A stretch of DNA of 64,000 nt from assembly GCA_009773475.1 (NCBI GenBank), contig WSXV01000001.1, positions 62,001-126,000 of the forward strand. The letters are read 5' to 3'. The stretch comes from Desulfobulbaceae bacterium (GTDB lineage Bacteria > Desulfobacterota > Desulfobulbia > Desulfobulbales > Desulfocapsaceae). Numbering within the stretch: position 1 is the first letter of the stretch; each line of letters begins with the position of its first letter. Under the pieces are notes generated by a model. It made no database searches and had not been told where the DNA came from. It saw only the letters and a list, made by a program, of their open reading frames with translations. This document shows positions 1 to 64,000 of this stretch, one piece after another. A program made the translations under genes and the position numbers.

Positions 1-133
1 CTGCCTGCCAGCCCATCGCGGGGAAGAGATAACAGAAGAAGTCCTGGAGTCAGAGCGGTGTGTTGCCTTTGATCAGGCGGAAAACAAGATGCATATGCAT
101 AAGGCGATTCTTGAAAAATTGATCGGAGGTTGA
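1..133 (+). CDS. argF: Ornithine carbamoyltransferase, C-terminal end (partial)
   Basis: An open frame enters from the left edge and ends at the TGA at 131-133. Its 43 residues contain [10 protein letters not shown] and, further on, [14 protein letters not shown], which is the conserved C-terminus of anabolic ornithine carbamoyltransferase ([10 protein letters not shown], then DQAENR). The enzyme makes citrulline from ornithine and carbamoyl phosphate, just before ArgG in arginine synthesis. The next gene, argG, starts 2 bases after this stop, so argF-argG-argH form one transcription unit. The N-terminal catalytic part lies outside the window. Confidence 0.9.
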
Positions 134-135
134 AG

Positions 136-1335
136 ATGGCGGATGTGAAAAAAATTGTGCTGGCATATTCCGGCGGGCTTGACACCTCGGTTATCTTAAA
201 ATGGCTGGCGCAGGAATATCAGTGCCCCATAGTGGCCTATGCCGCTGATGTCGGTCAGGAAGAGGATTGGGACGCAGTGCGGGCCAAGGGCTTAGCTACC
301 GGTGCGGATAAGGTCATAATCTCTGATCTGCGAAAAGAGTTCGTTGAAGAGTATATCTTTCCCGCCTTCAGATCCAACGCCATCTATGAGGGCTCGTATC
401 TTCTCGGGACCTCCCTGGCTCGGCCGATCATTGCCAAAGAGCAGGTGCGGATAGCCCATGCCGAGGGTGCAGACGCGGTCAGTCATGGGGCCACCGGTAA
501 GGGTAATGATCAGGTGCGATTCGAACTGGCCTATCTGGGCATTGATCCGAGCTTGACCATCATTGCCCCCTGGCGGATCTGGGATTTGAACTCACGCAAA
601 AAACTGGTGGAGTATGCCAAGGAGCATAACATCCCGGTGCCGGTGACCAAGGAAAAACCTTACAGCTCCGACGAGAACCTGCTGCACATCAGCTTTGAGG
701 GAGGCATCCTGGAAGACCCATGGAACGAGCCGGATCCGTCTATGTTCAAGCTGTCGGTGTCGCCGGAAATGGCGCCGGATGTCCCTACGTATCTGGAGAT
801 TGAGTTTGTGCACGGTGATCCCGTGGCCCTCGACGGGGTGCGGATGGAGGCGCTGCCATTGTTCATGAAGCTGAACGCCCTGGGCGGAGCCAATGGCATC
901 GGTCGTCTGGATCTGGTGGAAAACCGCTTTGTCGGGATGAAGTCCCATGGCGTGTATGAAACCCCGGGTGGTACCATCCTGCGTACGGCGCATCGTGATT
1001 TGGAGACCATCACCATGGATCGTGAGGTCATGCGAATCCGTGATTCTCTGGTGGCCCGGTATGCTGAGTTGATCTATAACGGCTTCTGGTTCTCGCCCGA
1101 GCGCGAACTCTTGCAGACTACCATGGATACCAGCCAGAAGACGGTGAACGGCACTGTCCGGCTGAAGCTCTATAAGGGCAACTGTACCCCGGTGGGCCGG
1201 AAGTCCGACCAGTCACTGTATCAGGAGAGTTTCGCCACCTTTGAGGAAGATAAGGTCTATAATCAGGCCGATGCCGGCGGTTTTATCCGTCTCAACGGCT
1301 TGCGCCTGCGCATGGCTGCGATGCAGAGAAAATAA
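136..1335 (+). CDS. argG: Argininosuccinate synthase
   Basis: Joins citrulline and aspartate with ATP to form argininosuccinate. The 399-residue product has the usual length. The N-terminal PP-loop ATP-binding motif AYSGGLDTS is at residues 10-18, and the citrulline/aspartate-binding segment [15 protein letters not shown] is near residue 118. I chose ATG at 136 over an upstream TTG at 130: a GGAGG-like site at 125-129 is correctly spaced for 136, and [14 protein letters not shown] is the expected beginning. It lies between argF and argH in the same direction. Confidence 0.97.
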
Positions 1336-1354
1336 CAGTTTTGAGTGATTTTTT

Positions 1355-2761
1355 ATGAGCACAGACCAAAAAGGTGGATCAGAGAAACTGTGGGGCGGAC
1401 GATTTAAAGGGGCAACAGCCGCCTCGGTGGAGGCCTTTACCGCCTCCATTCAATATGATTCCCGTCTCTATAAGTACGACATTGCCGGCAGCCGGGCGCA
1501 TGCGACCATGCTGGCCAGTCATGGATTGTTGTCGCGGGAGGAACTGGAGGCCATTCTTGGCGGGCTTGCCGCCATTGAGGCCGAGATTGAGACCGGCACC
1601 TTCACCTTCCGACAGGAGCTGGAAGATATTCATATGAATATCGAAAAGTCCCTGGTGGAGCGCATCGGCCCCGCCGGGGCAAGACTGCACAGTGCCCGCA
1701 GCCGCAATGATCAGGTTGCCCTTGATCTGCGTCTCTATCTGCGCGATGAGTGTGATCGACTCATGGATTTGCTTGACGCAGTGCGTCGAGCCTTTGTTAT
1801 CCTGGCCCGCAAATACTTAGGTGCGGTGATGCCCGGCTACACCCACATGCAGCGGGCCCAGCCGGTACTCATTTCCCATCATCTGCTCGCCTATTATGAG
1901 ATGTTCGGCCGCGACCTGGAACGTCTGGCTGATTGCCGAAAACGTATCAATGTCATGCCATTAGGCGCTGCCGCCCTAGCCGGAACCGGCCTGCCCATTG
2001 ACCGCCGGCAGGTGGCCGATCTACTGGGTTTTGCGGTGATTACCGCCAACTCCATGGACACCACCGGTGACCGGGATTTTGCCATTGAGTTTGTCAGCTG
2101 CTGTACCCTGATTCAGCTCCATCTCTCCCGGCTGTCTGAGGAGCTGGTCCTTTGGAGCACCCAGGAATTTTCCTTTGTTGTTATTGATGATCGTTTCTGT
2201 ACAGGCTCGTCAATCATGCCGCAAAAGAAAAATCCGGATATCCCTGAGCTGATTCGTGGCAAAACCGGCCGGGTGGTGGGCAGTCTTATGGCCTTGTGTA
2301 CCCTGGTGAAAGGTTTGCCCCTGACCTATAACCGGGATCTGCAGGAGGATAAGGAGCCGGTCTTTGATACGGTGGATACGGTATCCGCGTGCCTTGCCAT
2401 CACCGCTGAGTTGATGGCCAATCTTGCCTTTAACACTGGACGGATGGAAGAGGCAACCCGGACGGGTTTTATGACCGCCACCGATCTTGCCGATTATCTT
2501 GTTCTGAAAAATGTGCCTTTTCGTGAAGCCCATGGCATTGTGGGTCGAGTCGTGGCCTTCTGTATTGAGCAGGGATGTGAGCTTGTTGACCTGAGTATGG
2601 CCGACATGGTGCGTTTTTCCCCGGTGATCGGAGAGGATGTGTTTGAGGTGTTAACCGTCAGTGGTTCCGTTAACAGCCGGATCTCTGCGGGCGGGACGGC
2701 CACGCAGCGTGTGGAAGAGGCCCTGAGTCTGGCTGAACAAACCATGGGGATAAAAGAGTGA
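1355..2761 (+). CDS. argH: Argininosuccinate lyase
   Basis: Splits argininosuccinate to arginine and fumarate, the last step of arginine synthesis. The 468 residues fit the fumarase/aspartase superfamily. Visible are the N-terminal LWGGRF motif, the [10 protein letters not shown] segment near residue 110, THMQRAQP, and the signature loop [11 protein letters not shown] near residue 284, which holds the catalytic serine. It follows argG by 19 bases and overlaps the next gene by 4 bases (GTGA), which suggests translational coupling. Confidence 0.97.
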
Positions 2762-3861
2762 ATAGCGCCTTGTCTATGCGTCGGGTCCAACGAGCGGAGG
2801 CTCGTTCCAGCGCGCTGAACTGGCCATCCCTGGCCTTCGGTTTGTTGCTTGTTGGGGCGTTGTTTTTTGGGGGGTGCGGGTATAAGACCCTGCCGGTGCC
2901 GCCTGACAGCATTGTTCCCAGGGCGATTGAGGATTTGCGCTATTCGCTGGATGAAAAGGGCGTGACGCTCACCTGGTCCTATCCCATTGCGACCATTAAG
3001 GGCACGGATTTAACCGATGTTGCCTCCTTTGAGGTCTATCGGGCGGTGGTCTCCCTTGACAGCTATTGTCCGACTTGTCCCATTCCGTTTGGGGAACCCA
3101 TTGTCGTTCCTGGTGGCACGGTGGGCACGGACAGCCGCCGGAAAGGACTGTATGAAAGTGCACTCTTGCGATCGGGCGAGAAGTATTTTTTCATGGTGCG
3201 ATCGCGGACCAGCTGGTGGGCTGCAAGTGCCGACTCCAATATTGTCACCTTTGTCTGGCATATGCCGGCCAAGGCGGTGGAGGGGCTTACGGCTGAGGCT
3301 AGTGACCGAGTTGTCCGTTTGCGGTGGCAGCCTGCGACCAGGTTGATGGATGGGCAGCAGCTTGATTTGCCGGTGTGGTATCAGGTGATGCGCAGTGTTG
3401 ACGGCAAGGCCTTTGAAGAGTTGGGCAAGGCCGTGGCAGAGACGGGATTTGCCGATACCACGGTACAGAATGGCCAGAAGTATTATTATAAGATCCAGTC
3501 CATCCTGCAGGTTGGTGCCAATGTCATCGGCGGTGGTATCAGTGAGGTCACAACGGCGACGCCGGTGGATCTGACAGCTCCGGAGCCACCCACAGGGGTG
3601 ACGGTGATTGTCACTGGAAATGGCGTGAAGGTTTTCTGGGATAATTCCACGGCCAGTGATCTCCAGGGGTATCATGTGTATCGCCGTGCCGCCAACCAGA
3701 AAGCGGCAGAACGCATCGGAGATGTTGAGGCCATCTATACACTTTTTGAGGATACTGCGGTTCCTGCTGCCGGCCTTTATTATTATTCGGTTACTGCCTA
3801 CGATCGCATGGACCCAGCCAATGAAAGCCGGCCTTCCGTTGAGGCAACGGTTCGGCCATAA
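2758..3861 (+). CDS. Lipoprotein with fibronectin type III-like repeats
   Basis: A 367-residue predicted lipoprotein. The hydrophobic stretch at residues 24-38 leads into a lipobox FFGGC, so it should be lipid-anchored at the cell envelope. The mature part shows about three fibronectin type III-like units, recognised by patterns such as VTLTWSYP, RLRWQP and VKVFWDNS, each followed by YYYKIQS or YYYSVTAYD strands. Its role is unknown, probably scaffold or adhesion. GTG at 2758 overlaps the argH stop. The region before the hydrophobic core is unusually long and contains a palindromic coding repeat (see findings). A start at the internal ATG 2776 is also possible. Confidence 0.8.
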   Translation: MNSALSMRRVQRAEARSSALNWPSLAFGLLLVGALFFGGCGYKTLPVPPDSIVPRAIEDLRYSLDEKGVTLTWSYPIATIKGTDLTDVASFEVYRAVVSLDSYCPTCPIPFGEPIVVPGGTVGTDSRRKGLYESALLRSGEKYFFMVRSRTSWWAASADSNIVTFVWHMPAKAVEGLTAEASDRVVRLRWQPATRLMDGQQLDLPVWYQVMRSVDGKAFEELGKAVAETGFADTTVQNGQKYYYKIQSILQVGANVIGGGISEVTTATPVDLTAPEPPTGVTVIVTGNGVKVFWDNSTASDLQGYHVYRRAANQKAAERIGDVEAIYTLFEDTAVPAAGLYYYSVTAYDRMDPANESRPSVEATVRP

Positions 3862-3911
3862 GGATGATTGGGTGAGGCAGTGGAACGTTTCTTTCATTTT
3901 ACGAGGTTGTC

Positions 3912-5195
3912 TTGAATCATTTTGTCTATAAAAACGGGGAGTTTTTCTGCGAAGAGATGTCTGTGGCCAATATTGCCAGGGAGGTGGGAACCCCTTTCTA
4001 TCTCTATTCCAAGGCCACGTTAGCCCGTCATTTTCAGACCTTTGATTCTGCCTTTGACGGCATTGATCATTTGACTTGTTTTGCGGTCAAGGCCTGTTCC
4101 AATCTCTCCATTCTGCATCTTTTTTCAGGGCTTGGCGGCGGAGCCGATATTGTCTCCGGAGGTGAGTTGTACCGGGCTTTAACTGCTGGGGTTGACCCCA
4201 AACGGATTATCTATTCCGGGGTGGGCAAGACTGAAGCAGAGTTGCGGTATGGACTCGAATCGGGGATTTTGCTTTTTAATGTGGAGTCGGCCCAGGAGCT
4301 CGAACGGCTCCAGCGTGTCGCCGCGACGATGGGGGTTCGGGCTCCGGTTTCTTTCCGCGTCAATCCTGATGTTGATCCAAAGACTCATGCCTATATCTCC
4401 ACCGGGCTTGCCAAAAATAAATTCGGCGTTCCCATCGCCGAGGCCTTTGATTTGTATGTCCAGGCCAAGGGCATGGAAAATATTGCCATCAAGGGAGTGA
4501 GTTGTCATATCGGCTCGCAGTTAACCCTGATCTCTCCTTTTATTGAGTCTCTGCGCAAGGTGAAGGGCTTTGTCGCCAGACTGGCTGCCGAGGGGATTGC
4601 GATCGAGTATATCGATCTTGGTGGCGGCCTGGGGATTACTTATGATGACGAGCAGCCGCCCCAACCGCATGAGTATGCCGAGGCGATCAGGGCGGAGTTG
4701 CAGGGAACCAAGGCCACTCTGATTCTGGAGCCGGGCCGGGTTCTTGTCGGGAATGCCGCCATTCTGGTCACCGAGGTGCAATACACCAAGAACAATCGAG
4801 GGGTGGATCAGGAAAAGAAATTTGTGGTGGTGGATGCGGCGATGAATGACCTGGCCCGCCCCAGTCTGTATGGCGCCTTCCATGCCATTGTGCCGGTGCA
4901 GAAGAAGGGCACGGCCCGTGAAATGGTGGACATCGTCGGACCCATCTGTGAGACGGGAGATTTCCTGGCCAAAGACCGGGCCCTTCCCCCGGTACAACAG
5001 GGTGATCTGCTGGCAGTTATGAGCGCCGGGGCCTATGGCTTCAGCATGTCGTCCAACTACAATTCGCGCCCCAGGGTGGCGGAAGTGCTGGTGGATGGCA
5101 GTCAGTATACCCTTATTCGACGGCGAGAAACCGTTGAGGAGCTTGTCAACGGGGAGATTCTCCCGCTGCGAGCGGAGTCCGGCCATGGCCATTGA
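3912..5195 (+). CDS. lysA: Diaminopimelate decarboxylase
   Basis: A PLP enzyme that decarboxylates meso-diaminopimelate to lysine. The 427-residue fold-III protein shows the PLP lysine in FAVKACSN near residue 59, the glycine-rich phosphate-binding loop LGGGLGITY near residue 236, the EPGR motif near 275, and the C-terminal catalytic motif CETGDFLAKDR. The start is a TTG at 3912, preceded by GAGG; no in-frame ATG gives a complete N-terminus. Its end overlaps dapF by 11 bases, so the two are translationally coupled. Confidence 0.96.
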   Translation: MNHFVYKNGEFFCEEMSVANIAREVGTPFYLYSKATLARHFQTFDSAFDGIDHLTCFAVKACSNLSILHLFSGLGGGADIVSGGELYRALTAGVDPKRIIYSGVGKTEAELRYGLESGILLFNVESAQELERLQRVAATMGVRAPVSFRVNPDVDPKTHAYISTGLAKNKFGVPIAEAFDLYVQAKGMENIAIKGVSCHIGSQLTLISPFIESLRKVKGFVARLAAEGIAIEYIDLGGGLGITYDDEQPPQPHEYAEAIRAELQGTKATLILEPGRVLVGNAAILVTEVQYTKNNRGVDQEKKFVVVDAAMNDLARPSLYGAFHAIVPVQKKGTAREMVDIVGPICETGDFLAKDRALPPVQQGDLLAVMSAGAYGFSMSSNYNSRPRVAEVLVDGSQYTLIRRRETVEELVNGEILPLRAESGHGH

Positions 5196-6024
5196 TTTTC
5201 CGGTTTCTTTTACCAAGATGAGTGGTGCCGGCAATGATTTTATCATCATTGACCATCGCATCCCGCTGATTCCCGAGGACGAACAATCGGAATTTGCAAA
5301 ACGGCTGTGTCGGCGGATGTTTTCCGTTGGCGCTGACGGCCTGATTCTCCTTGAAAATTCTGATGCCGCAGATTTTCGCTGGCGTTTTTATAATGCTGAT
5401 GGTTCCGTGGCTGAAATGTGTGGCAATGGGGCCCGGTGCGCGGCCCGTTTTGCCTTTGTCAACGGCATTGCCGGGGCTTCCATGTCCTTTGAGACCCTGG
5501 CAGGGATTATTGAGGCCGAGGTCAGGGAGGACGAGACCGTGCGTTTGCGGATGACCGCTCCCCATGATTTTCGCACCGGATTGTCCGTTATGCTGGATGG
5601 CCAGGAGAGGAGCCTGTCATTCGTCAACACCGGCGTGCCCCATGCCGTGCTGTTTTTTGATGAAGGTGATGAGCTTCGGGTACGGGAATGGGGAAAGTTT
5701 GTTCGCTTTCATCCCCTGTTTCAGCCTGCTGGAACCAACGTGAATTTTGTCCAGAAGATTGGCGAGAATACCATTCGGGTGCGCACCTACGAACGCGGTG
5801 TTGAGGATGAAACCATGGCCTGCGGCACCGGCGCCGTTGCCTCCGCCCTCTTTGCGGCTCTTTCCGGCCTGACCGGCTCACCGGTGGCAGTGGCGACCTC
5901 AGGGGGTGAGCGGCTGACGATTTTGTTTGATCTGCAGGAGGGGCCAGGGGCGGACAATGTCTCTCTTCAGGGACCGGCCCGACTTATCTATAATGGAAAA
6001 TTAACAGCGGAAGCGTTGTTCTAA
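5185..6024 (+). CDS. dapF: Diaminopimelate epimerase
   Basis: Converts LL- to meso-diaminopimelate for lysine and peptidoglycan. The 279-residue product has both catalytic cysteines, in MCGNGARC near residue 78 and ACGTGA near residue 213, and begins with the typical FTKMSGAGNDFI. I start it at ATG 5185, inside the end of lysA. The longer open frame upstream from 5035 is only lysA read in another frame. It is followed by a repeat A element and then dapA. Confidence 0.96.
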   Translation: MAIDFPVSFTKMSGAGNDFIIIDHRIPLIPEDEQSEFAKRLCRRMFSVGADGLILLENSDAADFRWRFYNADGSVAEMCGNGARCAARFAFVNGIAGASMSFETLAGIIEAEVREDETVRLRMTAPHDFRTGLSVMLDGQERSLSFVNTGVPHAVLFFDEGDELRVREWGKFVRFHPLFQPAGTNVNFVQKIGENTIRVRTYERGVEDETMACGTGAVASALFAALSGLTGSPVAVATSGGERLTILFDLQEGPGADNVSLQGPARLIYNGKLTAEALF

Positions 6025-6030
6025 AAATAC

Positions 6031-6110
6031 TTAGTGACTTACAGAATATGTTCTTGTTTTTGTTACAAGAACATATTCTGTAAGTCACTAATCCCGTTCA
6101 TCGGGGTTAG
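6031..6110 (+). repeat. Repeat A, copy 1 (complete, perfect hairpin)
   Basis: Two perfect 27-base inverted arms (6031-6057 and 6065-6091) begin TTAGTGACTTACAG and enclose a 7-base loop. A short second hairpin TCCCGTTCATCGGGGTTAG follows at 6092-6110. The same two-part arrangement recurs at 13522, 42964, 45169 and 58765. Here it fills the dapF-dapA gap and could affect read-through between them. There is no protein-coding content. Confidence 0.9.
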
Positions 6111-6150
6111 CTTATATTTCAGTTACCAAAGCTCTACCAGGAGAACAATT

Positions 6151-7032
6151 ATGAAAAAGTATCACGGAGCTATTGTTGCCATTGTCACCCCGTTTATCGA
6201 TGGAGAGATCGATGAACAGGGCTTGATCGATCTTATCGAGTTTCAGATAGCGGGCGGCACCCACGGCATTGTGCCCTGCGGGACCACCGGTGAATCAGCG
6301 ACCCTGGATTTTGATGAGCACAAGCGGGTCATTGAATTGACCGTCAAGACGGTGGCCGGACGGGTGCCGGTCATTGCCGGAACCGGTGCCAATAATACCA
6401 AAGAGGCCATTGAGCTCAGTGAGAGTGCGAGAAAGAGCGGCGCCGATGCGGTTCTCTCGGTAACTCCCTATTACAACAAGCCCAGCCAGGAAGGGCTATA
6501 TCAGCATTTCAAGGCCATTGCCGAGAGCGTCAAGATTCCGATGTTCTTGTATAATGTCCCTGGCCGCACATCGATCAATATGCTACCGGAAACGGTGGCC
6601 CGTCTTGCCAAGGTGAAAAATATCATCGGCATCAAAGAGGCCTGTGGCAGTCTGCAGCAGATCAGCGATATTATCCGTCTCTGTCCGCCTAAGTTTATTG
6701 TCCTCTCCGGGGATGACTTTACGTCCATGCCCACGGTCTTTATCGGCGGCAAAGGGGTGATCTCGGTGACCTCCAATGTTGATCCCAAAGGGATGGCGGA
6801 TCTGATGGAGGCTGCCCTGGCCGGGGATCTGAAAAAGGCCAATAAAATTCATTATCGTCTCTTCCCCTTGATGAACGCCATGTTCTGCGCGCCGAATCCG
6901 GTGCCGGCGAAAAAAGGGGTGGAGTTGATGGGTAAGATTAAGGACGGTCTGCCCCGCTTGCCACTGTCCGCCATTGACGATGCTGCCCTTGCCAAGTTGA
7001 CCGGGGCGATGAAAGACGCGGGACTCATCTAA
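6151..7032 (+). CDS. dapA: 4-Hydroxy-tetrahydrodipicolinate synthase
   Basis: Condenses pyruvate with aspartate semialdehyde, the first step committed to lysine/DAP. The 293-residue TIM barrel shows GTTGESATL, the catalytic tyrosine in YNVPGRT, and the Schiff-base lysine in GIKEACG near residue 161. ATG 6151 follows AGGAG at 6139-6143. An open frame extending upstream to 6034 reads through repeat A and is not real. Repeats flank the gene on both sides, so it may be transcribed partly apart from lysA-dapF. Confidence 0.96.
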   Translation: MKKYHGAIVAIVTPFIDGEIDEQGLIDLIEFQIAGGTHGIVPCGTTGESATLDFDEHKRVIELTVKTVAGRVPVIAGTGANNTKEAIELSESARKSGADAVLSVTPYYNKPSQEGLYQHFKAIAESVKIPMFLYNVPGRTSINMLPETVARLAKVKNIIGIKEACGSLQQISDIIRLCPPKFIVLSGDDFTSMPTVFIGGKGVISVTSNVDPKGMADLMEAALAGDLKKANKIHYRLFPLMNAMFCAPNPVPAKKGVELMGKIKDGLPRLPLSAIDDAALAKLTGAMKDAGLI

Positions 7033-7050
7033 GACCCTCAGGTATTTTGG

Positions 7051-7162
7051 TAAGCCGTCGTTAAAAAATAACTATCCCATTAAGAAAGCGTATCGCTAAC
7101 GGCATAAGGGGCCGTAAAGAAATAGCTTAATCCATAATGGTTATTTCTTAACGGTCCCTATG
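7051..7162 (+). repeat. Repeat B-related element between dapA and dapB
   Basis: It contains the phrase GGCATAAGG followed by GGCCGTAAAGAAATA, whose complement TATTTCTTAACGG returns after a 17-19 base loop (hairpin about 7108-7159). A weaker GCCGT...TAACGGC pair precedes it. The phrase and the outer CCGTTA palindrome are those of the repeat B family, although the central core hairpin is not conserved here. It covers nearly all of the dapA-dapB gap. Confidence 0.65.
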
Positions 7163-7188
7163 TATTTTAAAAGAAAAGGAAGAAAAAA

Positions 7189-7998
7189 ATGATCAATGTT
7201 ATTATGGCTGGCGCTTCCGGTCGTATGGGGCAGCGGGTTGGGTGGATGGTCAATGAGCACTCCGGTCTGCATTATGCGGCAGCCTTTGAGGCTCCCGGCA
7301 GTACGGCCATCGGGCGGGATCCAGGTGAAGTGGGCGGTTGGGGCCGGGCCGGGTTTGCCATCGCGGAAGGGCTTGAGGCGGTGATCGATCAGGGTGATGT
7401 CATCATTGATTTTACCTTTCATAAGGCCACCATGGAGTTTGCCCGCCTAGCCGCGAGGCATTCCCGGGCGATGGTCATCGGAACCACCGGGTTGAGCCCC
7501 GAGAATCTTGAAGAGCTTGCCGAATTGAGCCGACACTTTCCTTGTGTTCAGTCTCCAAATATGGCCGTGGGCGTCAATGTGCTGTTCAAGCTCGCCGCTA
7601 AGACGGCCTCGATTCTGGGCGATGATTATGATATTGAGATTGTTGAGGCCCATCACAACAAGAAAAAGGATGCCCCCAGCGGGACGGCCTTAAAGCTTGC
7701 GGAAATGGCAGCATCCGGCGTGCATCGGAATCTGGCGGAGGTCGGTGTCTATGAACGGCATGGCATTATCGGCGAGCGCGGCAAAAAAGAGATTGGCGTC
7801 CAGACGATCAGGGGTGGTGATATTGTCGGTGAGCACACCATTTATTTTGCCGGGCCCGGTGAACGCATTGAGATCACCCATCGTGCCCATAGTCGGGACA
7901 ATTTTGCCAAAGGTGCCGTCACTGCTGCGGCCTGGGTTGTACACCAGAAACCTGGCCTTTATTCCATGTTTGATGTCCTGGGACTCCAGGATCTCTAA
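7189..7998 (+). CDS. dapB: 4-Hydroxy-tetrahydrodipicolinate reductase
   Basis: NAD(P)H-dependent reductase following DapA. The 269-residue protein has the N-terminal nucleotide-binding GASGRMGQRV, the FTFHKAT stretch, the catalytic HHNKKKDAPSGTA segment and a C-terminal substrate-binding region. ATG 7189 follows a purine-rich AAAAGGAAG. Together with lysA, dapF and dapA it makes a nearly complete DAP branch. The acyl-transfer or aminotransferase steps are not in the window. Confidence 0.96.
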   Translation: MINVIMAGASGRMGQRVGWMVNEHSGLHYAAAFEAPGSTAIGRDPGEVGGWGRAGFAIAEGLEAVIDQGDVIIDFTFHKATMEFARLAARHSRAMVIGTTGLSPENLEELAELSRHFPCVQSPNMAVGVNVLFKLAAKTASILGDDYDIEIVEAHHNKKKDAPSGTALKLAEMAASGVHRNLAEVGVYERHGIIGERGKKEIGVQTIRGGDIVGEHTIYFAGPGERIEITHRAHSRDNFAKGAVTAAAWVVHQKPGLYSMFDVLGLQDL

Positions 7999-8016
7999 AA
8001 TCTGAGTGGGGAGGAA

Positions 8017-8589
8017 ATGACTCGGGCCTATATCGGGTTTGGCTCGAATCTTGGCAATGGCAAAGAGCTGGTGCTCAGCGCCTGGATGCGGCTGGCAATC
8101 CCGGGAAAAGTTGTATTGCTCAAGCTTTCCTCCCTGTATGTTACCGAAGCGGTGGGATTGGTCAGCCAGTCCCTGTTTACCAACGCGGTGGGCGAGGTTG
8201 AGACGGATTTGCAGCCCTTTGAGCTGCTCCATTTATTGCTAGCGGTGGAGAAGGAGCACGGCCGCCAGCGTGATGTTGATGTTGCTGGCTATCAGGATCG
8301 GACTCTTGATCTGGATTTGCTTTATTTTGGAGCGACTGTCTGCAGTACTTCCGAACTGACTCTGCCGCATCCCCGTCTTGCCGATCGTCTCTTTGTCCTT
8401 GTACCGTTGGCCGAGATAGCGCCTGATTTTCAAGATCCTGTCACAGGAATAACAATGAAAGGAGTGGCTCAGCAGCTCTTATTGCGCATTGCGCAGGGAG
8501 CAGTTCCGCCGCAGTCCATTTCACAAATTGAGAACTCTGTGGCGACAACCCCTTTAGTCTGCAATCGAGGGAATGCAATCCTTAAATGA
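8017..8589 (+). CDS. folK: Hydroxymethyldihydropterin pyrophosphokinase
   Basis: Transfers pyrophosphate to 6-hydroxymethyl-dihydropterin in folate synthesis. The 190 residues show YIGFGSNLG at the N-terminus, the FTNAVGEVET segment, the family signature region RTLDLDLLYFG near residue 90, and LPHPRLADRLFVLVPLAEIAPD. The catalytic block keeps only part of the usual pattern (RDVDVAGYQDRTLDLD). GGGGAGG just before ATG 8017 gives a strong start. It is 18 bases after dapB and probably co-transcribed. The C-terminal 30 residues have no clear family match. Confidence 0.9.
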   Translation: MTRAYIGFGSNLGNGKELVLSAWMRLAIPGKVVLLKLSSLYVTEAVGLVSQSLFTNAVGEVETDLQPFELLHLLLAVEKEHGRQRDVDVAGYQDRTLDLDLLYFGATVCSTSELTLPHPRLADRLFVLVPLAEIAPDFQDPVTGITMKGVAQQLLLRIAQGAVPPQSISQIENSVATTPLVCNRGNAILK

Positions 8590-8671
8590 TTAGACATTTA
8601 TTTGTGGACGACTATACTATGAAAGTAGCTTCTTATTTTTTTGCGAATTTCCACAGGAATGGGGGCCTAAG

Positions 8672-8941
8672 GTGACTCCTGTTAAGTTAGTTGTTTTGGC
8701 TGTTCTTTTTTATGTCGGATACCGTCTGTTGAGGGGTATCGGCAAGAAAAAATCTGAGAAGAAACAGCCGGAAAACATAGTTTCAGAGCAGGTTGAAGAT
8801 GTGCTGGTGGAAGATCCTGTTTGTCATACCCTTGTTCCCAAGGGGCAGGCAATACGGCTGCAGCATGACAATCAGCTCTATTTTTTCTGCAGCGAAGCCT
8901 GCTGCAGTCGGTTTATCAGTGATAAAGGAGAGAAAAAATGA
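8672..8941 (+). CDS. Small membrane-anchored YHS/TRASH-like protein
   Basis: An 89-residue protein: one N-terminal membrane helix (residues 4-18), a basic/acidic linker ([11 protein letters not shown]), then a small domain with DPVCHTLVP and [11 protein letters not shown]. The spaced cysteines resemble YHS/TRASH-type metal-binding modules (PP0621-like family). The start is GTG 8672. Its end overlaps the transaldolase start by 4 bases (ATGA), so translation is coupled. The function is unknown; metal binding is inference from the motif. Confidence 0.75.
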
Positions 8942-9582
8942 AGTTTTTTATCGATACCGCCAATCTTGATGAGATCAAAAAAGGCGTTGCCATGGGCATG
9001 GTCGATGGTGTGACCACAAATCCTTCCCTGATCGCCAGGGAGAATAAGCCCTTCGAGGAGATTCTCAAGGAAATTTGCCAGGTAGTGGATGGCCCGATCA
9101 GCGCCGAGGTCATCAGCCTTGAGGCCGACGGCATGGTCAAAGAGGCGAAAGTTCTGGCGGCGCTCAGCGATAATATTGTGATCAAGATCCCGATGATTGT
9201 CGAGGGATTGAAGGCGGTCAAACAACTGACGGCCATGGGCATCCATACCAATGTTACCTTGGTGTTTTCATCAGCCCAGGCCCTGCTGGCCGCCAAGGCC
9301 GGTGCCACCTATGTCAGCCCCTTTGTCGGCAGACTTGATGATATCGGTCAGCATGGGATGGAATTGATCAGCGAGATCATGACAATGTATCGAAATTATG
9401 AATATGACAGCGAAGTGATCGTTGCCAGCATCAGGAATCCGCTCCATGTCATCGATGCGGCGATGATTGGTGCCGATATTGCCACGATTCCGCTCAAGGT
9501 GATCGAGCAGTTGGCTAAACATCCCCTGACGACCCTCGGGGTCGAGCAGTTTCTTGCTGATTGGGAAAAACGAAAGCAGTAA
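8938..9582 (+). CDS. Transaldolase, small (TalC/MipB-like) type
   Basis: Transfers a three-carbon dihydroxyacetone unit between sugar phosphates in the pentose-phosphate pathway. At 214 residues it belongs to the short transaldolase group. Recognisable are [11 protein letters not shown], the TTNPSLIA motif near residue 28, the Schiff-base lysine in VIKIPM near residue 83, THTNVTL-like [10 protein letters not shown], and [13 protein letters not shown]. The sequence alone does not separate it from fructose-6-phosphate aldolase of the same family. Confidence 0.92.
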
Positions 9583-9707
9583 GGACTCAAGAGATGACGG
9601 CAGCCGCAGAGCCTTGTATTTGACAATGTTCGGGCTGCTGTTCTGGCCGTACCGTGGGGCATTTTTTTAGATGGCCCTTCTTCCGCTCTTCATCAATAAA
9701 GGTGAAA

Positions 9708-10349
9708 ATGGAAACAATCGGCAAAGTGTTATGTTTGGTGGTGGCACTGTTGTGCGCCCCGTCTCCGGGCCAGGCGGAGGTATACACGTATGTCGATGCC
9801 CAGGGAACGCGTTATTATACGAATGTTCCCGCTTCCGGCAAGTACCAGCTCCACCAGAGTCAAGAAGTCGTTATCAGTAAGCCAACGTCTCAACCCTGGC
9901 CGGAGGTTCGAATCGGTGGTCGGCGCGATTGGCCAAAAGGCAGCAGTGAAGCGTATGATCTTCAGATTTCACAGTGCAGCTATCGGTATAATGTGGATCC
10001 GTATCTCATCAAGGCCATTATCAGGGCCGAGTCTGGGTTTGACTGTAATGCCCAGTCGGGAAAGGGGGCTCAGGGGCTGATGCAGCTCATGCCGGGAACG
10101 GCAAGGGACCTCAATGTCGCCAATCCCTTTGATCCCAGGGCCAATATAGATGGGGGGACGCGTTATTTTCGCACGATGCTGGATACCTTTAACGGGAACA
10201 TCCCTTTAAGTCTTGCCGCCTATAATGCCGGACCAAATTTAGTGAAACAGACCAATCGGATGCCGGAAATTCCTGAAACGGTTGAGTATGTTCAACGTGT
10301 GCTGCACCATTATAAGGCCTATAAAGGGGTGAATAACGGCGGGCGATGA
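9708..10349 (+). CDS. Secreted lytic transglycosylase with DUF4124-type N-domain
   Basis: A 213-residue exported protein. A signal peptide of about 22 residues ends in GQAEV. A short YTYVDAQGTRYYTN segment typical of DUF4124 follows, then a C-terminal SLT (soluble lytic transglycosylase) domain. The catalytic glutamate is in IRAESGFD, followed by GAQGLMQLMPGTA and LAAYNAGP. It should cleave peptidoglycan in the periplasm. ATG 9708 is preferred over the longer frame from 9654, because it directly begins the signal peptide and follows AAAGGTG. Confidence 0.9.
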   Translation: METIGKVLCLVVALLCAPSPGQAEVYTYVDAQGTRYYTNVPASGKYQLHQSQEVVISKPTSQPWPEVRIGGRRDWPKGSSEAYDLQISQCSYRYNVDPYLIKAIIRAESGFDCNAQSGKGAQGLMQLMPGTARDLNVANPFDPRANIDGGTRYFRTMLDTFNGNIPLSLAAYNAGPNLVKQTNRMPEIPETVEYVQRVLHHYKAYKGVNNGGR

Positions 10350-10567
10350 ACGGTTTTCTGGTTTGTCGACAACCGGAATGGTCAATCAGGTGATGGTTAC
10401 CCCGCCTTGTAAGTTGATATTCCCTGTTAACCGCTCAGGCAGTTAAGCCGTCCGTTGCTATTGTTCTTTTTATGGATTGCCCTTAGTTTGCCTGCAGAGT
10501 GAAATCATATAAAATATTAAAAATCTTGCCTGATGGTTTGAAGGAGTTCTGTTTTGCGGAGTAAGAA
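10350..10567. other. Intergenic stretch before pgsA
   Basis: About 220 bases without a gene. A short palindrome centred on GTCGAC lies near 10365, but no T-run follows. Around 10500-10540 the DNA becomes A/T-rich (ATATAAAATATTAAAAAT), where a promoter for pgsA is plausible. No clear -35/-10 pair could be assigned by eye. Confidence 0.3.
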
Positions 10568-11134
10568 ATGAAGCAACTGGCGACGCTGCCAAATATATTG
10601 ACTGGACTGCGTTTTGCCATGATCCCGGTGCTCATCGTTCTGTTTTCCGTGCCACAGACAAAAGCTATCGGCTTGGTAACATTCTTTGTCTTTGTTTTTG
10701 CGGCATTGACGGATCTTGTGGATGGTTATTTAGCCCGCAAGTACCAGAGTGAGTCAACCCTTGGCAAATTAATGGATCCCCTGGCTGACAAGGTGCTGGT
10801 GACAACGGCTCTGATCATGCTTATTCCCATGGAGCGGGTTCCGGCCTGGGTTTGCCTGCTGATTATCTGTCGGGAGATTATTATTACCGGATTCAGGGGA
10901 TTTGCCGCTTCGACCGGTGTGGTTCTTCCTGCCGGAATGATTGGAAAAATTAAGAGTAATTTCCAGTATTTCGCGATTGGATTCCTGGTTTTTCCCTTAG
11001 GCGTCCTGCCTTTTCCCTATCTTCATGAGATAGGCCTGGGCTTGCTCTATATCAGCCTGATCATGGCCATCTGGTCGGGAGTAGAGTATTTTTATAATCT
11101 GCGATCAATTTTTCTGGAAACAGCCAAGCCGTGA
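10568..11134 (+). CDS. pgsA: CDP-diacylglycerol-glycerol-3-phosphate 3-phosphatidyltransferase
   Basis: Makes phosphatidylglycerol phosphate, the entry to anionic phospholipids. The 188-residue integral membrane protein has the CDP-alcohol phosphotransferase signature D-G-x2-A-R-x8-G-x3-D-x3-D, seen here as DGYLARKYQSESTLGKLMD followed by PLADK (near residues 50-72), and several hydrophobic helices. A tRNA gene follows after a promoter-like stretch, as is common for pgsA loci. Confidence 0.95.
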   Translation: MKQLATLPNILTGLRFAMIPVLIVLFSVPQTKAIGLVTFFVFVFAALTDLVDGYLARKYQSESTLGKLMDPLADKVLVTTALIMLIPMERVPAWVCLLIICREIIITGFRGFAASTGVVLPAGMIGKIKSNFQYFAIGFLVFPLGVLPFPYLHEIGLGLLYISLIMAIWSGVEYFYNLRSIFLETAKP

Positions 11135-11163
11135 CAGGAAATACAAGGATAAGCCCATTTTTC

Positions 11164-11193
11164 TTGACAGACGAAGGTCAGAACGGGTATTAA
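11164..11193 (+). promoter_or_regulatory. Sigma70-type promoter for tRNA-Leu
   Basis: TTGACA at 11164-11169 and TATTAA at 11188-11193 are separated by 18 bases and end 18 bases before the mature tRNA. The -35 box is a perfect consensus match. Confidence 0.7.
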
Positions 11194-11211
11194 GTTTTAG
11201 CTTTTTTCATT

Positions 11212-11298
11212 GCCGGAGTGGTGAAACTGGTAGACGCACGGGACTCAAAATCCCGCGGGGGCAACCCCGTGTCGGTTCGATTCCGACCTTCGGCACCA
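11212..11298 (+). tRNA. tRNA-Leu (anticodon CAA)
   Basis: An 87-base class II tRNA. The acceptor arms GCCGGAG and CTTCGGC pair, with one G-T. The anticodon stem CGGGA/TCCCG holds loop CTCAAAA, giving anticodon CAA (reads UUG). It has a long variable arm GCGGGGGCAACCCCGT, T-loop GGTTCGATTCC, and an encoded ACCA end. It is flanked by its own promoter and a strong terminator. Confidence 0.97.
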
Positions 11299-11306
11299 AT
11301 AAATTC

Positions 11307-11343
11307 AAGGGGTAGCGATTTTTTCGCTACCCCTTTTGTTTTT
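11307..11343 (+). terminator. Rho-independent terminator after tRNA-Leu
   Basis: A 12-base perfect stem (AAGGGGTAGCGA at 11307-11318 with its complement at 11324-11335) has a short T loop and is followed by TTGTTTTT. Confidence 0.9.
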
Positions 11344-11417
11344 ATGGTTGCAGCACTATGTCTGCAGGTTGGAAGTTTTCTCTGGAGTGGCCTCAGCCTT
11401 GAAAATCAACTGTATTG

Positions 11418-11666
11418 CTACACCGGATCGTTATGGCAGGCGAGGCAGCCCTTGAAATGTGGGTGCGAGGTTTGGGGAGCATCGCTTGAACCGTCCTTGG
11501 CTTGATGGCATCCAAGGCACTGGGGGTCGTCTTTGAGGGAATCGTTGTGCATTTGCGGGGACTCTTTGATCGAAGGTCCATGCATCCCCAGGTAGTAGCG
11601 ATAGGCGCATCCGCCAGAAGTGACAAGAATGACCAAAAGTGTCAATCCGAGGAGTTGTTTTTTCAT
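11418..11666 (-). CDS. Small diheme cytochrome c lipoprotein
   Basis: An 82-residue protein. Signal sequence residues 1-19 end in lipobox VTSGGC (Cys20), then two haem-c motifs follow: CLGCH (Cys50/Cys53/His54) and CLACH (Cys74/Cys77/His78). It is predicted to be a lipid-anchored periplasmic electron carrier or haem-containing subunit. ATG at 11666 overlaps the stop of the upstream ABC ATPase gene by one base. It is the last gene of a five-gene minus-strand operon, so its electrons or haem may relate to what the ABC system exports (inference). Confidence 0.85.
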   Translation of the reverse strand: MKKQLLGLTLLVILVTSGGCAYRYYLGMHGPSIKESPQMHNDSLKDDPQCLGCHQAKDGSSDAPQTSHPHFKGCLACHNDPV

Positions 11667-12337
11667 CAGATCCTTTGCTCCATTTTTCCGTCTTTGAGAG
11701 TTATGACCGTATCGGCCATGGCCAGTAATTCCTGATCGTGGGTTGCGATAAAGAGGGTGGTTCCTTTGGTTTGACAAAGGGAAACCATTAATTCAACCAG
11801 CTGCTTGCCGGTACTCGAATCAAGGCTGGCTGTTGGTTCGTCGGCCAGCAGAATGGCCGGTTCATGGGCTATGGCCCTGGCAAAGGCAATCCGCTGGGAT
11901 TCCCCACCCGAGAGTTCCACCGGTAGGGCCTTCTCATAGCCGGTCAGGCCGAAGGTTGCCAGCAGCTCCTCAATCCTTCCTCTTTGCGCTTTTCCCCTGA
12001 TGCCGTTAAGTTCCAACGGAAATTGCAGATTTTCGGCCACTGTCAGCCACGGCAGGAGGTTGCCGGCCTGAAAGACAAATCCCATCTCCTGACGTCGGAA
12101 GAGGGTGCGCCGCCGGAGACTGAGCCGACAGATGTCGGTCCCGTTATAGTAGATGGCCCCGCTATCGGGGAGTTCCAGGGTGCCGATGCAGTTGAGCAGG
12201 GTTGTTTTGCCTGAACCGGATCGTCCCACCAGAATAACTCCCTGGCCATTTTCTGCCATAAAAGAAATTTCCGATAAAGCTTGGACATGGCCACGCCCGG
12301 AGATGAATAGTTTGCAAACCGATTGAAGACGAATCAT
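11666..12337 (-). CDS. ABC transporter ATP-binding protein (MacB/LolD type)
   Basis: A 223-residue ATPase with Walker A GRSGSGKTT near residue 39, Q-loop FVFQAGN, signature LSGGESQR, Walker B ILLADEPTAS and the H-loop ATHDQE. The closest architecture is the LolD/MacB/FtsE group that powers MacB-like permeases, and the next gene upstream in the operon is exactly such a permease (2-base gap). It overlaps the diheme lipoprotein start. The substrate is unknown. Confidence 0.92.
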   Translation of the reverse strand: MIRLQSVCKLFISGRGHVQALSEISFMAENGQGVILVGRSGSGKTTLLNCIGTLELPDSGAIYYNGTDICRLSLRRRTLFRRQEMGFVFQAGNLLPWLTVAENLQFPLELNGIRGKAQRGRIEELLATFGLTGYEKALPVELSGGESQRIAFARAIAHEPAILLADEPTASLDSSTGKQLVELMVSLCQTKGTTLFIATHDQELLAMADTVITLKDGKMEQRI

Positions 12338-12339
12338 GC

Positions 12340-13497
12340 TCAGACGCTCCTGAGTATATCCGCCGGATTTTTGCGGATGATGTAAATGGTCGGCCAGATG
12401 GCAGCCGCCAGGCCAAACAGTATGGCCACCAGGGGCGGGGTGAGCAGAGCAGGACCGGTGAGTCGCGGATAGAGGATGCCTGAGACGGAAAAGTACTGGT
12501 TATGCGAGGTGAAGGCGCTGATGTCGATGCCACGCTGGGAAAAGAGCGCCACTGTCAGGAATCCGGCCAGGGTGCCTATGGCAGCGGCGAAAACGGTCAG
12601 CAGCCCGATCTGGGTCATGAGGAGCAGGGCGGTGTCTCCGGGCAGCACGCCCATGGCTTTCATGATTCCGTGTTCGCGAAGATTTTTCAGGGTAAAGATG
12701 AGGAAGGTGCAGGAGATGCCCACGGAAACGATGGCAAAGACCAGGGTAATGACTATGGCCATGCAGATGGCGTCCAGATCGATCAACTGCTTCAGGTCGG
12801 GCATGAATTCGGTCCAGGCGGTGATGGAGGCCAGGGGCAGCATCTGTCGGTATTGAGTCACGATGGATTCAAGCAGAGTGTCGGCCTGCAAGAAGACGGC
12901 GACCGAGAGGTCGGTGGCACCTTCCGGTAAGGCCTGGGCCGGGCAGAATGCCAGTCCCTGATCAAGGTGACTGATGCCGGTTCTGTAGATTCCTGCAATC
13001 GTGAGTGTTTTTAAGGGGAGGCCCTTCAGGTTGAGCAGGTTGACCGTATCGCCAATGGCCAACTTGAGTCGCTTTGCCGTATCCTGACTGACAAAAATTT
13101 TTTCTTCGCCAGAAGCCGGATAAGTGCCGGCCAGGGTTTTTTTCCAATAGGCCGTCGCCTCTTTCTCTCCCGCCGGATCGACACCCATAAGGACAACCGA
13201 TTCGAGGCTTTCACCGGTGCCCAGAAGAATTTCTTGTTGCCGCCGGACCAGCACCTGTTTTACCCCTGGAATCTGTAAACGATGGGCCTCGAGCTCCTGA
13301 ATGCCGGTGCCTGCGATTTGACCGGAGAACAGTCCGGTGGAGTTGCGGATCATTGCGTCGTTGGTGCCGACGGCCAGGGCCGATAAAAAGACGAGCGCGG
13401 CCACTGCTGAAATCACCATGAACAGCAGAACCACAGAGGCTCGCCAGGAGCGCCAGAGAGTCAACGCAGCGATTTTAAGGAGAAAGGTGAATCGCAT
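12340..13497 (-). CDS. ABC transporter permease, MacB/FtsX family
   Basis: A 385-residue membrane protein: one N-terminal helix (about residues 20-45), a large periplasmic domain to about residue 255, then three C-terminal helices. This is the MacB/FtsX/LolC layout. The periplasmic part contains GTGIQELEAHRLQIPGV, typical of the MacB-like periplasmic core. It works with the ATPase immediately downstream. Such mechanotransmission systems export lipoproteins, peptides or toxins rather than importing nutrients. Repeat A copy 2 separates it from the isoprenoid-synthase-like gene. Confidence 0.9.
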   Translation of the reverse strand: MRFTFLLKIAALTLWRSWRASVVLLFMVISAVAALVFLSALAVGTNDAMIRNSTGLFSGQIAGTGIQELEAHRLQIPGVKQVLVRRQQEILLGTGESLESVVLMGVDPAGEKEATAYWKKTLAGTYPASGEEKIFVSQDTAKRLKLAIGDTVNLLNLKGLPLKTLTIAGIYRTGISHLDQGLAFCPAQALPEGATDLSVAVFLQADTLLESIVTQYRQMLPLASITAWTEFMPDLKQLIDLDAICMAIVITLVFAIVSVGISCTFLIFTLKNLREHGIMKAMGVLPGDTALLLMTQIGLLTVFAAAIGTLAGFLTVALFSQRGIDISAFTSHNQYFSVSGILYPRLTGPALLTPPLVAILFGLAAAIWPTIYIIRKNPADILRSV

Positions 13498-13521
13498 GGT
13501 GGAATTGACGGGATCCTTTGT

Positions 13522-13596
13522 TTAGTGATTTACAGATTGTTTTCTTCACAAGAAAACCTTTCTGCGAAAGGTACTTTTCCCGTTCATCGGGGTTAG
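13522..13596 (+). repeat. Repeat A, copy 2 (imperfect arms)
   Basis: TTAGTGATTTACAGA, then TTGTTTTCTT/AAGAAAAC arms, then TTCCCGTTCATCGGGGTTAG. The last bases (TTAG, 13593-13596) contain the TAA stop codon of the minus-strand isoprenoid-synthase-like gene. The outer arms are less well paired than in copy 1. Confidence 0.85.
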
Positions 13597-14579
13597 TTGA
13601 TGTTGACGCCGATGCGGTCGGCAATAAAGAGGGCCGCCGGGCGGACAAGGGCCTGGTGCTCGACGCAAAAGAGCCGGTGCAGTCCATTTTCCAGGGTTGT
13701 CAGGGCTTCTTGTTGTATCTTTGCGGAAAATAGCGGCCAGGCCGCGTAAAAACGGTCGGGCGTCTCTTCCCCAGCCGACAGGATTTTTGCCTGCTCCCAG
13801 AGAATCGAGGGTTCCTGGTGAGCAATGACGGAGGCCACATAGTTGTGTCGCCGCTCCCGGAGGTCGTCGAACAGATCGACAATATCGTCAAGGATCTGAC
13901 AGCCGATGCCGATCTGATACAGGGCCTCCTGAACCGCCAGGGCATCAGTCGGCATTGTCTCCTCGAACAGGGTGGGAATGGCCCATGTCGATTGGAACAG
14001 CAGCCCGGTTTTGTAATGGTGGACTTTTAGAAGAACAATATCCGGAGCCAGGCGCTCGTCGGTTCCACCTTCTTCGGAGGCTTCCTGCGCTCCGCTCTTG
14101 GTCAGGGCTGTGAGGGAGGCGGTGCTTGCCCTAAGGGCCAATTCAACGGGAAGGTCGTGTGTGCGGCAGTGATTCACCAGCATGGCGAAGAGGGCCCGGT
14201 CGGCAACCATGATGTCGAGTACGGAGCGGAAACGATGGGCCTGGGGTGGTAGGTCGGTTTCCAGGGTGGTTTTGTACTCGTCATCAAGAATATTGTCGCA
14301 GCCGGTGACCATTCCCCGCAGACATTGGTTGACAGCGGCATAGAGGATACGTCGCTGCGGGGGAATTCCGATGCGATGGTAGGAATAGAGGAACAGGGTT
14401 GAAAAAAAGTTGCGGGGCAGGGAAAAAGTCGCCTGATCCGGTGGCACGAGATGGATTGTGCCCTCGTCGAGGATGGTGGCAGCCGTCTGCCAGAAGTGTT
14501 CAAGACCTGCCTGCAGTTCAGATTCCAGGGTAGCCAGAACGCCGGCATATTGTTCGATGGCGGAGAATGGATTGTTCAC
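13593..14579 (-). CDS. Class I isoprenoid-synthase-like protein
   Basis: A 328-residue, mostly helical protein with two aspartate-rich motifs in the right order: CDNILDDE near residue 95 and QILDDIVDLFDD near residue 232. This matches trans-polyprenyl diphosphate/terpene synthase fold enzymes that bind Mg-diphosphate. Overall similarity to FPP or octaprenyl synthases looks weak, so the substrate is open. The start is GTG 14579, overlapping the methyltransferase stop (GTGA). Its stop codon lies within repeat A copy 2. Its place between a UbiE-like methyltransferase and an export system suggests synthesis of a small prenylated or terpenoid compound (inference). Confidence 0.8.
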   Translation of the reverse strand: MNNPFSAIEQYAGVLATLESELQAGLEHFWQTAATILDEGTIHLVPPDQATFSLPRNFFSTLFLYSYHRIGIPPQRRILYAAVNQCLRGMVTGCDNILDDEYKTTLETDLPPQAHRFRSVLDIMVADRALFAMLVNHCRTHDLPVELALRASTASLTALTKSGAQEASEEGGTDERLAPDIVLLKVHHYKTGLLFQSTWAIPTLFEETMPTDALAVQEALYQIGIGCQILDDIVDLFDDLRERRHNYVASVIAHQEPSILWEQAKILSAGEETPDRFYAAWPLFSAKIQQEALTTLENGLHRLFCVEHQALVRPAALFIADRIGVNIN

Positions 14580-15232
14580 AGGGGCTTGGTGGTGGCGAAC
14601 AGGGTGATGTAGCCAAAGTAGTGAGCTACGGTCTGTGGCGGCAGAAAGCCGGCCTCTATCATCAGCCCCGGCAGCACGCCACGGATGTTTTCGCCGATCT
14701 GGGGCTGCATAAACAGCCAGCGCGAGGCATGGGAGACGAGCGCGCCAAGGAAGGTGGTCGGTATATGCATATCGGCAATGACCAGCTTGCCGCCGGGTTT
14801 AAGTACGCGGAACGCCTCCTGCAGGCTTTGTTGTTTCAGATCCAGGGGTACATGATGATAAAAGAGACTGGAGATAACGGCGTCAAAGGAGGCGTCGGCA
14901 AAACCCAGATGCTCGGCGGCCATGGCCTCAAACCGGCAATGACCGGTGCCGCGTTTTTCCCTTGCTGCCGCAATCATCTTGCCGGCCGCATCGATCCCGG
15001 TGACACAGCCACCCTTGTCCGGATCCAGGCGCTGGCTGATCTTCCGGCAGAGTAAACCCGTGCCGCAGCCAAGATCGAGGATGGTATCGGCTGGCTGGGG
15101 ATCAAGGGTCTTGAGAAGGGTGTTATCGTACTCGTCCTGTTTATTTAACAGGCACAGCGGCTCCAGAAGATCATAGACGGGAGCCGCATAATCGAGGGTG
15201 CGGCCCCGGGTTGGGATGGATGGAATGATCAT
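14576..15232 (-). CDS. Class I SAM-dependent methyltransferase (UbiE-like)
   Basis: About 218 residues with the SAM-binding motif I ILDLGCGTGLLC near residue 50, acidic motif II GIDAAGKM, and FDAVISSLFYHHVP, then VLKPGGKLVIAD, the usual Methyltransf_11/UbiE pattern. I start at ATG 15232 (MIIPSIPTRGRTLDYAAPVYD), where the family similarity begins. The frame runs upstream to an ATG at 15310 without a convincing ribosome site at either. It is the first gene of the minus-strand operon with the isoprenoid-synthase-like gene and the ABC transporter. Confidence 0.85.
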   Translation of the reverse strand: MIIPSIPTRGRTLDYAAPVYDLLEPLCLLNKQDEYDNTLLKTLDPQPADTILDLGCGTGLLCRKISQRLDPDKGGCVTGIDAAGKMIAAAREKRGTGHCRFEAMAAEHLGFADASFDAVISSLFYHHVPLDLKQQSLQEAFRVLKPGGKLVIADMHIPTTFLGALVSHASRWLFMQPQIGENIRGVLPGLMIEAGFLPPQTVAHYFGYITLFATTKPL

Positions 15233-15351
15233 GGGAAAAGTCCCTTGTTTGTAAAAGTGGATGGAAGAAAGCACGCTGCGAATCATACCAGTATGTGAAG
15301 AAATAGTCATTCTTTAGCAGCTCAAGATGAAGACTTCAGGCAGAGTCTTGA

Positions 15352-15974
15352 CAGGAATCTCTCTACGAGGTAGGCCGCTTATGGGAATCCAACCAGATCA
15401 CGGTGGCCGAGGAACATATGGGCACGGCCATTACCCAGTTTGTCATGTCAAGCCTGTACGAACATCTGGGGGCTCCGATGTGCGCAGGGGCCGGCAGGAG
15501 TTCAGTGCTCTGATGAATGCGATCCCCACGGATGAAGGAGGGACAGGAGCGTCTGGTGAAGGGTGCCCATTGGCTCTTTGATCACCTGGAGGCCCTGTTT
15601 GCCGCACTCTACCCGGTGCCGCCGGAGAGGTGGGGCTTCACCGTGAGTATGCTCAATCCGGAGGCAGGGAAACGGGAACAGCAGAAAGTCGTGTTTCAGG
15701 ACTTTCATCAGGTTGATATGTCTTATACCCGAAGATTTGGCGGGGCTGGAGTCGGTCTGGCCCTCAGTAAACGCCTGGCACAATTGATAGGGGTGAGGTT
15801 GGGGTGGAAAGATCTGTACAGACAGGTGTTCTTCCAGAAACAGAGGGGCTGAAAACCATCATAGTAGATCCTGTGGCATTTCCTCAAGAGTTCCCCCTTA
15901 TCAAGAAGGACATACTGCTTTTTGCGTATGACAGGGCCCTGGCCACACTCAGCCAAGCCATAACGAAAGGGTGA
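15352..15974 (+). pseudogene. Decayed B12-binding / histidine kinase remnant
   Basis: Three pieces in different frames. Piece 1 (15352-15513) reads LYEVGRLW...ITVAEEHMGTAITQFVM, the cap region typical of B12-binding_2 domains, and ends at a stop. Piece 2 (15517-15790) ends with SYTRRFGGAGVGLALSKRL, the G2 box of a kinase ATPase domain. Piece 3 continues GGEVGVE after a frame change near 15790 and stops at 15974. The middle of both domains is missing, so this is a deleted, frameshifted relic of a cobalamin-binding sensor kinase rather than a gene. It directly precedes the intact hybrid kinase. Confidence 0.65.
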
Positions 15975-16114
15975 TTTTTTTTATGGCTCGTCATTTGTAT
16001 TCCTCGATTTGAGAGTGTATGCTCTTCACAATGCATGGGCTGGAAGCGCGATGCTTCAGGTCAGGGAAACTGTTGTAAAGAGTAATCCTTTGAACTCGAT
16101 TTTGAGGCGATACA

Positions 16115-17764
16115 ATGATGAATGAACAAGCTCCCTCGTATGAGGAACTGAAGGTTCGGCTTGCCGGTGTTGAAGGAGAGCTCCAGGCGCTGCGTGATGG
16201 TCAGGTGAGCAGGGATGCGGAGAGTGAAGGGCAGTTCCGTCTGCTGCTGAACCAGATCCCCATGGTCTCCGTTCAGGGGTATACCCTGGATGGGACGACG
16301 GTCTTCTGGAACGAAGGATCCAGGATTTTGTATGGATACACCCCTGAAGAGGCGGTGGGCAAAAATCTGCTGGATCTTATCATTCCGCCGGCAATGCGCG
16401 AAGATGTAGGAGAGGCGATCCGTTCCATGGCCGAAACAGGGACGCCCATCCCTGCCTCTGAGCTGGAACTGATGCGCAAGGATGGGGCCCGGATTCCGGT
16501 GTATTCGTCGCACTGTATTTTGAAACGGACAGGGCGCCCATCTGAGTTGTACTGCGTTGATATTGATTTAAGTGAGATAAAGTGTGCCGAGGAAGATCGA
16601 AAGGCATTGCAGACACAGCTCATTCTGGCCCAGAAGATGGAAGTAGTGGGACGGTTGGCGGGCAGCATCGCCCATGACTTCAATAATATGCTGGGGGTGA
16701 TTCTGGGTTGTGCCGATATGGTCTTGATGGAGGTGGGACACGATCATCCCATCTATTCGATTATTCAAGATATACACCATGCCGCCCAGCACTCGGCTGA
16801 TTTGACCAGGCAGCTCCTGGCCTTTGCCCGCAAACAGATTGTGGAGCCCAAAGTGCTTGACCTCAATGAGACCGTGGACGGGATCTGTAAAATGTTACGG
16901 CGGCTCATTGGCGAAGGCATTGATTTTACCTGGCTGCCGGGCAGGAATCTGAGGCTCATCAAGATAGATCCAGCCCAGATTGACCAACTCCTCGCCAATC
17001 TCTGTGTCAATGCGCGGGACGCCATGGGAGAGATAGGCACGCTCACCATCGAGACGGAGAATGCGGTTCTGGATGAACGCTTTTGCGCCGCTCATGCCGG
17101 TTTTGTGCCCGGCGAGTATGTCTTGCTCTCGGTGAGCGACAGCGGCAGCGGCATGGATCGGGAGACCCTCGCCCATTTGTTTGAACCCTTCTTCACCACC
17201 AAGGAGGCGGGAAAGGGTACCGGCCTGGGACTGGCCACAGTTTGTGGCATCGTCAAGCAGAACAACGGTTTTATTGATGTGGAGAGTGAGCCGGGGCAAG
17301 GCACAACCTTTAAGGTTTACCTGCCTCGATACATGGCCAAGGCTGAAAGCAAGCCGCGGGTTGCGTCGACAAAACAGGTTGCCATCGGCAATGAGACCAT
17401 CCTGCTGGTGGAAGACGAACCGATGATTTTGCAGATGACCACCATGATGCTCGAATGCCATGGATACAAGGTGATCCCTGTCGCCAGGCCGAACGAGGCC
17501 ATCCGGGTCGCCCGTGAGCATCCGGGGGTCATACAGCTTTTGATGACCGATGTGATCATGCCGGAGATGAATGGCCTTGAACTTGCCAAAACTCTGCAAT
17601 CCCTTGATTCCACCCTCAAATGCCTGTTTATGTCTGGTTACACGGCGGACATCATAGAACAGCATGGCGGGCTGGGGGACGATCAGCATTTCATTCCAAA
17701 GCCCTTTACCCTGGACCAGCTGACCGTTAAGATCAGAACCCTGCTGGACAGTAAGCCCAACTGA
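16115..17764 (+). CDS. Hybrid sensor histidine kinase (PAS-HisKA-HATPase-REC)
   Basis: A 549-residue cytoplasmic kinase with no membrane helix. A short N-terminal coiled coil precedes a PAS domain (about 40-155, with FWNEGSRILYGYTPEEAVG) and the phospho-acceptor histidine in GSIAHDFNNML (His187). The ATPase domain has NLCVNARDAM, DSGSGMD and EPFFTTKEAGKGTGLGL. A C-terminal receiver (about 423-540) has VEDEP, acceptor aspartate in MTDVIMPEMNG and the KPF switch lysine. No output gene is adjacent. Its stop overlaps the ATG of the next frame. The signal is unknown. Confidence 0.92.
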   Translation: MMNEQAPSYEELKVRLAGVEGELQALRDGQVSRDAESEGQFRLLLNQIPMVSVQGYTLDGTTVFWNEGSRILYGYTPEEAVGKNLLDLIIPPAMREDVGEAIRSMAETGTPIPASELELMRKDGARIPVYSSHCILKRTGRPSELYCVDIDLSEIKCAEEDRKALQTQLILAQKMEVVGRLAGSIAHDFNNMLGVILGCADMVLMEVGHDHPIYSIIQDIHHAAQHSADLTRQLLAFARKQIVEPKVLDLNETVDGICKMLRRLIGEGIDFTWLPGRNLRLIKIDPAQIDQLLANLCVNARDAMGEIGTLTIETENAVLDERFCAAHAGFVPGEYVLLSVSDSGSGMDRETLAHLFEPFFTTKEAGKGTGLGLATVCGIVKQNNGFIDVESEPGQGTTFKVYLPRYMAKAESKPRVASTKQVAIGNETILLVEDEPMILQMTTMMLECHGYKVIPVARPNEAIRVAREHPGVIQLLMTDVIMPEMNGLELAKTLQSLDSTLKCLFMSGYTADIIEQHGGLGDDQHFIPKPFTLDQLTVKIRTLLDSKPN

Positions 17765-18215
17765 TGCCGGTTTGCTTTATGGTGCCGGCGAAAACTGAGA
17801 AGGCCGGAGAAAAATTGAATGGAACACCAGGATTACAGCTCATCGGGGTACTGCATGGCGATATCAAAAGCCGCGCCGATGCCCCGAAAAATTTTGATGA
17901 ATCGGAGCGGGTGGGAACCCTGGAGATCTTTCCTGAATATCAGGAGGGACTCGATGGGATTGTCGCCGGTCAGACCATCGTGGTTCTTTTCTGGCTGCAC
18001 AAGTCCACCCGCGATGTGTTGAAGGTCTATCCGCGAGGAGACAAGACAAACGGGCTGCGCGGTGTTTTCTCAACGCGCAGCCCGTCCGACCCAATCCCAT
18101 CGCCATCTCAGAGCTGAAGGTACTGGCGATTCATGGAAATCATCTGGAGGTGTCGGGGCTGGACATCCTCGATGGTACGCCCATCATCGATATCAAGAAG
18201 CAGATCGGCCGGTGA
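17764..18215 (+). pseudogene. TrmO/TsaA-like protein, frameshifted
   Basis: This frame reads LIGVLHGDIKSRADAPKNF...EGLDGI...VVLFWLHKSTRDVLKVYPRGD...GVFSTRSP, clearly the TrmO family (SAM-dependent N6-methylation of t6A37 in tRNA). The hallmark TRSPxRPNPI is broken at about 18087-18092. The frame gives SDPIPSPSQS and stops at 18117, while a one-base shift restores PNPIAISELKVLAIHGNHLEV...IDIKKQIGR to 18215. A well-spaced start (GGAG then ATG 17819) is also out of frame with the body, suggesting a second lesion. Either a dying gene or sequencing errors. Confidence 0.7.
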
Positions 18216-18294
18216 GCTGTTTCTGGGACAATGACATTTCCTTTTATTTCTCAATCAAGATGGAAGCGCGAAGGTAGGCAAGCGGCGAAGAGGC

Positions 18295-18993
18295 TCAATA
18301 TTGCCCCTTGAAGCGATAGCCCACTCCTGTCTCGGTGACGATATAGCCTGGGCGGGAGGCGTCTTTCTCGAGTTTATGGCGGAGATTGCTGATGTTGACC
18401 CGCAGGATATGGGGTTGCTCCAGATAGTTGGCGCCCCAGATCTGCTTGAGGAGCTGGCGGTGGGTCAGCACCTTGCCGGCATGGGTGATCAACATGCGCA
18501 ACAGGTCATACTCCGTGGGGGTCAGGGCGACCTCTTCTCCTTGCAGCAGCACCAGTCGCCGCGCCAGATCGACCTCCAGCTCGTCAATGCGGAAGACCGG
18601 TTCCGGCACCTGCTGGAGTGATCGTCGCAGCATCACCCGTATCCGGGCCAGCAGCTCGCCCAACCCGAATGGTTTGGTCAGGTAGTCATCGGCCCCGGCG
18701 TCCAGGGCCTTGATCTTGTCGCTTTCCCGGTCCCGCACCGAGAGGATGATGATGGGAACCTGCGACCATTGCCGTATCCGGCTGACAATCTCAATTCCGT
18801 CCATGTCCGGCAGACCCAGGTCGAGGAGAATTACATTGGGCTTGACGCTGACCGCCGCCGACAGCGCAGCACGGCCGGTCTCCGCCTGAAAGAGGGTGAA
18901 CTCGCCGTTGTCGAGAGCCGTCTTCAGGAAGCGCTGAATCGCCGGTTCGTCATCCACAATGAGCAGGCGGGGGAGATGGGGATCAATGGGCAT
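18295..18993 (-). CDS. kdpE: KDP operon response regulator
   Basis: OmpR/PhoB-type regulator of 232 residues. Receiver with VDDEP, acceptor Asp58 in LLDLGLPDMDG and KPF; C-terminal winged helix with LTPTEYDLLRML and VTETGVGYRF. It activates kdp transcription under K+ limitation after phosphotransfer from KdpD. I chose ATG 18993, five bases beyond the kdpD stop, giving MPIDPHLPRLLIVDDEP. The frame also allows an ATG at 19026 inside kdpD. Confidence 0.94.
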   Translation of the reverse strand: MPIDPHLPRLLIVDDEPAIQRFLKTALDNGEFTLFQAETGRAALSAAVSVKPNVILLDLGLPDMDGIEIVSRIRQWSQVPIIILSVRDRESDKIKALDAGADDYLTKPFGLGELLARIRVMLRRSLQQVPEPVFRIDELEVDLARRLVLLQGEEVALTPTEYDLLRMLITHAGKVLTHRQLLKQIWGANYLEQPHILRVNISNLRHKLEKDASRPGYIVTETGVGYRFKGQY

Positions 18994-18998
18994 GGCGG

Positions 18999-21665
18999 TC
19001 ACAAGGGGAGCAGGATGGTAATGCACAGGCCGCCACCGGAACGGTTTTCCGCCCGGATGGCGCCGCCGTGGGCCTCGACGATGCCCTTGCAGATGGACAG
19101 CCCCAGTCCGGTTCCACCCACCCCTTCGGGAACGGGCAGCCGGTAGAATTTGTCGAAGACCCGTTTTAGATCATGCTTGGGGATGCCGGGGCCGCGGTCA
19201 AGCACCTCGATGAGCAGCTTGCGGCCATGGATTTTTGCCCGGATTTCGAGTGGGCTGCCGGATGGAGAATACTTCAGTCCATTGTCCAGCAGGTTGATCA
19301 GGACCTGATTCATAAGCACCATATCCATGTTAACGAGCGGCATATCCTCCGCCATCCGGACGTTTATATCTCTTGCGCCCAGTTTTTGTTCCAGCGCCGA
19401 CAGGGCGCAGCCGATCAGGTCCTGAACATCACAGGGCTCTTTCTGTACCTTCATCTCCCCGGCCTCCAGCCGGGTCATATCCAGCAGGTTTCCCACATAG
19501 CGGTTAAGACGTTCCGCCTCTTCCCAGGCCCCGTTCAGCAGCTCCTTGCCTTGCGTGCCGCTGATGTGCAGATCCTTGTCCCGCAGCGAGCTCAAGGCCC
19601 CCATGATGGAGACCAGGGGGGTGCGCAGGTCATGGGAGATGGAGTTGAGCAGGGCCCGTTCCAGGGTTTCCCTGGCCTGCAGAACCTGGGCTTGTTCGGC
19701 CTGCTGGGCGAGGTACACCCGTTCCATGGCCAGGGAAATCTGGGTGACAAAGGCGCCCAGCAGGCGGCGGCTGTGCGGCGAGTGGTAATCAGCCGCCTTT
19801 TCCAGCTTGATTCCCAGCACCCCTAAAACCGAGACCGAAGTCGCCAGCGGCAGATAGAGGAGTTCCGCTGAGCTGAGGGTCTCCGTGCCCATCCCGGCCT
19901 CGCGGCGGTTGCGAAAGGCCCAGTCGGCCACGGCCAGCTCCTTGTCGGAAAGTTTCAGGCCCGCACTGATGGCCGAGATTTTCATCTGCTCGCCCTGGGG
20001 GATGAGGATGGAGAGTTCGGCATTGAGGGTGGCGTTGATGTTTTTGATGACCGCCGTCATGATGGACTCCATGTTGGCGGCGGTGGCCAGATCCCGACTC
20101 AGGTAGTAGAGGCTTTCGGTCTGGAGTTCGCGTTCGCGCATGGCATCAGCCCGTTCCCTGGCCTTGGCTACCAGGGTGCTGATGACCACGCCGACGATAA
20201 AAAGCCCGAGGAAGGTGAAGACATATTCGGTGTCATCGACGGTAAAGCTGCCCTGCGGGGAAACAAAAAAGAAATCAAAGGCCAGGACACCGGCGGCTGC
20301 TGTCAGCACGGCCGGTTTCAGGCCAAGCCGGGCGGCGGCCATGACCACCGCCAGGAGGTAGATCATGACCATGTTGGTGGGCGACAGCAGCGGCCTGACC
20401 AGGAAGGCAAGCACCGTTGCTGCAGCCACCAGTCCCAGGGAAGCCAGATAATCAAACCAGGGGATGACCCTTCCGGGGTGGTATTTTTGGCCGCCCGGTT
20501 TGGCCGCAACTCCGTTGATGCTGACCACATGGATCTGGATGGTTCCGCTCAGGCGGATCAGCTGGTCAACAATGGGTGGGAGGAAGAAATCGCGCCAGCG
20601 GGGTTTGGCCGGTTTACCGACGACAATGCGGGTAACATTGTGGCGCATGGCGTATTCGATAATGGCCTCTGCCACCGAGGTGGCGGTGAGGGTCGCTACC
20701 TCGGCGCCCAGGCTTTCCGCGAGACGCAGGTCGCGCCAGATCCGTTCCCGGTTTTCCTGCTGCTGTCGTCCGACGCTGGGGGTTTCAATATAGATGGTAA
20801 ACCACTGGGCCTTCAGCTCCTCGGCCAGGCGTCGGGTGGTGCGGATCAGCTTTTCGCTGAAGGGGCTGCCGCTGGCGCAGACCAGAAGCCGTTCGCTCAC
20901 CGGCCAGGGTCCGGTAATGGACTGCATCTCCATATAGGCCCGCATCTCTTCGTCAACCCGTGAGGCGGCGCGCCGGAGCGACAGTTCGCGCAGGGCGATG
21001 AGGTTGCCGGGCCGGAAAAACTGTTCGGTGGCCCGCGCCGCTTGCTCCGGGATATAGACCTTGCCTTCCCGCAAGCGCTGCAGGAGATCTTCGGGCGGGA
21101 TGTCCACCAGGCGGATTTCGGCGGCCAGATCGAGCAACCGGTCGGGCACCGTTTCGCGCACCGTGACTCCGGTAATCTGGGCCACCACGTCGTTGAGGCT
21201 CTCGAAATGCTGGACGTTGACCGTGGTGTAGACATCGATACCGGCGGCCAGCAGCTCCTCGATGTCCTGCCAGCGTTTTTCGTGGCGGGCGCCGGGAACA
21301 TTGGTATGGGCCAGCTCGTCCACCAGGGCGATCTGCGGCTTGCGGGCCAGCGCCGCGTCGATATTCAGCTCCGGCAGCCGGACGCCCTGATACTCGATGG
21401 CGGCCTTGGGTAAAACCTCCAGGCCCACGAGCAGGGCGTCGGTCTCGCTGCGGCCATGGGATTCGACATAGGCCGCCACCACGTCCCGTCCCTCTCGCTG
21501 GAGCTGGTGGGCCGCCTCCAGCATGGTGTAGGTCTTACCGACCCCGGGGGCGTAGCCCAGAAACAGCTTCAGTTTGCCCTGGCCTGTGTCCGCCTCCTCG
21601 GCATTGGCCAGTTTCAGCATGGCCTCGGGCGACGGGCGGTGGTCATTGAATGGAATATCGTTCAT
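18999..21665 (-). CDS. kdpD: Osmosensitive K+ channel sensor histidine kinase
   Basis: An 888-residue KdpD of standard layout. The N-terminal KdpD domain has Walker A GYAPGVGKT near residue 37 and DELAHTNVPG. A USP-like domain (about 250-375, LLVCASGSPFSE) follows, then a four-helix membrane block (about 405-500), a GAF-like region, HisKA with acceptor ISHDLRTPL, and the ATPase domain with LDRGPGIP and GTGLGLSICKG. It senses K+ status and signals to KdpE. The start overlaps kdpC by 4 bases. Confidence 0.96.
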   Translation of the reverse strand: MNDIPFNDHRPSPEAMLKLANAEEADTGQGKLKLFLGYAPGVGKTYTMLEAAHQLQREGRDVVAAYVESHGRSETDALLVGLEVLPKAAIEYQGVRLPELNIDAALARKPQIALVDELAHTNVPGARHEKRWQDIEELLAAGIDVYTTVNVQHFESLNDVVAQITGVTVRETVPDRLLDLAAEIRLVDIPPEDLLQRLREGKVYIPEQAARATEQFFRPGNLIALRELSLRRAASRVDEEMRAYMEMQSITGPWPVSERLLVCASGSPFSEKLIRTTRRLAEELKAQWFTIYIETPSVGRQQQENRERIWRDLRLAESLGAEVATLTATSVAEAIIEYAMRHNVTRIVVGKPAKPRWRDFFLPPIVDQLIRLSGTIQIHVVSINGVAAKPGGQKYHPGRVIPWFDYLASLGLVAAATVLAFLVRPLLSPTNMVMIYLLAVVMAAARLGLKPAVLTAAAGVLAFDFFFVSPQGSFTVDDTEYVFTFLGLFIVGVVISTLVAKARERADAMRERELQTESLYYLSRDLATAANMESIMTAVIKNINATLNAELSILIPQGEQMKISAISAGLKLSDKELAVADWAFRNRREAGMGTETLSSAELLYLPLATSVSVLGVLGIKLEKAADYHSPHSRRLLGAFVTQISLAMERVYLAQQAEQAQVLQARETLERALLNSISHDLRTPLVSIMGALSSLRDKDLHISGTQGKELLNGAWEEAERLNRYVGNLLDMTRLEAGEMKVQKEPCDVQDLIGCALSALEQKLGARDINVRMAEDMPLVNMDMVLMNQVLINLLDNGLKYSPSGSPLEIRAKIHGRKLLIEVLDRGPGIPKHDLKRVFDKFYRLPVPEGVGGTGLGLSICKGIVEAHGGAIRAENRSGGGLCITILLPL

Positions 21666-22231
21666 GGAATCAGTGTATCAAGTTCCAGATTGATGACAAG
21701 GACATTGACGCGGGGTGCGCCCATAAATCCCCATTGCCGGGGTTCTGTGCGGGCGGCGATGACGCTTGCAACCTGCTCCGCGCTCATGCTGCGGGCGGCG
21801 GCAATCCGCTGGATCTGTTGATTGGCGGCCTGGGGGGTGATATGGGGGTCAAGGCCGCTGGCCGAGGCCTGGGCCAGATCGGCTGGCACCGGCCCGTTGA
21901 TTCCGGCGGCGCGTAAATCCTGCACCCGTTTGGCAACCGTTGCCAGATAGGCGGGATTGGTGGGCCCGGCATTGGAGCCACCGGAGGCCATGGGGTTATA
22001 GGCGAATTCCGCGCTGGCCGACGGCCGCGGCCACAGGTAAGCGGGGTCGGTAAAGGGCTGGCCGATGAGCTCGGAGCCCACCACCCTGCCGCTGTGGTCG
22101 AAAATCAGGCTTCCGGCGGCCTGGCGCGGAAACAGGATCTGGGCCAGACCTGTGACCACGGCGGGATAGAGGCCGCCGCAGAGAACGGTGAACAGGATAA
22201 TCATCATAAATGGCGGGCGTAGAGTCTGCAT
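21662..22231 (-). CDS. kdpC: K+-transporting ATPase subunit C
   Basis: A 189-residue protein with one N-terminal membrane helix (residues 8-28) and a periplasmic domain containing GSELIGQPF, YLWPRPSA, GPTNP and DLAQASASGLDPHI, the KdpC hallmarks. It acts as a chaperone-like subunit for K+ delivery in KdpFABC. It lies 24 bases after kdpB and overlaps kdpD. Confidence 0.96.
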   Translation of the reverse strand: MQTLRPPFMMIILFTVLCGGLYPAVVTGLAQILFPRQAAGSLIFDHSGRVVGSELIGQPFTDPAYLWPRPSASAEFAYNPMASGGSNAGPTNPAYLATVAKRVQDLRAAGINGPVPADLAQASASGLDPHITPQAANQQIQRIAAARSMSAEQVASVIAARTEPRQWGFMGAPRVNVLVINLELDTLIP

Positions 22232-22255
22232 GGAAAAAGTCTCCGTGGTGGATGA

Positions 22256-24340
22256 TCAGAGAAAAAGGGAAATCCCAAGATCGATGGCCTTGATCCCGAT
22301 AAAGGGGATGATGATGCCGCCTGCCCCGTACACAAGCAGATTGTGGATCAGCATCTTTTCCGCCGGCATGGGGCGGAAGCGGGTACCTTTCAAGGCCAGC
22401 GGCACCAGCAGCGGGATGATGACGGCGTTGAAAATGACCGCGGCGAGGATGGCGCTGTGCGGGCTGGTGAGAGCCATGATGTTCAGCGCATCTAATTGCG
22501 GGTAGATGGAGCTCAGTGCCGCCGGGATGATGGCGAAGTACTTGGCGATGTCATTCGATATGCTGAAGGTGGTCAGGTTGCCGCGGGTCATGAGGATCTG
22601 TTTGCCGATCAGGACGATATCCAGCAGTTTGGTTGGGTTGCTGTCCAGATCAATAATGTTGGCGGCCTCGCGGGCGGGCTGGGTGCCGGTGTTCATGGCC
22701 ACGGCCACATCGGCCTGAGCCAGGGCCGGGGCGTCGTTGGTGCCGTCTCCGGTCATGGCCACCATGTAGCCCGCCTCCTGGTTGTCCTTGATCAGACGCA
22801 GCTTGTCTTCGGGCCGGGCCTGGGCCAGGAAGTCGTCAACCTGGGCCTCGGCGGCGATGGCGGCGGCAGTCAGGGGATTGTCGCCGGTGATCATCACCGT
22901 CTTGATCCCCATGCTGCGGAGCTGTTGAAAGCGTTCCTGGATGCCGCTCTTGACAATGTCCTTGAGGTTGATGACCCCCAGGATTTCATTATCCCGGCTG
23001 ACCACCAGCGGTGTCGCCCCTGCGTGGGCGATGGCGTTGACCTGTTGCTCCAGTTCCCCGGGCACGATGCCGCCCTGGTTGCGGATAAAGGCGGTGAGCG
23101 AGTCCGCCGCTCCTTTGCGGTACCTGGTGCCGTTGATGTCCACCCCGGAGAGCCGGGTGTCGGCGCTGAAGGGGATGATGGTGGCCTCGGCGGTCAGGGC
23201 TTCCACCGGCAGTTCATGCTTCTGCCTGGCCAGGGTCACCACGCTGCGACCTTCCGGGGTCTCGTCGCCCATGGAGGCCATGAGCGACGCCTCGGCCAGC
23301 TCCTCTTCCGTGTGGCCGCCCACCGGGACAAAGGCCACCGCCTCACGGCTGCCGTGGGTGATGGTGCCGGTCTTATCCAGCAGCAGGATATTGACATCGC
23401 CCGCGGCCTCGATGGCCCGGCCGGAGAGGGCGATGACGTTCTTCTGAAAGAGGCGGTCCATCCCGGCGATGCCGATGGCGGGCAGGAGGGCGGCGATGGT
23501 GGTGGGGGCCAGGCAGACAAAGAGCGCCACCAGGATGGTCAGCGGAACCGGGGCGCCCTGGCCGGTGGCGGCGACGCTGTAGTGGGACAGGGGGCTGATG
23601 TTGGCGCAGACCAGCAGGAAGACCAGGGTGAGGGCGATGAGCAGCACCTCGAGGGCGGTCTCGTTGGGGGTTTTGCGGCGTTTGGCCCCTTCGATCAGCG
23701 AGATCATGCGGTCGATGAAGGTCTCACCGGGGTTGGCGGTGATCCTGACGATGATGGAATTGGCAATCACCGTAGTGCCGCCGGTGACCGCACTGCGGTC
23801 GCCGCCCGATTCACGCACCACCGGTGCTGACTCGCCGGTGACCGCCGATTCGTTGACCAGGGCGGCTCCGGCTACCACCTCGCCGTCGCCGGCGATGAGA
23901 TCACCGGCCTCCACCAGGATGTAGTCGTCCTTGCGCAGGAGGTTGGCGTTCATGGTCGTTGGCTTGGTTTTAAAATCCGGGGTGTCGAGTTTTTTGGCGG
24001 TGACCTCGGTGCGTGATTTGCGCAGAGTGGCGGCCCTGGCCTTGCCGCGCCCTTCGGCCAATGACTCGGCAAAGGTGGAAAAGAGCACGGTCAGCCACAG
24101 CCAGATGGAGACGGCGGCGGTGAACCAGACCGGTTCACCGCCTCTGCTGATCAGGGAGAGAAGGAAGGTCCCCAAGGTGATGCAGCTGGCGATCTCGACC
24201 GCGAACATGACCGGGTTGCGCCACAGGGAGCGCGGGTCGAGCTTCCGGCAGGATTCAATCAGGGCCCCGGTCAGCAGCTCTCGGTCGAAAAGCGATTTTG
24301 GTTGGGGGATATGTCTTGACATGGCTTTAGTGACCTCCAA
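22256..24340 (-). CDS. kdpB: K+-transporting P-type ATPase subunit B
   Basis: A 694-residue P-type ATPase. The phosphorylation motif [10 protein letters not shown] is near residue 308, TGES lies in the actuator loop, and the hinge motif [20 protein letters not shown] is near residue 525; hydrophobic helices are at both ends. It hydrolyses ATP to drive K+ uptake through KdpA. The start overlaps the kdpA end by 14 bases. Confidence 0.97.
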
Positions 24341-26105
24341 GCATGGTCAGGTGTTCAGCGACCGGCCCCAGGGCCAGTGCCGGGAAAAAGGTCAGGGCAC
24401 CGACAATCAGGATAACCAGCAGCAGCCAGACGGCAAAGGGCGCCTTGTCGGTGGGGAGCGTCCCCAAACTGGGAGGCACATATTTTTTGCCGGCCAGCGA
24501 CCCGGCCATGGCGAGTATGGCCACCGCCGGCGCAAAGCGACCGATGAGCATGGCCAAAGCCCCCAACAGGTTGTAGAAGTTGGTGTTGGCGTTTAAGCCC
24601 GCAAAGGCGCTGCCGTTGTTGTTGGCCATGGAAGCGAAAGCGTAGAGCACCTCGGAGAGGCCGTGAGGTCCTGGGTTGGCCATGGAGGCCACAGCAGCCG
24701 GGGTGATCATGGCGATCCCGGAGAGGATCAGCACCATGGCCCCGGCGGTGAGGATGGTGATAATCGACATCCACATCTCCCGCACCTCGATCTTTTTGCC
24801 AAGGTATTCAGGGGTTCTGCCGATCATCAGCCCGGAGACAAAGACGGCGATAACGGCAAAGGCCAGCATGGTGTAGAGCCCGGAGCCGACTCCGCCGAAG
24901 ACGATTTCGCCCAGCAGGATAAGCGCCAGGGGCACCAGGCCGCCGATGGGGGTGAGCGAGTCGTGCATGGCGGCCACCGCCCCGCAGGAGGTGGCCGCCA
25001 CCTCAAAGAGACTGGTTCCGGCCAGCCCGAAGCGCACCTCCTTGCCTTCCATGTTGCCGCCGACAATGCCGAGTTCGGTCAGTTGCGGATTGTCGCCGGT
25101 CTCGGCCCAGTGCAGAACCCCAAAGGCGGTGAGCAGGAGCAGGAGCATGACTGCGAGCAGGGCCCAGCCCTGGCGGGTATTGCCGACCATTTTGCCGAAG
25201 GTATAGGTGAGAGATCCGGGAATCACCAGGATGAGCAGGATTTCCAGCAGATGGGAGAGCGGCGTCGGGTTTTCAAAAGGGTGGGCCGAGTTGGCGTTGA
25301 AGAAGCCGCCGCCGTTGGTGCCCAGCTCTTTGATTGCCTCCTGGGAGGCCACCGGACCCATGGGGATGGTGACCTCGCTGACCACGATTTCATCGGTTAT
25401 GGGCTGTCCCTGGGCATCCAGGTGCGGGCTTCCCGCTGCATCTACCCGGGCCTTGTCGTACTTGAGGGCCTCTACCAGCGGCAGGGTCTGATAAGGGCGG
25501 AGGTTCTGGATCACCCCCTGAGAGACGAGGATGAGGGCGGCAATCAGGGAGATCGGCAACAGGATGTAGAGGACGCCCCGCGTCAGATCCACCCAGAAAT
25601 TGCCCACCAGCGCAGTCCTGCGCCGCGTGAAACCGCGGATCAGGGCGATGACGATGGCCATGCCGGTGGCGGCGGAGACGAAGTTCTGCACTGTAAACCC
25701 GGCCATCTGAGTGAAATACCCGACTGCTGATTCGCCGCTGTAGTTCTGCCAGTTGGTGTTGGTGGTGAAGCTGATGGCGGTGTTGATGGCAAGCGGCCAG
25801 GAAAAGGGCGTCATCCCTCGCGGATTCAGGGGCAAAAGGTGTTGCAGGAGCAGCAGGGCCAGCAGAACCAGAAACCCCAGCAGGTTAAAGAGGAGCATGG
25901 CCCCGGCATAGTGTTGCCAGTCCATCTCCTCGTCCTTATCCACCCCGCTGATCCGGTAAAACAGGTTCTCGCAGGGAGCCAGGAGAACGGAGAGCAAAGT
26001 TCGCTCACCTTGGTAGACCCTGGCCATGTATCCGCCCAGCGGTCTGACCAGAAGAAGAAGGACGACGAAAAAAAGGATGGTTTGTTGCCAGTCATGGATG
26101 TTCAT
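24327..26105 (-). CDS. kdpA: K+-transporting ATPase subunit A
   Basis: A 592-residue polytopic K+-binding subunit related to K+ channels. Selectivity-filter-like segments include [32 protein letters not shown] and [15 protein letters not shown] start at the ATG at 26105 (MNIHDWQQ). A GGAGG site lies about 14 bases upstream, which is a loose spacing, and the frame also allows an ATG at 26138. No kdpF-like 30-residue peptide was found before it. Confidence 0.95.
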
Positions 26106-26311
26106 GGGGATATTGTTATCCTCCTTTGTACGGATCAAGTCCGATGGTGGAGTTGATTATGATGGTTTTGTTATCAACCTTTGTCCTTATATGATGAGTG
26201 TATCATGTCCGGCATAAAGATGAGGTCAAAACAGCTGGCAAAGTTATCAAAAAAGTATCAAGATGGAAAAAATTTGTTCCACCAAACCGTTACAAGAGAA
26301 GGAGAGGAAAA

Positions 26312-26518
26312 ATGAGTGAAAAAGATGTGGGAGAGGCCTTGGTGCAGGTGATTCGTGATCCACAGGGATCAGCCAGTCAGGAGAGTTTTGCCCGGGCCAT
26401 GGAGTTGACCAAGGCCTATGCCGGCTCGGGTTCAGCGACCCATTTCAGCGCGGTGGCTCGGCTGTTTTATGACCTGTTTGAGATGTTCGAGACCGGCGCC
26501 GATCCTCGCAAGAAATAA
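26312..26518 (+). CDS. Small hypothetical protein
   Basis: A 68-residue soluble protein from ATG 26312 behind GGAGAGG (26301-26307). The frame continues upstream to 26198 without a ribosome site. It has alternating helical stretches (EALVQVIRD, ESFARAMELTKAY, VARLFYDLFEMFE) and a basic end DPRKK, and is probably all-helical. No family recognised. It is divergent from kdpA and convergent with the HD-domain gene. Confidence 0.6.
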   Translation: MSEKDVGEALVQVIRDPQGSASQESFARAMELTKAYAGSGSATHFSAVARLFYDLFEMFETGADPRKK

Positions 26519-26560
26519 AGAGAAAGAAGAAGGCCGTGGGGCAGGGGGGCAGGCTATGAT

Positions 26561-27463
26561 TCAGGTCGAAGGGACCCTTTTAAGGTAGGTTTGCAAACAT
26601 TCCAACCTGTTTTCGCACAGCTCAAGAATGGTCTTGAGGTAGTCGAGGTTCTTCATGATATTGGTATAATAGAGATTCTCGTCGATCTGCCAGCGTGCCT
26701 GGAAATGGATATGCATGGCCTTGGAGATGTTGGAGAAGGACTTCTCCAGTCTGTGGAGGATGATATTGTGATAGAAAGAGGTGGTATTCTGCATCAGTTC
26801 AATGGCTGAGCCGAAGGTTTGCAGGCCGCCTTCCTGGTGTTCCTGAAAGAGAAAGGGGAGGCGTTCAAGATAGTACCGGTCAGCCATCTGGGCCAAAATA
26901 TCGGCGGAGCCCAGAACGCACCCGGCGAGCTTGGCTGCAGGGGACGGAAAGGCAATGGCGGCGGGGTCAAGGTCAAGATTTGTACACTGGATGACGGAGG
27001 GACATTCCTTGCCAAGGAATTCCGGAAGACCCTTGTCGGTCAGGTACTGGGTCAGGATGGCGATGGAGCGGTCTTCATGATTTTGGGTATAAAATGCCCC
27101 GCTCCGTGCCTGGTCTGCCTCCGTTCTCAACAGACCGGCATCATGGAAGTAGGCGCTGTAGAGGGCCAGCTCCATGGCCTGAACGGAAACTTTCTGCCCA
27201 GAACCAGAACAGGCAAGCCCATGCAACAGTCTTGAGGTGGCCAGAACCACGCTGCGGGTATGTTTGAAATTGTGATAGCGGGTATTGCTGGCCAAAAATC
27301 CCGGATAGTCTCCGGTAAACAGCCGGGTGACATCCTGATCCAGTTGCTGCATGGCAGCGCTGTTGAAGGTGGGCTGGATGTGGGTTGTCAGAAACAGAAC
27401 TTCATCGGCGAGATCATTGGTGGCCCCGGACTCAAAAATTTTGGTGAGTTGTTGATGGTTCAT
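26561..27463 (-). CDS. HD-domain metal-dependent phosphohydrolase-like protein
   Basis: A 300-residue protein. The metal-binding HD pattern is visible as YHNFKHTRSV near residue 63 and AYFHDAGLL near residue 100, followed by HEDRSIAI and SADILAQMADRYY, as in HD/PDEase-type phosphohydrolases. The substrate could be a cyclic nucleotide or another nucleotide; nothing decides it. ATG 27463 is preferred, since the longer frame to 27520 runs into the ferredoxin gene. It lies 14 bases after that gene and is probably co-transcribed with it. Confidence 0.78.
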   Translation of the reverse strand: MNHQQLTKIFESGATNDLADEVLFLTTHIQPTFNSAAMQQLDQDVTRLFTGDYPGFLASNTRYHNFKHTRSVVLATSRLLHGLACSGSGQKVSVQAMELALYSAYFHDAGLLRTEADQARSGAFYTQNHEDRSIAILTQYLTDKGLPEFLGKECPSVIQCTNLDLDPAAIAFPSPAAKLAGCVLGSADILAQMADRYYLERLPFLFQEHQEGGLQTFGSAIELMQNTTSFYHNIILHRLEKSFSNISKAMHIHFQARWQIDENLYYTNIMKNLDYLKTILELCENRLECLQTYLKRVPST

Positions 27464-27477
27464 CGCAGGTGTAATTG

Positions 27478-27681
27478 TCAGGTCGATTCCCTGGTCAGGG
27501 AGATGCATTTCGCGGCGCAATAGGCCGCTGCTTCTTCTATTCGGGCAGTGATGGTGGCATCGGGGTGAATGACCTCGGCTTTTTCACCAGCCTCATCCAT
27601 CCTGAAGATATCCGGGCAGATTTCCACGCATGAGCCGCAGCCGTTGCATTCGAAGGTATCCAGGGAGATGGTTTCTTTCAT
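27478..27681 (-). CDS. Single-cluster [4Fe-4S] ferredoxin
   Basis: A 67-residue ferredoxin. It has CNGCGSCVEICPD near residue 12 (three of four ligands, in C-x2-C-x2-C-x3-CP spacing) and a distal CAAKC near residue 55. This is the small monocluster type used as an electron carrier in anaerobes. ATG 27681 begins MKETISLDTFEC. The HD-domain gene follows directly. Confidence 0.92.
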   Translation of the reverse strand: MKETISLDTFECNGCGSCVEICPDIFRMDEAGEKAEVIHPDATITARIEEAAAYCAAKCISLTREST

Positions 27682-27736
27682 GGTGTTTTTGAGGGAATGA
27701 TAATGGTGTTAACCTTACAAAAACAGCTGACAAAGT

Positions 27737-27772
27737 CCCCTCCTTTTGTTCAAGGAGGGGGTTGGGGGTGGT
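27737..27772. repeat. Repeat C, copy 1 (G-rich hairpin)
   Basis: CCCCTCCTT and AAGGAGGGG form a hairpin, followed by GTTGGGGGTGG. The same arrangement occurs at 37897 and 49357. The G-runs could form a quadruplex in single-stranded DNA or RNA (inference). Confidence 0.75.
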
Positions 27773-27820
27773 GCTGTTTCGGTGGAACGGTAGAAGGTGT
27801 TGGAGATAGAGACGGTTTGG

Positions 27821-28160
27821 AAAAGATTTTGCTTTTACTTGTTAATCACCGGTGAATGGCTTAATTGACTTCTGTGTTTTTGGTGGCGGCCACTTATGGA
27901 ACCAGCTGAAAAGATTGCTGTTTCCATGGAGTGGCATAAGGTGCCGTAGACCAAGCCGGCAAGGAAAAGATTTTGCTTTTACTATTTAATCACTGGTGAT
28001 GGCTTAATTAACTTTTGTGTTTTTGGTGGTGGCCACTTATGGAACCAGCTGAAAAGATTGCTGTTTCCATGGAGTGGCATAAGGTGCCGTAGACCAATCC
28101 GGCAAAGAAGTAGACCAATCCGGCAAAGAAAAGATTTTGCCGGATTGGTAACGGCACCTA
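27821..28160 (-). repeat. Repeat B, copy 2, with a 144-base tandem duplication
   Basis: Two near-identical 144-base units start at 27821 and 27965. Each has the core hairpin (27889-27940 and 28032-28083) with outer GCCAC/GTGGC, arms ATGGAA/TTCCAT and CAGC/GCTG, and trailing GGCATAAGGTGCCGT. The last unit is followed by a short tandem AGACCAATCCGGCAAAGA and closes with a long hairpin (28083-28159). Its tip, CCTAA, contains the TAG stop codon of purF. There is no gene in this 475-base gap. Confidence 0.88.
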
Positions 28161-29576
28161 AAAATCCAACGCCCCTTTATGAAAATCTGTATCCGGTTTC
28201 ACTGGATACTGGCCGTTAAAACAGGCCAGGCAGTAATTTTCCTTTCCCAGTCCGGCTGCTTCCACCAGTCCATCCATGCTTAGATAATGGAGGGAGTCCA
28301 GTCCCAGATGGTTGGCGATTTCTTCTACGGAGCGCTTGCAGGCCACCAGTTCCTTGCATGAGGGAAAATCAATGCCATAATAACAGCCATGCCGGGTTGG
28401 CGGGCAGCTGACCAGCATGTGAACTTCTTTTGCTCCGGCATCTCGAAGCGAGCGCACCCGGCTTTTGCCGGTGGTTCCCCGGATAATGGAGTCCTCAATG
28501 ATGATGACCCTCTGGTCTTTGAGGATGGAGCGAACCGGATTGAGCTTCACCCGGACGTTGAAGTCGCGCATCGATTGGGTGGGCTGAATGAAGGTCCGAC
28601 CCACATAATGATTGCGAATCATGGCCATTTCCAGGGGCAGACCGGAGGCCTTGGCATAACCGAGGGCCGCATAATTGCCGGAGTCGGGAAAGGGCATGAC
28701 GAAGTCGGCGTCAACGGGACACTCGCGGGCCAGTATTTCGCCCATCCGTTTTCGGGTTTCATAAACATTGATGCCGAAGATGTCGGAGTCGGGCCGGGCA
28801 AAATAGACCTGCTCAAAGATACAAAAGCTGGTCCTCTGCTTCGGCCATGGGAAGATGGAGCGCATTCCATCCTTGGTGATGATGAGCATCTCGCCGGGCG
28901 CAATTTCCCGGACATACTCGGCCCCCACCAGATCCAGGGCGCAGGTCTCGGAGGCGACAATCCAGCCGCCATGATTAATTTTCCCTAGACACAGCGGCCG
29001 GAAGCCATTGGGGTCGCGGACGGCGATGAGGGTGTCGGCGGTCATCATCAGGATGGAGTAGGCGCCTTTCAGGCAGGCAAACGATTCTGTCAGGGCGCGG
29101 TCAAGATCAAGGTGGGTGGTGCGGGCCATCAGGTGAAGCACGACCTCACTGTCCATTCCGGTCTGGAAGATGGAGCCCTTGTCTTCAAGTTCCCGGCGGA
29201 GTTGTATCGCGTTGACCAGGTTTCCGTTGTGGGCGACCGCCAGGGTCGTACCCTTGTGGGTCACGAGCAGGGGCTGGGTGTTGGTGATGCTGGAAGAGCC
29301 GGTGGTGGAATAGCGGACATGTCCCACCGCCATATGCCCGGGCAGACTCCGCAGGATGGACTCGGTAAAGATCTCAGGAACCAGCCCCATGTCTTTGTGA
29401 ATGGAGACTTTGGTGCCGTCCGAGGTGACAATGCCGGCGCTTTCCTGGCCCCGGTGCTGGAGGGCATAGAGTCCGAAATAGGTGAGTTTGGCGGCATCTT
29501 CATGGCCGAATATGCCGCAGATACCGCATTCGTGTCGGGGGCGTCCGGATTCAGAGTGGGATTTATTGGTGAGCAT
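28158..29576 (-). CDS. purF: Amidophosphoribosyltransferase, iron-sulfur type
   Basis: First committed step of purine synthesis: PRPP plus glutamine gives phosphoribosylamine. The 472-residue product starts with a 16-residue propeptide before CGICGIFG, so Cys17 is the likely nucleophile after cleavage. It has glutaminase motifs ALQHRGQESAGI and GHVRYST, and the PRPP loop VIIEDSIIRGTTGK. Cysteines in SFCIFEQ, HGCYYGID and NYCLACF match the Bacillus-type [4Fe-4S] enzyme, which is oxygen-labile. Its TAG stop lies in the end of repeat B copy 2. Confidence 0.96.
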   Translation of the reverse strand: MLTNKSHSESGRPRHECGICGIFGHEDAAKLTYFGLYALQHRGQESAGIVTSDGTKVSIHKDMGLVPEIFTESILRSLPGHMAVGHVRYSTTGSSSITNTQPLLVTHKGTTLAVAHNGNLVNAIQLRRELEDKGSIFQTGMDSEVVLHLMARTTHLDLDRALTESFACLKGAYSILMMTADTLIAVRDPNGFRPLCLGKINHGGWIVASETCALDLVGAEYVREIAPGEMLIITKDGMRSIFPWPKQRTSFCIFEQVYFARPDSDIFGINVYETRKRMGEILARECPVDADFVMPFPDSGNYAALGYAKASGLPLEMAMIRNHYVGRTFIQPTQSMRDFNVRVKLNPVRSILKDQRVIIIEDSIIRGTTGKSRVRSLRDAGAKEVHMLVSCPPTRHGCYYGIDFPSCKELVACKRSVEEIANHLGLDSLHYLSMDGLVEAAGLGKENYCLACFNGQYPVKPDTDFHKGALDF

Positions 29577-29629
29577 TATGGTCTCTTCTGTCGATAAGTG
29601 TTGCCGATGCGATCGGCCTTTTATTTGAT

Positions 29630-29902
29630 CTCCGGCGGATGTAATTTGCCGGACGCCACGCCAATAATCAGCGGAACAGACTGCTGTTTATCGGACGTTG
29701 CATAAGAATCCGTAAAAGATTTGAGCAAAAAAAGACTTGCTCGTTTTTTGCGGCTTTCTGTAATCTTCTCCGGCTTGTGTAATTTGCCGGACGCCGCGCC
29801 AATAATCAGCGGAACAGACTGCTGGTTATTGGACGCGGCATAAGAATCCGTAAAAGATGTGAGCAAAAAAAGACTTGCTCACATCTTAACGGCTTCTAAA
29901 AA
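29630..29902 (+). repeat. Repeat B, copy 3, tandem pair (138-base unit)
   Basis: Two units start at 29630 and 29768. The core hairpins (29655-29706 and 29793-29844) have arms CCAATAATCAGC with GCTGTTTATCGG or GCTGGTTATTGG and outer GCC(A/G)CG/CG(T/C)(T/G)GC. Each is followed by CATAAGAATCCGTAAAAGAT. The second ends with a closing hairpin on TGAGCA/TGCTCA and ACGGCTTCTAA. The pair fills the divergent gap between purF and selD, so it may carry or disturb their promoters. Confidence 0.85.
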
Positions 29903-30088
29903 TATGAAAGGCACAAAGAGGATAATTATCTTTGTGCCTTTCATTCAAATCTGATAAGAGACATTTATAATGAAGTTGTGCAGAAATTCAACAAGAAAGA
30001 AGGGCATGATCCTTTTTTCTTGTTTCATTGTCTTGTCTGGTCGTTCCAGGAGCGGCAGGGACAGGGTGGAAATAGAAGGAAAAGAGTG

Positions 30089-31141
30089 ATGATTAAGCTG
30101 ACAAGTACCGTTAAAGCCGCTGGTTGAGCGGCCAAATTGGGCCCAGGGGATCTGAGCCGAATATTGTGCGGAATCACCTTGCCAAAGGATCCGAATCTGA
30201 TTGTCGGGGCGGAAACCTCGGATGATGCCGGGGTGTATCGACTGACCGATGAGATCGCCCTGATCCAGACCCTGGATTTCTTCACGCCCATCGTCGATGA
30301 TCCTTTCAGTTTTGGCCAGATCACCGCAGCCAATGCCCTGAGTGATGTCTATGCCATGGGGGGCAGGCCGATTCTGGCGATGAATATCCTCGCCTGTCCG
30401 GTGAAGACCATGGATGTCTCGGTGTTCCGTGAGGTGATCCGCGGCGGCCTGGACAAGGTGCAGGAGGCGGGCGCCCTGCTGGTGGGAGGCCATTCCATTG
30501 AGGATGCGGAGTTGAAGTATGGTCTGTCGGTGACAGGCGTGGTCCATCCCGATGAGGTGTTGCTCAATGCCGGGGCAAGGCCCGGAGACCGCTTGATCCT
30601 CACCAAGCCGCTGGGTATCGGGATTCTGTCCACGGCCATCAAGGGTAATCTGGCCGGCCCTGAGGTTGAGGCTGCCATCGTCGAGGTGATGGTGACCCTG
30701 AACCGCCTGGCTGCCGAGGTCACCCAGGAGGTGCGGCGTTCCGGCGGGGAGGTGCATTCCTGTACCGATATTACCGGTTTCGGCCTGCTCGGCCATCTCT
30801 CGGAGATGCTGCTGGCCTCCGGCGTGGCGGCAAGGATCTTCGGCAAACAGATTCCGGTGCTTAGCGGGGTGCGGGATTTTGTCGATATGGGGATTATCCC
30901 GGAAGGCGCCCATGTGAATCGCAAGCATTATGCCGCCGCCATTGTCAATCGATGTGCCGAACAGGACTGGCTGGAGTTGATCCTGGCCGACCCGCAGACC
31001 TCCGGCGGTCTCCTGATTGCGGCCAGCCCCGATGCCGCCGCCGCCATCCTCCACGGGCTGCGGGCGCAGGGGTACTCCCTGGCCTGTGCCGACATCGGCG
31101 AGATCATCGCCGGGGCTCCCGGGGCAATCGAGCTTGGTTGA
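30089..31141 (+). CDS. selD: Selenophosphate synthetase, selenocysteine-containing (TGA at 30125)
   Basis: Makes selenophosphate from selenide and ATP for selenocysteine synthesis. From ATG 30089 (behind AGAAGGA) the frame reads MIKLTSTVKAAG, then TGA at codon 13, then AAKLGPGDLSRIL. This is the conserved SelD active-site region, where the residue is Cys or Sec (G-C/U-A-A-K). The rest is a full SelD body: DDAGVY, DFFTPIVDDP, AANALSDVYAMGG, VGGHSIED, TDITGFGLLGH and ADPQTSGGLL. Length is 350 residues counting Sec. Starting after the TGA (TTG 30137) would delete the catalytic residue and lysine. A plausible SECIS hairpin follows the TGA. Confidence 0.92.
30128..30158 (+). promoter_or_regulatory. 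Candidate bacterial SECIS hairpin in selD
   Basis: Just after the TGA at 30125-30127, GGCCCAG (30140-30146) pairs with CTGAGCC (30152-30158) at six of seven positions, enclosing the five-base loop GGGAT. The loop begins 19 bases after the TGA, within the usual distance for bacterial SECIS elements, and carries G residues as SelB-binding loops do. The pairing is seen in the sequence; SelB binding is inferred. Confidence 0.6.
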
Positions 31142-31180
31142 GTCAATGGGATCAGGGGTTTCCCCCTCAGCCCATTGACT
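31141..31180 (+). terminator. Hairpin after selD
   Basis: AGTCAATGGG (31141-31150) pairs perfectly with CCCATTGACT (31171-31180), with an inner AGGGG/CCCCT pair. It starts inside the selD stop codon. No T-run follows, so it may be an mRNA 3' stabiliser or a factor-dependent terminator. Confidence 0.5.
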
Positions 31181-31269
31181 GCCGATAATGTGACAGCTTC
31201 GTCTGATTGTCGACGGAGCAGTGGTTCTCGTCACGGGAAAGACTGCTCCCCGTTGGCTCTGTCTCCTGC

Positions 31270-31311
31270 AACCCCGATGAACGGGATAAGCGCCTTTCTG
31301 TAAGTCACTAA
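31270..31311 (-). repeat. Repeat A, truncated copy 6
   Basis: Reverse-orientation AACCCCGATGAACGGGATAA, followed by GCGCCTTTCTGTAAGTCACTAA. The two ends of repeat A are present, but the central long hairpin is missing, as if deleted between the arms. The remaining 31181-31592 region before the phosphatase gene holds a pyrimidine-rich stretch (31350-31410) and A/T-rich DNA; no further gene is seen. Confidence 0.8.
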
Positions 31312-31592
31312 AACCCCAGACGTCAGCGGCTCTTTTCCCGGTCCTTGCGTTTATCTCCTCTCCTCTCCTCTGGCTCCGTCTTCTTTCCTCTCTTCCTCCG
31401 CCCAAAAAAAAATCATCGAATCATAATTTAGCCGTAACATTTTTTGAATAATCGTTTGGTATCTATTTTTTATGATCAACTTTGGAGGGTCGTGTCTTTT
31501 TATGCCCGGCAATCCAATCAGGGAGGTTGACAACTATTCTGTCGGAATAATTCCGGCAGGGGGAATCATAAAAATAGATGGAGGAAATGAAA

Positions 31593-33119
31593 ATGAAGAA
31601 AGTATCACGGAGAGCCAAAAGCACCTGTTGCAAAGTATTAATGGCGTGTACCGCACTGGCCTTTACGGTTGGGGCGCAAGAGGCAGTCAGCGCGCCCGGC
31701 CCCCAGCCGAAGTACGTGTTCTTTTTCCTGGGCGATGGGATGTCCAACTCTCAGATTCAGGCCACCGAGGCCTATCTGACGACCGTCAATGGCGGTTCGG
31801 CAATGAAGGCCACCGATCTTCTGAAACCTGCAAACCGGCTCAATATGAGCAAGATGCCGGTGCAGGGCATGCAGACCACCTTTGACTCTTTTGCCCTTAT
31901 GACCGACTCCGCTTCTTCCGCCACCGCCTTTGCCTGCGGTCTGAAGACGGTAAGCGGTACCATCGGCAAGAATGAGACCAAAGCGACTTCCTATAAGAGT
32001 ATTGCCCAACTTGCCCATGAGGCCGGGAAAAAGGTTGGTATCCTCAGCAGCGTTTCCCTGGATCACGCCACTCCCGCCGCCTATTACGCAAGCGTTAACA
32101 GCCGTAGTGAAATGAATGAGATTGGTCGCCAGATGGCGAATACCGGGTATGAGTTTTTCGGTGGCGGCGGTCTCGCACAACCCACTGGGACAACTAACGT
32201 GATGGCTTTACTTACAACCAACGGCTATGAAGTGAAGAATACCCGTACGGATATTCTCGATCTCAAAAATAATCCCCAGGACAAGGTGGTCTGCATCAAC
32301 CCATGGCTTCAGGATGCCGCCGCCATGCCCTATGCCATTGACAAGCCCAATACCAATCTGTCCCTGGCCGAGATGACCGACGTTGCCATTGCCAATCTTT
32401 CTGATGAAAACCCGGCTGGCTTCTTTATCATGGTGGAAGGCGGCAAGATTGACTGGGCCTGTCATGCCAACGATGCCAAGGCCACCATTGGCGACATGCT
32501 TGACTTTGACGCCGCTATTGGTGAAGCCCTTGAATTTTACAACCAGCATCCCAATGAGACCCTGATTATCGTCACCGGTGACCATGAAACCGGCGGTATG
32601 ACCGTCGGTCACGCCACCACCGGGTATGCGGCCAATTACGGCGCACTTGTCCCGCAAACGATGAGTTTTCAGAAATTCGAAACCTTGTGGGCTCCCCATG
32701 AGGCAGCAAATGAAGGAACCGTGTGCGCCAGTCCATCCTCCAGCAACCTGGAAAACGACGAGACTGTAATGAATTGGCTGCAGAACGATTTTGGCCTTGT
32801 TTACAGCACCCTGAATGATTTTCAGAAGCAAAAGCTTGAAGATGCCTATGATAAATCCATGTGCGAGACCAACGATAACAGCGCAGCCGAGAATACCTTC
32901 CTGTATAGCGGCTACAATCCCTTCTCGGTTACCATGACCCATATCCTGAACGAGAAGGCCAGTATTGGCTGGACCTCGTATTCCCATACCGGCGTGCCGA
33001 CTCCGGTTTTCGCCAAAGGCCGGGTAGCCCAGACCTTCGCCGGTTTCTACGATAATACCGATATCGCTAAACGGTTGGCCCAGGTTATGGCCTTGCCGGC
33101 GTTGCCTGTGCAGAAATAA
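31593..33119 (+). CDS. Alkaline phosphatase, secreted
   Basis: A 508-residue periplasmic or secreted phosphomonoesterase. The signal peptide (residues 1-34) ends near AVSA. The metal-site aspartate is in FFLGDGMS, the nucleophile is Ser106 in TDSASSATA, and VEGGKIDWACHAND and TGDHETGG supply further Zn/Mg ligands. I chose ATG 31593, because GGAGG at 31580-31584 is 8 bases upstream; ATGs at 31578 and 31587 sit too close to it. A Pho-type operator was looked for and not convincingly found. Confidence 0.94.
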   Translation: MKKVSRRAKSTCCKVLMACTALAFTVGAQEAVSAPGPQPKYVFFFLGDGMSNSQIQATEAYLTTVNGGSAMKATDLLKPANRLNMSKMPVQGMQTTFDSFALMTDSASSATAFACGLKTVSGTIGKNETKATSYKSIAQLAHEAGKKVGILSSVSLDHATPAAYYASVNSRSEMNEIGRQMANTGYEFFGGGGLAQPTGTTNVMALLTTNGYEVKNTRTDILDLKNNPQDKVVCINPWLQDAAAMPYAIDKPNTNLSLAEMTDVAIANLSDENPAGFFIMVEGGKIDWACHANDAKATIGDMLDFDAAIGEALEFYNQHPNETLIIVTGDHETGGMTVGHATTGYAANYGALVPQTMSFQKFETLWAPHEAANEGTVCASPSSSNLENDETVMNWLQNDFGLVYSTLNDFQKQKLEDAYDKSMCETNDNSAAENTFLYSGYNPFSVTMTHILNEKASIGWTSYSHTGVPTPVFAKGRVAQTFAGFYDNTDIAKRLAQVMALPALPVQK

Positions 33120-33130
33120 AAGGTCACTTG

Positions 33131-33172
33131 CAAGGTCCCCTTCTTGGTTCCATAAACAGAAGGGGGCCTTTG
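33131..33172 (+). terminator. Hairpin after alkaline phosphatase
   Basis: CAAGGTCCCCTTCT pairs with AGAAGGGGGCCTTTG around a 13-base loop. No long T-run follows, so it is terminator-like only. Confidence 0.5.
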
Positions 33173-33227
33173 CCGGCAAATGGTTGCCATTAAAAAAGAA
33201 CGATTCAAGAGATAAAGGAAGGAAAAA

Positions 33228-33779
33228 ATGAAGAAGAAATATGTATCACTTGTTATGGCGGCGATGTTGACCCTTGGCGCTGCCGGGTTGGCAAACGCAT
33301 CAAACGCCATCAGCTATACCGCCCTTGATTTGACGGATGTGAACACGGGAGAAGATCTCTGGCGATACACCTATACCGTAACCGGCGACAGCTTTGCTTC
33401 CGGAACAGGTTTTGCCATTGATTTTGAGAAGAGTTCGTTTGTGCTTGCCGAGGGAGAGCAAATCGCTCCAAACAGTGATTGGGATGTCTGGACTTATACC
33501 TCTGCGTATGATTCTGAGATTGCTGTGTTTGATGCTTATGCCCAGGTTGACAGCGCCTCTTTGGCGAACCAGTTCAGTGTTGATTTTAGCTGGACTGGAG
33601 GAGTTGATGGGCCTGGAGCACAATTCTATGTCGTGTATAATCAGAATGAAGGGACTGTTCTTCAAAACGGCTTGACCACTGCCGCTCCGGTTCCTGTCCC
33701 GGCGGCATTGCTTCTTTTAGGTTCCGGCTGGGCTGCCATTGCCGGTGCCGGTCTGAGGAAAAAAAGCAAGAAGGCCTGA
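33228..33779 (+). CDS. Secreted protein with VPLPA/PEP-CTERM-type sorting tail
   Basis: A 183-residue protein. The signal peptide (residues 1-24) ends in LANAS, and the body is rich in beta strands and acidic residues. The tail has the motif VPVPAALLLLGSG, one hydrophobic helix and the basic end RKKSKKA. This is the layout of VPLPA-CTERM/PEP-CTERM proteins processed by exosortase-type enzymes during surface or matrix export. No exosortase is in the window. A good ribosome site (AAAGGAAGG) precedes ATG 33228 and a terminator follows. Confidence 0.85.
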   Translation: MKKKYVSLVMAAMLTLGAAGLANASNAISYTALDLTDVNTGEDLWRYTYTVTGDSFASGTGFAIDFEKSSFVLAEGEQIAPNSDWDVWTYTSAYDSEIAVFDAYAQVDSASLANQFSVDFSWTGGVDGPGAQFYVVYNQNEGTVLQNGLTTAAPVPVPAALLLLGSGWAAIAGAGLRKKSKKA

Positions 33780-33825
33780 TTTTGGTCTAAACCATCTGGT
33801 TGAGGGCGCTGCCCCTTTTCTTTTT

Positions 33826-33861
33826 GTGGCGTCGCATGCTTGCTTGCGGCGCCACTTTTTT
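33826..33861 (+). terminator. Rho-independent terminator after the VPLPA-tail gene
   Basis: GTGGCGTCGC (33826-33835) pairs with GCGGCGCCAC (33846-33855), one mismatch, followed by TTTTTT. Confidence 0.88.
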
Positions 33862-33886
33862 ATTTCTTCTTTCAAGAAGGTTTCGC

Positions 33887-35011
33887 ATGTCTTATCTGCG
33901 GGTCGAATGGCTTTTTTCCCTTGTTATTGCTGCCTTGTGTGTTGTCCTTTGCTTTGTTGAGATCTTTCATACCCAGGGGGTTCCGCATGGTCTGCACAGT
34001 CGCGGCCTGATTACGGCGGTGGACAACAGTCAGGTGCACATGGATCTGATCATCAAGACCGAGGCCCAGATCCTCACTGTCAAGTTGCTTGATGGCCCAT
34101 GCAAGGGGCAGACGGTCACAGTCGAAAATATGCTGAGCGGCAAGATGGAGTTTGACGAGTTCTACGCGCCCGACAAGGTCATCCTGGTCGAATACGATAT
34201 ACGGGACGGCCAAGTCGCCCATGCCATGGCCCGTGGATATTACCGGCTTCATTTGCAGGTGATGCTTATTGCCTTTTTTGTGGTTCTTTTGGTGGCGGTG
34301 GCAGGCGTCACCGGGCTTAAGGCCGCCCTCTCGTTCATCTTCGCCGCCCTGGTGCTGTGGAAGTTGTTTTTCCCACTGCTCCTGCGCGGCTTTGCCCCCA
34401 TTCCCACCGGGCTTGCCATCGTGTCCCTGCTCATTGCCGTCATCACCTTCTCGGTGGGCGGCTTGAACCGGCGCGGGACAGCGACCTTCATCGGTTCAAT
34501 GCTGGGGGTGCTTCTGACCTGCGGACTGGCGGTGTGGTTCGCCAAGGCCTTTCATCTCCATGGCGCCATCCGGCCATTCGCCGAGACCCTGCTCTACTCC
34601 GGCTATTACGATTTGAATCTGACCGATATCTTTATCGCCAGTGTTTTTATTGCCTCATCCGGGGCGGTCATGGATCTGGCCATGGATATTGCCGCCTCCA
34701 TGGACGAGATCAAGCGCAAACATCCGGAAATCAGCATCGGCGAGCATGTGCGATCGGGTTTGCGGGTGGGGCGGGCGGTCACCGGCACCATGACCACGAC
34801 CCTGCTGCTTGCCTATTCCAGCAGCCATATCACCATGTTTATGCTGTTTATGATCAAGGGCTTACCGGCGGCCAATATCCTCAATGCCCCCTTTGTCGCC
34901 GCCGAGGTCTTGAATATCCTGGTGGGCAGCTTTGGCCTGGTCACCGTGGCTCCATTCACTGCTGTTGTGGCGGGATTTCTCTATCGCAAGGGTGGCTCAT
35001 CGGAGTTTTGA
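33887..35011 (+). CDS. YibE/F-like membrane protein
   Basis: A 374-residue membrane protein: one N-terminal helix, a soluble beta-rich domain (about residues 35-115, with GHSRGLI-like and KVILVEYDIRDG), then about seven membrane helices, including VGGLNRRGTATFIGSMLGV and a conserved DIAASMDEI...P block. This matches the YibE/F family, whose role is not established. ATG 33887 is placed behind AGAAGG. The frame extends upstream to 33800 through the preceding terminator, so that extension is rejected. Confidence 0.85.
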   Translation: MSYLRVEWLFSLVIAALCVVLCFVEIFHTQGVPHGLHSRGLITAVDNSQVHMDLIIKTEAQILTVKLLDGPCKGQTVTVENMLSGKMEFDEFYAPDKVILVEYDIRDGQVAHAMARGYYRLHLQVMLIAFFVVLLVAVAGVTGLKAALSFIFAALVLWKLFFPLLLRGFAPIPTGLAIVSLLIAVITFSVGGLNRRGTATFIGSMLGVLLTCGLAVWFAKAFHLHGAIRPFAETLLYSGYYDLNLTDIFIASVFIASSGAVMDLAMDIAASMDEIKRKHPEISIGEHVRSGLRVGRAVTGTMTTTLLLAYSSSHITMFMLFMIKGLPAANILNAPFVAAEVLNILVGSFGLVTVAPFTAVVAGFLYRKGGSSEF

Positions 35012-35021
35012 GAAGGTGTGC

Positions 35022-35127
35022 TTAGGAGTCGTTACGAAATAACCTGACCATTTATATTGATTTCGTTGCGGCTCCTTATGCCGATTCCCTCAACTCATTG
35101 GCCATGTTATTTTTTACAGCGGCTTAG
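35022..35127 (+). repeat. Repeat B-related element, copy 7
   Basis: TTAGGAGTCGTTACGAAAT with complement ATTTCGTTGCGGCTCCTTA forms a hairpin (35022-35077). It is followed by TGCCG and, after a gap, by the inverted end ACAGCGGCTTAG (to 35127). Both ends carry the family's TTAG...CCG termini. It lies between two convergent genes (YibE/F and tcdA). Confidence 0.7.
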
Positions 35128-35169
35128 TTGTGCAACGGAGGTGTTTCTCAGAGCCTCAACGGGATGATT

Positions 35170-35913
35170 TTATGACTTGCCGGTGAGTTGCAGGATCACC
35201 GCATTGGCGATGACCAGCCCGAAGATGCCGGTGAGGGTGGGCAGACTACCTAAGGCTCGCCGTTTGCGTCCGCGGTCGGCACACGGCGCGTCCGGGTTGG
35301 GCGTTTCTTCCAGCTCATCGTAATGCCAGTTGACGGCCTCGGTGGAATAGACACAGGAGATGCCGCGTTCGATGCCGACGCGCCGGATCCGCTGGCGCAA
35401 CCGTTTGGCCAGGGGGCAGTTTCGGGTGTCCATAAGATCGCCCATCCGTACCAGGGTGGGATCGGAACGCAAGGCCGCGCCCATCGAGGAGATGATGGGG
35501 ATGCCCAGGTGGTGGGCGGCGGTGAGCAATTGCACCTTGGGATTCATTGAGTCAATGGCGTCAATCAGGATGTGGGGAGCCGGGGTCAGGATCTGCTCCA
35601 TGCTGGCGTCATCGGCAAAGAGTTGCAGGGCCTCCACCTGACAGCGGGGGTTGATGGCCGCAATCCGCGCTTGTGCCGCTTCGACCTTGGGCTGGCCCAG
35701 GGTGGTTTCCAGGGCCATGATCTGGCGGTTGATGTTGGAAGGCTGGATGATGTCAAAATCCACCAGGCGCAGGCGGCCAATACCGGCCCGGGCCAGCCCT
35801 TCCGCGACGTGTCCGCCCACCGCGCCGATGCCGACGATGGTGATGGCGCTGTCCTGCAAGATCGCAAAACCCTCCTCACCGAGGAAGGATCGTATCCGTG
35901 AAAATCTCTCCAT
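35170..35913 (-). CDS. tcdA: tRNA threonylcarbamoyladenosine dehydratase
   Basis: A 247-residue E1-like enzyme (ThiF/MoeB fold) that cyclises t6A37 in tRNA. It has the nucleotide-binding VGIGAVGGHVAEGLARAG near residue 27, the DFDIIQPSNINRQ motif near residue 52 typical of TcdA/CsdL, DAIDSMNPKV, GAALRSDPT and SVYSTE-like SCVYSTEAV. The TatD-like gene ends within its first 38 bases, so the pair is co-transcribed. Confidence 0.9.
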   Translation of the reverse strand: MERFSRIRSFLGEEGFAILQDSAITIVGIGAVGGHVAEGLARAGIGRLRLVDFDIIQPSNINRQIMALETTLGQPKVEAAQARIAAINPRCQVEALQLFADDASMEQILTPAPHILIDAIDSMNPKVQLLTAAHHLGIPIISSMGAALRSDPTLVRMGDLMDTRNCPLAKRLRQRIRRVGIERGISCVYSTEAVNWHYDELEETPNPDAPCADRGRKRRALGSLPTLTGIFGLVIANAVILQLTGKS

Positions 35914-36811
35914 TGCTCCATATCCTTTGACGAAGTTCTTGTTCCTCTATTCCCCACATGGCGGCGGCCCAGGCATACAGACTGGGGACGTCGGCAGGTT
36001 CGTTGCAGCTGATTTCGTGGTTCTCAGTCTCAACGGGTTGGACTGATCGGGCTTGCGTTGGCGCCGCTGTCGCGCCTCCCGCCTCCTCTCTTGCATTCGC
36101 AACACTCAGCCGTCCTTGGCTGTCGGTCGCTCCTGCGCCATCCCTGGCGTCCGCGACACTCAGCCGTCCCTGGCTATCGGTTTCAAGGAGCAGGAGGGGG
36201 AGCGGGGTGGCGAGAAATGAGGAGTGACCTTTGTGGTCTGCGATCAGTCGGCAGGAAAAGGAGATAAAGCAGCCAAGTCCGATCAGTCGCTGCAGGGTCT
36301 CCGTTGATCCTCCATAGGCATGGATCATTATTGCCGGCAGCTGTTTTGCTGCCGCAAGGTGTTCCAGGATCTCCAGCAGAAGCCCCCAGGCCTTGACGCA
36401 GTGGATGGCCACCGGCCGCCTCAGTGCCGAGGCCATGCTGAGCTGGGCCTCGAAGACCCGCTGCTGTCTGTCAAAATCGGCCCGACAACACTTGTCGAGT
36501 CCTATCTCCCCGATGCCTGCCGGACACTCTTGTAATCGGGCGAGCAGTCTCTCTTCCCATCCTGTTCCGGCGCTTTCCGCAAACCAGGGGTGGATGCCGA
36601 GAAACGGGACGATAAGCTGCTTGCCGCCTGCTTCTTTCCCTCTGTCGGCTAGATTGATCACCGCCTGCCAGTCCTCTTCACGGGTGGCATTGCAGAACAT
36701 CCGCTCCACCCCGGCCTTTTCGGCTCGTTCAAGAATACTGCCAAGAGTGAGCTCCAGGTGTTGTGCCTGCAGGTGAAGATGGCTGTCAAGGTATCCGGCG
36801 GGGGAGTTCAT
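35876..36811 (-). CDS. TatD-like metal-dependent hydrolase with an internal repeat insertion
   Basis: A 311-residue TIM-barrel hydrolase. Motifs are LDSHLHLQ, GIHPWF, GEIGLDKC, QLSMASALRRPVAIHCVKAWG, HAYGG and LLLLETD, so it belongs to the TatD nuclease/hydrolase family. Between LLETD (metal ligand) and EPADVPSLY there are about 55 extra residues, comprising two copies of an 18-residue unit DSQGRLSVA(D/N)AR plus a linker. Outside this insert the family match is normal. It overlaps tcdA by 38 bases. Confidence 0.87.
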   Translation of the reverse strand: MNSPAGYLDSHLHLQAQHLELTLGSILERAEKAGVERMFCNATREEDWQAVINLADRGKEAGGKQLIVPFLGIHPWFAESAGTGWEERLLARLQECPAGIGEIGLDKCCRADFDRQQRVFEAQLSMASALRRPVAIHCVKAWGLLLEILEHLAAAKQLPAIMIHAYGGSTETLQRLIGLGCFISFSCRLIADHKGHSSFLATPLPLLLLETDSQGRLSVADARDGAGATDSQGRLSVANAREEAGGATAAPTQARSVQPVETENHEISCNEPADVPSLYAWAAAMWGIEEQELRQRIWSNGEIFTDTILPR

Positions 36812-36819
36812 GGCTGGGC

Positions 36820-37863
36820 TTATTCATTCCAGGAAAAGAGCTTGGAGGCGAGGGTCAGGCAGAGGAGGGTGGTGATCACCAGGATGATACATTCACTCTG
36901 GACATCGACAAGGGTTGCCCCGTCATTCATGATCTTGCGGGCGGCGGTGAGCAGGTGGGTCAAGGGGAAAACCTTGGCCAGGGACTGCACCCAGGCGGGG
37001 GCGCCTTCGATGGAAAACCAGACCTCGGAGAGGAACATCATCGGCATGGAGATGAAGTTGAGGACACCGCTGGTGAACTCTTCACTGGTGCCGCGCGCTG
37101 CCAGGACCAGACCGATGGAACTCATGCTGAGGCTGCCCAGTAAAAAAACCAGGGCCAGGGCGCCATAACTGCCATGGACCTGGAAGTGGAAGATGAAGTT
37201 GGTGCCGATCCAGACCACAACGATGGTGAACATGATGAGAAAGATGCGGGAAAACATCTGGGCGCTCAGGTATTCCAACGGGGTCAGCGGTGTGGCCTTG
37301 AGTCGTTTCAGGGCTCCGTTTTTACGGTAGCGCACCACCACATAACCCACTCCCCAGAGGGCCGAAAACATCATGTTCATGGCCAGAATCCCGGGAAAAA
37401 GCCAGTCGATATGACGGATCTGGACTCCTTCAATACTCTTTTTTTCGGCAACATTTTGCCGGTCTTTGAGGAATGAGGCGAGGAAAATCTGTTCGACCAC
37501 AGCGCTCTGGGGGGAGGATTCGTTCATCCAGTAGCGGTGTTGCGGTGAGCGGACGTCAAGGAGCAGGTCGATTTTATGATGCTTCAGCTTTTCCGCACCC
37601 TCTTCCTGGCTGGCGAAATTGATGAACTGGAGGAATTTACCCTCCTGGAAGAAGGGCGGCACTGTGCTCTCACTGGCATTGACCTGGATGTCGGCAGGAA
37701 AGATGCCGATTTTGAATTGTTGCTGATCCTCGCCGCCATAGATAAAACCGAGGCCGACAATGATCAGAAAAGGGAAGGCAAAATTCCAGCCAAAGGCCGC
37801 CTTGTCGCGGAAAAACTCGTGATTCCTGGCCGTAAACATGGCCCACATGCGTTTGAAGTTCAT
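36820..37863 (-). CDS. ABC-2 type transporter permease
   Basis: A 347-residue ABC-2 permease. One N-terminal helix (about residues 22-42), a periplasmic domain to about residue 165, and five C-terminal helices containing GILAMNMMFSALWGVG and RLKATPLTPLEYLSAQ, followed by PMMFLSEVWFSIEGAP. It pairs with the ATPase gene upstream; repeat elements fill the gap between them. ATG 37863 is preferred. The frame extends to 37914 into repeat C, whose AAGGAGGGGG could imitate a ribosome site. Confidence 0.88.
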   Translation of the reverse strand: MNFKRMWAMFTARNHEFFRDKAAFGWNFAFPFLIIVGLGFIYGGEDQQQFKIGIFPADIQVNASESTVPPFFQEGKFLQFINFASQEEGAEKLKHHKIDLLLDVRSPQHRYWMNESSPQSAVVEQIFLASFLKDRQNVAEKKSIEGVQIRHIDWLFPGILAMNMMFSALWGVGYVVVRYRKNGALKRLKATPLTPLEYLSAQMFSRIFLIMFTIVVVWIGTNFIFHFQVHGSYGALALVFLLGSLSMSSIGLVLAARGTSEEFTSGVLNFISMPMMFLSEVWFSIEGAPAWVQSLAKVFPLTHLLTAARKIMNDGATLVDVQSECIILVITTLLCLTLASKLFSWNE

Positions 37864-37896
37864 GATATTTTTGAAATTGAGAGGTGCATATAAAAG

Positions 37897-37932
37897 CCCC
37901 CTCCTTTTTTTCAAGGAGGGGGTTGGGGGTGG
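37897..37932. repeat. Repeat C, copy 2
   Basis: CCCCCTCCTT and AAGGAGGGGG with a TTTTTC loop, followed by TTGGGGGTGG. It abuts repeat B copy 4. Confidence 0.8.
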
Positions 37933-37933
37933 T

Positions 37934-38130
37934 TTAGAGGCCGTAATGCAATAAGCAGTTACTGCTTTGCTCGCGTATTGGGCAACTCATTGGTTTCGAA
38001 TAACTTCTTTTGTTTTTGGTGGAGCCACGCCAGGAAACAGCTGGACAGATTGCTGTTTCCTGGGGCGCGGCATAAGAGGCCGTAATGCAATGAGCAGGTG
38101 AAGCCTTGCTCATTGTATAACGGCCTCTAA
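37934..38130 (-). repeat. Repeat B, copy 4, with terminal inverted repeats
   Basis: Begins TTAGAGGCCGTAATGCAAT and ends with the inverted form ATTGTATAACGGCCTCTAA. The core hairpin 38024-38076 has perfect arms CCAGGAAACAGC/GCTGTTTCCTGG flanked by GCCACG and CGCGGCATAAG. The closing hairpin is 38073-38129. The final CTA (38127-38129) is the TAG stop codon of the ABC ATPase gene on the minus strand. Confidence 0.88.
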
Positions 38131-39011
38131 TCTCTCAACCCTTTCCCGGTCAGACAGAGAAAAACATCTTCCAGATTGGAGGAATGGACCGCCATTTCCG
38201 AGAGATCAATATCGAGACCGAGCAGGGTGCTGAGCCCTTCATTTACCTGCCCTATTTCCATAACGATGGTGTCGTCGCGCCGCTTCCAGGGGAAGGGGAT
38301 GGCCGTAAGATTCGACTTGAAGGCGGATTCGGGGAGGAGAATAGAACTTTTCCGGCAATGGGTCTGGATCAGGCGGGCCGGGGTGTCCCAGGTGATGATA
38401 TTGCCCATGTCCATAATTGCCACCTCGTCACAGAGAGTTTCGGCCTCCTCCATGGAGTGGGTGGTCATGATGATGGTCTTGCCGTCTGCCTTGATGGAGC
38501 GGACGATCTCCCAGAGATTGCGCCGCGACTGGGGATCAAGGCCGGTGGACGGCTCATCGAGGAAGACCAGACGCGGCTTGTTGACCAGGGCCAGGGCCAG
38601 CATCAGGCGCTGCAGCTGGCCGCCCGAGAGCTGGTCGTTGCGTCGTTTCAGGATCGGCCCCAGGTCACAGCGCTCGGTCAGGGCATCAATGTCTTCCGGG
38701 TTCTTGTAGAGTTTGTGAAAGGAGAGCAGGGTCTCTTCGACGCTTAAAAAACTGAGCAGTGAGGTGTGCTGGAACTGGATGCCGATCTCTTCGCGGAACG
38801 ATGCGCGGCGCGGCTGTCCCTGATAGAGGATCTGGCCGCTGCTGGGGCTGATAATATCCTCAACCATCTCCATGGTGGTGCTTTTTCCGGCACCGTTAGG
38901 GCCGAGCAGGCCAAAGCAGATGCCCTCGCTCACCGAAAAAGAGACATCCTTTACGGCCTGATTGTCTCCGTAGGTTTTGCTCAGATGGATGACGTCAATG
39001 ATGTTGTTCAT
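38127..39011 (-). CDS. ABC transporter ATP-binding protein (ABC-2 exporter)
   Basis: A 294-residue ATPase with Walker A GPNGAGKST near residue 41, Q-loop IGIQFQ, signature LSGGQLQR, Walker B LVFLDEPSTGLD, H-loop TTHSMEEAE, and a C-terminal extension of about 80 residues typical of exporter ATPases (EDVFLCLTGKGLRD end). It is the partner of the downstream ABC-2 permease. ATG 39011 follows GGAG closely; the frame runs up to 39095. Its stop codon is provided by repeat B copy 4. The substrate is unknown. Confidence 0.92.
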   Translation of the reverse strand: MNNIIDVIHLSKTYGDNQAVKDVSFSVSEGICFGLLGPNGAGKSTTMEMVEDIISPSSGQILYQGQPRRASFREEIGIQFQHTSLLSFLSVEETLLSFHKLYKNPEDIDALTERCDLGPILKRRNDQLSGGQLQRLMLALALVNKPRLVFLDEPSTGLDPQSRRNLWEIVRSIKADGKTIIMTTHSMEEAETLCDEVAIMDMGNIITWDTPARLIQTHCRKSSILLPESAFKSNLTAIPFPWKRRDDTIVMEIGQVNEGLSTLLGLDIDLSEMAVHSSNLEDVFLCLTGKGLRD

Positions 39012-39242
39012 AGGCTCCAAGGCGGCAATATGCAAGATGCGTATTGCTGGAAATTCCGGGTCATGCTCCAAGTTCTCTCCTCGAAAAAAAAACAAGGGGA
39101 TGTCTCGAAGGGAAAGTTGTCATAAGGTAATTTCCCCGCAAGGGATGTCAAGTTGACAAGCAAATCAGATACCGTCAAGCCCCTCGGAGTCTCGCACCCT
39201 CGCTTGCCTGCAAAAGGACGATTTTCCTCCCGCCTCTGTGGC

Positions 39243-39995
39243 TTATATTCCGTTTTTCTTGTCACACGCTCCCTGGCCCAGAAACTTGGCCACCTGATCC
39301 GGGATCTCCTTGATCACTCGCTCATAGCAATCTTGGCAGATGCCATGGGTGAGGAGGACGTCGGAGTTTTTATGCAGGTAATCTTCCAGTGGTATCCAGA
39401 CATCATCGGTGTCCCGAATTTTTTTACAGTAGGAACAGATGGCAAGAAGCCCGCGCAGGGTCTTTAATTCGTATTTGGTTTTCTCCAGTTCCTCAACCTT
39501 GGCGATCAGGGTCTGGTTGATCATGGCCAAATCGGCGGTACGTTCCCGGACCCGATCCTTCAGCTCCAGGTTGTTCCGGTTCAGCTTCTCCACCAGCTCC
39601 CGATTATGCCGCTTGAGATGGTAGCGCTCGGTGGCCAGGGTGACCGTGATCAGCAGGTCGTCTTCACTCCAGGGCTTAAGAATGTAGCGGTAGACATGCC
39701 CCTCATTGATGGCGGCAATGATATCGGTAGGATCAGTATAGCCGGTGATGATGATCCGCTCGGCATAGGGGGCCAGCTCCCGTGCCCTGCTCAGCAGGTC
39801 GATCCCCTTCATCCCCGGCATCCGCTGGTCGCTGACCACCAGGGCGATATCCGGTTCCATATTCAGCACCGACAAGGCCTCCTCGCCGGAAAGGGCGGTA
39901 AGGATCTCGAAGTTGTCACAGAGCGCTTCCCTGAAATTGATAAGGTTGATCTCCTCGTCGTCCACATAAAGCACTTTGCTCAAATTCGTTTCCAC
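39243..39995 (-). CDS. Response regulator with coiled coil and Cys4 zinc-ribbon-like tail
   Basis: A 250-residue regulator. Receiver (1-125) with VDDEE, acceptor Asp56 in VVSDQRMPGMKG and KPW switch; a long coiled coil (about 130-185); then ICSYCKKIRDTDDVW...ICQDCYERV, a paired CxxC module often found at the ends of deltaproteobacterial signalling proteins. It has no DNA-binding domain, so output is probably through protein contact. It lies downstream of the sensor kinase on the same strand, separated by about 170 bases containing repeat-C-like DNA. Confidence 0.85.
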   Translation of the reverse strand: METNLSKVLYVDDEEINLINFREALCDNFEILTALSGEEALSVLNMEPDIALVVSDQRMPGMKGIDLLSRARELAPYAERIIITGYTDPTDIIAAINEGHVYRYILKPWSEDDLLITVTLATERYHLKRHNRELVEKLNRNNLELKDRVRERTADLAMINQTLIAKVEELEKTKYELKTLRGLLAICSYCKKIRDTDDVWIPLEDYLHKNSDVLLTHGICQDCYERVIKEIPDQVAKFLGQGACDKKNGI

Positions 39996-40136
39996 GGTGT
40001 TTCCTCGGTAATGGTTGATGGTTCTTCTGCTAAGTCTCTTTCAAATCAATATGTTTGTCGATTGCTCGCCTGTCTTCTCTGTCTGCCCTGCATCATCATT
40101 GTCCGACTCGTCTGGTAAAGAAAGCCCACCACTCCC

Positions 40137-40157
40137 GGCCCCTCCTCACTAAGGAGG
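40137..40157. repeat. Repeat C-like hairpin
   Basis: CCCCTCCT and AGGAGGGG around CACTA, preceded by a CCCACCACTCCCGG tract. This is the inverted, shortened form of repeat C. Confidence 0.6.
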
Positions 40158-40167
40158 GGAGATAATA

Positions 40168-41832
40168 TCACCGCCGCCTGAGCGGCAGGATGATTTCAAA
40201 TTCGGCTCCCTTGTCTATTTCGCTCCGAACCAGGATCTTGCCCTGGTGTTTCCGAATGATCCCGTAGGAGATGGACAATCCCAGCCCCGTACCCTTCCAT
40301 GCCTCCTTGGTGGTGAAGAGGGGCTCAAAAATCCGGTCGATCAGCCCGGCGGGAATGCCGGGGCCGTTGTCTTTAAACAGGATGTGTGCTTGATCCGCCG
40401 CCAGCCAGGTGCGGATCAGGATGGCGCCTTGATCGGGCAGCGCCTGGATCGCGTTGAGCAGCAGGTTCATAAACACCTGATTGAGCTGGCCGCTGACCGC
40501 CTCCACCAAAGGCAGATCTTCGGCCAGCTCCATGGTCAACTGGATGCGATGCTTGAACTCCGGATAGGCCAGCGCAGTGGTGGTGTGCAGACACTGGTTG
40601 ATGTCCGTTGGGCCGGGCTGCTCGTCTGCCGGGCGGGCAAAGTTTTTAAGGTCGCCGACGATCTTGTTGGTGCGGCGCGCCCCCTCGCTGATATTCTCCA
40701 GAAGGATGTTCAGCTTGTTGAAGATGACCTCGCACCGCTCTTGATCCAGTGGCTTTCCGTCCGGCTGATGGAAGAGTTCGTTCAACTCTTTGAGCCGCTT
40801 GCGCAAGGGCGGCAGCGCTCCGCTGACAAAGTTGGTGGTATTGTTGATCTCGTGCGCCACGCCCGCCACCAGCCGACCGATGGCCACCATTTTTTCCGAC
40901 TGGGCCAGATGTGCGTGCGTTTCCTGGAGTTCGTTCAGGGCCTTTTGCAGCTCCCGGGTACGTTCCGTTACTTTCTGTTCCAGGTCATCTTTCAGGCCTT
41001 GAATGGTTGTGAAGGACTTTTCGAGATCCTTCACCAGATCGGCAAAGGTGTCGCCAAGCACGTCCACGTCGTCTGATTCCCCCTCTGCCTGATGGGTTTG
41101 CACCTTAATGGTGTTGATCAACTGTTGGAGCGGCGCCATGGTCATCCGGGTCAGCCTGTAAGTGGCAACCAGAGAGATAAGGAAGAAGAGCACGGTCAGT
41201 GCCGCAGTCTGGAGTGCAATCACTTTGGCGGCCTTGTTGAATTCGGTTTTGCATATCACCAACTGGGCGGAGCCAAGCAATGTTTTGCCCTCTGTTTGCT
41301 TGTCAATGTCAGGATTGGTCTCGAAGTAAAGGGCCTCGCTGCCTTTCTGGTCGCTCTGCACCGAGACCGGGGCTGTGAAGATAAGCAGATCGCCGTTCTC
41401 CCAGATATGGGTCTGATCACCTATGAGGTTAGAGGCCTGAAGGGCAACGGCCATAGAGGGGATGAGCTGTGATGGGGCGGGGTTGGGACGATTGTATCTG
41501 CCGAGTAATTGACGCAGGATCACCCCGCCTTTGGTATCGTACACCGTCACGGCATCGAGATGGAGATCGCTATTGATGGCTGTCACGGTCTCCACTGCCT
41601 GGTCCAAGCCGGCTCGATCGCTGAAAAACAACCCCGACTGGAGAGAGCCGGAGAGCAAGTTGACCATCATTGCTCCCTGCTGGTGAAGATGGCGTTTCAG
41701 TTCTTTTTGCTGGATCACCGTGAAGACTGTAGCGAAGGTTACGGCAAAGCCAAGCAGGATGAGGGACAAGGTCAACAGGATCTTGAGGTTGAGGCCCATC
41801 TTGGGCAGAACAGGTCGAGGGATATGGCTCAT
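40168..41832 (-). CDS. Membrane sensor histidine kinase
   Basis: A 554-residue kinase. First membrane helix 17-38, periplasmic sensor about 39-203, second helix 205-225, HAMP segment around RMTMAPLQQL, a coiled coil (275-310), acceptor His327 in GVAHEINNTTNF, and the ATPase domain with MNLLLNAIQAL, FKDNGPGIP and EPLFTTKEAWKGTGLGLSI. Its start overlaps the stop of the binding-protein gene by 4 bases, so the binding protein probably feeds its signal (inference). The response regulator downstream is the likely partner. Confidence 0.92.
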   Translation of the reverse strand: MSHIPRPVLPKMGLNLKILLTLSLILLGFAVTFATVFTVIQQKELKRHLHQQGAMMVNLLSGSLQSGLFFSDRAGLDQAVETVTAINSDLHLDAVTVYDTKGGVILRQLLGRYNRPNPAPSQLIPSMAVALQASNLIGDQTHIWENGDLLIFTAPVSVQSDQKGSEALYFETNPDIDKQTEGKTLLGSAQLVICKTEFNKAAKVIALQTAALTVLFFLISLVATYRLTRMTMAPLQQLINTIKVQTHQAEGESDDVDVLGDTFADLVKDLEKSFTTIQGLKDDLEQKVTERTRELQKALNELQETHAHLAQSEKMVAIGRLVAGVAHEINNTTNFVSGALPPLRKRLKELNELFHQPDGKPLDQERCEVIFNKLNILLENISEGARRTNKIVGDLKNFARPADEQPGPTDINQCLHTTTALAYPEFKHRIQLTMELAEDLPLVEAVSGQLNQVFMNLLLNAIQALPDQGAILIRTWLAADQAHILFKDNGPGIPAGLIDRIFEPLFTTKEAWKGTGLGLSISYGIIRKHQGKILVRSEIDKGAEFEIILPLRRR

Positions 41833-42785
41833 GGCTGACGCTCCTCTCCATAGATTTCATCCACCACCGCCTCGTTGATCGGCACTCCCATTTGCCGAAA
41901 GGCGCTGGTGTTGGCGATTATTCTCAGCCCGCGAGCCGGTTCCATCGGTATCGTCGCAGGCTTTGTGCCGGCCAGGAGGCGAGCCGCCATCGTGGCAGCC
42001 TGCCTCCCCATATCATCCATATCAAAGGTGATGGCAGCGGCGGCTCCGGCCTTGAGGTACTTCTCCGAGAAACTTATAATCGGGACCCGGTTGGCCATGG
42101 AGAATAGCCGCAGCTGCTCCATGGCCTGCGGGTTGGTGACCATCTCGTCCGGCAGCAGCCAATAGGCATCAATGGCGTTGCTCAGGCTTTGTAAGGCCTT
42201 GGGTAATTGGTCAGGGGAGGCAACCTTGCGAAACAGCAGGGTCTCCACCGCACTCACCTGATTCATAAGCGCCTCTTGCACCCACTGGCCGCTCACCGCC
42301 GGGTTATACAGGGCGCCGATGCGGTGCAGCTTGGGCATAAGCAGGCTCATTGCCTCCAGTTGCCGGGAAGGCAGGATGCGCAGGTCGATGCCGGTGAAGT
42401 TGGCGGGCAGGTTCTTTGCCGAAGGGGCCAGAAGAGTGAGGATGGGCGTGTCTTGCAGGTCACGGACGAACTCCAGGGCCGGATCGCCGATCACCACCAC
42501 CAGTTGCGCCTGTCGCAGTTGGTTTTGGAGGGAGATTTGTTTTTCCTGGGGTTGTTCTGAGAGCAGTATCTGTGTTACGGTGTTGCGGATAATGCTTTTG
42601 GGCCCCGAACGTGGCGGCTCGGCGTTCCACCCTTTTTCAAAGCCCTGACGGGCCTCTTCGTAGGGCTTCAAGGCGGACGATTGCAGCACAATGCACTCCT
42701 CTCCCCGGGCCGTAGCGGCCGACAGCAGGGCCAGAAACGGCAGGAGGAGAAACAACAGCGCAAAGATGTGAAGTCTATGTTTCAT
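41829..42785 (-). CDS. Periplasmic ABC-type substrate-binding protein (TrpX/PF04392-like)
   Basis: A 318-residue exported protein. The signal peptide (1-27) ends ATARGEE. The mature part has VVVIGDPALEFVRD, a TPILTLLAPSAKNLP strand, PSRQLEAMSLLMPKLHRIGALYNP and PIISFSEKYLKAGAAAAITFD, which is the pattern of the YtrB/TrpX-like ABC substrate-binding family (PF04392). No permease or ATPase is nearby. It is translationally coupled to the sensor kinase and divergent from the TonB receptor, suggesting use as a sensor accessory. Confidence 0.8.
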   Translation of the reverse strand: MKHRLHIFALLFLLLPFLALLSAATARGEECIVLQSSALKPYEEARQGFEKGWNAEPPRSGPKSIIRNTVTQILLSEQPQEKQISLQNQLRQAQLVVVIGDPALEFVRDLQDTPILTLLAPSAKNLPANFTGIDLRILPSRQLEAMSLLMPKLHRIGALYNPAVSGQWVQEALMNQVSAVETLLFRKVASPDQLPKALQSLSNAIDAYWLLPDEMVTNPQAMEQLRLFSMANRVPIISFSEKYLKAGAAAAITFDMDDMGRQAATMAARLLAGTKPATIPMEPARGLRIIANTSAFRQMGVPINEAVVDEIYGEERQP

Positions 42786-42936
42786 TAGGGGTATAGGGTC
42801 GGGGGGCGGCGAATTTGCTGCAATGCACCTTTTATCTAATAGGAAACTTTTTCATTTTGCAAGGTAAATGAGCCATCAGCGGCCGAAGGCTGTTCTGTTG
42901 GTTTTTCTCAAACCCTTTTTAACAAGGAATTCAAGG

Positions 42937-44958
42937 ATGACGTCCTCTGCTCAGTATTCCCGTTTAGTGCCTTACAGAGTATTTTCTTGTTTTTTTAGCA
43001 AGAAAATACTCTGTGAAGGGCACTTATCCCGTTCATCGGGGCTTGCCGGTGGTTTTTCCTCGCTGCTTGTCACCTTGCTCTGCGCCGCCCCAATCGCGGC
43101 GGCAGCCGATGGCGATCCCCTGTTGGCCATGTATTTCGACGACACCCAGATGGTGGAGTCGGCCACCCGCGCCGCCAAGCCCATCACCCAGGTGGCGGAG
43201 AATGTCACCGTTATCAGCGCGGAGGAGATCGACGCCATCCACGCCCAGAGCCTTTCCGAGGTGCTGAACCGGGTGGCCGGGGTCTCGGTGAGGATGACAC
43301 CGGAAGATTTCAACGGCGGTTCGCGGATTTTTATCCAAGGCAGCAGGGATGAGCATGTGCTGGTGTTGATCGATGGCGTCCGTCTCAACTCGGCCATGTC
43401 CGGGGCGGCTGATCTTGCTCACATCCCTCTGCGTATTGTCAAGCGCATCGAGATCATCAAGGGCCCGGGCTCTGCGGTCTGGGGCTCCTCCCAGGGCGGG
43501 GTGATCAATATCATCACCAAAAGTCCCGGGCCGGGCGGCAAGCCCACCGGTTCGGTGGCCGGCGAATTTGGCGAGCGTCAGGTGGGGGCCTACGAGGCGG
43601 ATATCGCTGGTAAGGTGGAGCGGGTCGGCTATTTTCTCTATGCCGGTCAGCAAGACTCCAATGGTCTTTTGAACAATCACTATTACGATGCGGGTCGGGC
43701 CTACGGCAAGATCACCGTTGATCTGCCGCACCAGGGGCTGCTCACCTTCTCCGGCATGGCCGTCGATCCCCATTACCGCACCGGCGATTTCGACTACGGG
43801 ACCCCCTATTTCAGTCAGGATGCCCGCGATCGCAGCCATTTTGTCACTGCCAACTACGACACACCGCTCACCGAATCGCTCCATCTCAATATCGGTGTCC
43901 GAGATTATGAGCGGAACTTCATCGACAACCGGGACATCCTCTCCTCCAGCCCGGAGGGCGACCCCGGCGCCTTGTTCTATCAGGCCAACTGGCATGAGCA
44001 GAGTCAGGGGGCCAATGGTCTGCTCACCTGGCACGACTCCTGGCAGCAGGTGGCCCTCGGGGCTGAGATCAACCGCAGTAAGATGGACACCGTTACTGAC
44101 TATGGCTCTTGGGCTCAGACCAATTGGTGGGCCCCGGCCCAGGATCTGTCAAAGCCTGGGGCTGAAGAGGTCTGGGGCCTCTTTATCAATGATACCATGC
44201 GCCTGGGTAAACTCACCCTTACCCCTGGTATCCGCTACGACCAACACAGCATCAGCGGCTCCATGGTCAGCCCATCCCTGGGTGCGACCTATCTGCTCCG
44301 GCCGGACACCCTGCTGCGGGGCACGGCCGCGCGCGGCTTCCAGTACCCCATCCTCTCCTATATTGCCGGTGGCGGTATCTGGGACAACCCCAATACGCAG
44401 CTCCAGCCGGAAGAAGTCACCTCGTTTCAGGTGGGGGTGGAGAACCGCAGCCTTTCCTTTATGAGCGTCAAGATGGACGCCTTCCTTCACCATGTCACCG
44501 ATACCTGGGGCGTTGATTATAGCACCGGAGCCGTAACCAACGGTGGAAAAAGCGAGCGCAAGGGCTTCGAGGCGGAGCTGGAGACCACCCCCTGGCATGA
44601 CCTGAGCCTGGCCACCAACGCCACTTACACCCTGTTGACCCCGGAGGACGAGCAGGAAGAGGACGATTCTTCCACCGCCACCAACCTGATCCTGCGCTAC
44701 CGTGATACAATCGGCTGGAAAGGTGAGCTGGCCGGCCATTATATCTGGTGGACCTCGGACAAGGTCGCGGGGCTGACGGGGCAGGCTGCGGATATGACCT
44801 GGAACCTCAGTCTAGGCCGTACCGTTTACAGCTCCGAATGGCTGTCCTGTGAACTCTACGCTAAGGCGTACAACCTTTTCAATGGCAACGCCACTTCAGA
44901 TAGTTATTATCCTATGCCGGGCCGCTGGCTGCTGGCCGGTATGCGGGTGACTTTCTGA
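42937..44958 (+). CDS. TonB-dependent outer-membrane receptor
   Basis: A 673-residue receptor. Plug domain (about 80-200): ENVTVISAEEIDAI, LNRVAGVSV, IFIQGSRDEHVLVLIDGVRLN, IEIIKGPGSAVWGSSQGGVINIITK. The barrel to the end closes with LLAGMRVTF (terminal Phe). It imports a ligand using TonB energy; the ligand is unknown. ATG 42937 is 8 bases behind AAGGAA. Residues 10-36 are encoded by repeat A copy 3, so the signal-peptide n-region comes from a repeat; the hydrophobic core FSSLLVTLLCAAPIAAAA follows. An alternative ATG at 42868 has no ribosome site. The peptide and maturase genes follow. Confidence 0.92.
   Translation: MTSSAQYSRLVPYRVFSCFFSKKILCEGHLSRSSGLAGGFSSLLVTLLCAAPIAAAADGDPLLAMYFDDTQMVESATRAAKPITQVAENVTVISAEEIDAIHAQSLSEVLNRVAGVSVRMTPEDFNGGSRIFIQGSRDEHVLVLIDGVRLNSAMSGAADLAHIPLRIVKRIEIIKGPGSAVWGSSQGGVINIITKSPGPGGKPTGSVAGEFGERQVGAYEADIAGKVERVGYFLYAGQQDSNGLLNNHYYDAGRAYGKITVDLPHQGLLTFSGMAVDPHYRTGDFDYGTPYFSQDARDRSHFVTANYDTPLTESLHLNIGVRDYERNFIDNRDILSSSPEGDPGALFYQANWHEQSQGANGLLTWHDSWQQVALGAEINRSKMDTVTDYGSWAQTNWWAPAQDLSKPGAEEVWGLFINDTMRLGKLTLTPGIRYDQHSISGSMVSPSLGATYLLRPDTLLRGTAARGFQYPILSYIAGGGIWDNPNTQLQPEEVTSFQVGVENRSLSFMSVKMDAFLHHVTDTWGVDYSTGAVTNGGKSERKGFEAELETTPWHDLSLATNATYTLLTPEDEQEEDDSSTATNLILRYRDTIGWKGELAGHYIWWTSDKVAGLTGQAADMTWNLSLGRTVYSSEWLSCELYAKAYNLFNGNATSDSYYPMPGRWLLAGMRVTF
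42964..43045 (+). repeat. Repeat A, copy 3 (inside the receptor gene)
   Basis: TTAGTGCCTTACAGAGTATTTTCTTG pairs with CAAGAAAATACTCTGTGAAGG; then TATCCCGTTCATCGGGG. It is fully inside the translated 5' part of the TonB receptor gene and is read in frame. Confidence 0.9.
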
Positions 44959-45038
44959 GTCAGGACTTACAGGCCGCGCAGATTTTACCCATGAACTATG
45001 GTGGTTCTGGGCTTAACCTTAATTGAAGGAGGTATGAC

Positions 45039-45167
45039 ATGGATGTAGAAAAAAATGAAGAGGTCGTCGTCTTGGATTGTGGCAAGGAACCGGAGGAGGT
45101 GGCGGTTGAGGCTGCTTGTTGTGTAGGTAGGCCCAGTGCGGCCTCTTCCGGCTCTATCGATCGCTAA
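45039..45167 (+). CDS. Candidate RiPP precursor peptide (42 residues)
   Basis: A tiny open frame from ATG 45039 with an excellent ribosome site GAAGGAGG (45025-45032). The product starts MDVEKNEEVVVLDCGKEPEE, an acidic leader-like half, and ends with ACCVGRPSAASSGSIDR, a Cys/Gly/Ser-rich half. Cysteines are at positions 14, 27 and 28. It lies 80 bases after the TonB receptor and before a radical SAM/SPASM enzyme, the standard setting of a peptide precursor. Modification is inferred from context. Repeat A copy 4 starts 1 base after the stop. Confidence 0.72.
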   Translation: MDVEKNEEVVVLDCGKEPEEVAVEAACCVGRPSAASSGSIDR

Positions 45168-45168
45168 C

Positions 45169-45248
45169 CTAACCCCGATGAACGGGATAAGTGCCTTTCG
45201 CAGATTATTTCCTTGTAAAAAAACAAAAAAATAATCTGTAAGGCACTA
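45169..45248 (-). repeat. Repeat A, copy 4
   Basis: Reverse orientation: CTAACCCCGATGAACGGGATAA, GTGCCTTTCGCAGATTATTT, loop, AATAATCTGTAAGGCACTAA. It occupies most of the gap between the peptide and maturase genes. Confidence 0.9.
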
Positions 45249-45254
45249 AAAGCC

Positions 45255-45286
45255 GGCCCTTTGAGGGAGCCGTTCCTCAAAGGGCC
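45255..45286 (+). promoter_or_regulatory. Perfect 12-base hairpin before the radical SAM gene
   Basis: GGCCCTTTGAGG (45255-45266) pairs perfectly with CCTCAAAGGGCC (45275-45286) around an 8-base loop. No T-run follows. It ends 17 bases before the maturase ATG. It may be a processing or attenuation site setting the peptide-to-enzyme ratio (inference). Confidence 0.6.
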
Positions 45287-45303
45287 ATTCTCCGAGCCCT
45301 GTC

Positions 45304-46605
45304 ATGCCCCTTTCCCATTATCTGAAAATCTACCCCCTGACCGGCCAGCCGGAGAAACGGCTACTCTTCTCCACTAGAACCGGCGGTCTGGCCATGGTTA
45401 GCGGCGAGGCTCTGGCTGCCATTGAGGACAACAGCGCCAGTCCCGAGCTGACCGCATCTCTGGCCAAACTTTCCATGGTGGTGGACGATCCGGCCCGTGA
45501 GCAGAAAGAGATGGGCGGCTACCTTCAAAAGCTCAATCGCTTGAATCCCAATCTGCGGGTGGCAGTGATCCTGGGCATGGCCTGCAACTTCGCCTGTGTC
45601 TATTGCTACGAGGGCAGCCTCAAGGGGACGGCTGCCATGAGCGACGCCACCGCCGACCAACTGGCGGTCTTTTTGCTGGCCCGGTTCAGCGCTGGCAAAA
45701 AGAAGCGTCTCATCCTGGATTTTTACGGCGGTGAGCCGCTGCTCTATGTTCAGCGCATCATATATCTGGCTGAGCGTCTCAAACCGGCCATCGAGGCGTT
45801 GGGCGGTATTTTTGAGTTTACCCTGGTGAGTAACGGGTCGCTGCTTATCCCAACGGTGGTGGAGGAGCTGGTTGCCCTGGGGCTTCAGAGCGTCAAGGTT
45901 ACCATTGACGGGCCAGCGGCCAATCATAACCACTTCCGCCCCTTTAAGGACGGACGCGGCAGCTGGTCGATCATCGTTGAGAACCTTCTGGCCTGCCGGG
46001 GCCTCTGCCTTATCACCCTGAGCGGCAACTACACCGCCGAGAATCACGCCCTCTTTCCCGCCTTGCTCGATGTCCTGACCGAAAGGGGGTTTGCGCCCGG
46101 CGATTTTGCCAGCGGCCAGTTCTATCCTGTTATGCAGATCAACGATCAGTTTGCAAACCCCGAATTCACCGGCGGTTGCTGCTCTAACGATGATCCCTGG
46201 GTGCACGCCGCCTCGCTGGCCCTGCGCGAGGAGATCATGCAGCGGGGCTTTACCTACCCTAAACTGTATCCAAGTCCCTGCATGGTGGACGTTGATGATG
46301 CTTTTACCGTGGACCATGACGGGACCATCTACAAGTGTGTCGCTCTAATTGGTCACCGGGAGCTGGCTTGTGGCGACATTTGGCGTGGAATGGGCGAGGA
46401 CTGGCGGCAGGCCTGGTGTGTAAATCACTGGAAAAACGAGGCCCAATGCTGTGACTGTGTGTATCTGCCCCTTTGCTTTGGCGGCTGCCGTGCCATGGCC
46501 TTCCAGCGTGACGGCCACATGGCGCAGGTGGACTGCCAGCGCTCGCTGTTTGATGCCACCCTGGAACCGATGCTCCTGCAGGATCTCAAGGTTCGCTATG
46601 GATGA
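45304..46605 (+). CDS. Radical SAM/SPASM peptide maturase
   Basis: A 433-residue enzyme. An N-terminal segment (MPLSHYLKIYP...LLFSTRTGG) precedes the radical SAM motif CNFACVYC (Cys94, Cys98, Cys101) and FYGGEPLL; a C-terminal SPASM region has cysteines in SPCMVD, YKCV, ACGDI, WCVN, CCDCVYLPLCFGGC and DCQRS, ligands for two auxiliary Fe-S clusters. This is the layout of enzymes that cross-link ribosomal peptides. The N-terminus recalls the Geobacter geopeptide-type maturases (from memory, unverified). ATG 45304 lacks a clear ribosome site. The likely substrate is the 42-residue peptide upstream. Confidence 0.9.
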   Translation: MPLSHYLKIYPLTGQPEKRLLFSTRTGGLAMVSGEALAAIEDNSASPELTASLAKLSMVVDDPAREQKEMGGYLQKLNRLNPNLRVAVILGMACNFACVYCYEGSLKGTAAMSDATADQLAVFLLARFSAGKKKRLILDFYGGEPLLYVQRIIYLAERLKPAIEALGGIFEFTLVSNGSLLIPTVVEELVALGLQSVKVTIDGPAANHNHFRPFKDGRGSWSIIVENLLACRGLCLITLSGNYTAENHALFPALLDVLTERGFAPGDFASGQFYPVMQINDQFANPEFTGGCCSNDDPWVHAASLALREEIMQRGFTYPKLYPSPCMVDVDDAFTVDHDGTIYKCVALIGHRELACGDIWRGMGEDWRQAWCVNHWKNEAQCCDCVYLPLCFGGCRAMAFQRDGHMAQVDCQRSLFDATLEPMLLQDLKVRYG

Positions 46606-46770
46606 GATCCTGCCGCTCACTTCTCCCCGGGGCTAAGCTCAGCACCCCGGCCGCCCCTGTCTGGTTGAATCATCGTCTGCCGTTCCTTCTCCCCTTTGGT
46701 CTCCACCCCACTCTCCTTCGCAGAGTATTCAGATCCTGTTATTTGTTCCCTTTCGTACAAAATAAAACTT

Positions 46771-46806
46771 GACTCAGCTCCGAGGACTCATTAGTTTTGA
46801 GACTCA
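46771..46806 (+). promoter_or_regulatory. Threefold GACTCA promoter region of the PerR-like gene
   Basis: GACTCA occurs at 46771, 46785 and 46801. The first is part of TTGACT (46770-46775), and TAGTTT sits 17 bases on (46793-46798), so the repeats overlap a plausible promoter and could be an operator. Low certainty. The rest of the gap 46606-46770 shows nothing notable. Confidence 0.35.
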
Positions 46807-46825
46807 TTCCTGATAAGGAGCCGAG

Positions 46826-47479
46826 ATGGTATGCCGAAGGACCAGTCAGCGAGAACTGATTTTACAAGAATTGCAGCAAAACAGGCAACATATGACCGCT
46901 GATGAGCTCTATGGGCTGGTCAGGAAAAAAATGCCGAAGATCAGTCTGGCCACGGTGTATCGGAATCTGGAATTTCTGGTGGAGAGCGGGGTGATAGGCA
47001 GGCTGGAGAGTCGTGGGCGGCAGATGCGTTTTGACTACGACCCGGGTGTCCATGACCATGTTACCTGTGTGAAATGCCATCGGGTAGAGAATGTGAGTTT
47101 AGGAAAGGAAAAGGAAAATTATCCTTCACATGATGTGGCGGATGGGTATACAATAACAGGATACCGGATCGAATTTGCGGGACTGTGTCCCCGGTGTCAG
47201 ACAGAAAAACAAGAAAAACAGGGAGACGAAACGATGGGATGTGGATGCGCATGCAGTTGCAAAAAATCAGAACTTACCGACGAGCAGAAGCAGGTATTAC
47301 AGGCCATGGCCAATTGTGTTGGCGCCTGCGCGGCCAAAGATATTGCGGCAGCGACAGGGCTTGATGCCAAGGTCGTGAGCAACCGGGTGACGGATCTGAA
47401 GAAAAAGGGCTATGTGGACAGCCCCGAGCGCTGCCGCTATGGCATTACCGAAGAAGGCCGGGCCGCAATAAAGAATTGA
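46826..47479 (+). CDS. PerR/Fur-family regulator fused to a second Cys-rich winged-helix domain
   Basis: A 217-residue protein. Residues 1-130 are a Fur/PerR repressor: TADELYGLVRKKMPKISLATVYRNLEFLVESGV is the DNA-binding helix region, HDHVTCVKC and GLCPRC supply metal-site cysteines. After QGDET comes MGCGCACSCKKSELT and a second winged helix (KDIAAATGLDAKVVSNRVTDLKKKGYV) to the end. The second part starts at an internal ATG (47234) behind AGGGAGACG, so it may also be made separately. The position ahead of peroxiredoxin and superoxide reductase supports peroxide/oxygen control. AAGGAG precedes ATG 46826. Confidence 0.87.
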   Translation: MVCRRTSQRELILQELQQNRQHMTADELYGLVRKKMPKISLATVYRNLEFLVESGVIGRLESRGRQMRFDYDPGVHDHVTCVKCHRVENVSLGKEKENYPSHDVADGYTITGYRIEFAGLCPRCQTEKQEKQGDETMGCGCACSCKKSELTDEQKQVLQAMANCVGACAAKDIAAATGLDAKVVSNRVTDLKKKGYVDSPERCRYGITEEGRAAIKN

Positions 47480-47543
47480 GCCGCCTTGCCCCGTATGCTT
47501 CGGCAATCATTTATCAATGAATCAAAAAAAAGGAATGAATAGT

Positions 47544-48167
47544 ATGGACACCCCTGTAATCGAATCAATCAGACAGCCCCTGGTAACCAATGAAGCCCCT
47601 GATTTTAAGGCCATTGCCGTGATGCCGGACAACTCTTTCAAAGAGGGGTTCACCCTCTCTTCCCTGCGTGGCAAGTATGTCCTCCTCTTTTTTTATCCAC
47701 TCGACTTCACCTTTGTCTGTCCCTCCGAGATCCTCGCTTTTAATCGGGCCCTGGGTCAGTTCAAGGAGCGGAACTGTGAGGTGGTGGGTGTTTCCATGGA
47801 TTCCCACTTTACCCACCTTGCCTGGAAAAATACGGCCATCAACGATGGCGGCATCGGTGATATCCAATTTCCCCTTGTCGCCGATCTGGACAAGAGCATA
47901 GCCCGGAGTTACGGGGTCCTACTGCCCATGGGCATTGCCCTGCGCGGGCTCTTTCTCATTGACAGGGATGGTGTTATCCGCAGTCAGGTGGTGAATGACC
48001 TGCCCCTGGGACGCAGTGTTGATGAGGCCTTGCGAGTTCTTGACGCCCTGCAGTTTACCGAAGAGCATGGCGATGTCTGTCCAGCCAACTGGAAAAAAGG
48101 GGACGATGCGATGACCCCCACATCAGCCGGTGTGGCCCGTTATCTCAGCGAACACGCCAATGATTGA
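47544..48167 (+). CDS. 2-Cys peroxiredoxin (AhpC/Prx1 type)
   Basis: A 207-residue thiol peroxidase. The peroxidatic cysteine lies in PLDFTFVCPSEI near residue 51 and the resolving cysteine in GDVCPANW near residue 172, with a C-terminal tail GVARYLSEH in place of the YF motif. It reduces H2O2 and organic peroxides. I choose ATG 47544 (MDTPVIES) because AAAAGGA is well spaced for it; ATG 47517 and 47535 are in frame. It follows the PerR-like gene and is the probable target of that repressor. Confidence 0.93.
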   Translation: MDTPVIESIRQPLVTNEAPDFKAIAVMPDNSFKEGFTLSSLRGKYVLLFFYPLDFTFVCPSEILAFNRALGQFKERNCEVVGVSMDSHFTHLAWKNTAINDGGIGDIQFPLVADLDKSIARSYGVLLPMGIALRGLFLIDRDGVIRSQVVNDLPLGRSVDEALRVLDALQFTEEHGDVCPANWKKGDDAMTPTSAGVARYLSEHAND

Positions 48168-48315
48168 TGGTCTTTTTGCCCTGGTTGACGTGAGCTGTTG
48201 AGTGAATAGAGTGATGTACGCGAGAGTATTTGGCCAATGGGGCAATGACTGATGAAGGGAAAAGCTATTTGAGAGTCCTTCCTGGAAGTAAACAACATTT
48301 TAAGGAGACATGAAC

Positions 48316-48690
48316 ATGGCAACAAAATTGGAAATTTATAAATGCAATATCTGTGGAAATATCGTCGAGGTTCTTCATGCAGGCGGCGGGGAGCTGGTCT
48401 GTTGCGGCGCGCCCATGGTTCTTATGGACGAGAACACCGTCGATGCCGCCAAGGAAAAGCATGTTCCAGTGATTACCAAGGTGGATGGGGGCTATAAGGT
48501 GAATGTCGGCAGCGTGGCCCATCCCATGGAGGAGAAACATTATATCCAGTGGATCGAGTTGATCGCCGGAGATGCCTGTTATCGTCAATTCTTGAAGCCC
48601 GGCGATGCGCCGGAGGCCTTTTTTGCAATTAAGGCAGACACGGTTACCGCCAGGGAGTATTGCAACCTCCATGGCGCATGGAAGGCGTAA
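48316..48690 (+). CDS. dfx: Desulfoferrodoxin (superoxide reductase)
   Basis: A 124-residue two-centre superoxide reductase. The N-terminal desulforedoxin-like site uses the cysteines of YKCNICG and LVCCGAP; the catalytic centre uses histidines in EKHVPVI, GSVAHPM and KHYIQW plus Cys/His in CNLHGAW. It reduces superoxide to peroxide with electrons from rubredoxin, encoded next. ATG 48316 sits 8 bases after GGAG; ATG 48310 is too close to it. Confidence 0.95.
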
Positions 48691-48784
48691 TCCTTTCCTG
48701 AGGCGGCAAGCAATAAACAACCAGTGTTAATAAAGAGCCTGCAAGGGATGACACGTGTGGCTGGTCCCCGGGCAGGAGTGCCGG

Positions 48785-48808
48785 CCTTATCCCGTTTATC
48801 GGGGGTTG
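48785..48808 (+). repeat. Repeat A, short relic
   Basis: CCTTATCCCGTTTATCGGGGG corresponds to the 3' hairpin of repeat A (CTTATCCCGTTCATCGGGG) with one changed base; the long hairpin is absent. Confidence 0.55.
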
Positions 48809-48877
48809 GTTCTTGATGGAGTTAGGCTGGTTTATGGTGAGACAATTTCTGATTTATCGTCAAAGGAGGAAGAGTAT

Positions 48878-49288
48878 ATGGCAGCACCAGAGGAAATGTA
48901 TCAGTGTCAGACCGTCAATTGCGGGTATATCTACAATCCCGATAAAGGTGATCGGAAGGGAAAGATAGAGAAAGGTACGCTCTTCAAAGATCTCCCCGAA
49001 GACTGGCATTGTCCGGTGTGCGGGGCAAGCAAGAAGGCGTTCAAGCCTCTGATGGGACCGGGGTCGGTGCAGGCGGAAAATACGAAAACGCAGGAAACTC
49101 CTGCACAATCTTCAGGGAGTACAGGGACCATGCAAAAATATCGATGCAACATTTGTGGCTATGTTTATGATCCGGAAAAGGGCGAACCTGCGGCAGGGAT
49201 CGCTGCCGGAACTGCTTTTGAAGATGTTCCCGAGAGTTATGAGTGTCCGGTGTGCGGGGCGGCAAAGGACGATTTTACCGCTGTTTAG
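48878..49288 (+). CDS. Di-rubredoxin with one non-standard site
   Basis: A 136-residue protein with two rubredoxin domains joined by a Gly/Thr/Gln-rich linker (residues 55-82). Domain 1 has [11 protein letters not shown] and HCPVCGAS: the first pair is spaced C-x4-C instead of C-x2-C, as in Desulfovibrio Rd2-type rubredoxins. Domain 2 is canonical, CNICGYVYD and ECPVCGAA. It should carry electrons to desulfoferrodoxin and the flavodiiron protein. ATG 48878 follows AAAGGAGGA; a longer frame from 48755 has no support. The TAG stop is the first part of repeat B copy 8. Confidence 0.93.
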
Positions 49289-49537
49289 GAGCCGTTACGA
49301 AGTTTCCGAATTCTTAATCAAGCGTTCCATATCCGGCTTGTTTTAGGAAAGAAAACTCCCCTCCCTCGACGGGAGGGGTTGGGGGTGGGTGAAGCTGCAA
49401 TGAGCCGTTTTCATGGGTTATTCCCCCCCACCCTGACCCTCCCCCGCCAAGGGGGAGGGAATTTCTGGAAATTTCATGTTTGATTTGGAAATGGAATAAC
49501 ATGGCCGTTTATGTCTCTTTTCGTTACAGCGGCTTAG
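49285..49537 (+). repeat. Repeat B-related element, copy 8, with G/C-rich hairpins inside
   Basis: Ends TTAGGAGCCGTTACGAAG (49285-49302) and CGTTACAGCGGCTTAG (to 49537) are inverted relative to each other. Inside are repeat C copy 3 (49357-49389, CTCCC/GGGAG then GGTTGGGGGTGGG) and a second hairpin CCTCCCCC/GGGGGAGG (about 49438-49460). The left end supplies the rubredoxin stop codon. There is no gene in the gap to 49647. Confidence 0.72.
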
Positions 49538-49647
49538 TGCCTGACAGGACAGCCTGAGTTCGACTATCAAATCAGTTATGGGACAGTGTGATATGGTGTT
49601 CCATAACTGATTTATTTTTACGTTTGTTTAGAGAAAGGGATTATCGA

Positions 49648-49998
49648 ATGTCGCGAAAAATTCTGCTGGTCGCCTTTCAGGGGCAAGCCATGTGCTTTAT
49701 CCATGTTTTGCTCAATGGCCTGGAGCTTGCGGCAAAGGGACATCTGTGCAAAATTATCATTGAGGGCGAGGCGACCAAACTGATCCCCGAGATCAGCCAG
49801 GATGGCCACTTCCTCAATGGTCTCTATCGGCAGATGCTTGAAAAAGGCCTGCTCGAAGGGGTGTGCCATGCCTGCTCTGCCAAGATGCAGGTGCTGGAAG
49901 CTGTTACAAATGCAGGCCTTCCCCTCCTTGATGACATGTCAGGGCACCCGGGAATGGCTAACTATATTGAACAAGGATTTGAAATTATCAATTTCTGA
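49648..49998 (+). CDS. DsrE-like cytoplasmic protein
   Basis: A 116-residue alpha/beta protein beginning MSRKILLVAFQGQAMCFIHVLLNGLEL, with IIEGEATKLIPEI, GVCHACSAKMQVLEAV and LLDDMSGHPGMANYIEQGF. It resembles the DsrE/DsrF-like family linked to sulfur handling, with a CxxC pair that could be redox active. ATG 49648 follows GAAAGGGA. It ends 15 bases before the flavodiiron gene, so both are probably on one message. Confidence 0.82.
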   Translation: MSRKILLVAFQGQAMCFIHVLLNGLELAAKGHLCKIIIEGEATKLIPEISQDGHFLNGLYRQMLEKGLLEGVCHACSAKMQVLEAVTNAGLPLLDDMSGHPGMANYIEQGFEIINF

Positions 49999-50013
49999 CA
50001 GGAGGGTAGGACG

Positions 50014-51207
50014 TTGAATCCAATTAAGATCGCTGAAAATATTTACTGGGTAGGGGCTGTGGATTGGGATGTCCGTGATTTTCATGGATATTCCACGAAT
50101 AGAGGCTCCACATATAATGCCTTTTTGATCATGGGAGAAAAGATTACCCTCATCGATACGGTCAAAAAGTCGATGAAGGCTGATCTTATTGCCCGTATCA
50201 GCGAAATTGTTGATCCTGAGAAGATTGATTATATCGTGGTGAACCATGTTGAGATGGATCACTCCGGTTCTCTGCCGGATATGGTCGAATTGATTAAGCC
50301 GGAGAAGATTTTCTGCTCCACCATGGGTCAGAAGGCGCTGCTTCAGCATTTTCACTGCGAAGACTGGCCCTATGAGGTGGTCGTGCCGGGGCAGGACCTT
50401 GATCTCGGCGGGAAAACCCTGTCGTTTATTGAGACCCGTATGCTCCATTGGCCGGATTCCATGTTCACCTATGTGAAAGAGGACAAGCTCCTTTTCTCCA
50501 GTGACGCCTTCGGTATGCATCTTGGCACCAGTGAGCGTTTTGACGATCAGATTGATCCATCCATTCTGATCGAGGAGTTGACCAAGTATTACGCCAATAT
50601 CCTGACCCTTTACTCACCATTGGTGAAAAAGCTGATTGCCAAGATTAAGGAGAGCGGCCTTGAGATCAAGATGATTGCCCCGGATCACGGCGTGATCTGG
50701 CGGTCAAACCCGATGATGGCCATTGACGCCTATGATCGCTGGAGCCGCAATGAGGGCAAGGGCAATGCCGTGATCATCTATGACACCATGTGGCATTCCA
50801 CCGAATTGATGGCCAAGGAAGTCGCCAATGGTCTGCAGGATGAAGGGATCTCGGTGAAGCTCTACAATCTCCGCTATAACCACCGCAGCGATGTCATGAA
50901 AGAGGTCCTCGATGCCAGCGCCATTATTCTTGGCTGTCCGACCCTGAATAACGGTCTGCTGCCGAGAATGGCTGGCTTCCTTATGTATATGCGCGGCCTG
51001 CGCCCAACCAACAAGATCGGCGCCGCCTTCGGTTCCTTCGGCTGGTCGGGTGAGGCGGTGAAGCTGCTCAATGAGGCCATGACCGAGATGAAGTTTGATC
51101 TCATCGATGATGGCATCAAGGTGAAATATGTCCCTGAAACCAGTGACCTGGCCAACTGTGCGGCCCTTGGCCATAAGATTGGTCAGGCCTTGAAGGCGAA
51201 GCAGTAA
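50014..51207 (+). CDS. Flavodiiron protein (rubredoxin:oxygen oxidoreductase)
   Basis: A 397-residue soluble oxygen reductase. The N-terminal metallo-beta-lactamase domain has the diiron motif NHVEMDHSG (residues 79-87) and further ligands in SDAFGMH and APDHGVIW. The C-terminal flavodoxin domain binds FMN (IIYDTMWHSTELMA, GCPTLNNGLLP, AFGSFGWSGEAV). It reduces O2 (or NO) to water with rubredoxin electrons. TTG 50014 is the start, behind AGGAGGG. The neighbouring di-rubredoxin gene supplies the likely donor. Confidence 0.96.
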   Translation: MNPIKIAENIYWVGAVDWDVRDFHGYSTNRGSTYNAFLIMGEKITLIDTVKKSMKADLIARISEIVDPEKIDYIVVNHVEMDHSGSLPDMVELIKPEKIFCSTMGQKALLQHFHCEDWPYEVVVPGQDLDLGGKTLSFIETRMLHWPDSMFTYVKEDKLLFSSDAFGMHLGTSERFDDQIDPSILIEELTKYYANILTLYSPLVKKLIAKIKESGLEIKMIAPDHGVIWRSNPMMAIDAYDRWSRNEGKGNAVIIYDTMWHSTELMAKEVANGLQDEGISVKLYNLRYNHRSDVMKEVLDASAIILGCPTLNNGLLPRMAGFLMYMRGLRPTNKIGAAFGSFGWSGEAVKLLNEAMTEMKFDLIDDGIKVKYVPETSDLANCAALGHKIGQALKAKQ

Positions 51208-51274
51208 GGGGATATCGCTTGTGGGACCCTTCTGTGCCTTTGGAAAATGGAGGAGTGCCTGGACGTTCATGGGA

Positions 51275-51322
51275 GGAAATCAGAAAAGAGGTGCAAGCAC
51301 CGACTGTCTGATTTCCTTTTTT
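51275..51322 (+). terminator. Rho-independent terminator after the flavodiiron gene
   Basis: GGAAATCAGA (51275-51284) pairs with TCTGATTTCC (51307-51316), with an inner GGTGC/GCACC hairpin, followed by TTTTTT. Confidence 0.85.
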
Positions 51323-51399
51323 GTTGTGCAAACCGCAGAAAGTCTGGTTGCTGAAAAACTTGAATTGCGTAGCAATATAAACTGGAGGAAAAATACAGC

Positions 51400-51723
51400 A
51401 TGAAAATCCATGTAGATAAAAATATTGTCGAATTTTTTCCGGAGAATGAGCAGGAGACGGCGTCCATGGAAACCCTGTGGCGCAAGGTTGTGGATTGTGC
51501 CCGGGAGAATAAGCGGATGACGGCCATTGGCGAATATATTCCACAAAAGCTGAATCTGGCCAGATTTGTCATTGAAGGCGTTCCCGGGGCCACCACTTAC
51601 ACCGAGGACAAGGCCGCTGAAGAGTGCACAGTGATCTGCACCACCTGTAATAAATATATGCATCTCCAAGGGGGAGACGCAGTCCCGGTCTGTTGCGGAC
51701 GCCCCATGGAAACGGCGGATTGA
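51400..51723 (+). CDS. Small protein with desulforedoxin-like C-terminal cysteines
   Basis: A 107-residue protein. The N-terminal two thirds (KNIVEFFPEN...LWRKVVDCARENKRM...PQKLNLARFVIEG) is not recognised. The C-terminus CTTCNKYMHLQGGDAVPVCCGRPM has the C-x2-C and CC spacing of desulforedoxin-type iron or zinc sites, nearly the same as in the desulfoferrodoxin upstream. It could be a small redox or metal protein of the oxygen-defence set. A GGAGG site precedes ATG 51400; a terminator separates it from the flavodiiron gene. Confidence 0.78.
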   Translation: MKIHVDKNIVEFFPENEQETASMETLWRKVVDCARENKRMTAIGEYIPQKLNLARFVIEGVPGATTYTEDKAAEECTVICTTCNKYMHLQGGDAVPVCCGRPMETAD

Positions 51724-51738
51724 AGGGAGAGCGAAGGC

Positions 51739-52245
51739 GTGGATAATCAACCGGCCAACGAGATTGTGCAGATTGTAGATCGGGAAAACCAAGTGACGGG
51801 CGCCCTTCCCCGTCATTGCATGCGCAGTCAGGGCCTTATCCATCGGGCATGCTATATCCTGGTTTTTAATCAGCAGGAAGAGCTTTTTGTGCAGAAAAGA
51901 ACCACCAGCAAGGATATCTATCCCGGATACTGGGATGTGGCCGCCGGTGGTGTGGTGCTGGCCGGAGAATCCTATGAGCAGTCGGCATCCCGGGAACTGA
52001 CGGAGGAACTCGGGGTTTCCGGGGTTCCTCTGTTGCCCCTTTTTGACCATTATTTTGAGGATGCGGGCAACCGTGTCTGGGGCCGGATTTTTCGCTGTAC
52101 CCATGATGGTCCCTTCGTCCTGCAGCCCGAAGAGATTGACGACGGGCTGTTTATGACCGTGCCTCAGGTATTTGAGCGCAGTCTGCAGGAACCCTTCACC
52201 CCTGATGGAATCCGTATTCTGCGTCAAATCTTCGATTATTCCTGA
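51739..52245 (+). CDS. Nudix hydrolase (YfcD/IDI-like)
   Basis: A 168-residue Nudix protein. The Nudix box runs from GGVVLAGESYE to RELTEELGV (near residues 73-96), with the substrate loop EEIDDGLFMT and VQKRTTSKDIYPGYWDVAAGG, a pattern shared with the isopentenyl-diphosphate isomerase/YfcD subgroup. The substrate is open. GTG 51739 follows AGGGAGAG. It lies 15 bases after the preceding gene, so probably co-transcribed. Confidence 0.9.
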   Translation: MDNQPANEIVQIVDRENQVTGALPRHCMRSQGLIHRACYILVFNQQEELFVQKRTTSKDIYPGYWDVAAGGVVLAGESYEQSASRELTEELGVSGVPLLPLFDHYFEDAGNRVWGRIFRCTHDGPFVLQPEEIDDGLFMTVPQVFERSLQEPFTPDGIRILRQIFDYS

Positions 52246-52604
52246 GCTTTTCTCGGATTTTTTGAAAGTATATCAGTTTCTTAGTCTGATGCTTCTCCCT
52301 GTCAAGGGCAGAGCCTTGTCTTGAAGGCATGCTCTGCCATCATTTCTTCTCTTCCCTCAGCAGTAACCAGTCGATATCGGATCGTGTGCCGGCCTGGCTG
52401 GCGGTGACTCAGTCATCATACAGGCAGGCTTGGCCGTGGTTCTCGCGCCAACCCCGCTAATAGTCTCGAATTTCCACCCTGATCGTGGTATATTGGGGCT
52501 AATTTTTTCCTCGCGTAGCAAAGGCGTCCGGATTTTCTTGAATCATCGTAAGCACAGAGAGAATTCGCCAGTTCGCCAAATTTAACTGTAGTAGAAGGTA
52601 TTGC
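52246..52604. other. Intergenic region before the helicase gene
   Basis: About 360 bases without a gene. A perfect 8-base hairpin GGCAGAGC/GCTCTGCC lies at 52307-52338, without a T-run. The stretch before the helicase (52490-52600) could be a long leader, as is frequent for RNA helicase genes, but no specific element is recognised. Confidence 0.35.
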
Positions 52605-54173
52605 ATGATTAAGGCATTTCTTAAAAAGGCCGGAAACAAACTCCGAAACATCGCCAGATCCGGTAAGAAAGAACAGAACGAACACACCACTCCGGCCCAT
52701 GATCGGGCGAAGTCTGCTGATCGACAGGAGTTGACGGTCGAGCAGGCTGCACCTGATCTGTCTCAGACCGCAACTCCTGTGGAAGAGACTGCGCCCAAGG
52801 CCCGTCGTCCCCGTCCCAAGCGTGAACCGCGCCAGGCGGAGTGGGATATCTCTTCTTTCGTGGTGGAGCCGGCGGCCGGCAAGACCAGATTTCATGACCT
52901 TGATCTGCCTTTGGTGCTGATGCATGCCATTGCTGATCTGGAATTTCAATATTGTACCCCGATCCAGGCGCAAGCCCTGCCGGATCTCCTTCCCGGTCGT
53001 GATCTGATCGGCCGGGCCGCCACCGGCACCGGAAAAAGTGCGGTCTTTTTGATCGCCATCTTCACCCAGTTATTGAAAGAGACGGAGCAGCAAACAGCTG
53101 CGGGCACGCCCCGGGCCTTGATCATCGCGCCGACCCGGGAGCTGGTGATCCAGATTGCCAAGGATGCCCGGGCCCTGGCCAAATATACCAATTTGAGGAT
53201 TGTTTCGGCCTATGGCGGGACTGATTATCAGAAACAGCGCAAAAGTATGACCGAACAACCGGTGGATGTGGTCGTGGCCACCCCTGGCCGGCTCCTTGAT
53301 TATGTCGGTAAACAGGTTATTAATCTGCACCGGGCTAAAATCATGGTCATTGATGAGGCGGACCGGATGCTGGATATGGGATTTATTCCCGATGTGCGCA
53401 AAATTATTTACAAGCTTCCCTCCAAAGATCAGCGCCAGACCATGCTCTTCTCGGCGACCTTCACCCCGGAAGTTAAACAGCTCTCTGCCCAATGGTGCAA
53501 GGATCCCATCACCATTGAGTCGGAACCGGATCAGGTGGCCGTGGACACGGTGCAGCAGATTGTCTATCTGACCACCACCGCCGAGAAATATACGGTGCTC
53601 TATAATCTGATCACCAGCAAGGAGCATGAGCGAATTATTGTTTTCACCAATATGAAAAATGAGGCGAGAAGGCTTTTTGACCGGCTCGAGCGCAACAGTG
53701 TGGACTGCACCCTGCTCACCGGTGATGTCCCCCAGGACAAGAGAACGGCGCGGCTGGAGGCCTTTCGTGAGGGAAAGGTGAAGGTGATGATTGCCACCGA
53801 TGTGGCCGGTCGCGGAATCCATATCGCCGGCATCAGCCATGTCATCAACTATACCCTGCCTTATGAACCGGAGGACTATGTGCACCGCATCGGCAGGACG
53901 GGTCGTGCCGGGATCGCCGGGATCTCCATCAGTTTTGCCTGCGAGGAAGATGCCTTTGTCCTTCCCGAGATCGAGGCCTATATCGGCGAATCGCTGCACT
54001 GCGTTCAGCCCGATGAGTCCCTCCTGGTGACGCCTCCTCCTGGCCACGGACGGCCCAGCACTGAGGGCCCGGCGGTGGCTCAAGGGGGATCTGGTGGCCA
54101 TGGGCGACCCGGTGCCTCCCGCCCCATGGGCCGACCGAGATCAACTTCCACTCCGTACCGAAAAAAGAGATAA
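52605..54173 (+). CDS. DEAD-box RNA helicase (RhlB/RhlE-like)
   Basis: A 522-residue helicase. A charged N-terminal extension of about 95 residues precedes the Q motif (FQYCTPIQAQALP), motif I ATGTGKS, Ia PTRELVIQ, II DEAD in VIDEADRMLDMG, III SAT, V ATDVAGRGIHI and VI HRIGRTGRAG. The C-terminal tail of about 50 residues is Gly/Pro/Arg-rich. It unwinds RNA, probably in decay or ribosome assembly. ATG 52605 follows GTAGAAGG. The ABC-F gene follows 7 bases after its stop. Confidence 0.94.
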   Translation: MIKAFLKKAGNKLRNIARSGKKEQNEHTTPAHDRAKSADRQELTVEQAAPDLSQTATPVEETAPKARRPRPKREPRQAEWDISSFVVEPAAGKTRFHDLDLPLVLMHAIADLEFQYCTPIQAQALPDLLPGRDLIGRAATGTGKSAVFLIAIFTQLLKETEQQTAAGTPRALIIAPTRELVIQIAKDARALAKYTNLRIVSAYGGTDYQKQRKSMTEQPVDVVVATPGRLLDYVGKQVINLHRAKIMVIDEADRMLDMGFIPDVRKIIYKLPSKDQRQTMLFSATFTPEVKQLSAQWCKDPITIESEPDQVAVDTVQQIVYLTTTAEKYTVLYNLITSKEHERIIVFTNMKNEARRLFDRLERNSVDCTLLTGDVPQDKRTARLEAFREGKVKVMIATDVAGRGIHIAGISHVINYTLPYEPEDYVHRIGRTGRAGIAGISISFACEEDAFVLPEIEAYIGESLHCVQPDESLLVTPPPGHGRPSTEGPAVAQGGSGGHGRPGASRPMGRPRSTSTPYRKKR

Positions 54174-54180
54174 TTTTCAC

Positions 54181-55821
54181 ATGATTCATCTGACCAATAT
54201 CAGCAAGCAGCACGGTTCGCAAATCCTGTTTCAGAATGCCAGCCTGCAGGTTCTGCCTGCCAGCCGCAATGGCCTGGTGGGCCCCAATGGCGCCGGTAAG
54301 TCCACGATATTTCGCTTGATCACCAGAGAAGAAGAGCCGGATAAGGGCGAGATCTCCTGCGCGAAAAAAACCGTCATCGGCTATTTTTCCCAGGACGTAG
54401 GCGAGATGGCCGGTCGTCCGGTTCTGGCCGAGGTGATGGCGGCGGTAGGAGAAGTCACTGCCCTGGGTGAGCAGATGCGAGAAATGGAAGCGTCCATGTC
54501 CCAGCCCATGGACGATGAGGCCATGGATGCCCTGCTGGAAAGGTATGGCAATGCGGTGGAGGAGTTTGAGCATCGGGGCGGATATGATCTGGAGGCCCGG
54601 GCCCAGGCGGTGCTCACCGGGCTCGGCATCGGCCCTGATGCCTGGCAGCGTCCGGTGGAGTCTTTCAGCGGCGGTTGGAAGATGCGTATCGGTCTGGCAA
54701 AAATTCTGACCATCAACCCCGATGTACTCCTGCTCGATGAACCCACCAACCATCTTGATCTGGAGTCGATCATCTGGCTGGAGGAGTGGCTGGCCACCGA
54801 GTTCAAGGGGGCGCTGCTTATGACTTGCCATGATCGGGACTTCATGAACCGGATTGTGAACCGGATCATTGAGGTGGCGGCGCAGGGGGTGACCACCTAC
54901 AGCGGCGACTATGATTTTTATCTGCGTGAGCGTGAGATCCGGCGGGAACAGCTGTTGGCCAGCTTTCGCAGGCAGCAGGAGATGCTGGCCAAGGAGGAGG
55001 ATTTTATCGCTCGTTTCGCGGCCCGGGTTTCGCACGCGGCCCAGGTCCAGTCGCGCATCAAGAAGCTGGAGAAGATCGAGCGAATTCAACTTCCCCCGGA
55101 GCAGAAGATCGTCCGCTTTGAGTTCGCCGAACCACCGCGCAGCGGTGATGACGTGGTGTGGATGGACTCGCTGGCCAAATCCTGGACGGTGGATGACGCA
55201 GCAGGTCACGAACGGGAAAAATCGGTCTTTGGCGGGGTCAGCGGGGTGATCCGGCGTCAGGAAAAGATCGCGGTGGTGGGGGTGAACGGGGCCGGTAAAT
55301 CCACCTTTCTCAAGGTGCTGGCCGCTCAGGTGGAACCCTCAGGGGGCACCGTCCGTATCGGTGCCGGGGTTTTGCCCGGCTATTTCAGCCAGCATTCCAT
55401 GGAATTGCTCAACCCCGAGTTCACGGTCTTTGAGACGGTTCAGGCGGTGATTCCCACCGGCAATATCGGGGTGATCCGCAACCTCTGCGCCGCCTTTCTC
55501 TTTCAGGGCGATGATGTGGACAAGCGCATCGCCAACCTCTCGGGCGGAGAAAAAAGTCGGGTGGTGCTGGCCACCCTCCTGGCCCAACCCCTGAATTTCC
55601 TCATTCTCGACGAGCCCACCAATCATCTCGATATCCAGTCCATCGAGGTTCTTCTTGAGGCCCTGCAGAAGTTTACCGGCACGGTTATTCTGGTCAGCCA
55701 TGACCGGCGATTTCTCCGTCTGCTGGTGAATCGGGTTTTCGCCATCGATCACGGCGCCCTCCACACCTATGAGGGCGATTACAGCTATTATCTGCGAAAA
55801 TCTGCCGAGGAGAGGCTGTAA
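54181..55821 (+). CDS. ABC-F family ATPase
   Basis: A 546-residue soluble protein with two ABC domains and no membrane segments. Domain 1 has GPNGAGKST near residue 36, FSGGWKMR and LLLDEPTNHLDLES; a charged linker follows (about 240-300, RRQEMLAKEEDFIARF); domain 2 has GVNGAGKST, LSGGEKSR and LILDEPTNHLD. ABC-F proteins act on the ribosome (translation factors). The start is ATG 54181; a longer frame from 54094 is the helicase end in another frame. It is co-transcribed with the helicase. Confidence 0.94.
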   Translation: MIHLTNISKQHGSQILFQNASLQVLPASRNGLVGPNGAGKSTIFRLITREEEPDKGEISCAKKTVIGYFSQDVGEMAGRPVLAEVMAAVGEVTALGEQMREMEASMSQPMDDEAMDALLERYGNAVEEFEHRGGYDLEARAQAVLTGLGIGPDAWQRPVESFSGGWKMRIGLAKILTINPDVLLLDEPTNHLDLESIIWLEEWLATEFKGALLMTCHDRDFMNRIVNRIIEVAAQGVTTYSGDYDFYLREREIRREQLLASFRRQQEMLAKEEDFIARFAARVSHAAQVQSRIKKLEKIERIQLPPEQKIVRFEFAEPPRSGDDVVWMDSLAKSWTVDDAAGHEREKSVFGGVSGVIRRQEKIAVVGVNGAGKSTFLKVLAAQVEPSGGTVRIGAGVLPGYFSQHSMELLNPEFTVFETVQAVIPTGNIGVIRNLCAAFLFQGDDVDKRIANLSGGEKSRVVLATLLAQPLNFLILDEPTNHLDIQSIEVLLEALQKFTGTVILVSHDRRFLRLLVNRVFAIDHGALHTYEGDYSYYLRKSAEERL

Positions 55822-56014
55822 GGGGTCCCCTGATTCCGTCTATCCCCTGCGTGCCTTGAAATGTATCGCTATCATGCAAGCTTATTAGTTGAAAAAAAAA
55901 TCAGAGAAGGATAAATAGAAATTGAGTGTCATGTAATTCACCCCCGACGATGAGGCGTCGGGAATCCGCAATGAACCTTTTCAACCATCAATTTTTTTTT
56001 CAACAGACAAAATC
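55822..56014. other. Intergenic region with small hairpin
   Basis: About 190 bases. CCCGACG and CGTCGGG pair at about 55943-55962 (loop ATGAGG). A/T-rich DNA around 55880-55920 may hold a promoter for the next gene. No gene seen. Confidence 0.3.
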
Positions 56015-56440
56015 ATGGCAAAGTGCGCCCCCGCTGACCACACTGGCAAGCCTGTTAGAAACTATCGCAACGTCCCCCATTACGAAATTCAGACCATCTC
56101 CCGGTCGCCAGAGCTGGAGTTTATAGCCAGCACCATCGAATCCGTCATGTGCCGCCTGGGATTTTCTGATCCGGAAGAAAGTTTTATGGATAAGGATGCC
56201 GCCAGGGTTCTGGAATTATTCTTTGATCGCTATCATTTCAAGGATGATGTGCTGGAGATGGATGATCCCCTCTTGAAAAAGGGCTACGAGCTTCTCGGCG
56301 AGATTATCGAGGAAGATATGCCGGATATCCCCAAGGAGGATCTGGTGCGGGTGATGGCCACGACCCATCGGGCCATCCAGCGGCGAACCAAGGGGGGCGA
56401 TGAGTATCTTCGATTTATTAATGAATATGCCGGGGACTGA
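56015..56440 (+). CDS. Conserved-looking hypothetical protein
   Basis: A 141-residue soluble protein, acidic and helical in its second half (DAARVLELFFDRYHF, LLKKGYELLGEIIEEDMPDIPKEDL, RVMATTHRAIQRRTKG). No family recognised. ATG 56015 is the first in-frame ATG; no strong ribosome site precedes it, so the exact start is unsure. It is followed by repeat B copy 5. Confidence 0.65.
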   Translation: MAKCAPADHTGKPVRNYRNVPHYEIQTISRSPELEFIASTIESVMCRLGFSDPEESFMDKDAARVLELFFDRYHFKDDVLEMDDPLLKKGYELLGEIIEEDMPDIPKEDLVRVMATTHRAIQRRTKGGDEYLRFINEYAGD

Positions 56441-56447
56441 AAAGGGT

Positions 56448-56611
56448 TTAGGCGCTGTTAATCCTTGGGCAAGAGAAGACTTTCTATAGGGTATGTTGGG
56501 AGGGCCACGCCAATAAACCAGCGGAACTGATTGCTGTTTATTGGACGCGGCATAAGGCACCGTAAAATCCTTGAGCAAGAGAAGACTTGCTCAAGGATTA
56601 ACGGTGCCTAA
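56448..56611 (-). repeat. Repeat B, copy 5 (clearest complete copy)
   Basis: Terminal inverted repeats: left TTAGGCGCTGTTAATCCTTG, right CAAGGATTAACGGTGCCTAA. The core hairpin 56504-56556 has arms CCAATAAACCAGC/GCTGTTTATTGG between GCCACG and CGCGGCATAAG. The closing hairpin 56554-56608 has GGCACCGT and AATCCTTGAGCA with their complements. It lies between two convergent genes, and the right end encodes the last codons and stop of the minus-strand gene. Confidence 0.9.
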
Positions 56612-57332
56612 AATCACAGATCAGCGGGGCGTGATCTGAGAGGCGGATATCAGGAATGCGGAAATCGACGGCTTCAAGCTCGGGGCTGTGCAGGATAAAG
56701 TCGAGCTGTCGATGGGGTGCATGACTGGGATGGGAGGGGAAGTGTAGAGGGTTTGCATCTTCCAGGCCGGTTGCCGCCTTGAAAAGCTCCAGTTCTCTGT
56801 CTCCACCAAAGGTGTTGAAGTCCCCCGCCACAATCATAGGTTTGGTGCTGTTTTTGACCAGACGGTGCAGATGTTCCAGTTGTTGTTGTCGATGCCGGTA
56901 TTTTAGTGAAAGGTGGACAATAAAGACAACAACCTCCGCTAGTTCAACCTCAATAACCAATCGTTTAAATCCCTCATTGAAGTAATGAAAATGATGGGCT
57001 GTTATTGCTTCCCGGGTGAGCAGGGCATTGGATTGCTTATTCAAAACCGGGACTCTTCTTGCCAGGGAGTTGTTCGCGTATTTTGTTTCAACAATATGGA
57101 ATTGATGCAGTTTTTTAGCAATGATGTCGGCCTGGCAGCATCTATTGGAACGATAGGAGCCAGAATCGACTTCGATAAGAGCAACGATGTCCGGCTCGAC
57201 CGATTCGATGAAATCGACGATTTGGTTCAGGGTGTTAGCCGTATGTCTGAAAAATCCAGAAAACGGCAGAGGCAAATGGTATCGTACACCCTGGCCGGTG
57301 CCGTAACGGATGTTATAGAGAAGGAAGCGCAT
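56598..57332 (-). CDS. Endonuclease/exonuclease/phosphatase-family protein
   Basis: A 244-residue EEP-fold protein: MRFLLYNIRYG, PDIVALIEVDSGS (metal-binding Glu), FIVHLSLKYRHRQQQLEHL, IVAGDFNTFGG, RQLDFILHSP and LSDHAPLICDF. It is a metal-dependent hydrolase of phosphodiesters or phosphates (DNase I/ExoIII/sphingomyelinase superfamily); the substrate cannot be told. The last residues RHR and the TAA stop are encoded by the end of repeat B copy 5. Confidence 0.88.
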   Translation of the reverse strand: MRFLLYNIRYGTGQGVRYHLPLPFSGFFRHTANTLNQIVDFIESVEPDIVALIEVDSGSYRSNRCCQADIIAKKLHQFHIVETKYANNSLARRVPVLNKQSNALLTREAITAHHFHYFNEGFKRLVIEVELAEVVVFIVHLSLKYRHRQQQLEHLHRLVKNSTKPMIVAGDFNTFGGDRELELFKAATGLEDANPLHFPSHPSHAPHRQLDFILHSPELEAVDFRIPDIRLSDHAPLICDFRHR

Positions 57333-57349
57333 GGGCTTTATGATACAGC

Positions 57350-57738
57350 TTAGAGACCGTTATAAAAAGAGCAAAGTTTTTCCTGCTCTTTTTATTTACG
57401 GCCTCTTATGCCGCGTCCCAGAAACAGCATCAGTTCAGCTGTTTCTGGGCGTGGCGTCTGGCCAATAAGCTCAGGCAGAGTGTTTATATAAGGTGTTGTG
57501 GAGCAGAGCAGAGTATTTCCTGCTCTTTTCATTTACGGCCCCTTATGCCGCGTCCAAAAAACAGCCATCAGTCCATCTGTTTTGTAGCGTGGTGCCTAGC
57601 AAATGACATCTGCCGGAGTGAAGTTTATACAAGGTGCCGTTACCAAAAGAGCAGGTTTTTTTGCCCTCCTCAATCTTACTCGCCATCAATAAGCAGCACT
57701 CAGTTGAGCTGTTGCTTAAGAGCGGCGTTTGGCAGAAG
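57350..57738 (+). repeat. Repeat B, copy 6, about three units in reverse orientation
   Basis: Unit 1 starts TTAGAGACCGTTATAAAAAG and has the core 57405-57455 (arms CCCAGAAACAGC/GCTGTTTCTGGG, read on the minus strand). Unit 2 (about 57530-57596) has decayed arms. Unit 3 (about 57675-57735) retains only GCAGC...GCTGTTGC. The array fills the 448-base divergent gap between the EEP-family gene and hemC, where promoters would be expected. Confidence 0.82.
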
Positions 57739-57780
57739 TGGAAAGAAGACAAAATTATAAGATAAAGCAGAAACAAGAGA

Positions 57781-58713
57781 ATGACCATTATAAAGATCGG
57801 ATCAAGGAAGAGCAAGCTGGCCATGTGGCAAACCGAGACGGTTGCCCGCATGTTGAATGAGCAGGGAATGGAGACGGAGATCAGCTCAATGGAGACCAAG
57901 GGCGACAAGATCCTGGATGTCTCCATTGCCAAGATCGGCAGCAAAGGGGTCTTCACCGAAGAGCTGGAAGAGCAGTTGCAGAGCGGCGCCACCGATATCG
58001 CCGTGCATAGCGCCAAGGATATGCAGTCTATCCTGCCGCCGGGCTTTGGCCTGATCGCCTTTACCGAGCGGGAAAAGGTCAACGATGTCCTGCTTGCCCT
58101 GGATAAGGGATTGGATCTGGATGATACCGCCAAAACAATCCGCATCGGCACCTCGTCGGTTCGGCGGATCGCCCTGCTCAAACATTATTATCCCCATGTA
58201 GAGACCGTGGAGATGCGCGGCAACCTGCAGACCAGGATTCAGAAACTGCGTGATGGCGCCTGTGACGCCCTGATGCTGGCCTATGCCGGTGTCAAGCGCA
58301 TGGAGTATGAGGAGATGATTGTGAAGGTCTTTCCAGAGGATGATTTTGTGCCGCCGGTGGGCCAGGGCTGTATCGCCATTGAGTCTTCCGACGCGCTGTC
58401 TGCAGAGAAGAAGAGTATGATCCGTCAATGTCTCAATAATGAAGACAGCGAGTCCTGTCTTTTGGCCGAACGTGCCTTTCTGCGTACCTTGGAGGGCGGT
58501 TGTTCGATTCCGGCCTTTGGCCTGGCGGTTCTTGATAACAATATCCTGACCCTCACCGTCGGCCTTGCCAGTCTCGATGGGACCACCATCCTGCGAAAAT
58601 CAAAGCAGGCCCCCCGCCAGGAAGCGGAACACTTAGGCGAACAACTGGGCCGGTATATCCTTGAGAATGGCGGAAGGGAGATGCTGGCCGAGATCCGCCG
58701 ACATCAAGGGTGA
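57781..58713 (+). CDS. hemC: Hydroxymethylbilane synthase
   Basis: Polymerises four porphobilinogen units to hydroxymethylbilane, for haem, sirohaem and cobalamin. The 310-residue protein shows IGSRKSKLAMWQTE, SKGVFTEELEE, DIAVHSAKDM, GTSSVRR, RGNLQTRI, PVGQGCIAIE and the dipyrromethane-attachment cysteine in EGGCSIP near residue 241. ATG 57781 follows repeat B copy 6; AAACAAGAGA lies just before it, a weak ribosome site. Confidence 0.96.
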   Translation: MTIIKIGSRKSKLAMWQTETVARMLNEQGMETEISSMETKGDKILDVSIAKIGSKGVFTEELEEQLQSGATDIAVHSAKDMQSILPPGFGLIAFTEREKVNDVLLALDKGLDLDDTAKTIRIGTSSVRRIALLKHYYPHVETVEMRGNLQTRIQKLRDGACDALMLAYAGVKRMEYEEMIVKVFPEDDFVPPVGQGCIAIESSDALSAEKKSMIRQCLNNEDSESCLLAERAFLRTLEGGCSIPAFGLAVLDNNILTLTVGLASLDGTTILRKSKQAPRQEAEHLGEQLGRYILENGGREMLAEIRRHQG

Positions 58714-58764
58714 GGGTAAGGTTATTGGATATTCAGAGAAAGAAATTTGTTTTTAATTTTGTGT

Positions 58765-58845
58765 TTAGTGACTTACAGATTATTTTCTTGTTTTTTTAAA
58801 AGAAAATAATCTGCGAAAGGCACTTATCCCGTTCATCGGGGTTAG
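58765..58845 (+). repeat. Repeat A, copy 5
   Basis: TTAGTGACTTACAGATTATTTTC, T-rich loop, GAAAATAATCTGCGAAAGG, then CACTTATCCCGTTCATCGGGGTTAG. It lies between the convergent ends of hemC and the DNRLRE gene and may act as a shared 3' end. Confidence 0.9.
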
Positions 58846-58896
58846 TGTAAATCTATTCGCTTTATTCTCAGTAGTTATCTGAAATGAATGAACTGC

Positions 58897-59673
58897 TTAC
58901 TTTGTTGACGGCAATTGCCGTTTTCTTCTCAAAAGACAGGCGCTGCCTCGTAGTGCCATCAAGCCACTTAAAATCATTGCCAGTGAAGAAGGGAGAGGAA
59001 CGTTTGAAACTTCAGTGCTCGAATCAATTGTATGAGTAGTGATATTTAATGTCGGCAACCAGTTAAGATCAAATGCTAAATTGCTTGTACTTGCCAAAAA
59101 GGTCTGTCCATAAGATAAAGTTAACAGAAGAGTCAAGCTGCCATCCTCAATATCAAAAGGTTTGGGCCATGGAATGTTCTTTAAAAGGTCAAACTGTATA
59201 TACGAGTCTGTATCCTCCACGAACTTGCTAACCAATATGACTGGAGTTGCATGATCTGATGGATGATTGTTCCAGGTAGTTGTTTCTTCGGCCCAGTCAT
59301 CAAAGGCCACATAAGACACGCTTATGACTGAACGGCTGCCGTAAGCATAAGTAGACATTCCCAGTGTTGCGTTATCAACCACCTCGTTTTCCGGTATCTG
59401 GACTAAGGGAAACTTTAAATAGGCGTAAGCAAGAAATGTTGGCGTATTCGCTAGATGAAGATACTCCAAGCCGTAGTTGCTTCCATTGCCCGTGTAATTA
59501 GAAACAAATGTATCGTCACTGGGATGAATGGAGTATTGAGATGCTTCCGCAGTTGATGATGCAAGAGTGCCGGCAAGAAAACAAAAAAGCCAACAAAGAA
59601 AAAAAGACTCTGCCCCACTTCGGCATATCAATTCCCTTCTTTTGTAAGGGAGAGATGAAATATACCATTTCAT
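58897..59673 (-). CDS. Secreted DNRLRE-domain protein with PEP-CTERM-like tail
   Basis: A 258-residue surface protein. The signal peptide (to about residue 44) ends in AEAS. A DNRLRE-type beta domain follows (DDTFVSNYTGNGSNYG, LAYAYLKFPL, TWNNHPS). The tail VPLPSSLAMILSGLMAL ends in the basic LLRRKRQ, a PEP-CTERM-type sorting signal. ATG 59673 lies 5 bases after the parvulin stop; a longer frame to 59712 enters that gene. The AT-richer DNA shared with the next two genes sets this operon apart from the rest. Confidence 0.83.
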   Translation of the reverse strand: MKWYISSLPYKRRELICRSGAESFFLCWLFCFLAGTLASSTAEASQYSIHPSDDTFVSNYTGNGSNYGLEYLHLANTPTFLAYAYLKFPLVQIPENEVVDNATLGMSTYAYGSRSVISVSYVAFDDWAEETTTWNNHPSDHATPVILVSKFVEDTDSYIQFDLLKNIPWPKPFDIEDGSLTLLLTLSYGQTFLASTSNLAFDLNWLPTLNITTHTIDSSTEVSNVPLPSSLAMILSGLMALRGSACLLRRKRQLPSTK

Positions 59674-59677
59674 GGAA

Positions 59678-60535
59678 TTATATCCTTTCCTTGAAAATGG
59701 TAATAGATGCACCCTTTTGGAGGGTGTTTACCATATCAGTAAACGCCAGAGCTTCCTTCTGTTGGAGAATGATTACACGAATTTTTTGCTTCACTTCCTC
59801 AAGGGATGAAATTTCAGCGGGAATAATTTTATCAACTGTAAGAATATGAAATCCGTAAGGGGTCTGGACTATCTCGCTGATTCCTCCTTCTTTTAATATA
59901 AAAAGTGCGGCGTCAAGTTCAGGAAGGGTTTTGCCCTTTTCTATCGTTCCCATTGCTCCACCTTCCTTGGCCATGGGAAGATCAATGGAATATTGCTTAG
60001 CCATTTCGGCAAAATCAAGGCCCTTTTGGAGTTTAGTGAGCACCTCTACCGCTTGTTGCTGGGATGGAAGAAGGATATGGCGGGCAACAACTTTTGCCGG
60101 ACTTCTGAATTCATGCGAATTTTTTTCATAGTATTTTGCAATCTCCTCATCTGAAACCTGCAAATTGATGCCGATTTTATTCTGAAGGTATGTTTTGACC
60201 ACCAGCTCATCCTCAAATTCCTTGACCCGTTTGGAAATTTGCTGATCCTTGCGAAGATCGTTAACGTCTTTCTGCTGAAGAATAAGCTTTCGCCGGATAA
60301 TATTCATTAACAGCATTTCCTTTTCTTCGGCGGACACCTCCTGTTTTTTGGCTTTTGACTTAAACTCTTCTATCATAGGCTCTAGCTGGATGGGAAAAAT
60401 TTCAACGCCATTCACTATTGCGACCGGCTGGGTAGAAGCCACGGTGGCATGAGAATTTTCTAACAACCCCGTGGCGGAGATACTTACCAGCACAGTCATA
60501 AGTAAACAGAGGGTGAGATAGTGAAGAGATCGCAT
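59678..60535 (-). CDS. Exported parvulin-type peptidyl-prolyl isomerase (PpiC/SurA-like)
   Basis: A 285-residue protein: signal peptide (1-33), SurA-N-like helical region (about 36-140), PpiC domain (about 145-245: ARHILLPSQQQA, FAEMAKQYSID, KEGGAMGTIEKG, VQTPYGFHIL), and a C-terminal helix. A periplasmic or envelope folding helper. It sits between the HEAT-repeat gene (12-base gap) and the PEP-CTERM-tailed DNRLRE gene, so it may help fold that surface protein (inference). Confidence 0.9.
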   Translation of the reverse strand: MRSLHYLTLCLLMTVLVSISATGLLENSHATVASTQPVAIVNGVEIFPIQLEPMIEEFKSKAKKQEVSAEEKEMLLMNIIRRKLILQQKDVNDLRKDQQISKRVKEFEDELVVKTYLQNKIGINLQVSDEEIAKYYEKNSHEFRSPAKVVARHILLPSQQQAVEVLTKLQKGLDFAEMAKQYSIDLPMAKEGGAMGTIEKGKTLPELDAALFILKEGGISEIVQTPYGFHILTVDKIIPAEISSLEEVKQKIRVIILQQKEALAFTDMVNTLQKGASITIFKERI

Positions 60536-60547
60536 AATTTTTCCCCT

Positions 60548-61891
60548 TTACTTGTTTATTTTATCAAGAATTAATTTGGCCTGTTCGCTCATGTAGGGAT
60601 CGTTTTGATGCAAGGCCTCTTCAAGCACGGAACTATCAGATTTGTTCAAGAAGGGGGAAGAAATCAGCAGGGCGGTCCTGCGAATTTTCATATCTTCATG
60701 CCCGAAGAGGTTTAACAACGGCTTATAGGTATCAGGTGTGCAATACTGGGCATAGGTTGATACAGCTTCCTTTTGTATCTGAATATTATCGGACTGTAGT
60801 TTTGGAATGAGCAGCGATGACTTATTTTCGGGAGCGCCGATTTTCCCCAGAGCCCTTATGGCAGCAATCTGTATTTCCGGATCAGGGTTGTCGAGCAGGG
60901 GTTCGATTATTTTGGCGGTTTCCGAACGAATAGCCCCGGGTGCAAGAATGGTATTCTCTTCCATGATCCCCAGAACTTTCGTAATTTTATCCGCAGGTAA
61001 GTCTTCCCTTTGCAAGAGGTTAGCGAAAATAGCAGGGCCAGCCTGACTTTTTGCAATAACCGCCATGGATTGGGGGGTAAGGTTGTCTGAGGCAACAGCC
61101 TTGCTAAGATATTCAACATGATTGCCTGATTTACTTAACGAAAGAGCCCAGGCGCTGTCTTCCTGTAGTGCTTGTTCTCCGGAATAAAGATTTTTCTCTA
61201 AAATCGCAATCGCCTCCGGCGTATTAATCGTGGCAAGAGTTCCAAAAGCAGTGCGTATGTCGTCAGAAGATTTTAGCTTGTCAAGCATATCGGCAATGAT
61301 TGGAACACTGTCTTCCGAATGGAGGAGAGAAATTGCACGAATGGCATAGGTAGAAACTCCTTCATCGTTGGAGGATGCATACTTCTCTATAACCGATAAT
61401 ACCTGTTTGCCATCATCGAGAGTTGCAGCGGTCAGCAGCGCAGCACCGCGATGCCCATACCCTCCATCGTTTATTTTTTTGATGAGAATATCGAGAATCA
61501 TCTGCTTGAGGTCGCTGTTCAAGCCTATAGAGCCAAGGCTGTCAAGCGTCTCTTCTGCAACGGCAGTTTCCTGATCATCAAGGAAGGACGCCAGTTCCAG
61601 TACACTGTCCGGGCTGGAATTTTCCCGCAGATCCCTGATTACCGTCATTCTTTTAGACATGTCAGTAGGGTTATCAGCACCTTCTTGTCGCGTGTATGCT
61701 GCAGACTCGTTTGCTGAATTTTTACCAACGTCCTTCTTTTGAATTTCATTGGCCGGGGAATATGTGGCAACAATGGAGGAACTTCCTGTGGTATCTTCAT
61801 GCTTTTTGCCTGAATCCCGGGAAAATATGAAAAATATTATTCCCGCCACGAGAAGCCCATTAATTATGAGAACATGTTTTTGCTTGATCAT
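60548..61891 (-). CDS. Membrane-anchored HEAT-repeat protein
   Basis: A 447-residue protein. An N-terminal anchor (residues 6-23, HVLIINGLLVAGIIFFIF) precedes a polar linker and about nine HEAT-like helical repeats (for instance LLDNPDPEIQIAAIRALGKIG, LLNLFGHEDMKIRRTALLI, ALHQNDPYMSEQAKLIL). HEAT arrays are protein-binding scaffolds. It is the first gene of a three-gene operon with the parvulin and DNRLRE genes, likely facing the periplasm. Confidence 0.85.
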   Translation of the reverse strand: MIKQKHVLIINGLLVAGIIFFIFSRDSGKKHEDTTGSSSIVATYSPANEIQKKDVGKNSANESAAYTRQEGADNPTDMSKRMTVIRDLRENSSPDSVLELASFLDDQETAVAEETLDSLGSIGLNSDLKQMILDILIKKINDGGYGHRGAALLTAATLDDGKQVLSVIEKYASSNDEGVSTYAIRAISLLHSEDSVPIIADMLDKLKSSDDIRTAFGTLATINTPEAIAILEKNLYSGEQALQEDSAWALSLSKSGNHVEYLSKAVASDNLTPQSMAVIAKSQAGPAIFANLLQREDLPADKITKVLGIMEENTILAPGAIRSETAKIIEPLLDNPDPEIQIAAIRALGKIGAPENKSSLLIPKLQSDNIQIQKEAVSTYAQYCTPDTYKPLLNLFGHEDMKIRRTALLISSPFLNKSDSSVLEEALHQNDPYMSEQAKLILDKINK

Positions 61892-62228
61892 ATAAAATTA
61901 CCCTCTGAACAATGGACATAATTGTGCGAATGTTTGAAGAGTTTTTTTGTCCTCCACCTACCACTTACTACTGCGGCTTGGCTCTACTATGAGAAACCTG
62001 ACACAAAAAATGTGACCAGGATATTATTTTATATAGTCCTGAATGACGTGATCGAGCAGATATCGCCAGCCTGCCTCAGGGGGGCCTGAACCATCGGGTA
62101 CGAATAAATTATTGCGTTAAAATGAAAAAATGGGAATAGTACAGATAGAAGGATGAGGCGTCGAATGCCCCACCCTTCTGTTTCACAACCAGGGCGCAGA
62201 AATAATTTATTTATTTCTGCGCTCTACC
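61892..62228. other. Gap with 12-base hairpin next to the 62229 gene
   Basis: About 340 bases with no gene. GCGCAGAAATAA (62194-62205) and TTATTTCTGCGC (62211-62222) form a perfect hairpin 7 bases beyond the stop of the minus-strand gene, probably its 3' end structure, though no T-run follows. Upstream signals of the HEAT gene are not evident. Confidence 0.45.
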
Positions 62229-63071
62229 TTATTGAGCAGTAACATGGGTGCCATACATCCAGGTGCCAACGATACCGATGTACTTGACGGTAATGCTGTC
62301 AGCCCCGTAGCGGATATCAGCTGTGTTGTTTCCAGGAACATAGATATCAACACTGATCATATCGCCTTGTTTCAGGTTGTACATTCTTTGGTTAACAGTG
62401 TTCGTGGTACCTGTTTCAGGCATAACAACAACAATGTCGTCCGTCCAGAGGCATTTTGAGGTATAAACCGCATCGTCCAAGGTGACCTTTCCCAGTCCTG
62501 GAATGGTTCTGGCATCCAGAGTGACTGGACTCGTGAAACCTGGAGTTGCGTACTTACCCGGAATAGCCTGTACAGTTATCTGTGGGTTAGCGCTGGGGAC
62601 GAACATCAGCTGGCCCCATGGCGCCCTGTACCTGCCTGTTTGCTCAGCATAGCCCCAAGGACTGAACTCATTGTGTTTCAACACGCTGTCATAGATGTTG
62701 ATATTAAGGTCGCTCTCGGGTTTCATCTGCAGAACGATATTCCAGTGGTAGGTTCCCTCGTTATACACATCGGTCAGTGCTGACAACATCCCTGGGAATA
62801 CCGGGTCGTCATACAGCTCACCAGCTGTAGTGGTGAACTCTTCGTATGCTAACTGGTTAGGTGTCCGCACCCAGCAGCTTCTCAAGTTCAGCGGGCCGCT
62901 GGGGCCGACGTTGTTGACGATGACCTGGCCATACTGAGCGCTGTTTGAAATTGCAAAATAGTTCTCTTCGTCGTTGCAAACAGCGTCGAACTCAGGAATG
63001 TTACCGGCCTGCGCTACTACTGCACCCATGAGCACAGAAAAAGCCAATGACGTTACTATTGTTTTTTTCAT
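62229..63071 (-). CDS. Secreted protein of unknown function
   Basis: A 280-residue exported protein. The signal peptide MKKTIVTSLAFSVLMGAVVAQAG is cleaved near residue 22. The mature part is beta-rich with a cysteine pair (VCNDEEN and RSCWVRTP) and a later single Cys (SKCLWTDD), and no membrane tail. No family recognised. ATG 63071 sits 6 bases after GGGAG; the frame allows ATG 63086. It could be a surface or fibre-type protein given its neighbours. Confidence 0.75.
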   Translation of the reverse strand: MKKTIVTSLAFSVLMGAVVAQAGNIPEFDAVCNDEENYFAISNSAQYGQVIVNNVGPSGPLNLRSCWVRTPNQLAYEEFTTTAGELYDDPVFPGMLSALTDVYNEGTYHWNIVLQMKPESDLNINIYDSVLKHNEFSPWGYAEQTGRYRAPWGQLMFVPSANPQITVQAIPGKYATPGFTSPVTLDARTIPGLGKVTLDDAVYTSKCLWTDDIVVVMPETGTTNTVNQRMYNLKQGDMISVDIYVPGNNTADIRYGADSITVKYIGIVGTWMYGTHVTAQ

Positions 63072-63086
63072 TTTTTTCTCCCTCAT

Positions 63087-63380
63087 TTTTTATGGTTGAT
63101 GCATTTCCTCAGGATAGGCTGCAAACTGCTACCCCCCAAGGCGTTTGGTTACTGTTTTTATTGCTGTAAGATGGCTCGTTAAAAGATTTTTTCACCTCCT
63201 TTATGAGTTTGCGCAGCCACAGGGGAAAAGAATGGTGGTTCAATTTATTTTGTCTCTCCTCCCTTCAAACCGCTTAAATTGTTATTAACAGCCTTTTATC
63301 CTTGCTTCATTTCCAGCCTGAAAGGCCGGAAATCACTCTTTTCTGTGTTTGTATATTCCCTTCGGAAGAAGCGTTTGCCG
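63087..63380. other. Intergenic stretch between two minus-strand exported-protein genes
   Basis: About 290 bases with no gene. It should contain the promoter of the 62229 gene; A/T-rich DNA is at 63220-63300 but no clear boxes are visible. Confidence 0.3.
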
Positions 63381-63412
63381 AAAAAAAAAGGGCTCTCCGG
63401 CTCTCAGCCGGC
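63381..63412 (-). terminator. Rho-independent terminator of the PEP-CTERM-like gene
   Basis: On the minus strand CCGGCT-GAG-AGCCGG is followed by AGAGCCC and a run of nine T (63381-63389). The stem overlaps the stop codon area. Confidence 0.8.
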
Positions 63413-64000
63413 CTATGCTTTTGCCTTTCGTCTGAAAAAGGCAAGGCTGCTCAGTCCTGAAAAAAGCAGAAGGGCTGCGCCCGGCAAAGGCGTAGGAATT
63501 GCTGGCGCAGCAGGAGTCAGTGCGCAGGTAAGTTTCAGCGGATCAGTTTCGGTGCCGATGTATATATGGCCGTTGCCATCTTCATCAAGGAAATCGATAG
63601 GAGTAGCTGTGCCCTCAAGCCAGTTAAGATTGCTGAAATTGGTATTAAAATAAATGCCAATGCCCATCTGGTAGAAAATAGGTTTTCCTGAGTCGGTCTG
63701 CGACTGGAGGTATACGTCTGCATTTTGACTCGGGTCTCCTCCAATCAAATCGAAATCAAGGGTCGTGTCGTCAGTTAATGACGTGAGCTCACTGCCTGGG
63801 CCATTGTAGATGAATCCGCTAAATGAAGCCGTGATTCTAATGTCGGATACCAAATATTCATCCGGGTAATTAATGTGTCCGAGAAGGTTTGCTGAGAAAT
63901 TGTAGAAGCCAGCGGTATCGACGGTTAATCTTCTGAGTGCGTTGGTGGTCGCCTGCTGCTGTGCGCTTATAATTGCGAGCGTTGAATCATCGAATCCAGA
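63413..64000 (-). CDS. Secreted protein with PEP-CTERM-like tail (N-terminus beyond window)
   Basis: The frame stays open to the right edge, so at least 195 residues are present and the start lies outside. Strand-rich body (FYNFSANLLGHINYP, ISAQQQATTNAL, DLIGGDPSQNADVYLQ), then PTPLPGAALLLFSGLSSLA and the basic end FFRRKAKA. This is the PEP-CTERM/VPLPA-type sorting layout, like the genes at 33228 and 58897. The internal TTG/ATG starts near 63853 are not needed. A terminator follows. Confidence 0.82.
   Translation of the reverse strand, partial: SGFDDSTLAIISAQQQATTNALRRLTVDTAGFYNFSANLLGHINYPDEYLVSDIRITASFSGFIYNGPGSELTSLTDDTTLDFDLIGGDPSQNADVYLQSQTDSGKPIFYQMGIGIYFNTNFSNLNWLEGTATPIDFLDEDGNGHIYIGTETDPLKLTCALTPAAPAIPTPLPGAALLLFSGLSSLAFFRRKAKA

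Follow-up and report, generated by a model that had tools for sequence, protein, structure and literature searches.

What is the function of a 42-codon frame with three cysteines that lies between a TonB-dependent receptor gene and a radical SAM/SPASM enzyme gene? The frame lies in a stretch of 64,000 nucleotides from a Desulfobulbaceae contig, here called the window, and an earlier note had proposed it as the precursor of a RiPP that is modified by the enzyme next door and taken back up by the receptor. The three genes are as follows (window coordinates).

42868..44958, plus strand: TonB-dependent outer-membrane receptor (Plug E 9.1e-24, barrel E 1.2e-29)
45039..45167, plus strand: precursor peptide, 42 aa, with leader VVVLDCG, a core with CC (27, 28) and a 14-residue tail
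45304..46605, plus strand: radical SAM/SPASM peptide maturase, geopeptide type (TIGR04280, 475.7 bits)

The maturase matched the NCBIfam model TIGR04280 ("geopeptide radical SAM maturase") over residues 1-430, its whole length, and above the cut-off of 400, and it thus belongs to a predicted family whose catalogue entry had been overlooked in the earlier note. The SPASM cysteine pattern reads CX9-15GX4C, CX2CX5CX3C, C, and the enzyme has both this pattern and the radical SAM motif CX3CX2C (C94, C98 and C101, within CNFACVYC). The three radical SAM cysteines were kept in 52 of 52 aligned maturases, as was each position of C326-G340-C345, C382-C385-C391-C395 and C411, while C292 was present in 50 of the 52. 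In a structure model (pLDDT 86.9), residues 7-55, where the winged helix of a leader-recognition (RRE) domain would be expected, form three strands and two helices. By both sequence and fold, the closest solved structure was 5wgg/5why, a thioether-forming enzyme that we take to be CteB; TigE, anSME and ChlB also ranked in the fold search. The CteB/SCIFF and PapB maturases share the radical SAM plus SPASM plan and have related NCBIfam models, but the window maturase scored far below the cut-offs of those models.

Among genomes sampled from the phylum, 31 of 395 had a protein above the TIGR04280 cut-off, as did 61 of 257 from the order. The phylum survey gave 47 maturase places, one being the window itself; 41 were fetched with their flanks and five, below the cut-off or partial, were left. 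Three pairs proved to be the same contigs (L034 = L078, L046 = L083, L050 = L074), and the first of each was dropped. Six maturases with 28-33% identity that fell below the cut-off (L085-L090) were kept apart as distant ones. A held-out set was made from 40 stretches of the order survey, chosen non-randomly, with a preference for those that had flanking sequence; they contained 41 maturase places, 28 of which remained when 13 identical to earlier ones were left out.

With regard to the peptide, its ATG at 45039 is preceded by GAAGGAGG and its stop codon ends at 45167. A fixed pattern of leader motif plus CC, shaped on an earlier result and with CC obligatory, was found in a same-strand ORF within 800 bp upstream at 48 of 59 maturase places, compared with 0/59 on the antisense strand and 29/1180 in Markov-resampled sequences. 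The matches were split between 47 of 53 family members and 1 of 6 distant maturases; among the distant ones, L087 has a CC peptide of a different kind. When the pattern called for a Shine-Dalgarno site with the leader motif within 400 bp but no longer for CC, 40 of the 53 family loci still matched, and CC was present in 40/40; the single antisense match was the inverted peptide of L071. The unchanged pattern also matched 24 of the 28 held-out loci (antisense 1/28), and a peptide of this kind was seen on inspection in the remaining four. The search for a homologous peptide with C-terminal cysteines beside related maturases, which the earlier note had suggested as a check, therefore gave a positive answer. 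A Shine-Dalgarno count of 49/49 is not used as evidence, since the pattern was very loose and some of the starts, once trimmed, probably lie within the frames.

These results demonstrate that the 42-residue frame is a real gene, conserved beside related maturases in peptides with a VLDxG-like leader and a CC pair close to the end, and peptide and maturase almost certainly form a substrate-enzyme pair, as had been proposed. The cysteines named earlier (14, 27 and 28) fared differently. The CC pair was the sole invariant feature of the aligned peptides, although CC was obligatory for most of the rows; a cysteine at position 14 occurred in only 6 of 54 peptides, namely the window and its nearest relatives, and we consequently rejected a role for Cys14 in the chemistry. 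The tail following CC ranged from Ser/Ala/Pro-rich to hydrophobic.

Compared with the geopeptide precursor model TIGR04229, the window peptide aligned weakly (10.7 bits, E 0.38), far under the cut-off of 30, and even at E 1 the model matched only 18 of 53 aligned peptides. It is nevertheless encoded beside a TIGR04280 maturase, the arrangement that the family names imply for a geopeptide precursor. The geopeptide and geopeptide maturase names come from the model library, and we found no use of them in the open literature that was searched. The ranthipeptide PapA carries a Cys-X3-Asp/Glu motif (PMC9413430); the window peptide differs in having no such motif after C27 or C28, and P18 stands at that spacing from C14.

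The gap between the peptide and maturase genes holds two further features, one of which has a second copy in the receptor gene.

42967..43044, no strand assigned: palindromic element, second copy, 78 bases, in frame, ahead of the receptor signal region
45174..45252, no strand assigned: 79-base copy of the dispersed palindromic element, inserted in the peptide-maturase gap
45255..45286, plus strand: hairpin of 14 pairs in the peptide-maturase gap (native part z -4.3)

The palindromic element occurs at 40 places in the window genome, both copies listed here are missing from the relative L031, and it does not belong to the RiPP system. The hairpin is also found in L031. A hairpin with z < -2 was present between peptide and maturase in 31 of 46 family loci, about two thirds, compared with 2/46 and 2/44 for two control stretches within the maturase gene. 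It has no T run in the window and is probably an attenuator or an mRNA stabiliser.

The receptor may start at ATG 42868 or at ATG 42937, both in frame; AAGG stands ahead of the latter, which the earlier note had taken. A TonB receptor was found near the maturase in all 75 family loci whose upstream sequence was long enough (49/49, and 26/26 held-out), a count that leaves aside L040, L070, L077 and L079 (less than 2.3 kb upstream, no TonB match) and the held-out L110 and L113 (less than 2.3 kb upstream). The receptor is thus, as originally proposed, a part of the system. The link may reach beyond the maturase family, since two of the six distant maturases had a receptor ORF nearby that matched at E 1e-20 or below, and four had some TonB match nearby when E 1e-5 was allowed. 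Distances between maturases were correlated with those between receptors (Spearman 0.64, 46 loci, 0/999 permutations; L040, L085-L090 and short or misassigned proteins left out), a correlation that shared ancestry alone can yield. For 11 loci from genomes that have two maturases, maturase and receptor shared their nearest outside relative in four (L039, L039b, L082 and L083) and had different ones in the other seven, so the two have not always travelled together, and their relationships agree only in part.

The system also continues to the left of the receptor, which the earlier note had missed.

39243..39995, minus strand: response regulator, receiver domain (PF00072 E 3.4e-17)
40168..41832, minus strand: sensor histidine kinase (PF02518 E 4.1e-22; weak sCache_4)
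41829..42785, minus strand: periplasmic substrate-binding protein, ABC_sub_bind family (PF04392 E 7e-25)

A PF04392 binding protein was found in 66 of 70 loci (44/46 within 9 kb, and 22/24 held-out within 6.5 kb). The window genome (3.03 Mb) as a whole has only four plug-domain and three PF04392 matches. We saw no permease beside the binding protein. Among its closest neighbours by fold is 3lft with L-Trp, and it resembles amino-acid binders; in 45 aligned rows no Cys or His column was conserved in more than half, and a few Met columns came near half. LuxP (rank 10) and TorT (rank 49) also appeared in the fold list. LuxP-LuxQ and TorT-TorS pair a binding protein with a membrane histidine kinase, as the gene set here may do, while the likeness of the binding protein itself to LuxP and TorT is one of general fold. 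The kinase and binding-protein genes share 4 bases, and the sCache_4 match of the kinase stands at 21 bits (cut-off 22.1). Of 38 loci that had 5.7 kb or more of upstream sequence, 32 contained a kinase no more than 9 kb from the maturase by a broad query, and the response regulator adjoins the kinase in close relatives; a Pfam search of the regulator recognised the receiver PF00072 and no output domain. An apparent fusion of binding protein and kinase in L042 was rejected as an assembly fault, since its frame passes over an undetermined base and through sequence that looks out of frame. The window locus is not alone in having such neighbours: on contig C24 of the same genome, one of the other three receptors lies about 6 kb from a PF04392 protein, kinases and a response regulator, separated from them by a helicase and a further binding protein, and this set has no maturase.

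Gene order and orientation differed among the relatives, with the TonB gene upstream, divergent or downstream of the maturase, yet the set stays together. L039 has two tandem copies of receptor, binding protein and maturase, and so has L055, there together with kinases. Clustering of ORFs in 51 loci revealed no exporter, protease or other accessory gene common to the relatives, in agreement with the earlier view of the cluster; the clustering covered ORFs of at least 70 aa, out to 9 kb if the stretch was long enough (E 1e-10), and would overlook genes that are short or have diverged strongly. Two candidate exporters were rejected. The ABC-2 transporter at 36820-39095, beside the response regulator, has few matches among relatives: in L031-L090 (60 loci) a close copy of its ATPase was found only in L078 and a weak match in L071, and L074 had none in 9 kb upstream, while the stretches of L031-L038 stop short of its place. 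An MsbA-like ABC transporter matched in just three loci (L045, L042 and L071).

Because the relatives adjoin a receptor and usually a binding protein, the gene set suggests a bacterium that makes a modified peptide and then takes it up or senses it. The reading we lean towards is a geopeptide-type RiPP that comes with a module for recapture and sensing, in which receptor, binding protein and kinase would on balance act on the mature product; the constancy of the receptor and binding-protein genes, set against how few of either the genome holds, argues for it. Counting against it are the lack of a common exporter or protease among the clustered ORFs, a response regulator in which no output domain was recognised, the want of widely conserved Cys or His columns in the binding protein, the varied tail after CC and the breadth of the kinase query. 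A chance ORF, which the shortness of the frame and the low TIGR04229 score might suggest, is hardly credible for a peptide that is kept beside distant maturases and has controls near zero. More serious is the alternative that receptor, binding protein and kinase import or sense another nutrient (amino acid, peptide or tetrapyrrole), the modified peptide being made in response and acting elsewhere in the cell or envelope. The amino-acid binder-like binding protein, a receptor plug closest to BtuB and the want of a common exporter among the clustered ORFs are in its favour, and both the seven mismatched relatives and the C24 locus strengthen it at the expense of the recapture reading. A peptide-specific receptor, however, fits the 75/75 count, the varied gene orders and the tandem duplications better, and we regard nutrient import as rather unlikely.

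With regard to the chemistry, a thioether at the Cys pair is the somewhat more probable outcome, given that the nearest solved relative forms thioethers. SPASM enzymes catalyse many chemistries, and a product that is epimerised, carbon-carbon linked or a small PQQ-like cofactor, retrieved by the TonB receptor, would agree with the ranking of TigE, anSME and ChlB and with the weak matches of the receptor to PQQ transporter models and structures. Against such a product stand the invariance of the two cysteines, kept also where the pattern did not demand them, and 5why/5wgg as the best structural and sequence match; we consider it unlikely. Short cysteine-containing RiPPs from SPASM enzymes can also be bacteriocins, and the core tail does differ between lineages; yet a secreted microcin- or sactipeptide-like antimicrobial, with the receptor as target or self-protection, would leave the binding protein and kinase unexplained, no common exporter, protease or accessory gene emerged from the 51 clustered loci, and this explanation seems improbable.

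If the recapture and sensing reading holds, the hairpin would keep the maturase substoichiometric to the peptide, and the N-terminal domain of the maturase would hold the leader strand VLDxG while the enzyme connects one or both CC thiols to residues nearby through thioethers (-2 Da each). The leader would be trimmed by a housekeeping protease and the product released by an unlinked exporter. The receptor would then carry the product into the periplasm, either by itself or loaded with, for instance, a metal; there it would be captured by the binding protein, which would report through the kinase and response regulator. A metal cargo is doubtful, if conceivable. Only tentatively do we go further and suggest a self-sensing metallophore or pheromone loop, spread through the phylum, by which the cell would monitor the modified CC peptide that it makes, using a dedicated TonB receptor, binding protein and kinase.

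In methanobactin systems, a TonB receptor and a periplasmic binding protein are encoded beside a cysteine-containing peptide. MbnA is described as a modified peptide with the TonB-dependent receptor MbnT and the periplasmic binding protein MbnE, the latter related to OppA (PMC7558416). The cysteine peptide of the window likewise adjoins genes for a TonB receptor and a periplasmic binding protein, so that on our best reading the system would be similar in logic, its product being recaptured via the receptor. In contrast to methanobactin as described there, the modifying enzyme is a radical SAM protein, the binding protein is of the PF04392 type and not OppA-related, and a histidine kinase is nearby. 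The portions of the open literature searched yielded no combination of radical SAM, TonB and RiPP. The maturase family had already been named, and what is added here is the receptor, binding-protein and kinase module together with the hairpin. The constant receptor and near-constant binding protein offer a handle, as the mature peptide should bind proteins encoded by its neighbours; if it does, the system would either parallel methanobactin with a radical SAM enzyme as its maturase or serve as a signalling loop based on a peptide.

A few minor observations concern the surroundings. An Rfam search returned one tRNA only, a plasmid search four records at about 25% identity, and a PHROGs search one weak match of unassigned function. 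The genes downstream of the maturase, for a Fur-type regulator, peroxiredoxin, desulfoferrodoxin and rubredoxin, had no match in L032 or L038; they follow the maturase in L031 and L033 too, and L034/L078 has the Fur-type regulator and peroxiredoxin before the stretch ends.

Re-reading the sequence at the locus and its neighbours bore out the coordinates of the earlier note, which had seen a likely RiPP system in an unannotated cysteine peptide beside a radical SAM/SPASM enzyme and a TonB receptor. The receptor gene, which has an additional in-frame ATG at 42868, lies upstream of the peptide frame, and the gene of the radical SAM/SPASM protein (433 residues) is the next after it:

45039-45167, + strand, precursor peptide frame, product MDVEKNEEVVVLDCGKEPEEVAVEAACCVGRPSAASSGSIDR, preceded by GAAGGAGG

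In an NCBIfam profile search the enzyme scored 475.7 bits against TIGR04280, the geopeptide radical SAM maturase (cut-off 400). Among the best 25 models listed, the general SPASM domain model was the only further one passed, and other peptide-maturase models stayed far under their cut-offs. The locus belongs to a catalogued family and encodes a genuine RiPP system, the small peptide and the maturase being with high confidence substrate and enzyme. The family is widespread but patchy, as judged by maturases above the cut-off in 31/395 genomes sampled from the phylum and 61/257 genomes of the order. The CX3CX2C cysteines and seven SPASM cysteines were present in all 52 aligned maturases, the window's among them, and Cys292 in 50. 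The best solved-structure match to an AlphaFold2 model of the maturase (pLDDT 86.9, from 19 sequences) was the thioether-forming enzyme 5why (TM 0.68 on the query, 18% identity, rmsd 9.5 across the whole alignment), and a profile search of solved structures gave 5wgg as best match (E 8.7e-28). The maturase family and the nearest structure suggest that a cross-link would form at the cysteine pair of the peptide (Cys27 and Cys28). The geopeptide maturases of three relatives' loci (L065, L067 and L068) have, at the C-terminus, an additional domain of some 270-300 residues, for which a Pfam scan of two of the three gave no match.

The earlier note had proposed looking for related peptides beside related maturases, and these were found. 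A small same-strand ORF with a leader motif (like VLDxG) and the cysteine pair lay within 800 bp upstream of 48/59 maturase places, compared with 0/59 on the antisense strand and 29/1180 in Markov-resampled sequences. Since this pattern was drawn up after first inspection of the peptides and makes the pair compulsory, two further tests were run. When the pair was not demanded (leader motif plus Shine-Dalgarno site, within 400 bp), 40/53 family maturases had a match, all 40 with the pair, and the sole antisense match was the genuine inverted peptide of L071. With the pattern unchanged, held-out loci of the same order showed a peptide at 24/28 maturases and an antisense match at one; by inspection, the peptide lies farther upstream in L104 and L107 and was missed by the pattern or length limit in L108 and L121. 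In the first set, the peptides of L035, L070, L071 and L075 were recognised by eye, and the stretches of L077 and L079 are too short to judge. When 53 peptides were aligned, the pair, a selection requirement for most rows, was the sole invariant feature, and M1, L12 and G15 each reached at least 90%; 7-15 residues follow the pair in 53/54 peptides. The curated geopeptide model matched 18/53 peptides at E 1 or better, the window's peptide falling well under its cut-off. One maturase of L083 is preceded by two such peptides in succession. In L087, a distant maturase that scores below the cut-off is preceded at about 200 bases by a different cysteine-pair peptide, KIARKGCKNPAAVAAAGCCPSVGK..., and has a TonB receptor near it; this is perhaps a sister family.

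No paper in the open library searched names the geopeptide family; this analysis adds the broader peptide family and a module of receptor, binding protein and kinase. A TonB receptor was near the maturase in 49/49 family loci having at least 2.3 kb upstream and in 26/26 held-out loci. Matches to the window's own PF04392 binding protein were found within 9 kb in 44/46 family loci and within 6.5 kb in 22/24 held-out loci. A kinase was present in 32/38 family loci, a weaker count because its query was broad. The receptor is upstream and codirectional with the maturase in the window's group and many other loci, divergent in L051-L056, L058-L060 and L071, and downstream in L057; L039 and L055 hold tandem double sets. 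The window's binding-protein gene shares 4 bases with the kinase gene. Across the window's genome, 4 plug-domain matches and 3 PF04392 matches were counted. Of the three remaining receptors there, two are neighbours, followed downstream by genes for a periplasmic binding protein and an ABC transporter. About 6 kb from the third, on contig C24, are a PF04392 protein, kinases and a response regulator, separated from it by a helicase and another binding protein. The divergent adjacent arrangement is thus unseen elsewhere in this genome, and a looser version is present on C24.

When neighbouring ORFs were clustered across 51 loci (at least 70 aa, up to 9 kb where the stretch allowed, E 1e-10), no further gene occurred in more than 8 of them and no exporter or protease was widely shared; the cluster found in 8 was an antisense overlap of the maturase. 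ABC-2 type transporter genes at 36820-39095, possibly a lineage-specific exporter, adjoin the response regulator, and L078 has a closely similar ATPase next to its response regulator.

With regard to co-inheritance, maturase and receptor distances correlated over 46 loci (Spearman 0.64, 0/999 permutations), and correlations involving the binding protein were lower (0.42 and 0.36, 43 loci), relatedness being uncontrolled in each case. Genomes with two maturases supplied 11 loci for a further comparison: in 4 of these, maturase and receptor shared their nearest outside relative, and in 7 they did not. Together with the constant placement, this indicates a linkage strong by position and a pairing not strict by descent. 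The constant linkage suggests that the mature product would be the ligand of both receptor and binding protein. The logic for such recapture is supplied by methanobactin, where, according to PMC7558416, the loaded peptide is imported by the TonB transporter MbnT and bound by periplasmic MbnE. A metal as ligand is counted against by the binding protein, which has no conserved Cys or His and whose closest solved relative having a named ligand, 3lft, binds L-Trp; the receptor's own His columns (His at 28-40 of the 48 rows) are neutral on this question.

The gap between peptide and maturase gave an RNA folding z below -2 in 31/46 loci, compared with 2/46 and 2/44 for equal lengths within the maturase gene. 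Some loci (e.g. L040 and L041) have a terminator-like hairpin with a T run, and the window's hairpin is without one. The hairpin probably sets the ratio of peptide to enzyme. In the window, the gap holds one copy of an approximately 80-base palindromic element, of which this genome has at least 40 copies (40 of 71 candidates scored):

45174-45252, palindromic element copy between peptide and maturase
42967-43044, in-frame palindromic element copy within the TonB receptor gene, ahead of the signal region
about 58764-58845, palindromic element copy
6031-6110, palindromic element copy

The relative L031 has neither the gap copy nor the receptor copy. The in-frame copy in the receptor gene is reminiscent of the Rickettsia palindromic elements. 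These two copies of the locus both form strong hairpins (z -8.6 and -9.0).
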